21,414 nucleotides of DNA from a virus. The stretch covers positions 1-21,414 of the IMG/VR virus record IMGVR_UViG_3300042868_009554; one strand, given 5' to 3'. The position numbers and the translations under genes are program-made. How positions within the stretch are numbered: the first letter of the stretch is position 1; the number at the start of each line of letters is the position of its first letter. Shown here piece by piece: positions 1-21,414 of the stretch. The notes under the pieces are model-generated. The model was given only the letters and a program-made list of their open reading frames with translations, was not told the DNA's origin and made no database searches.

Positions 1-582
1 GGTTCCTGTCCAGAAGGCAGTGCCCAATGCCCAGCCGGTCGGTGTTGCCCCGGCCGCTTGATCGGTGAATGTAGTCTGAATCGTGCTCGGAATAGTCTGT
101 ACTGGAGTTTGATTAATGTGATCCAGTTGCGTCATCACTTCCTTTGTCCGATCCACTGTGGACGAAACGCGGTAGCCGAGCGCCCGCTTGCTGTCGGGAA
201 TCATTCGCTTACTCAAACGATTCCACATGGTCTCGGTCGCTACAATCGCAAGCGTGGCTGTTTGTCCTTGACTGGTAATCTCCGCCGACACGATCTCACA
301 GACCATCATCAGCGTAGTGTCACGGTACAACTTAATTATCGGAATAGACAAAGCATCATTAGTCAGGCTCACGATGTCATCGGCCAAGCCGTCGGTCAGC
401 GGAAGATTGAAACTAATCGTCTGCGGTTGATTCAACTTGAACGAAAATCGTCGGTCGGTCGCGGCGGCGAGTTCCCCGATGTTTTCGGCTACCCACGGAT
501 TTGCGACTGTGTACAACGATGAAGTCGTAGTGCCCGTCTCTTTGGCGAGCACCATGCGCCATGTCTGAGGTCCGCTAGTCAT
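1..582 (-). CDS. Minor tail / tail hub-like protein, 3' end outside window
   Basis: An open frame of 194 codons runs without a stop from an ATG at 582 to the window edge. It starts 3 nt after the distal tail protein stop. The protein begins MTSGPQTWRMVLAKETG and continues with beta-rich sequence such as FSFKLNQPQTISFNLPL and IPIIKLYRDTTLMMVCEIVSAEI. Order is the main clue: in siphophages of Gram-positive hosts the gene after the distal tail protein usually encodes the baseplate hub or a tail-associated minor tail protein, and N-terminal beta domains of this style are common there. The visible part shows no lytic-enzyme motif. Function is inferred from position; the C-terminus is not in the window. 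Confidence 0.75.
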   Translation of the reverse strand, partial: MTSGPQTWRMVLAKETGTTTSSLYTVANPWVAENIGELAAATDRRFSFKLNQPQTISFNLPLTDGLADDIVSLTNDALSIPIIKLYRDTTLMMVCEIVSAEITSQGQTATLAIVATETMWNRLSKRMIPDSKRALGYRVSSTVDRTKEVMTQLDHINQTPVQTIPSTIQTTFTDQAAGATPTGWALGTAFWTGT

Positions 583-585
583 GGA

Positions 586-1482
586 CTACATCCAAACGTC
601 GCGCCAAGACACGTCAAACGTAAGGTTAGGCGTTCCTGTCGGGCTTAGTCTCTCAAGATAGATATTTTGCGTGCCCGGCGAAAGTTCGGTCCAAGTAGAG
701 GAAGTGAAATTGACCAAGTTGTAGCGATTCGTCGCGGTCGAGCCGACGTAACTCTGCACTGAGCGCGTTCGGGTGTTGATCAAATAGTAGTCAGGCGAAG
801 CAGTTGCCGGGCTTGGACCCCAAGTAAAACCCAGATTCATTTCTACACTAATAGCACCAGTCGAGCCGCCGACGCGCAAACGAAAGCCCGTCACCGAACT
901 TGAAGCAGTCGTTGGACGAATTACTTTGATGCTTTCAAATGGAGCGTCATACGAGCCTTTGTTCTCCACAGACACGTTTGCGTTGCTGGCTTGACCAGTA
1001 AGGCTGTTTAGCGTGGTCGAGTAGATGCGAGGATCGGCTGCGACAAGTGCGACGAAGAAAGACTTAAGCGTTCCGGCTCCGGCGATCCGCGTCGGCTGCT
1101 GCTTGCGAACGTAACAGAACTGCTCGATGCTGCCGGAAGGTGTCCACGTCAGCGTGCCATCGCCCTGCAATGAGTTGGTAGCGCGCTGCAACTTGGTCAG
1201 ACGGCCGTTGCGCTCCGTGTTCGTGCTGCCGAGAATCTGGCCGGACAGCGTGATTGGACGCCGCCCGTGATAGAAGTTGCCGTGAATTGCGCCGTCGGCC
1301 TCTGCCAGATCGGAGAAGGCTTCGCGCACTTCGGGGCTGTCAAGGCCGGTGATTGCGTCGTCTCCGGCCAAGCCGCCGACGTAATCGGCACTGGTCGTGT
1401 CGTTAAACACAGCCGAGTAGCCGCTGTTGTTGGTCAGCGTGTACTTGACTCCTGTTTCCGGGCCTGTGTTTTGACTTGCCAT
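586..1482 (-). CDS. Distal tail protein (Dit-like)
   Basis: 298 aa. The N-terminal part (YTLTNNSGYSAVFND, then a helical stretch with AFSDLAEADGAIHGNFYHGRRPITLSGQI) has the pattern of the siphovirus distal tail protein, which forms the hexameric ring linking the tail tube to the tip. The C-terminal half is a beta-sandwich-like region ending in LTFDVSWRDVWM. The ATG at 1482 overlaps the tape-measure stop (TAATG), and GGGAGGT lies 12 nt upstream. An in-frame ATG at 1503 would add 7 residues but has no ribosome binding site, so 1482 is preferred. The position directly after the tape measure fits the call. Confidence 0.8.
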   Translation of the reverse strand: MASQNTGPETGVKYTLTNNSGYSAVFNDTTSADYVGGLAGDDAITGLDSPEVREAFSDLAEADGAIHGNFYHGRRPITLSGQILGSTNTERNGRLTKLQRATNSLQGDGTLTWTPSGSIEQFCYVRKQQPTRIAGAGTLKSFFVALVAADPRIYSTTLNSLTGQASNANVSVENKGSYDAPFESIKVIRPTTASSSVTGFRLRVGGSTGAISVEMNLGFTWGPSPATASPDYYLINTRTRSVQSYVGSTATNRYNLVNFTSSTWTELSPGTQNIYLERLSPTGTPNLTFDVSWRDVWM

Positions 1483-4400
1483 TAGGCTACGCCCACCTCC
1501 CATTCAAGTTGCTTAGACCACGTGTGCGGGTCTGCTGGCGGCTCTTGGTAGTTGTTTGTGACGTTAACAACCTTACCACGCGAGGCCGCTCCGGCGCTGC
1601 GTTGCTCGATGCCGCCGGGGGCGATTACGCCGGTTGTCGAGCCGATGCCCGCTGATGCTCTAAACATGTTGCTGCCAAACTGCATACCGAGTCCGTAGTG
1701 GCCGCTCAACAGGTTGAGGGCTTCGGTTACGGCCGGTGAAGCGCCAAGTCCCGTGCCGCCAGTCTGCACTTCGTTTAGAAATTCGTCAAGATCAACTTGT
1801 GCGTTTCGAATGGCGATGTCCATGTTTTTATGCTCGGCCACGTACTGTCCGCGCTTCTGACGCAACTCCTTCAGTTTTTGCTTCTTCTTTTCTTTGCTGA
1901 GATCGCTCTTTCCGACAGCCTTAATAGAATCCGCATACTCTGATTTAAGGTGGCCCAGCAACTTCTTCAAATACACCTGCGCATTAACCACTCTTTCGAG
2001 CGGACGCTTTACGTTGGCTTCTCTAAAGGTCAAACCCTTGCCAAGTCGCAAGTCTTCTTCGCGCCGGGCGACAGCAGCAAGATCAGTCTGACGCTGAATC
2101 TTAAATTGAGTCTGCCGGTACAGTTTCTCCAGAGCGGGTATATTCTTCTTGCCAAGCGGAACCGGCCGGTTAGGTTTGCCGGACGCGCCAGCCGTCATCC
2201 CGCCATTAGCAAAGCCCGGAATCCCCAATGCGGCGCCTGCCTGCATCCAGTACTTAACGTTGTTTTTACGGTAAGCCGGATTGGTTGCGATCACGTACTC
2301 CGGGCGATTCTCTTCACCCACAAGAAAGGTCGGACCCGTGAAGCGACCGCCGGAGGTGCGGCTGCCTTCCTGCTTTGCCGTGCCGATGTAGCCGCCTTCG
2401 GCGTTCATTGGAATTTTCTTTACATTTACTGTGACCGTGCTAGTAGTCAGTTCCGGCGTGATTCGAATAGTCTTTGTTGGAGCGTCGTCAACCCAGTCTT
2501 CGAGTCTGCCCTTGATTTGCTCAAGGTTCGAGATACCCAACTTCACGTCCTTCTTACCGGGTCGGCCGGTCACGTCCTTAAGGGTCTTGTTAAAGTCTCC
2601 CGGCAGTGCTTCGAGTTTGACCTTCTTCGGGCTGATGTTCAACTGCTTGGCCTTACGGCGAATGGCCTGCAAGTCGCTGTCAATAGTCTTAGCGTCAACA
2701 CGAGCCGCCAGTTTGATTGCCTGCTTAGTCTTGCCGCTGCTTGCCATTGCTTGCAGGAGCCTTGTAGTCTGACGCACAGCCTCCGGCTCCATCTTCGAGA
2801 ACGCGGCGGTCAGATTGGCGCGGGCCTGCTTCGGAAGTTCCGCAAACAATTGACCAACTTGCTGAGTAAGTCTCGGCGGCAGCGCCACTTTGCCGAGGTC
2901 TTGGCGAACGACATTGACCTTCGCGCCGAGGCGTTCGAAGCCGGTCACTAGCCAAGTGTCGATTGCGTTTCTCAGTTCGGCCGGAACCTTCAAGCCGCTG
3001 AGTGCCTTGTTCATCTTACGAACGCTTGGAACCGCTCCTGAGTTGAGTAGGTTAGTCAGTTCTTGCACCTGCGCAGCCGAGCCGCCGAACCCGGCAGCGC
3101 CGCCGCCCTTGCCAAACCCTTGAACCTGACGCAGCCCGGACAGGCTTTGAATTGCTAGATTGCGCGCTTCGCCGCGAGCGCTCTGCAAGTTCGAGATGTA
3201 ATCAATGAGCGACTGCGCAGCGTCCTTCTGATTGGTCGCTACCTGTCGGCTCTGGCGAGAAATCTCTCCGAGGCTCTGCTCAGGGCGCCTGCCGCCTTCG
3301 ACAGCAGCGTTGTACGCCTTGACGCTATCTTTGAGTTCTTTGTACGAGGTGCGAGCCTTGTCGATGGCCGGACCGGCGTTTCGTATAGCGCTGTTGGCGG
3401 CGATCTGGCGCTGCCTAATGCTTCGGGCCTGCTCTGCGTAAGTTCGTGTGTTTGAAATCAGCCCCAGCAGTTTGTCGCCGTAGAGCACCAGCCCGGTGAC
3501 AGCGGCCGTGATCGCAAAGCCCCACGGGCCGCCTAGAAACCCTACAAGCCGCGAGCCTGCTCCAAGAAAGCCTGCCGTCGCTCCTCTGGCTGCCACGGTT
3601 GCTGCGCCAAAGCGAGTAGTTGAGGCCGCAGCGACAGTTTGCGCAGCGGCGGAGGCCGTCGTGGCTCTGGTCGCGGCTGCTGCTGTCGCGGCTTGTGCGG
3701 TCTGAGCGACAGTTACTCCTGTAATCGCAGTGCGCAATGCTCGGTATGCCGTAACCAGTCCGGCGACTCCGGCCACGACTCTCTTTGCAAACAATCCAAG
3801 AGTTGCGGCCACTGCCGCGTCCACAACAATGCCAAGTCGAGTAATGACCTCGATTGCGCTCGCTACTCCTGCTACTAGCCGCAGCACGGCCTGCGAGATC
3901 GGACGAGTCGCCTCGGTCCATCGAGCAAAGATTTTAATTATAGGCGAGATCGCGTTGTAGAGCAGTTTGAGTTCTGTGATGCTGTCTTTAAAGAACTCCG
4001 ACAACTCTTGCTGACCTGCGGTGCTCTTCATCCAAGCGTTCCAGCGGTTGATCGTCGCGGCCAACTGAGTTGTGAACTGCTGCCCGGCGGATGCGCCAGC
4101 GCTAAAGAACGTGACCAGCAGACGGCCTGTGGCTGTGAGTACACGACCGACGCCCGTAAGTTGCTCCATCATTCCATTGACTTGATTCTGGAAGTTGGTT
4201 CGCCCGGTAGCGCCAGCCAGCGTTGCTGACCACTGCCTAAAGTTTTCGGAGATGCGCGGAAGGTGGGAGGACGAGGCAACTGCAAGACGAGCAATCGCGG
4301 TAGTTATGCTGCCCATTCCTTGAATGAAGCCGGGCAGAGCGCGAGTGTTGTTGCGCATCAAAGTCTCAATAGTCTGTTGCCCTTCAAGACTGCCAAGCCC

Positions 4401-5648
4401 TCGAAGCAGTCCTTGAATCTCGTCTGCGACAACTGTGAACGCAGACTGAGTTTCGTTCTTGAACGTCGGCATCAAACGAGTTAGCGTCTGTATCCCGACT
4501 CCAGCCGTTTCGAAGAATGGACGCCGCAGCAGATCAGTCAACTGCGCCCACTCGTTGTACAACTTGCCCGACTCGGCAATCAAGTCTTGTGTGTCTTTCG
4601 GCAGATTCTTTACAGTGGTGCGGTACTCTTCAAGTTTGTCGCGGGCCTCTTCTGAGTTCTTGCCCGTCTCCAGCACTTGTTCTTGATAGTCGGTCGCAGC
4701 CTTTGTAGCCGTGGACAACTCATTGAACAGCGGCTTGACGGCCGCTCCTATGCCAATAAGACTTAATAGGAACCCGCTTCCGGCGGCGGCTGCGAGGCCG
4801 AACGCTCCTACTGCCGCCGTGCCAACGGCTCCGACAAGCGCCGAGACGCCGCCAACGACGCCGCTCAAAACTGGCCCAAACACTGCCAGCGCTCCGAGCA
4901 ACTGACGAACGCTTAGAGAGAAGAATCCCAAGTGCAGCCGGACGTTAGTGAGTCCTTTAATCATGTTGGCAAGCCTCTCGTCGTGCTCGTTGTAGCGCTT
5001 GTTAACTCCTTCTACATCTCCGTTCAGTTCGGCAAGCCGGTCGCTCAGAGCGATCACTTCGACACGCATCCGGGCCAACTCACGGCGCTCCTGTTCGGTG
5101 TTCTGTGCCAGCAGAGACTTTTCGCGCTTTCCGATCTCAGCGTTTAGTTTTACGATGCGCTCTTCAAGTTTCGCAGTTTCAATCGCTTCTTTGCGCGTCG
5201 TTCTAATCTGATTCTCTTGCGCCTTGACCTGATCGTTTGTGGCACGCCGCGCTCGATCCGCTGCATCGCTTGCAGTTCGTTGCAGATACGTCCACTCGCT
5301 CATGTACGCGGCGTTGCGGTCAAGAGCCACGCTGAACTTCTCCATCGCCTCTTCGGCACCGCCCGCGCCTTCAACAAACACCTTTAAGTCTTCTGGCAGG
5401 CGTCGATACTCTTTAAGCGTTTTGTTAAGTTTTCCGCCCCCGGCCGTCATAGCCGACTTTAGAAGTTTCTGGTACTTGACCAGTTCAGACCGGGCCTTGC
5501 GGAGACTTTCTACATTTGTGTCAATCTGGAGATTGACAGTTTCATCGGGGATGCCTTCAAGAACAGCCTTAACCTCAGCCGCGCCAGCATAGACGCCGCT
5601 AGTGTCGATGTCAACCAGATATTCAAGAGTTCCGAGGTTTCTAGCCAT
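1482..5648 (-). CDS. Tail tape measure protein
   Basis: 1388 aa, by far the longest gene. Such proteins fill the tail tube lumen, set tail length and help DNA entry. What is visible: a charged coiled-coil region at about residues 120-225, a long Ala/Gly hydrophobic stretch at 247-305, a second hydrophobic and Ala/Thr-rich stretch at about 585-735, further helical segments, and a C-terminus ending KQLEWEVGVA. At the usual ~1.5 angstrom per residue this predicts a tail of roughly 200 nm. The ATG at 5648 overlaps the end of the preceding small gene by 8 nt, with GGGG about 10 nt upstream. No peptidase or transglycosylase motif was noticed. The call is firm from size, composition and position after the chaperone-type genes. 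Confidence 0.95.
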   Translation of the reverse strand: MARNLGTLEYLVDIDTSGVYAGAAEVKAVLEGIPDETVNLQIDTNVESLRKARSELVKYQKLLKSAMTAGGGKLNKTLKEYRRLPEDLKVFVEGAGGAEEAMEKFSVALDRNAAYMSEWTYLQRTASDAADRARRATNDQVKAQENQIRTTRKEAIETAKLEERIVKLNAEIGKREKSLLAQNTEQERRELARMRVEVIALSDRLAELNGDVEGVNKRYNEHDERLANMIKGLTNVRLHLGFFSLSVRQLLGALAVFGPVLSGVVGGVSALVGAVGTAAVGAFGLAAAAGSGFLLSLIGIGAAVKPLFNELSTATKAATDYQEQVLETGKNSEEARDKLEEYRTTVKNLPKDTQDLIAESGKLYNEWAQLTDLLRRPFFETAGVGIQTLTRLMPTFKNETQSAFTVVADEIQGLLRGLGSLEGQQTIETLMRNNTRALPGFIQGMGSITTAIARLAVASSSHLPRISENFRQWSATLAGATGRTNFQNQVNGMMEQLTGVGRVLTATGRLLVTFFSAGASAGQQFTTQLAATINRWNAWMKSTAGQQELSEFFKDSITELKLLYNAISPIIKIFARWTEATRPISQAVLRLVAGVASAIEVITRLGIVVDAAVAATLGLFAKRVVAGVAGLVTAYRALRTAITGVTVAQTAQAATAAAATRATTASAAAQTVAAASTTRFGAATVAARGATAGFLGAGSRLVGFLGGPWGFAITAAVTGLVLYGDKLLGLISNTRTYAEQARSIRQRQIAANSAIRNAGPAIDKARTSYKELKDSVKAYNAAVEGGRRPEQSLGEISRQSRQVATNQKDAAQSLIDYISNLQSARGEARNLAIQSLSGLRQVQGFGKGGGAAGFGGSAAQVQELTNLLNSGAVPSVRKMNKALSGLKVPAELRNAIDTWLVTGFERLGAKVNVVRQDLGKVALPPRLTQQVGQLFAELPKQARANLTAAFSKMEPEAVRQTTRLLQAMASSGKTKQAIKLAARVDAKTIDSDLQAIRRKAKQLNISPKKVKLEALPGDFNKTLKDVTGRPGKKDVKLGISNLEQIKGRLEDWVDDAPTKTIRITPELTTSTVTVNVKKIPMNAEGGYIGTAKQEGSRTSGGRFTGPTFLVGEENRPEYVIATNPAYRKNNVKYWMQAGAALGIPGFANGGMTAGASGKPNRPVPLGKKNIPALEKLYRQTQFKIQRQTDLAAVARREEDLRLGKGLTFREANVKRPLERVVNAQVYLKKLLGHLKSEYADSIKAVGKSDLSKEKKKQKLKELRQKRGQYVAEHKNMDIAIRNAQVDLDEFLNEVQTGGTGLGASPAVTEALNLLSGHYGLGMQFGSNMFRASAGIGSTTGVIAPGGIEQRSAGAASRGKVVNVTNNYQEPPADPHTWSKQLEWEVGVA

Positions 5649-5826
5649 TGAGCGTCATCCCCTGCTGCCACGCAGCCGTGCCAGAGCCTCGCATATCCTT
5701 GTGCGATTGACGGAACTCTTTGCGTTCCTGTTCTTTTTCTTGCTTACGACGTTCTTTGGCCACCTTAGCAACGATAGCCTCTCGCACGACGTAATCTACG
5801 ACATCATCATCTGAAAACGGCGGCAT
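5641..5826 (-). CDS. Small tail assembly chaperone-type protein (second chaperone gene)
   Basis: 61 aa from the ATG at 5826 (MPPFSDDDVVDYVVREAIVAKVAK, then a run rich in Lys, Glu, Arg and Gln). It lies between the first chaperone-like gene and the tape measure, where siphophages place the second chaperone reading frame. Here the gene has its own start: AGGGGG sits 5-6 nt before the ATG, 16 nt after the previous stop. The open frame also extends upstream to a GTG at 5883 inside the previous gene, so a frameshifted fusion is conceivable. The offset is +1 (or -2), however, not the usual -1, and I saw no obvious slippery site. Confidence 0.7.
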   Translation of the reverse strand: MPPFSDDDVVDYVVREAIVAKVAKERRKQEKEQERKEFRQSHKDMRGSGTAAWQQGMTLNG

Positions 5827-5842
5827 CGTTCCCCCTGATTGC

Positions 5843-6298
5843 TCATAGGTTGAGTAAATCCGAAGTGGTAAGGTCGAGGCCACGAACGTTGCGAAAGGAG
5901 TCTTGTGTTTCCAGACCTCCCAACTGGTGTCCGATAGCGTCGAGATCGGTTACGCGGCTTGCAAATCCAATCAGCAATTCCAGATCGAGGGCAGGCAGGT
6001 CTTCTACGTCGTCCTCAGTAATCTCTGGATTGACGAGCATCTGCGGGATGATGAACTTTGTGAACTCCCAAGTCTGCTCCAGAACTTCTTTGTCAATTTT
6101 CTCGGCCGATCCCTGCTCTACGGCAATGTCGATAAGGTGATTCGGAACTTGACCAGACTTGATAAGGCGCGGCAGCGACGGGATCGTGATGTCAACAATA
6201 GTGCCGGACGGCAGTGTGACTCCTGTGTGGACGTTCGCCTGCTTCCAAGCGTCCTTGCTTGCGGCCTTAGTCTTCGTTGTGGGGGATGATTCTGTCAA
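5843..6298 (-). CDS. Tail assembly chaperone (gpG-like)
   Basis: 151 aa. The conserved-looking core is THVTLPSG-type: TGVTLPSGTIVDITIPSLPRLIKSGQVPNHLIDIA, followed by acidic helices (EITEDDVEDLPALDLELLIGFA). This matches the general style of actinophage tail assembly chaperones, which guide polymerisation of the tape measure and tube. The start is a TTG at 6298, chosen because a perfect AAAGGAGG lies 9 nt upstream. A longer frame from TTG 6325 would have that Shine-Dalgarno inside the gene. It overlaps the preceding 63-aa gene by 32 nt. Confidence 0.8.
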   Translation of the reverse strand: MTESSPTTKTKAASKDAWKQANVHTGVTLPSGTIVDITIPSLPRLIKSGQVPNHLIDIAVEQGSAEKIDKEVLEQTWEFTKFIIPQMLVNPEITEDDVEDLPALDLELLIGFASRVTDLDAIGHQLGGLETQDSFRNVRGLDLTTSDLLNL

Positions 6299-6458
6299 TT
6301 TGTGTGTCCTCCTTTGGACTGTCAATGTTTTCGTCTGCTGTCTCGTCGAGTGCTTCCAACAAGCGTGCAGACAACTTTCTTAGTACATTAGCGCGCCGCG
6401 TGACGCGGTTCGCTTCCTCCCGAACCAGCACTGCCAGTTCGTGAATTTCTTTGTCCAT
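6267..6458 (-). CDS. Small helical protein between tail tube and chaperone
   Basis: 63 aa, starting MDKEIHELAVLVREEANRVTRRA. It looks almost wholly alpha-helical and charged, with a heptad-like pattern in the first 40 residues and an acidic tail (DETADENIDSPKEDTQIDRIIPHNED). The ATG at 6458 is preceded by GGAG at 7 nt and lies 12 nt after the major tail gene. It is not a recognised family. Position and coupling to the chaperone gene suggest an accessory role in tail assembly, which is inference only. Confidence 0.75.
   Translation of the reverse strand: MDKEIHELAVLVREEANRVTRRANVLRKLSARLLEALDETADENIDSPKEDTQIDRIIPHNED
6308..6315 (-). promoter_or_regulatory. Shine-Dalgarno that fixes a TTG start
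   Basis: AAAGGAGG on the minus strand, 9 nt before the TTG at 6298. It decides the start of the tail assembly chaperone gene and lies inside the coding sequence of the overlapping 63-aa gene, so the two are probably translationally coupled. Confidence 0.8.
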
Positions 6459-6470
6459 GCGCTACTCCGA

Positions 6471-7430
6471 TCAGGTGGCTTCTTGATTCTTCACTTCGCA
6501 CGAGATGACGCCGGAGGCGTTGCGCTGTGCGACGGCGCGGACATCCACAGTAATAGGATCGCCGCCCGGATCAGGCTCGACCGGGAACTCCTGATAGGCG
6601 ATCTGCGGGAAGTCAAACTCGATAGCGTTGTTGGCGCCCTTCGAGAAGACAAAGTTAGCGTCCGTGGTAGCCAGCGTGCTCGACTGAGCGGTGCCGCTGG
6701 TGCTGCCGTAGTTGAAGCGGTTGTACTCGTCCAGCGTCTCAAAGATCAGCGTGAAGCCGAGCGAAACCTCGCGCAGCCCCTCAACGACATCGTAAGGCTT
6801 GGCATCGTCGGTCTGCTGCATCGACACGTTGTTGGAGATGGTGCACTCGAACGAGCCAACAAGTGCCGTGCTGCCGCTCGCCAAAGTTACAGCGGCCTCG
6901 TTGAAGTTGTACACGGCGTCGGAAGCGGTAGTCGCAATCGAAGCGGGCTGAGAGGTCAGACGAACGGCGTTGCGGCCCATAATGTTGAGCGACGCGGTGA
7001 GCGGCTGCCCGGCCTCGGCCGAAATCGTGACCTCGGAAACCTTGCAGTCCTCGAAGCGCTCATAAAGCGTGTCGCCAATCTCACGATAGAAGGTGTAGTA
7101 AGGAAGCGCACTGGCCGGAGTAATAGTGTGCGTGTAGTTGGTCGTGCCCGTGCTTGAGATGGTGCCCAGTACGGACTCAAGAATGTGATGAATGTTCGAG
7201 TCACGCACATACACTTCTGGCGTGCCCTCAACCGAGAAGTTCTGGACGTAAGCAACGCCCTGATCACGGCTGGAATCAGTCTCAGACAGGTTCTCTACCG
7301 AACGGACGGGGCCGATGGAGCCGCCGGAGAACGGAAGAACATCCCAAGTGGATGCAGTAGAGTTGGCAGTGCCCTTGCCGGACTGCTTGCCAATACCAAA
7401 AAGTGCGTCATTTCCGCGAAGTCCACCCAT
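6471..7430 (-). CDS. Major tail tube protein
   Basis: 319 aa, beginning MGGLRGNDALFGIGKQSGKGT, a typical opening for siphovirus tail tube subunits, followed by alternating beta strands (VSEVTISAEAGQPLTASLNIMG; SFECTISNNVSMQQTDDAKPYDVVEGLREVSLGFTLIFETLDEYNRF). Tube proteins stack as hexameric rings around the tape measure. The ATG directly abuts the stop of the 82-aa gene, and AAGGTAGG 7 nt upstream can serve as ribosome binding site. The C-terminal part (DPGGDPITVDVRAVAQRNASGVISCEVKNQEAT) contains a strand-rich end. Length and order support the call. Confidence 0.9.
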   Translation of the reverse strand: MGGLRGNDALFGIGKQSGKGTANSTASTWDVLPFSGGSIGPVRSVENLSETDSSRDQGVAYVQNFSVEGTPEVYVRDSNIHHILESVLGTISSTGTTNYTHTITPASALPYYTFYREIGDTLYERFEDCKVSEVTISAEAGQPLTASLNIMGRNAVRLTSQPASIATTASDAVYNFNEAAVTLASGSTALVGSFECTISNNVSMQQTDDAKPYDVVEGLREVSLGFTLIFETLDEYNRFNYGSTSGTAQSSTLATTDANFVFSKGANNAIEFDFPQIAYQEFPVEPDPGGDPITVDVRAVAQRNASGVISCEVKNQEAT

Positions 7431-7679
7431 TTACGAACCTACCTTAACAGCCGGAGAGGCAGACAGGGCTGAAGCGGTCTGCTGAGAAACGGTCTTGCCA
7501 GCAGCAGAAATCTCCACACGGCCGTCAGAATCGGCGTCTGCCGGGTCCACGCCTACAACAGAGACGAAAACCGAGCCATCAGCAGCAAAATCAGGGTTGA
7601 GAGAGACCTTTACGCCTTCCTTCGACGCGGCCTTCTTGGGCTTATCTTCGGCCTTTACAGCCTTTGCTTCATCGGACAT
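7431..7679 (-). CDS. Small hypothetical protein upstream of tail tube gene
   Basis: 82 aa. A Lys/Ala/Glu-rich N-terminus (MSDEAKAVKAEDKPKKAASKEG) is followed by a short beta-like part with an Asp-rich turn (VVGVDPADADSDGRVEISAAGK). AAGGGG lies just before the ATG, at only 2 nt spacing, which is short. The stop abuts the major tail gene start, so the genes are co-translated. I do not recognise a family. Small genes are common in this slot between tail terminator and tail tube. Confidence 0.75.
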   Translation of the reverse strand: MSDEAKAVKAEDKPKKAASKEGVKVSLNPDFAADGSVFVSVVGVDPADADSDGRVEISAAGKTVSQQTASALSASPAVKVGS

Positions 7680-7710
7680 TACCCCTTAGAATATCGTGCG
7701 GTGTGCCAGT

Positions 7711-8154
7711 CTAGCCGGGGAAAGAAGCCAGATTATTGCCGTGGCCCTCGATTTGAGCCTCAAGACGGGACTTGTTTCCAGTCGGATCGTCCGGGTAGTC
7801 AATCCGAGTAAGCCGCAGGAACCACATCTCGCCGGTGTTTCCGCTCGATTGCGTCTGAAAGGCGCTGCGCAGACGGTCGCCGTAGTCCTCGATCACGCCG
7901 GGATCAACTTGAATGGTCTCGTCCGGCTCGGCATCGTAAGCCATATAAATCTGAAGCACGACAGGCACGACCAACTCGATTACGCGCCCCGGACGCTCGT
8001 ATTCGGCCTCTGGATAGACCGCCGCGACCGTCTCGCCTTCTTTTCCGGCAGCACGGGTCAATTTGTCGTTCGTCACGATTAGACCTTCGGCTGAGAACTC
8101 GTCCTCAACGATGTCGATTACGCGCTGCCGAACTGCTGTAGCCGCTGATGCCAT
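7711..8154 (-). CDS. Tail terminator / tail completion protein
   Basis: 147 aa. An N-terminal helix (ATAVRQRVIDIVEDEFSAEG) is followed by beta strands including RVIELVVPVVLQIYMAYDAEPDETIQVDPGVIEDYGDRLRSAF and a C-terminal LRLTRIDYPDDPTGNKSRLEAQIEGHGNN. This matches the usual layout of the small tail terminator, which caps the tail tube before head joining. The ATG overlaps the preceding stop (TGATG), and AGGAG lies 12 nt upstream. Order (connector, gp10-like, terminator, tube) agrees. Confidence 0.8.
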   Translation of the reverse strand: MASAATAVRQRVIDIVEDEFSAEGLIVTNDKLTRAAGKEGETVAAVYPEAEYERPGRVIELVVPVVLQIYMAYDAEPDETIQVDPGVIEDYGDRLRSAFQTQSSGNTGEMWFLRLTRIDYPDDPTGNKSRLEAQIEGHGNNLASFPG

Positions 8155-8747
8155 CAGACTCTCAACTCCTGAAAGATAACCTCGCCAATTTCTTCTTCGT
8201 GTTCTCTAATAGCGCCTTGCACGTAGCCGTTGTACGCTCCTATATGGCCGGGATGCGTCACATAGCCCTTTGGCGAGTAGCCGCCGGACCACTGATAACG
8301 CGCAGGGTAGCCGTATCCGCCCTCTCTTGGAACGCGAGGAATAGGATAATTTCTTTTGCCTTTGCCTTCGTTCAACAGGACGGCGTGCGGAGCGCCAAAG
8401 CCGACACTTATCGCGGCGCTGGTATCGCCCGCTCCAATGACTCGTACCGACCGAAGCATTGAGCCGGTCCTAGTGTTGAACTCGCTCTGCATGGCGGAGC
8501 GTATTGCGGCTGCGCCCATTTCTGCGCCAACTACAGCCGCTTTTTGCGTCTTGCCCTCCAGTTCTGTGAGAAAGCGCTTAGTGCCTTCTTCTTGGCGCTG
8601 GCGCATCGGGATATAAATATCAACTTCGCCTTGCTCCAGATCAAAAGCACGGGAAAGGGCACGAGCCACAGCCTCGTTTCTACGTCGCGTCAGCCAACTC
8701 TTCTTGCCCGCCGCTACTCGAACTGGGTCTTTCTTGCGGGCAGCCAT
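8154..8747 (-). CDS. HK97 gp10-like neck protein
   Basis: 197 aa. A basic helical N-terminus is followed by MGAAAIRSAMQSEFNTRTGSMLRSVRV, a beta region (ISVGFGAPHAVLLNEGKGKRNYPIPRVPR), a glycine/tyrosine-rich loop and a helical end. The HAVLLNEG element resembles the histidine-containing YAxxVExGT motif of HK97 gp10-type head-tail joining proteins. The ATG overlaps the connector stop (TAATG), indicating translational coupling. It presumably helps attach the tail to the filled head. Confidence 0.8.
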   Translation of the reverse strand: MAARKKDPVRVAAGKKSWLTRRRNEAVARALSRAFDLEQGEVDIYIPMRQRQEEGTKRFLTELEGKTQKAAVVGAEMGAAAIRSAMQSEFNTRTGSMLRSVRVIGAGDTSAAISVGFGAPHAVLLNEGKGKRNYPIPRVPREGGYGYPARYQWSGGYSPKGYVTHPGHIGAYNGYVQGAIREHEEEIGEVIFQELRV

Positions 8748-9712
8748 TACAAGTTGATGCGGCGATACGGCTCAAGAATCGAACGAGCGTTGAACGGAAC
8801 CGCCTCCATCGTAGCCGAGTTGATGACTGGCGGAATGTAGTAACTTTCCGAAACCTCAGCAACGGACTTCGATGACAGCGATCCGTAAGGATTGTCCGTC
8901 TCGACTTCGAAACTGGCGGCGGTCCAGATGATCGCTCGCTTGACATCCGAAGGCACTGATCCCCAGCCCCAGTCAGCATTGACCGTGACCTCAGTTCCGA
9001 GGGTGTTGGACAGCGAGGTGCCGAAGATGTCCTCGTTGCGCTCGAAACCCATCTCGACCGAGGTGAGGTACGAGGTTTCCAACTGAATGTAAGTGTAGAT
9101 GCCGTGCGCGGCCGACGGGCCTTCGCTCCGCTCTTCCCAACTGGCGATGCCCAGCCCGGTCACGTCATTTATCACTGTGCAGTCATCGATCTCAAGAAAC
9201 AGGCTGCCGGGTTCGAGCCAGAAAGTGCGGTCGGCTACCGACGTACCAGCAACGCCTGCCGTGGCCGTAGAAACGCTTACAGCGGGGCTGGTGCCGCCTG
9301 TGAGGGTATCCGCGCCGGTTATAGTCGGCACGTTCTGAGAGCCAAGTTCTCCAATGAACGTGACCGTCCACGGCCCTCCAGCGCTCCCTGTGACCGTGAT
9401 CGCGCCAGCGGCAATAGTGCTCAGGTTCTCCAACTTGCCGAGGACCGTCGCGGCTGAGGCGTTGTGCTGAATGTTGCTGGTCGTCTGCTCGTTAAACGTC
9501 AGCGTGAAGTGCCCGCCAGTCGGATTGCCGGTCAGCGAGACGGTCTGTACCTCGTTCACGCCTCCTACAAGGGTCTTCGTAAAGTCGCGCTGCGTGAAGT
9601 TGACGACAGCCTGCTCTGCGGCGGACAGGGCCGCGTCGTGCTTGGCGTCATCGACCGTGCCTGTAATGCCAAGCGCGGTCTTGTACTCGTCGAGTGTTAC
9701 TAGTTGCGACAC
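8747..9712 (-). CDS. Head-tail connector with an inserted beta domain
   Basis: 321 aa. Residues 1-47 (MSQLVTLDEYKTALGI, an AALSAAEQAVVNFTQRDFT helix) and residues from about 157 on (RTFWLEPGSLFLEIDDCTVI and later VKRAIIWTAASFEVE) form a gp6-like adaptor, the ring between portal and tail. Between them, residues ~53-156 are a separate beta domain nearly matching the C-terminal domain of the next upstream gene product (9803-10366). Ordinary connectors of this type pass directly from the RDFT segment to the following strands. The start is GTG with no Shine-Dalgarno, but a TATCCT box stands 6 nt upstream, so a leaderless transcript is possible. Confidence 0.82.
   Translation of the reverse strand: MSQLVTLDEYKTALGITGTVDDAKHDAALSAAEQAVVNFTQRDFTKTLVGGVNEVQTVSLTGNPTGGHFTLTFNEQTTSNIQHNASAATVLGKLENLSTIAAGAITVTGSAGGPWTVTFIGELGSQNVPTITGADTLTGGTSPAVSVSTATAGVAGTSVADRTFWLEPGSLFLEIDDCTVINDVTGLGIASWEERSEGPSAAHGIYTYIQLETSYLTSVEMGFERNEDIFGTSLSNTLGTEVTVNADWGWGSVPSDVKRAIIWTAASFEVETDNPYGSLSSKSVAEVSESYYIPPVINSATMEAVPFNARSILEPYRRINL
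9245..9556 (-). repeat. Inserted beta-domain copy in connector
   Basis: Encodes connector residues ~53-156. It shares the motifs EVQ-V-TG-PTGG-FTLTF, a HNASAATV-like segment, VTGSAGGP-TVTFIGEL and LTGG with the protein encoded at 9818-10117, in the same order and with similar spacing. It is best read as a mobile structural domain copied between neighbouring genes. Confidence 0.75.
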
Positions 9713-9718
9713 AAGTAC

Positions 9719-9724
9719 AGGATA
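9719..9724 (-). promoter_or_regulatory. Candidate -10 box for leaderless connector mRNA
   Basis: TATCCT on the minus strand, 6 nt before the GTG start at 9712, in the only sizeable gap (9713-9802) between these two structural genes. No clear -35 box is visible and no Shine-Dalgarno precedes the GTG. Confidence 0.35.
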
Positions 9725-9802
9725 GCGTCGAGCGCGCCGCCCCTACACGCGCCCGACAGAGTTTGCAGGAACTCAGGGGCAGACTTTATGAGGCTAGGGA
9801 GA

Positions 9803-10366
9803 TCAGCCAGCCTTGTAACCGGCGGTGACGGTGGCGATGGTGACGCCCGGCGTGGTGCCGCCAGTGAGGGAGGAAGTCGCAGTCATTGCGGCTACGTTGG
9901 TAGCGGCAAGTTCCCCGATGAAGGTGACGGTGTAAGGACCGCCAGCCGAGCCGGTGACTGAGACATTTGCTCCGTCGATGCTGTCGATGGCGCGCAGTGC
10001 GCTCTGGACAGTCGAAGCAGCAGCATTGTGGTTGATGGCGGCAGTCGTGTCGCCGTCGAAGGTGAGGGTGAAGGTTCCGCCAGTGGGCGAGCCGGTGATG
10101 GTGACAGACTGAACCTCGTCGGTATCGACCGTCTGATCGGGGTTAATCGCCGTGGTGGGATCGTCCGCATCGTGAACAGCCAGCGGATCGAGGCCCGTAG
10201 CGTCAGCAGTGGGGTACACGTCGCCGTCAGGAATCTGCACAGCGTCAGCGGCGGTCGGGTCAGTTACGACAGTGCTCAGGTGCGCTGCTACAACCTTGCC
10301 GGTTTCCGCATCAACAACAACTTCCTTTGTGATCGGCTTATCTGTGAGTGAGCGTGTGTTTCCCAT
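9803..10366 (-). CDS. Beta-domain structural protein, candidate head decoration
   Basis: 187 aa. Residues 1-80 are a loose, Asp/Thr-rich segment (VVDAETGKVVAAHLS; DVYPTADATGLDPLAVHDADDP). Residues 84-183 form one beta domain with EVQSVTITGSPTGGTFTLTF and VTGSAGGPYTVTFIGEL, the same domain as inserted in the connector. I recognise this domain as recurring in phage structural proteins. Its place directly after the major capsid gene is a usual slot for a decoration or cement protein, so that is the best guess. The ATG is preceded by AAGGTAGG and by TAGGAT 6 nt upstream; the latter could make a leaderless transcript. Confidence 0.75.
   Translation of the reverse strand: MGNTRSLTDKPITKEVVVDAETGKVVAAHLSTVVTDPTAADAVQIPDGDVYPTADATGLDPLAVHDADDPTTAINPDQTVDTDEVQSVTITGSPTGGTFTLTFDGDTTAAINHNAAASTVQSALRAIDSIDGANVSVTGSAGGPYTVTFIGELAATNVAAMTATSSLTGGTTPGVTIATVTAGYKAG
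9818..10117 (-). repeat. Beta-domain copy in putative decoration protein
   Basis: Encodes residues 84-183. Partner of the copy at 9245-9556. The similarity is clear at protein level over about 100 residues with few length changes, so the two copies probably share an origin. Confidence 0.75.
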
Positions 10367-10380
10367 ATCAGTATCCTACC

Positions 10381-11748
10381 TTATCCGTTGGCAAGTCCCG
10401 ATCCGCCGATGACATAAAATGCCTTCGGGTAACGGGCGGCCGTGAATCCTACCGCGTCCTCGGCGCGGAAGATGGTTGCGTTGGTAGTGAAGTAAACGTG
10501 CTCGGAAGCGTCGAGGCTAAGTCCGGCGTGATCAAGGATCAGACCCTCGGAGAAGTTTCCGACGATGACGCGGCTCTCGTTGTCGTTGTCACCGAGGTTG
10601 GTCGGGACGTTCCGGGTCGTGATGACCGGGAGGCCGAAGAGGCTGCCGCGAGGACCGTTGTAACCCGGAATCGGATCAACGCTGTCGCGGGTCTGGGGCT
10701 TGCCGACGTAGTACTCAGCAGTTGCGTCAGCCTTACGCTCCTTGACGATGCGGCCCCAAGTGCGCGGGTGCATCAGGATTGCGTTCGGTGCGCCGTAGTA
10801 CTCGGTGTGAATGGCGGTGATGCCGTCCACGATCTCGTCGAGCAGATCAGCAACGTCACTGGAGGTCAGGAGAGAAGCGGAGTTGGACTGGACGCCGGGG
10901 GTGTTCAGGATTCCCGTAGGCTGGCCGTTGCCGGAACCGCTGATGAAGGCGATCTCCTCAAGGGCCGCGAGACGCTTCGCAAGGTCTTCATAAACAAGGC
11001 GGTCAACCGAAGGCTGGCTGTTCCTGAGCAACTGGTTCGTGACGACCGACATACCGGCCTTCCAGAAGGTGTTGACAGAAATCTCACCGAAGGTCATGTC
11101 GGACTCAGGCTTGTCAGCCAGTTCCGCGACCCAGCCTGCGCTCAGTCCGCCGGTGATGGCGGCGATGCGGAGCGTGTCGGACGATACCGGCACACGGCTG
11201 AAGAGTGGGCGAAGGACGTTAGCCTGCTCGCGGATGGTGAGCAGTTCGCTCGAAACCTGCGGCGGGACCAGATAGCCACCAGCGGAGCCGCTGGATTGCG
11301 TCATGGTCTTAGCGGACATCGCCTCGGCCCAACGGGCGGTTGCGGCGGCGTCGTTCTTGGTCAGAGACTTGTGTGCGTCTGCGAAGAAGGAAGGATTGTC
11401 GGAGTCGTCGGTCCACGGAGACTCGTCAGAGTCAGCGGACTCGCCTGCGCCAAGCGCGAAGTCGGAGTGAGGCTCACGAGCGGCGCTGATCGCGTCACGA
11501 AGAGTAGTGACCTCAGAAGTCAGGCTCTTAACCTGCGCCTTCTGAATCTCCTCGTCACGAGCGGCGGTGAGAGTCTTAACCTGCTCGTCAATGCCCTCGA
11601 TCTGCTCGGTCAGCGACTTGACGGACTCGCCATCATGGTCGTCGGCCTCAAGGCGCTCGGAAAGTTCAGTTGCCCGCTCGGTCAGTTCCTCGAACTGGGG
11701 GCCGAAACGGTCATCGATCTGCTTGATAAGGTCGGAATCCATTTGCAT
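10381..11748 (-). CDS. Major capsid protein, HK97 fold
   Basis: 455 aa from ATG 11748. The first ~95 residues are a highly charged coiled coil (the scaffold-like delta domain that the prohead protease normally removes). The SGSAGGYLVPPQ segment then opens the shell domain, with LRPLFSRVPVSSDTLRIA, GWVAELADKPESDMTFGEISV, EDLAKRLAALEEIAFISGSG and PTGILNTPG, all classic for HK97-type capsid subunits; AILMHPRTWG and the C-terminal FRAEDAVGFTAARYPKAF also fit. The start is ambiguous: ATG 11748 and ATG 11742 are in frame, a TTG at 11775 is also open, and none has a clear Shine-Dalgarno. Confidence 0.95.
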   Translation of the reverse strand: MQMDSDLIKQIDDRFGPQFEELTERATELSERLEADDHDGESVKSLTEQIEGIDEQVKTLTAARDEEIQKAQVKSLTSEVTTLRDAISAAREPHSDFALGAGESADSDESPWTDDSDNPSFFADAHKSLTKNDAAATARWAEAMSAKTMTQSSGSAGGYLVPPQVSSELLTIREQANVLRPLFSRVPVSSDTLRIAAITGGLSAGWVAELADKPESDMTFGEISVNTFWKAGMSVVTNQLLRNSQPSVDRLVYEDLAKRLAALEEIAFISGSGNGQPTGILNTPGVQSNSASLLTSSDVADLLDEIVDGITAIHTEYYGAPNAILMHPRTWGRIVKERKADATAEYYVGKPQTRDSVDPIPGYNGPRGSLFGLPVITTRNVPTNLGDNDNESRVIVGNFSEGLILDHAGLSLDASEHVYFTTNATIFRAEDAVGFTAARYPKAFYVIGGSGLANG

Positions 11749-11787
11749 AAAGAATCTAATCAGGTCGCGTGACAAAAACGCAGGAAC

Positions 11788-12510
11788 CTAGCCCCTCCGG
11801 CAAGTTTGATTTGAAGAAGCGGACTTTGAGGTTGCGCCAGCGTAAGTGAAGGTGCCTGAGAAGCGCCACTTACGGGTCGCACACCGGGCCTTAACGTAGT
11901 GCTGCACCTTGCCCTTGTACTTCCAAGAGCGCTGCACCTTTGTCTGGAACTCGATGATAGCGCTACTGAGTGGCAGCGTCGGGATACTGACATCGAGCAC
12001 CTTGCCGAACCCGCTTCGTCCAGAGGGCTTCAGCACGCCGGTCAGCACCGTGCCAAGCGCGACAGCGTTAGTGTAGGAGAAGAGACGCAAGACAGGACGC
12101 CCGTTAACTGGCGGGCCGTTGAAGGCAGTGATCTCTGCGTCCAGCACTGTCTCGGTAAAGCCGGCCAGCGCTACCTTTGCTGCGCCAGTTCCGACAATCG
12201 AGTTCGGACAGGCTGCGCGGGCGAGTGCTGTGTTCAATCCATCAATCGCGGCGCGGCAGACCGGCAAGCCAGCGGCGGTGAACACAAAGTCATCATCAAA
12301 GTAAATCTGAGCGCGAGTGGCCGGGAAAATTTGAGCGCCCGGAGCATCTGGCCCGGTTGCGGTAATCACGTTAAGCGATGCGGCGGTGTAAGTCTTCGCC
12401 GGGTGCTTGATCGGCGCGGCTGTCGCCGAGACCGTCTGTGTGTTGGCTCCGGCTGAAGACGGAAAAGCCAAGAATCCAATAATTGCTATGGTTGAGATCA
12501 GTCGTTTCAC
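11788..12510 (-). CDS. Secreted protein, Thermoleophilia-type family, in the head operon
   Basis: 240 aa. Residues 1-22 are a clear signal peptide (basic MKRLIS, hydrophobic TIAIIGFLAF, then SSAGA-N). The mature part is beta-rich with paired cysteines: DDDFVFTAAGLPVCRAAIDGLN, ARAACPNSIVGTGAAKVAL, VTGVLKPSGRSGFGKVLDVSIPTLPL, WKYKGKVQHYVKARC and a final TCRRG. I associate this pattern (GLPxC, AxxAC, VGxG, LTGVL, YKGKxxxYVxARC) with chromosomal secreted proteins of Solirubrobacterales and relatives; no function is known to me. The GTG start overlaps the protease stop and has AAGGAG 7-8 nt upstream. It is not a normal head-assembly component, so it looks like a captured cargo gene. Confidence 0.8.
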   Translation of the reverse strand: MKRLISTIAIIGFLAFPSSAGANTQTVSATAAPIKHPAKTYTAASLNVITATGPDAPGAQIFPATRAQIYFDDDFVFTAAGLPVCRAAIDGLNTALARAACPNSIVGTGAAKVALAGFTETVLDAEITAFNGPPVNGRPVLRLFSYTNAVALGTVLTGVLKPSGRSGFGKVLDVSIPTLPLSSAIIEFQTKVQRSWKYKGKVQHYVKARCATRKWRFSGTFTYAGATSKSASSNQTCRRG

Positions 12511-14132
12511 TTGTACGCTCCTTGTCTTTCTAGTTCGGCCTTTCGGCGGCGGGCTTTCGCGGCAATGGCTTGTGCGGCGGCGCGGGTCTTAGGTACTGGC
12601 TCGCCCCAAGCCGCAGCAGTTAGAGCAAGTCTAGTCGGTTCGCCGTTCTTTCCAATCATCGGCCCGGACGGGTTTGTGTAGAACCGCAGCGCCCATGAAA
12701 TCCAGCGCTTCTTGTCTGCGACCGATGCCTTCGAGTAATTCTTTACACCGGGTCGGATGTTCTGGCCCTGCGCTTTAAGCGAGGCCCGGCCCTTACTATT
12801 TAGACCGCCTTTTGGGTTCTGCCCTTCTTTCCGCTGCCACGTCTCAGATTTTTCTGTCTGACGGGGTTTGCAGTTGACGCACTCGCAGTCAATGCAATCG
12901 CAGTTAGCGCAATCGGCGCAGTCGCACTGGCTACAGCCGGTCAGGGACTTCGAGCGGTAGTTCTCGCACTGCTTGGCAAAGGTGTCCAACTTGCGCTGTG
13001 CGCGAGCGACGGCTTCAGCCGAGGCGCCCTTCACTTGCGAGATGCGAGCGCGAGCGTTTGCCACAGCGCGGCAGTTGAGAGTTCCGTCCGGCTCACGAAC
13101 GGGCAGGCCGTAGCGCTGCTTGCCCTCACCGGCATCGGGGCCACGGTCGAGGACACAAGCGCGCTTCCACTGAGCATCGTCGTAGCCAGCCGACGAGCCG
13201 GACCACGGCTGATCGGTGAAGTCGCCCATCGACTTCTTAGAAGGCAGGACGGGGCGGAGGTCTTCGGCCGAGGGCTTGCCGCCAGCGGCGCGGGCCACTT
13301 CGACGACTGCCCTCAACAGCGCTGGCAAATCCTCTCGGCCCTTGTAAGTCATGTCATCAACCGACTCGTCCCACTCGCTCTGCCACTCAATCGAGGCGAA
13401 CAGTTCGGCCAGCATCTCGGCGTCCCCGGCCTGCGCGACCATTCCAACTCGATCCAGCAGCGCAGCCAGCATACCTTCGTCAACCTCGTACTCGTCTTCC
13501 TCGTGCATCGCCTTCGACGCAACCTCAAGGCGGTCGTAGGCGGCATGAAGGTCGGCTACCTTCTCTGCGAAGTAGTTGAGCGCTTCGGCTGTCTCGTCGG
13601 AGACCTCTTCGATCTCACCGGCCGCGATGTCCTCTGCGGCGGCTTCAAACGACTTCTGCGCCACAGCGAACAGCGCGCCGGGCTGGACTGGCACGGGAGT
13701 TACGGAAATCTCTGCGAGGTCGATGGTGCCGATGCGCGGGCCGTTCTTTGTGATGGTCACGCGAGACAAGCCGCGAACCGACAAGCCCTTCATCATGCCG
13801 CGCCTTACCTTATCGACGACATCCTCAGCCCAAGTCCCAGCCTGTGCTTTTGCGATGCGAGCGCGTGTCCACAGACCACGCTCAGGGTCCACGCGCAGTT
13901 CTTCGATAACGCCCAACTGTCGCTTATTGTCGTGCTCGAAAAGAAGCGGAATCTCTGCACGGGTCGCCTTCTCGCAAGCGTCGTCGAACGCTCCCGGTAG
14001 AAAAGCCTCACCCTGTCGGTCAACCTCGAAATCTGCGGCATACCCTTCAATGATGACATCGCCTTCGTCGGTAGTGACCGATTTCTCGGTCGGAATCAGA
14101 ACATCGAGTTCAAAAGGTGCGTTTGCATCCAT
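12507..14132 (-). CDS. Prohead protease with long cysteine-rich C-terminal extension
   Basis: 541 aa, much longer than the ~200-aa HK97-type prohead protease. Residues ~8-160 are the protease: IIEGYAADFEVDRQGEAFLPGAF, PLLFEHD with H67, GMMKGLSVRG with S118, and DLAEISVTPVPV with E141; the His and Ser are the expected catalytic residues. After an acidic helical linker come YGLPVREPDGTLNCRAVANARARI (about 340-365), a cluster of nine cysteines at 400-421, and KGGLNSKGRASLKAQGQNIRPGVK plus RFYTNPSGPMIGKNGEPTRLAL near the C-terminus. These are modules also seen fused to phage proteases or encoded nearby. The enzyme trims the capsid delta domain. The ATG lacks a Shine-Dalgarno but has TAATCT 6 nt upstream. 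Confidence 0.9.
   Translation of the reverse strand: MDANAPFELDVLIPTEKSVTTDEGDVIIEGYAADFEVDRQGEAFLPGAFDDACEKATRAEIPLLFEHDNKRQLGVIEELRVDPERGLWTRARIAKAQAGTWAEDVVDKVRRGMMKGLSVRGLSRVTITKNGPRIGTIDLAEISVTPVPVQPGALFAVAQKSFEAAAEDIAAGEIEEVSDETAEALNYFAEKVADLHAAYDRLEVASKAMHEEDEYEVDEGMLAALLDRVGMVAQAGDAEMLAELFASIEWQSEWDESVDDMTYKGREDLPALLRAVVEVARAAGGKPSAEDLRPVLPSKKSMGDFTDQPWSGSSAGYDDAQWKRACVLDRGPDAGEGKQRYGLPVREPDGTLNCRAVANARARISQVKGASAEAVARAQRKLDTFAKQCENYRSKSLTGCSQCDCADCANCDCIDCECVNCKPRQTEKSETWQRKEGQNPKGGLNSKGRASLKAQGQNIRPGVKNYSKASVADKKRWISWALRFYTNPSGPMIGKNGEPTRLALTAAAWGEPVPKTRAAAQAIAAKARRRKAELERQGAYK
12870..12938 (-). other. Nine-cysteine metallothionein-like cluster
   Basis: Encodes residues 399-421 of the protease fusion. 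Nine Cys at 400, 403, 405, 408, 411, 413, 416, 418 and 421 form a repeating Cys-x2-Cys-x-Cys-x2-Cys pattern spaced by Asp, Asn and Ala. Such density is typical of metal-cluster binding sites; metal binding is inferred, not shown. Confidence 0.8.
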
Positions 14133-14138
14133 ACTTAC

Positions 14139-14144
14139 AGATTA
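14139..14144 (-). promoter_or_regulatory. Candidate -10 box before protease gene
   Basis: TAATCT on the minus strand, 6 nt before the ATG at 14132, with no Shine-Dalgarno between. This is the spacing expected for a leaderless actinobacterial transcript. No clear -35 box. Confidence 0.4.
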
Positions 14145-14146
14145 CG

Positions 14147-14278
14147 CTAACGGGTGACGCGAGCCGCGACTTCAAACCCGCTGCCCACGGCCCAGACAAC
14201 CAGAGAAGCAATCATCTGATCAGAGATCGCTAGGATCACAGCAAGCAGAAGAATCAGAGGTGCCAGTGGCGACTTCAT
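14147..14278 (-). CDS. Small single-span membrane protein
   Basis: 43 aa: MKSPLAPLILLLAVILAISDQ, then MIASLVVWAVGSGFEVAARVTR. Residues 4-17 and 22-35 are hydrophobic, so one long or two short membrane segments are possible. It fills an otherwise empty ~200-nt gap in a compact operon and ends 14 nt before the protease ATG. No strong ribosome binding site is visible, so the call rests on composition and position. Family not recognised. Confidence 0.45.
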   Translation of the reverse strand: MKSPLAPLILLLAVILAISDQMIASLVVWAVGSGFEVAARVTR

Positions 14279-14290
14279 ACAGCGTCACTA

Positions 14291-14305
14291 GGGCGCAGAG
14301 CGCCC
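14291..14305. other. Perfect 6-bp hairpin in operon gap
   Basis: GGGCGC and GCGCCC around the 3-nt loop AGA, between the 104-aa gene and the 43-aa gene. There is no T-run on the 3' side in either direction, so it is not a standard intrinsic terminator. It may stabilise or process the mRNA. Confidence 0.5.
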
Positions 14306-14333
14306 GAAAAATAGGTTCCGAGGTCCAAAGGGG

Positions 14334-14648
14334 TCAGCCTCCAAAGCGCGGGAAGTTGTAAGCCATGTCGTCAATCGCACACACGATGCACTCGCCAATC
14401 TCTCCGGCGTCCCGGCCCGGCAACTTTCCAGAGGCGTATGGGATGCCAACACGCGAGGTCGATCCGCAGCCGGTTGTGTACGTAGTCTGCATCCCCGGCA
14501 CCGGGGTCATCAACTCTTTGGCTACGGGCGTGCGTTGTGGGGCGAGTTCGGTCGGTCTGCATGGTTCCGGGTAGAATGAGGCTCCTTCCGCTTTTGCGGC
14601 TTTTCCAAACCGCTTTAACTGGTTTGCGAGTTCGTGCTGAACGGCCAT
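14334..14648 (-). CDS. Hypothetical protein with scattered cysteines, head operon
   Basis: 104 aa, beginning MAVQHELANQLKRFGKAAKAEG. Four cysteines lie in PEPCRP, TTGCGS and GECIVCAID; the last pair is spaced Cys-x2-Cys and could bind metal. The ATG lies 12 nt after the stop of the 52-aa basic gene. No good Shine-Dalgarno is present, but TAGACT stands 6 nt upstream, the same box as before the portal gene. I do not recognise a family. Position between portal and protease suggests a head-related accessory protein. Confidence 0.7.
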   Translation of the reverse strand: MAVQHELANQLKRFGKAAKAEGASFYPEPCRPTELAPQRTPVAKELMTPVPGMQTTYTTGCGSTSRVGIPYASGKLPGRDAGEIGECIVCAIDDMAYNFPRFGG

Positions 14649-14654
14649 GCCGCC

Positions 14655-14660
14655 AGTCTA
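14655..14660 (-). promoter_or_regulatory. Candidate -10 box before 104-aa gene
   Basis: TAGACT on the minus strand, 6 nt before the ATG at 14648, embedded in GATAGACT as also found before the portal gene. Supports a leaderless transcript start inside the operon. Confidence 0.4.
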
Positions 14661-14819
14661 TCAACCGCGAGGGAGAGAGCGCCGGTATCCCTTGACGCGC
14701 ACAGGCTTCTTGCCCGTGTTCGAGCCGCGAGGGGTGCGAGTGTGACCCTTGACACGTACCGCGCCGCCGGAGCCTCCCGTCTTGTTGCGCTTACCGCGCT
14801 GAGTCTTCTTTCGTGCCAT
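14661..14819 (-). CDS. 52-aa highly basic protein with internal repeat
   Basis: Starts MARKKTQRGKRNKTGGSGG and contains two copies of a VRVKG-x-R-x-PRG-like unit (VRVKGHTRTPRG and VRVKGYRRSLPRG). About a third of the residues are Arg or Lys, which suggests nucleic acid binding or a disordered structural tail. A perfect AAGGAGG lies 9 nt upstream of the ATG, inside the portal gene, and the start overlaps the portal end by 29 nt. That strong ribosome binding site is the main evidence that this short gene is real. Family not recognised; packaged-DNA binding or an internal head protein would be guesses. Confidence 0.75.
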   Translation of the reverse strand: MARKKTQRGKRNKTGGSGGAVRVKGHTRTPRGSNTGKKPVRVKGYRRSLPRG

Positions 14820-16269
14820 CTGCGATAGCCTCCTTCAGTTCGTCGTGTTTATCGGTCAAAGACTTCTGCACCGCCTGCGCCGGGTTCACGGCCGCCGCGC
14901 CTTCGGGAATCGAGCCGTCGGCCGGGAAAGCCGCTGTGTTTTCCGGGTTCGCCGGGCGTCCCGCCTCTGAGCCTATAGGCTGATCCACTATACCGCCGCG
15001 CTGCTGGCCGGTGCCGGGAAGGTTCAAGATGACATCATCGATGTCGGACCACTCCTGCTTCTGGACCGCCAGCGGCTCAAGTCCTACCTGTGCCCGGATG
15101 TCCTTGACCTGCACGCCGGGCAGAGTCGCCATCGATGCGGCGAGGTCGAGCCGATCCTCGATGGGCATGACGTACTCGTGGTCGATTACGAAGTCGAGTC
15201 CCCAAGCCTGCGTGAGATGCTTCGAGACCTGCGACTGAATACGATTGAGGAACGGGCGCATCGTCTTGTTGTCGAAGATGCGCTGCGATTCGCGCACTGC
15301 CTGTCTGTCTGCGGAGCCGACTTCGCCCAGCAGAGGCAGCGGCACCCTGAAGGCGTCAGCGATGCGCTGCTTGGAGATGTTCGTGAGTTCCACGAACTGA
15401 GCCTCGGCCGCGTTGCCGGAGATCGGACGGAACTTCAGACCGCGCTCCAGCATCGCCACCTTGTAGGCGTTGTCTTGGCCGGAGTAGAGTTGCGAGAACT
15501 GACGCTTAATCTTGACCCACGTGGACGGCGGAATGGATCGGTCGGACTCCAGCACCCCTGACAGTCGCGTGGACTGCTCGTAGTACTGGGCGACTGACTC
15601 CGTGAGAGCGAGTTCGATGTCGTACATGCGCGGGTTGCCAGCGATGATGCTCATGCCCCTCCACGGGTCGTGGGGGTTCGGCTGCTTGACGTGGACGATG
15701 TGCTCCGGCTTGAGGCGCACCGGCTCGCCGGTCCTGCCCGGAGCCTGATAGACGTAGGCTTCCGGGTAGTCGTTCTCGTTCAACTCGATCTCGACGAGCG
15801 CCGGGCTGAGGCGATAAAGCGCCAGCGGCTTGCCTGTCTCGATCTCAGGCCGGAACTTCAGCCACATGAACTCCCCCGCAACCAGAAGGTCGATCACTGA
15901 CAACTCCATCAGTTCGGTGTAGTCCATGAAAGGGTTAGGATTCGCCAGAAGGTTCACGAGGTCGTCTGGAGCCGCAGACGCATTATCGTACTTATTGAGA
16001 GCAGCGCGGGGGGCTACGACTTCATCGCCACGGCGAAAGTAGTAATCCGCATTTGATGCAGTGCTGGCATACAAAGAGGTGCAGTCCATCACCCAGTCGA
16101 TTGCGTCCTTGCCGCCGTAGGCTTCAAGGTGACGCTGGGCCGTGCGTCCGGCGAGTCTGCGGCCACGCAGGGTGCCCCCGCCGATGGCGAAATCTGGAGT
16201 GGGCTGGTTTGTCGGCGGCAGGGCTTTTCGAGCCTCCGAACCAGTGATCAAGTCTTTAAAAGATGCCAT
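14791..16269 (-). CDS. Portal protein, HK97-type
   Basis: 492 aa from the ATG at 16269. It contains the usual portal sequence elements: AIDWVMDCTSLYASTASNADYYF, a FMDYTELMELSVIDLLVAGEFMW helix, LYRLSPALVEIEL, HIVHVKQPNPHDPWRGMSII, and IADAFRVPLPLLGEV with QAVRESQRIFDNKTMRPFLNRIQSQ. The dodecameric portal is the DNA channel and the site of terminase docking. The C-terminus is a low-complexity extension rich in Ala and Pro (about 430-492). A TTG at 16275 would add two residues. No Shine-Dalgarno is seen; TAGACT lies 7 nt before the ATG, fitting a leaderless first gene of the leftward operon. Confidence 0.93.
   Translation of the reverse strand: MASFKDLITGSEARKALPPTNQPTPDFAIGGGTLRGRRLAGRTAQRHLEAYGGKDAIDWVMDCTSLYASTASNADYYFRRGDEVVAPRAALNKYDNASAAPDDLVNLLANPNPFMDYTELMELSVIDLLVAGEFMWLKFRPEIETGKPLALYRLSPALVEIELNENDYPEAYVYQAPGRTGEPVRLKPEHIVHVKQPNPHDPWRGMSIIAGNPRMYDIELALTESVAQYYEQSTRLSGVLESDRSIPPSTWVKIKRQFSQLYSGQDNAYKVAMLERGLKFRPISGNAAEAQFVELTNISKQRIADAFRVPLPLLGEVGSADRQAVRESQRIFDNKTMRPFLNRIQSQVSKHLTQAWGLDFVIDHEYVMPIEDRLDLAASMATLPGVQVKDIRAQVGLEPLAVQKQEWSDIDDVILNLPGTGQQRGGIVDQPIGSEAGRPANPENTAAFPADGSIPEGAAAVNPAQAVQKSLTDKHDELKEAIADGTKEDSAR
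14829..14835 (-). promoter_or_regulatory. Strong Shine-Dalgarno of the 52-aa gene
   Basis: AAGGAGG on the minus strand, 9 nt before the ATG at 14819, within the portal coding sequence. It supports both the gene and translational coupling to the portal. Confidence 0.75.
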
Positions 16270-16276
16270 CGCCAAA

Positions 16277-16282
16277 AGTCTA
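16277..16282 (-). promoter_or_regulatory. Candidate -10 box of leftward late operon
   Basis: TAGACT on the minus strand, 7 nt before the portal ATG. It mirrors TAGTAT, which stands 7 nt before the first rightward gene. The -35 region is not evident. Confidence 0.45.
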
Positions 16283-16322
16283 TCGCGGCGTCCGACTTTG
16301 TTGTTGTCGTCCGTGAAACAAG

Positions 16323-16376
16323 GCGGTTTTTATTACACAGGGGGTCTATATAGACCCCCAGTGTGTAATAAACCGC
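16323..16376. repeat. 54-bp near-perfect palindrome between divergent operons
   Basis: The centre, 16340-16359, is a perfect 20-bp palindrome: GGGGGTCTAT followed by its complement. Arms extend outward as GCGGTTT-ATTACACA on the left and TGTGTAATAAACCGC on the right, interrupted only by two extra T's on the left and a 2-nt AG insertion on the right. It sits about 40 bp upstream of the leftward -10 box and about 105 bp upstream of the rightward one. It could be an operator for a dimeric or tetrameric regulator, a transcription block between the operons, or a DNA cruciform signal. Confidence 0.9.
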
Positions 16377-16381
16377 AAATC

Positions 16382-16394
16382 GGCTTTTTAAGCC
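16382..16394. repeat. Small inverted repeat GGCTT-TTT-AAGCC
   Basis: A 5-bp stem with a 3-nt loop, directly right of the large palindrome. It is part of a row of three stem-loops in this intergenic region. Confidence 0.6.
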
Positions 16395-16404
16395 AAATCT
16401 GTTC

Positions 16405-16420
16405 TGGGTCTTATAACCCA
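16405..16420. repeat. Small inverted repeat TGGGT-CTTATA-ACCCA
   Basis: A 5-bp stem with a 6-nt AT-rich loop, third in the row of stem-loops. The loop with its flank contains TTATAA, which could also serve as a -10-like element. Confidence 0.55.
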
Positions 16421-16481
16421 TTTATAGGCCCGTGAAACGCTCTCGTTTCTCGGCCGGTGAGTCTTTCGGCTGGCCGTCCGC

Positions 16482-16487
16482 TAGTAT
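16482..16487 (+). promoter_or_regulatory. Candidate -10 box of rightward operon
   Basis: TAGTAT, 7 nt before the GTG at 16495. With no Shine-Dalgarno before that GTG, this suggests a leaderless mRNA. No clear -35 element is visible. Confidence 0.4.
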
Positions 16488-16494
16488 TCGACAG

Positions 16495-16767
16495 GTGGAT
16501 TTGACCCAAGACATAACAAACGCACATCAAACAGCCGAGCAGGCCCGTCTGACCCGTGAGGACTTGCGGAAGACCTACAAGCCCGGCACGAAGGATCGAG
16601 AGAGGATCATCGAGAAGACCCTGCGAACCATCGATGAAGCGATGCGGCCGATCAGGTCGGCCATCGGCAAGATCGCATGGGGGCAGACCGAGTTCGAAGA
16701 CGAACTCCGCGCCGCGAGCGCCGCGCTCCAGTACGAGCGCAAGCAGTTGAAGAAGATGCGCCGCTGA
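16495..16767 (+). CDS. Small charged helical protein, first rightward gene
   Basis: 90 aa from the GTG at 16495 (VDLTQDITNAHQTAEQARLTREDLRKTYK). Nearly all is predicted helix with alternating charge; it ends in a basic QYERKQLKKMRR. A longer frame from GTG 16432 would add 21 residues (MKRSRFSAGESFGWPSASIRQ) but also lacks a ribosome binding site; the shorter start is preferred because TAGTAT lies 7 nt upstream. The stop overlaps the next ATG (TGATG). No family recognised. Confidence 0.65.
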   Translation: MDLTQDITNAHQTAEQARLTREDLRKTYKPGTKDRERIIEKTLRTIDEAMRPIRSAIGKIAWGQTEFEDELRAASAALQYERKQLKKMRR

Positions 16768-16916
16768 TGTTCTTGCTGGTGCTGTTGGCCGGAATGGTCT
16801 GGGCGGTCTGGGTGATGTGCGTCAGCGTTGTTGCTGTCGTTCTCTTCTTGGTCGAACTTGCCATGACCGGCTTGCTCGCTTTGTCGAAGCAGATCGATGA
16901 TCGGAGCCTTTCGTGA
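16767..16916 (+). CDS. 49-aa membrane microprotein
   Basis: MFLLVLLAGMVWAVWVMCVS, then VVAVVLFLVELAMTGLLALSKQIDDRSLS. Residues 2-43 are hydrophobic, long enough for two tightly packed spans or one long one, with a polar C-terminus. The ATG overlaps the previous stop by 1 nt and the stop overlaps the next start (GTGA), so translation is chained. A holin-like or other membrane role is possible; nothing in the sequence settles this. Confidence 0.65.
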   Translation: MFLLVLLAGMVWAVWVMCVSVVAVVLFLVELAMTGLLALSKQIDDRSLS

Positions 16917-16999
16917 TTACCGAACTGCTCCTGACTTTCCTTGCCGTCGTGGTGTACTTGTCGATGCTTGTCCTGATCGCCGGACCTCCTCGCAGATGA
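16913..16999 (+). CDS. 28-aa membrane microprotein
   Basis: MITELLLTFLAVVVYLSMLV, then LIAGPPRR. It is a single hydrophobic span with a basic C-terminal end. The GTG start overlaps the previous stop by 3 nt, and its TGA overlaps the next ATG (ATGA). The open frame is short, but the exact start/stop overlaps on both sides and the membrane composition make it a credible gene. Confidence 0.55.
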   Translation: MITELLLTFLAVVVYLSMLVLIAGPPRR

Positions 17000-17070
17000 A
17001 CGAGTGGGTTCTAGTTGTCGTTGTGATGGCGGTGTACTTCGCCATCCTACTCTGGCCTTTCCGCCGCTAA
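16996..17070 (+). CDS. 24-aa membrane microprotein
   Basis: MNEWVLVVVVMAVYFAILLW, then PFRR. It is a single span with a basic end, last in the chain of overlapping membrane microproteins. The ATG lies within the ATGA overlap with the previous gene. A candidate terminator follows 5 nt after the TAA. Confidence 0.55.
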   Translation: MNEWVLVVVVMAVYFAILLWPFRR

Positions 17071-17075
17071 CCCCG

Positions 17076-17099
17076 CGACCCCGCAGGGTCGTTTCCTCC
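17076..17099 (+). terminator. Candidate intrinsic terminator
   Basis: CGACCC and GGGTCG form a 6-bp stem around the loop CGCA, followed by TTTCCTCC. The T-run is short, so strength is uncertain. It starts 5 nt after the stop of the last membrane microprotein, as expected for an operon end. Confidence 0.5.
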
Positions 17100-17334
17100 T
17101 AAGCCAGTAACCCCGCAGCCCCGCCTCGTGGTGGGTTACTTGGCGTCCGCCAACTCTGCTAGGGAGCAGGGTCTATTAGGCCACCTGTGAAATATGGTTT
17201 CTCGTTGTCACTGGTAGCGCATACCTGAATTTTTTCGTCCCCGGATTTCCGATTTACAGGCACGCCAGAAGCCCTGTAAGCCATTCTGACGGGGTGGAAT
17301 CTCCCCGCAGTCCCACCCTACCCGAAACCCCTTC

Positions 17335-17387
17335 GACCCCGCAGAACGGCGCTGAGGGCGTCTCAGGGGTAGTCGCGCTCAGGCGTG
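17335..17387. repeat. Imperfect ~50-bp direct repeat, copy 1
   Basis: Shares GACCCCGC..CGGCG..AGGGCGTCTCAGGGG..AGTC with copy 2, 139 bp downstream. The perfectly conserved core is AGGGCGTCTCAGGGG. Confidence 0.7.
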
Positions 17388-17473
17388 ATTAGGCGTGAGA
17401 GGAGAGCGGGATTGTGGGGGCGCGTGCGGCGTTGGAAGGGGTGCCGGAAGGGGAATACCCGCGCCAGACCTTT

Positions 17474-17526
17474 CACCCCGCGACACGGCGTTACAGGGCG
17501 TCTCAGGGGCAAGTCACCCCGCCACG
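17474..17526. repeat. Imperfect ~50-bp direct repeat, copy 2
   Basis: Second copy with the same AGGGCGTCTCAGGGG core, followed by AAGTCACCCCGCC. Shortly after it come the TGTGTGA-type sites. Confidence 0.7.
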
Positions 17527-17543
17527 CCTGAGAGTCCTGTATG

Positions 17544-17638
17544 TCACACATCGGGAAGGCCGGACCCCTTAGCACATCTGACCCCCTCTGATGTGTGAGA
17601 TTGGTCACACAAGCGATGTGTGACCAATTGGCACACAT
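17544..17638. repeat. Cluster of TGTGTGA / TCACACA sites with a perfect inverted repeat
   Basis: TCACACA at 17544-17550 and 17605-17611, TGTGTGA at 17592-17598 and 17617-17623, and a shortened CACACA at 17632-17637. The central part is a perfect 12-bp inverted repeat, ATTGGTCACACA and TGTGTGACCAAT, around AGCGA (17600-17628). The pattern of spaced half-sites in alternating orientation is typical of binding sites for a replication initiator or a dimeric repressor. Confidence 0.75.
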
Positions 17639-18074
17639 AGGCCGCCTCTGATGCGCTAGGTTTGTCTGGTCTCACGGCAAGTCGGCCCGGCGTCACCCGC
17701 CCCCCGGCCCCGTCAGACCGCCGGGCCACATACCCGCCCGGCGCAGGGTCACGAAGACCCGGCGGCATTTGTGACCGTCAGCACGGCGCCCCGTGAGAAT
17801 CTGTCAGAGCGGCGCCGACGGGACCGACACCTTGTGAGGTCGGCCCGCCCCCGGATAGCGGGGGGCCGGACGGGGGCCAACACCCCCCGACCCCGGCGAC
17901 TGACGGAAGGCCACCCGCCACCTGCCCGATGGGGCGCCCGATGGGGCAGACGGTGGCGGCAGAGTCAGCCCGAACACGCCCGCTACACCCGGACCACCAA
18001 CGGCCCCGCGCCCCCGTCCGGCACTGGCAAACCTAATTTCTCCCCCTTCACATAGGGGCCGCGCATTGGGCGCA

Positions 18075-18159
18075 GGGACTGGTGTCCCGGTCGGGTTCGA
18101 TTCCCGGCGGTCTCTCTCCCCATTAGGGGGCACTGAAAACAGATGAAGGGAGAAACACA
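18075..18159 (+). repeat. Linker 0: divergent first copy with double hairpin
   Basis: The first, most divergent copy of the array linker. A hairpin GGGAC-TGGT-GTCCC (18075-18088) is followed by a T-arm, stem TCGGG / CCCGG around TTCGATT (18091-18107). From CCCCATTAGGGGG onward the sequence is the same as in later linkers, ending GGGAGAAACACA before the ATG. The hairpin plus T-arm together look like the variable arm and T-arm of a class II tRNA, but no acceptor or anticodon partner is found upstream. Confidence 0.85.
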
Positions 18160-18399
18160 ATGATGACGCGGAAGAATTACTACGCCCTAGCCGATGCCAT
18201 TGGCGCCGGAACCGCCCTAGACGGGGCGGCCCGTGACGCCGTGGTGTTGGAGGTGTCGAAGGTGTTCGCGGCGGATAATCCCCGGTTTGACCGGGCAAAG
18301 TTCGCGGACGCCGTCGAAGAGTTCGCGGCGTATTTCTGCAAGTTGGAAGGCGTCGAACTGTCACCGCTCCCCCCGGAAGATTTCCGGCGGCGCAGGTAG
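18160..18399 (+). CDS. Array cassette 1: small phage protein with NPRFDR motif
   Basis: 79 aa: MMTRKNYYALADAIGAG, a helical middle, then FAADNPRFDRAKFADAVEEFAAYFCKLEG. The pattern of an N-terminal Tyr/Ala-rich helix followed by NPRFDRxxF is one I recognise from small proteins of unknown function in many actinophages. GGGAG supplied by the linker stands 8 nt before the ATG; a second ATG follows at once (ATGATG), so either can start. It lies first in the array. Confidence 0.85.
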   Translation: MMTRKNYYALADAIGAGTALDGAARDAVVLEVSKVFAADNPRFDRAKFADAVEEFAAYFCKLEGVELSPLPPEDFRRRR

Positions 18400-18482
18400 C
18401 AGACCGACCCGCCGGGGGTTCGATTCCCCCGGCAGGTCTTCCCCATTAGGGGGCACTGAAAACAGATGAAGGGAGAAAACAA
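18400..18482 (+). repeat. Array linker 1 with tRNA T-arm mimic
   Basis: 83 nt from stop to start. T-arm hairpin at 18411-18433: stem GCCGGGGG / CCCCCGGC, loop TTCGATT. Second hairpin CCCC-ATTA-GGGG at 18441-18452. A mini-ORF MKGENK starts at 18466 and its TGA overlaps the ATG of cassette 2. Variant GGGGGCAC; ends AAAACAA before the ATG. The left edge (CAGACCGACCC) differs from the other copies. Confidence 0.95.
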
Positions 18483-18710
18483 ATGACTGAGACGATTCAG
18501 AAATGGGCGTCAGAGTTGGAAATTGGTGACCTGTTGGTAGTTGATGCCAACGGCGCCAACGGGGCCGCCGTAGTTGAGGAGGTCATAGACCTCATGCCCG
18601 CGATGGTCCGGGGCGGTCTAGGGGTGGCGGTCTTTACAGAGACCGACACCGACCCGGCCCCCCTGCCGATGACTTTCTGCGATTCGGTCACGGTGGCGTT
18701 GGACGCGTAA
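18483..18710 (+). CDS. Array cassette 2: small beta-rich protein
   Basis: 75 aa: MTETIQKWASELEIGDLLVV, then DANGANGAAVVEEVIDLMPA and VTVALDA at the end. The ELEIGD-LVV-G-AVVEEV pattern suggests a small beta-barrel like those of many short phage accessory proteins; no specific family is recognised. The linker Shine-Dalgarno GGGAG is 7 nt before the ATG. It is unrelated in sequence to its neighbours despite identical flanks. Confidence 0.85.
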   Translation: MTETIQKWASELEIGDLLVVDANGANGAAVVEEVIDLMPAMVRGGLGVAVFTETDTDPAPLPMTFCDSVTVALDA

Positions 18711-18789
18711 CCGGCCCGCCGGGGGTTCGATTCCCCCGGCAGGTCTTCCCCATTAGGGGGCACTGAAAACAGATGAAGGGAGAAAACAG
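18711..18789 (+). repeat. Array linker 2 with tRNA T-arm mimic
   Basis: 79 nt. Begins CCGGCCC right after the TAA; T-arm hairpin at 18718-18740. Variant GGGGGCAC; ends AAAACAG before the ATG. The mini-ORF MKGENR stops within ATGA. Confidence 0.95.
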
Positions 18790-18963
18790 ATGACCGAAAC
18801 GGACAAGTGGATTGTGGTGATGTCGGAAACCGGGCGCCCCCCGGTGGCGGCAAATCCTAACGGCTACACCCGCGAAACCGCCGAAAAAATCGCGGGGCGT
18901 CCGTATGTGATGCCCCGCCGGGCGGTTCCGGCCCGCGTCACCGGCGGCACGCCCGCCAACTGA
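18790..18963 (+). CDS. Array cassette 3: 57-aa protein
   Basis: MTETDKWIVVMSETGRPPVA, then ANPNGYTRETAEKIAGRPYV and MPRRAVPARVTGGTPAN. A short beta strand, a helix and a basic, Pro-rich end. It is the shortest cassette and is supported by the same linker Shine-Dalgarno and spacing as its neighbours. Family not recognised; the WIVV / RETAEKIA arrangement resembles many small phage proteins with a single strand-helix unit. The TGA stop begins the TGACC found at several cassette ends. Confidence 0.8.
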   Translation: MTETDKWIVVMSETGRPPVAANPNGYTRETAEKIAGRPYVMPRRAVPARVTGGTPAN

Positions 18964-19042
18964 CCGGCCCGCCGGGGGTTCGATTCCCCCGGCAGGTCTT
19001 CCCCATTAGGGGACACTGAAAACAGATGAAGGGAGAAAACAG
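18964..19042 (+). repeat. Array linker 3 with tRNA T-arm mimic
   Basis: 79 nt. T-arm hairpin at 18971-18993. Variant GGGGACAC; ends AAAACAG before the ATG. Otherwise identical to linker 2. Confidence 0.95.
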
Positions 19043-19303
19043 ATGAACTATCCATTGGCGCAAATGACCATGCCCTATGAAACCGCACGGCAGGCAATTC
19101 GGGAATTGCGCAGATTCGCGGCGGCGGCGTTCGATGACGGGCGCCACGCGGATGGCGTCAGAATCGCGTCGGTCGCTTACAGGTTGGAAAAGTCCCGCGA
19201 ATATGGCGTTCCCCTGCGAACACACTATTCGCAACTTGCCGAACTGGACGCGGCAGACGCCCGTCAGTTTGCCACGGACGGCAAGACCGGGTTCGATTGG
19301 TAA
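19043..19303 (+). CDS. Array cassette 4: helical protein with T-loop-like 3' end
   Basis: 86 aa, mostly helical: YETARQAIRELRRFAAAAF, DGVRIASVAYRLEKSREYG and HYSQLAELDAADARQFATDG, ending KTGFDW. Family not recognised. The last codons contain GGGTTCGATTGG (19288-19299), which repeats the T-loop core of the linkers and may be a relic of linker sequence absorbed into the gene. Start by linker GGGAG at 7 nt. Confidence 0.85.
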   Translation: MNYPLAQMTMPYETARQAIRELRRFAAAAFDDGRHADGVRIASVAYRLEKSREYGVPLRTHYSQLAELDAADARQFATDGKTGFDW

Positions 19304-19386
19304 GAGACTGGCCCGCCGGGGGTTCGATTCCCCCGGCAGGTCTTCCCCATTAGGGGGCACTGAAAACAGATGAAGGGAGAAACACA
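19304..19386 (+). repeat. Array linker 4 with tRNA T-arm mimic
   Basis: 83 nt. Left edge GAGACTGGCCC; T-arm hairpin at 19315-19337. Variant GGGGGCAC; ends AAACACA before the ATG. Confidence 0.95.
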
Positions 19387-19662
19387 ATGACATTGGAAGA
19401 GTTGCCGCGAACTATGACCGACCGACAGCGGGGCATACAGGTCAGAGAGACCCGCCCGAACTATGACCGCGATTCATACAATCGCGGATGGCGGTCTTCA
19501 TTGGATGCCACCGTTGGCCTGCCGTTGGAACTGGCAGATGCCCGTGGTGAATGTTCCGAATGGTATGACGGCTACACCGACGCCGCCACCGGGCGGCAGA
19601 AATGGCACATCCCGCTTTGCCTTCACCATCACAATGGTGAAGGCGGGTGTGGATACGCCTGA
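19387..19662 (+). CDS. Array cassette 5: WYDGY / HHNGEGGCG small phage protein
   Basis: 91 aa. SYNRGWRSS (30-38), DARGECSEWYDGYTDAATGR (51-70), then KWHIP and CLHHHNGEGGCG (78-89). I recognise this layout from small actinophage proteins of unknown function. The His/Cys-rich end (C78, H80-82, C88) could bind a metal ion, which is inference. Linker Shine-Dalgarno and ACACA-type start. The stop is the TGACC form. Confidence 0.85.
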   Translation: MTLEELPRTMTDRQRGIQVRETRPNYDRDSYNRGWRSSLDATVGLPLELADARGECSEWYDGYTDAATGRQKWHIPLCLHHHNGEGGCGYA

Positions 19663-19746
19663 CCTATCTGGCCCGCCGGGGGTTCGATTCCCCCGGCAGG
19701 TCTTCCCCATTAGGGGACACTGAAAACAGATGAAGGGAGAAACACA
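19663..19746 (+). repeat. Array linker 5 with tRNA T-arm mimic
   Basis: 84 nt. Left edge CCTATCTGGCCC. With the preceding TGA it gives GACCT, able to pair with AGGTC on the 3' side of the T-arm. Hairpin at 19675-19697. Variant GGGGACAC; ends AAACACA. Confidence 0.95.
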
Positions 19747-20157
19747 ATGACAGACGAAACACGGACCAAAGTTCGCGGCGCCGTTCAGCGGTTCGCGGAT
19801 GACATCATCGAATTGGTGATAGCAGACGCGGCCCCCGATCTAGGTGTCTCACCAACTAATCTGGTCGAAGACCTGAACTATGTGGTGCAGATTCTGGACG
19901 GGTTGGATGTTCCCACTGACATATCCGATTTCGATGTAGAGACGGATGTCGATGTGGATGTTCAGAGTTCGCACGCTAGTTATGACGGGTGCGGCGGCGT
20001 GGATGTGGAAATGTCGGTATCAGTGGATGCCAATATCACTGACCTAAACAGTTCCTGCGATGACCTATCCGAAATTGCCGACGAAATCGAAACGGCACGG
20101 AACGCCATTTCGGGGATTGTCGCAAGTCTGCCGGACCCGGAATACGGGACCGACTGA
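19747..20157 (+). CDS. Array cassette 6: acidic protein
   Basis: 136 aa, the longest of the array. A helical N-terminus (KVRGAVQRFADDIIELVIADAA), then an Asp/Val-alternating beta stretch (DFDVETDVDVDVQ, 61-73; GVDVEMSVSVDANITDL, 84-100), then a helical C-terminus (LSEIADEIETARNAISGIVA). Strongly acidic overall. No family recognised; an acidic, beta-centred small phage protein could be a protein-binding inhibitor or DNA mimic, which is speculation. Confidence 0.85.
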   Translation: MTDETRTKVRGAVQRFADDIIELVIADAAPDLGVSPTNLVEDLNYVVQILDGLDVPTDISDFDVETDVDVDVQSSHASYDGCGGVDVEMSVSVDANITDLNSSCDDLSEIADEIETARNAISGIVASLPDPEYGTD

Positions 20158-20241
20158 CCTATCTGGCCCGCCGGGGGTTCGATTCCCCCGGCAGGTCTTC
20201 CCCATTAGGGGACACTGAAAACAGATGAAGGGAGAAAACAG
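20158..20241 (+). repeat. Array linker 6 with tRNA T-arm mimic
   Basis: 84 nt. Left edge CCTATCTGGCCC as in linkers 5 and 8; hairpin at 20170-20192. Variant GGGGACAC; ends AAAACAG. Confidence 0.95.
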
Positions 20242-20622
20242 ATGACCCGAACTATCCAAGTAGAAATGGAACTGTCCGATGAACTACTGACCAACGCGAT
20301 TGTATGCGCGGTCGAAGGCGGAACAGGATACTGGGCAAAGGTCAGCGGATACGACTGGTCAGAGAATGGTCAGTTTGCGGTGGCCTATCTTCATGAGATG
20401 GATGCCTACACTGACGAAATCCCCGAACAGGGCCAACGGTTCGGTTTGGATGAAGCGGCAACTGGTATTACCCGGATAATGTCCGGGCAGGTGCCGGTGG
20501 CCGATTACATAGTCGGATACATCCGGCGGGCAATAACAGAAAGTGACCCCGGACATATCGATTGTGAAGCGGCCGATGTAATCGCGCAAGCGGCTATACT
20601 AGGCGAGTTGCGATACGGCTAA
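20242..20622 (+). CDS. Array cassette 7: conserved phage protein of unknown function
   Basis: 126 aa. MTRTIQVEMELSDELLTNAI starts a helical/beta N-terminus, followed by EGGTGYWAKVSGYDW, and the C-terminus reads CEAADVIAQAAILGELRYG. The ELSDE-L-NA-V-A-EGG-YW pattern with a final ADVI-Q-A-GE-YG is one I recognise from small proteins widespread in phages and metagenomes. No enzymatic motif. Linker Shine-Dalgarno at 7 nt. Confidence 0.87.
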   Translation: MTRTIQVEMELSDELLTNAIVCAVEGGTGYWAKVSGYDWSENGQFAVAYLHEMDAYTDEIPEQGQRFGLDEAATGITRIMSGQVPVADYIVGYIRRAITESDPGHIDCEAADVIAQAAILGELRYG

Positions 20623-20701
20623 CTGGCCCGCCGGGGGTTCGATTCCCCCGGCAGGTCTTCCCCATTAGGGGACACTGAAAACAGATGAAGGGAGAAAACA
20701 G
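20623..20701 (+). repeat. Array linker 7 with tRNA T-arm mimic
   Basis: 79 nt. Left edge CTGGCCC; hairpin at 20630-20652. Variant GGGGACAC; ends AAAACAG. The only linker whose next gene does not begin ATGA, so the mini-ORF reads on for several codons into cassette 8. Confidence 0.95.
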
Positions 20702-20989
20702 ATGCTCACCAGCACACAATGTAAGGTAGTGGCCTATATGTCAGAGGGCGGGTTTTATTGCCCGCCGTGCGCGGCAAAGGCGCATGGAATCGAAGACCCG
20801 CGAACACAAACGGGTTACCGGCTAACGGGTCGGGAAACTGACCTAACGCCGATCATCTCATATGAGATGGATTCCTATGAATCCGAAATCGCATATGAAT
20901 ATGAGATGAACGGTGAAAGTGAAACCGACGCGGCAGAAATGGCCCGGACTACTTGCGAAGAGTGTCACGGTGATATCACCGACTACTGA
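20702..20989 (+). CDS. Array cassette 8: zinc-finger-like small protein
   Basis: 95 aa. Two Cys-x2-Cys pairs, CPPC at 20-23 and CEEC at 85-88, flank an acidic, Tyr/Glu-rich middle (SYEMDSYESEIAYEYEMNGE). Paired Cys knuckles at both ends are typical of a zinc ribbon; metal binding is inferred. It starts MLTSTQCKVV and is the sole cassette starting ATGC rather than ATGA. Stop of the TGACC type. Confidence 0.85.
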   Translation: MLTSTQCKVVAYMSEGGFYCPPCAAKAHGIEDPRTQTGYRLTGRETDLTPIISYEMDSYESEIAYEYEMNGESETDAAEMARTTCEECHGDITDY

Positions 20990-21073
20990 CCTATCTGGCC
21001 CGCCGGGGGTTCGATTCCCCCGGCAGGTCTTCCCCATTAGGGGACACTGAAAACAGATGAAGGGAGAAAACAG
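20990..21073 (+). repeat. Array linker 8 with tRNA T-arm mimic
   Basis: 84 nt. Left edge CCTATCTGGCCC; hairpin at 21002-21024. Variant GGGGACAC; ends AAAACAG. Confidence 0.95.
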
Positions 21074-21370
21074 ATGAACTATTACATCAGCCGTTACAGC
21101 ATCACCCGCGAATATGGCGGTCCAGAGGAAGGCGGATGGTGGTGGGACCGTTCGGTGTTTGAGGAAGTTATTGCCACCTGCGACAGCGAAGACCGGGCGC
21201 AGTTTGTAGTCCAAACGCTGAACGCGGCGGAAAAGACCGACCAAGAAGAGCGGGCAGGTGGACACCGCCCCGCCGGGCGATTCTCAGTGAATGGCGGCGC
21301 GGACACCCGGTATTTCTGGGAAGATTCACCGCGTCAGATGGAAGACACCGAAACGCCTACATGGTGCTAA
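21074..21370 (+). CDS. Array cassette 9: REYGGPEEGGWW small phage protein
   Basis: 98 aa. MNYYISRYSITREYGGPEEG leads into GWWWDRSVFEEVIATC; the second half has FSVNGGADTRYFWEDSP. The YYI-R-SITREYGGPEEGGWWW opening followed by a FSxxGGxDTxxxxEDxP end is one I recognise from a widespread small phage protein of unknown function. No catalytic motif is apparent. Linker Shine-Dalgarno at 7 nt. Confidence 0.88.
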   Translation: MNYYISRYSITREYGGPEEGGWWWDRSVFEEVIATCDSEDRAQFVVQTLNAAEKTDQEERAGGHRPAGRFSVNGGADTRYFWEDSPRQMEDTETPTWC

Positions 21371-21414
21371 CCGGCCCGCCGGGGGTTCGATTCCCCCGGC
21401 AGGTCTTCCCCATT
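21371..21414 (+). repeat. Array linker 9, cut by window end
   Basis: Begins CCGGCCC after the TAA and includes the full T-arm hairpin at 21378-21400; the window ends in CCCCATT. It shows that the array continues to the right. Confidence 0.95.

Follow-up and report, generated by a model that had tools for sequence, protein, structure and literature searches.

Why should a phage separate a row of small, unrelated genes by spacers that are nearly identical to each other and that fold like the top half of a transfer RNA? The question arises from a 21,414-nucleotide stretch of viral DNA (IMG/VR record IMGVR_UViG_3300042868_009554, positions 1 to 21,414), referred to here as the window, in which the region from 18075 to 21414 carries ten sense-strand linkers bracketing nine small genes. 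We examined whether these linkers are real structural elements, how widely they occur, and what function could account for them. The features of the region, all on the plus strand, are as follows.

18075..18159 (+), linker 1, with a variant stem (TCGGG/CCCGG) and upstream GGGAC-TGGT-GTCCC, preceding the first array gene
18160..18399 (+), array gene 1, 79 aa, unknown
18400..18482 (+), linker 2, with the helix at 18406-18438, the hairpin at 18440-18453, Shine-Dalgarno (SD) and start
18483..18710 (+), array gene 2, 75 aa, unknown
18711..18789 (+), linker 3, with the helix at 18713-18745, hairpin, SD and start
18790..18963 (+), array gene 3, 57 aa, unknown
18964..19042 (+), linker 4, with the helix at 18966-18998, hairpin, SD and start
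19043..19303 (+), array gene 4, 86 aa, unknown
19304..19386 (+), linker 5, with the helix at 19310-19342, hairpin, SD and start
19387..19662 (+), array gene 5, 91 aa, unknown
19663..19746 (+), linker 6, with the helix at 19670-19702, hairpin, SD and start
19747..20157 (+), array gene 6, 136 aa, unknown
20158..20241 (+), linker 7, with the helix at 20165-20197, hairpin, SD and start
20242..20622 (+), array gene 7, 126 aa, phrog_2355 (unknown function; E 4.6e-18), with homologs in the sister phages L151/L152 and in Likavirus gp68
20623..20701 (+), linker 8, with the helix at 20625-20657, hairpin, SD and start
20702..20989 (+), array gene 8, 95 aa, unknown
20990..21073 (+), linker 9, with the helix at 20997-21029, hairpin, SD and start
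21074..21370 (+), array gene 9, 98 aa, phrog_30656 / phrog_7302 (unknown function)
21371..21414 (+), linker 10, with the helix at 21373-21405, cut off by the contig end

The array was confirmed. Linkers 2-9 are 79-84 nt long and fill the space from stop to start, the distance from helix to ATG is 44 nt in all nine linkers that are complete, and the stop codon lies 2-7 nt before the helix. The preliminary description had assigned near-identity to linkers 1-8, which should read 2-9: near-identity over about 75 nt holds for linkers 2-9 and for the truncated tenth, whereas linker 1 differs in its 5' half (65% identity to the reference copy) and has a TCGGG/CCCGG T-stem. The stem is also longer than the GGGGG/CCCCC stem extended by GCC/GGC that had been noted. 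It comprises 13 bp, GGCC(C)GCCGGGGG / CCCCCGGC(A)GGTC, with one C-A mismatch, and is capped by an invariant T-loop (TTCGATT), which makes it equal to a tRNA acceptor/T-arm minihelix. It is followed by one U, a 5-bp hairpin, a Shine-Dalgarno and the start, with -30 to -43 kcal/mol for the folded stretches. The cargo genes show no similarity to each other apart from one weak 29-aa match. Chance is excluded, as a strict element finder gave 0.00 hits in shuffled window sequence and every real hit is on the coding strand.

A near-identical contig (L009, 99.8% identical) carries the array to its end. In L009, linker 10 is complete and further array genes follow, giving 13 genes and 14 T-arms in total, with the last T-arm located after the last stop and having no hairpin or SD behind it. 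A second phage (L010) has the same array with a different stem and compensatory changes. The combined set from the window, L009 and L010 was 96.3% paired and 9 of 18 pairs were changed on both sides, with a covariation score of 0.412 against 0.146 when shuffled and at most 0.088 when slid.

Next, we were interested in whether this architecture occurs beyond these phages. A loose search pattern mostly returned real phage tRNAs and was replaced by a stricter one. Likavirus Streptomyces phages (Lika, Werner, Ozzie), several metagenomic phages and the haloarchaeal virus HRTV-27 carry intergenic anticodon-less tRNA-like elements, most with a small D-arm-like insert, each followed within a few nt by a hairpin and a start codon. 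None of these is annotated or in Rfam. In 28 distinct Likavirus elements every pair is kept (100% paired), 7 of 12 with changes on both sides, and the covariation score was 0.479 against 0.104 when shuffled and at most 0.065 when slid. The set includes a D-arm-like closing pair (CG 17, GC 10, UA 1) around an (A/C/T)GGCA loop. The Likavirus elements share with the window the T-arm, acceptor stem, adjacent hairpin, SD and start in early gene gaps, but they keep an 11-nt D-arm-like insert and are diverse within one phage, whereas the window type has no insert and is near-identical. In Likavirus they sit only in the early region, with 6 and 10 hits per whole genome. Elements were found only on the coding strand, with shuffled means of 0.00-0.05. 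Of 72 elements, 65 have a hairpin in the following 40 nt, and in 63 of these the strongest one starts 0-5 nt after the helix.

The T-arm reading of the preliminary description is thus supported and becomes stronger, as the loop stays TTCRANN in L010, in the distal linkers of L009 and in Likavirus while stem pairs change together. The related phages gave a mixed result. The sister phages L151/L152 (83% DNA identity in structural genes) carry homologs of cargo genes 7 and 10 with no T-arm linkers. This shows that the linkers are not needed for those genes as such, i.e. a gene-independent expression module, and not that the fold is unreal. Linkers that keep the sequence but lose the fold were never seen: every window-type hairpin/SD module in IMG/VR lies in L009 or L010, at the T-arm linkers. 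No close relatives were found in annotated phage records. No prophage relatives of the portal were found in 84,980 genomes, so the host is unknown.

ARAGORN found 0 tRNAs in the window, neither a true tRNA nor a tmRNA was detected, and Rfam gave only sub-threshold T-arm or tRNA-Sec fragments. The best Rfam hit of the region by bit score was that of linker 1 to mascRNA-menRNA (RF01684), at 25.9 bits, below the gathering score of 42.5, and the other linkers were not listed; the same linker had an R1 hit of 37.5 bits. mascRNA is likewise a tRNA-like element without a true anticodon arm, apparently processed by RNase P and RNase Z, but it is mammalian and present as a single copy at the end of a long non-coding RNA. 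The preliminary description named the start-associated sequences (SAS/ESAS) of cluster K mycobacteriophages as the nearest parallel. This comparison is fair by position, because these repeated elements lie directly upstream of many small genes, some with 17-bp inverted repeats (PMC3203893). However, they are another motif, with the consensus GGGATAGGAGCCC and no T-loop. No match to this consensus within two mismatches was found in the window, and no strict T-arm element was found in TM4.

We consider that the linkers are most probably dedicated tRNA-like punctuation marks in a polycistronic phage mRNA, with a probability of roughly two in three. Each folds into an anticodon-less tRNA top half, an acceptor/T-arm minihelix of about 12-13 bp with a canonical T-loop. 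The tRNA-processing enzymes of the host would recognise it, RNase P cutting 5' of the helix and RNase Z cutting 3' of it. The polycistron would fall apart into single-gene messages, each starting with the UCCCC/GGGGA hairpin at or next to its new 5' end, which would slow 5'-end-dependent decay, followed by a strong SD. Each gene would thus get equal, uncoupled expression, and new small genes could be added as cassettes with their own linker. In Likavirus and other phages, the same job would be done by the fuller form with the D-arm-like insert. RNase Z and RNase P both grip the elbow and measure this helix (PMC4919913, PMC4810234). No phage RNase Z-type domain was found in ten records, so host enzymes would serve, and both enzymes exist in bacteria and archaea, matching the spread to HRTV-27. 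In the absence of RNA data, it remains inferred which enzymes cut, that they cut at all, and that the hairpin stabilises. Other features also fit less well. The elements lack the 3' RCCA that aids bacterial RNase P, although it is not required by RNase Z, the helix being followed by UUCCCC in the window and by ACU in Likavirus. The helix has 13 bp in the window type, with the C-A mismatch at its fifth pair from the bottom, and 13 bp in L010, but the Likavirus helices are 11 bp, not 12. Moreover, with the stop codon only 2-7 nt before the helix in the window, a terminating ribosome would melt it, and a 5' cut would leave almost no 3' UTR. The existence of L151/L152 without such linkers also speaks against this reading, and, because the linkers within one phage are near-identical, within-array conservation could be homogenisation and not selection.

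This last consideration leads to an alternative in which the repeats are homology linkers only, spread by gene duplication or capture and kept similar by homologous recombination, which lets small genes be shuffled, with the RNA fold being a relic of a captured tRNA end. Near-identity inside each phage with divergence between phages, as seen for the window against L010, is the pattern of concerted evolution, and the cargo family phrog_2355 occurs with and without the linker. A relic would decay, however, whereas the stems covary and the T-loop stays fixed, and the elements within one Likavirus phage are not near-identical yet all keep the fold. We regard this alternative on its own as unlikely, although it may be true in addition to the processing model. 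It also seems improbable that each linker is a 3'-end hairpin and intrinsic terminator plus ribosome-binding site, with the next gene expressed by read-through or its own start. GC-rich hairpins between genes are probably often terminators, and those of actinobacteria may frequently lack U-tracts. But no linker was flagged in a terminator scan, the tail is UUCCCC and not a U-run, and the array of L010 ends with an ordinary-looking GC hairpin plus T-tract that looks quite different. A terminator does not need an invariant TTCRANN loop, a D-arm-like covarying pair, or an extra element before the first gene. No sigma-70-type promoter was found between the genes, and a promoter reading of CTATCT before the helix was rejected because only 3 of 10 window linkers have it and the upstream base string varies.

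An inverted repeat with 13-bp arms and a 7-bp spacer is also the layout of a tyrosine recombinase core, and each linker could in principle be an attachment site of an integron-like gene array. The arm and spacer sizes fit, tRNA T-arms are classic integrase targets, and the cargo genes look like shuffled cassettes. Nevertheless, no Phage_integrase domain (PF00589) was found in ten contigs of the window phage, L010, sisters and others, although the window phage is incomplete and serine recombinases were not searched. The arms, which a recombinase would read, vary between phages while the spacer is fixed, the reverse of what is expected, and the strict orientation with SD and start built in, as well as the adjacent hairpin, are left unexplained. 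We consider this reading very doubtful, and equally so other tRNA-mimic roles without cleavage, such as recruiting TruB/TrmA, EF-Tu or the CCA-adding enzyme, or serving as a decoy. The T-loop is the recognition element of these enzymes too (PMC4810234), but such roles do not explain one element per intergenic gap, the adjacent hairpin and SD, or the closing element after the last gene.

Structured tRNA elements between genes are already known from animal mitochondrial transcripts, where RNase P and RNase Z cut them to free single mRNAs (PMC4394434, PMC11144196). There the marks are working tRNAs, whereas here they are anticodon-less, repeated, serve no decoding, and are followed by a hairpin and SD, in viruses of prokaryotes. 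Bacterial RNase P is also known to act on non-tRNA transcripts, including intercistronic tRNA-like structures and the phage M3 and C4 RNAs in E. coli (PMC11143913), but these are isolated cases of irregular structure and not a repeated dedicated element in every gap of an operon. We found no description of tRNA-like punctuation in phages, at least within the open-licence literature. It is somewhat more likely than not that tailed viruses of bacteria and archaea have evolved, probably several times, a dedicated class of such anticodon-less "cut here" elements plus 5'-cap-like hairpins that turn polycistronic early transcripts into sets of single-gene mRNAs by means of the host's tRNA-maturation enzymes, which would be a viral form of tRNA punctuation and a new RNA class.

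On this reading, the linkers would also offer compact natural elements of about 75 nt, combining cut site, 5' hairpin and ribosome site, for building multi-gene constructs. If our interpretation is right, it shows that phages can run a bacterial operon the way mitochondria run theirs, with tRNA-like marks and the host's tRNA enzymes, giving single-gene messages with defined ends. It would give a mechanism for expressing and exchanging large sets of small accessory genes one by one, and would explain many unannotated intergenic gaps in sequenced phages.

The stretch under study, a 21,414-base virus record, belongs to a tailed phage with leftward portal, protease, capsid and tail genes and, on the right, a rightward array, in which ten linkers and nine small genes extend from 18075 to the contig end. 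Linkers 2-9 are 79-84 nt long and fill the space between stop and start, and the distance from the end of the helix to the ATG is 44 nt in every complete linker. Linker 1 differs in its 5' half. The nine proteins, together with four more from the near-identical contig L009, have no similarity to each other beyond one weak 29-residue match, and only genes 7 and 9 match phage families, all of unknown function. Between the divergent arms, at about 16330-16380, lies a long palindrome (TATTACACAGGGGGTCTATATAGACCCCCAGTGTGTAATA). The surrounding 134 nt are 82% identical in L010, another phage with the same module, and a similar palindrome is found near 9902-9955 in the sister phages L151 and L152.

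Folding gave the same picture in the repeated linkers: a 13-bp helix closed by the 7-nt loop TTCGATT, one unpaired U, then a 5-bp hairpin UCCCC-AUUA-GGGGA, an A-rich stretch and an SD. The loop satisfies the canonical T-loop, and the helix is as long as a tRNA acceptor stem plus T-stem, although one C-A mismatch interrupts the window version.

To find relatives with the same module, we scanned 2.9 million viral contigs with a sequence pattern and found two records besides the window. L009 is 99.8% identical over 11 kb and continues the array. Its distal linkers use another stem (TCTAGGGGCAGGG/CCCTGCTCCTAGA, two copies), and a last T-arm (AGCGCCGTCGGG/CCCGGCGGCGCT) follows the stop of the last gene with no hairpin or SD after it, so that 13 genes are bracketed by 14 T-arms. 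L010 shares early genes with the window but not its array genes, apart from gene 10, which lies outside the L010 array. It has nine linkers with the stem GGTCTGCACAGGG/CCCTGTGCAGACC and the same loop and hairpin. Over the nine distinct sequences, 96.3% of pair cells are standard pairs and nine of 18 pairs have changes on both sides, with a covariation score of 0.412 against 0.146 for shuffled partners and at most 0.088 for slid partners. A T-arm-independent scan for the hairpin/SD module found it only in L009 and L010, at the T-arm linkers. The same phages carry a second repeated spacer in several copies (L009 1-2400, minus strand; L010 4600-9250, minus strand; and L151), consisting of CTTGACA-N7-TANNNT followed by GACAGCAAC-rich sequence and an SD, which is perhaps a phage promoter. 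Two distal T-arm linkers of L009 have it directly upstream.

The sister phages L151 and L152 match the window at 83% over the structural genes, yet a covariance model of the linker found nothing in their 36.7 and 39.9 kb. They carry homologs of array genes 7 and 10 in a different early region. The module is therefore not tied to particular genes. At about 4700-8250, the early region of these sister phages is saturated with CTCGAG/AGCTCGAG words inside coding sequence.

Next, we loosened the pattern and then asked for T-arm, acceptor stem, hairpin and start, which brought in contigs of unrelated phages: L135, L023, L157, L159 (acceptor GGTAG/CTACY, insert CTGGTG...), L099, L147 (four copies), L122, L126, L118, L047 and L074. 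Two such contigs were Likavirus Streptomyces phages. In Werner, Lika, Nanodon, Ozzie, OzzyJ and Lorelei, there are 6-9 elements in the regions fetched, unannotated and between early genes, with an acceptor of 5 bp, an 11-nt insert, a T-stem of 6 bp, the loop TTCGANN, ACU, a hairpin, GAGAGGA and the start. In 28 distinct sequences, all 336 pair cells are paired and seven of 12 pairs have changes on both sides, with a score of 0.479 against 0.104 shuffled and at most 0.065 slid. One of the covarying pairs (CG, GC, UA) closes a small loop, (A/C/T)GGCA, in the insert, as a D-arm would, with the GG that in tRNA docks to the T-loop. In whole genomes, the model hit only the early region, with six hits in Werner and ten in Ozzie. 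Haloarchaeal tailed viruses show T-arm, TTCCCC-type hairpin and ATG at gene starts, namely HRTV-27 (L171) at 1884, 2924, 3679 and 5598, and L139 at 1144 and 2895. Rfam has no family for any of the elements found in these phages. True phage tRNA-Gly genes in marine-type phages (L012, L027, L064, L096 and others) are also often followed at once by a TTCCCC-loop-GGGG hairpin, sometimes before a coding gene.

To assess whether such elements could arise by chance, we applied a strict finder, which gave 0.00-0.05 hits per shuffled sequence, while the real loci have 2-9, all on the coding strand. TM4, phiC31 and R4 gave none outside tRNAs; R4 is a subfamily relative of Likavirus with tightly packed early genes. 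Without asking for a hairpin near the element, the strongest hairpin in the next 40 nt starts 0-5 nt after the helix in 63 of the 65 elements that have one, whereas seven of 72 have none. Loci found by the patterns share the pattern by construction, but the Likavirus covariation and HRTV-27 do not depend on it. Not every gap has an element: in the Werner region, six of ten gaps above 80 nt do. Two other gaps in Werner (6248-6355 and 6630-6714) hold a different repeated structure (GGAGCATCGSCC...GGTGTGCTGC, two hairpins) in place of the tRNA-like element.

We then considered what would need a canonical T-loop on a 12-bp helix, once per gene junction, on the coding strand, with a hairpin right behind it. 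The enzymes that mature tRNA ends are the likely answer. RNase P measures from the elbow along this helix (PMC4919913), and RNase Z grips the same elbow and cuts at the 3' side when no CCA is encoded (PMC4810234). No phage RNase Z-type domain was seen in the records searched. A cut after the helix would leave the next mRNA with a hairpin at its 5' end, a feature that can stabilize bacterial mRNA. That the closing element of the array lacks hairpin and SD fits this view, as it would make a 3' end only. However, cleavage, the enzymes involved and the stabilization are inferred from the sequence, fold, covariation, placement and spread of the elements, and the absence of RCCA, the mismatch, helix lengths of 11-13 bp and stop codons very near the helix are weak points of the model.

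Other explanations appear less likely. The linkers are unlikely to be terminators because they have no U-tracts and none was flagged in the terminator scan, while an ordinary-looking terminator closes the L010 array. A role as recombination sites is doubtful, since no Phage_integrase (tyrosine recombinase) domain was found in the records searched, albeit with an incomplete genome of the window phage, and the arms vary while the spacer is fixed, the reverse of expectation. Linkers serving homology alone are also an unlikely full account. Homology is likely to keep copies alike inside one phage, but it does not explain the covariation between phages or the fold in Likavirus, where copies differ.

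Our literature searches, limited to open papers, found no earlier description, which does not prove that none exists, and by the tests made the element is a member of no described family. The structure class is well supported, whereas its function is supported only moderately, with a probability of about 0.66. On this reading, the element would work like mitochondrial tRNA punctuation and like mascRNA processing.
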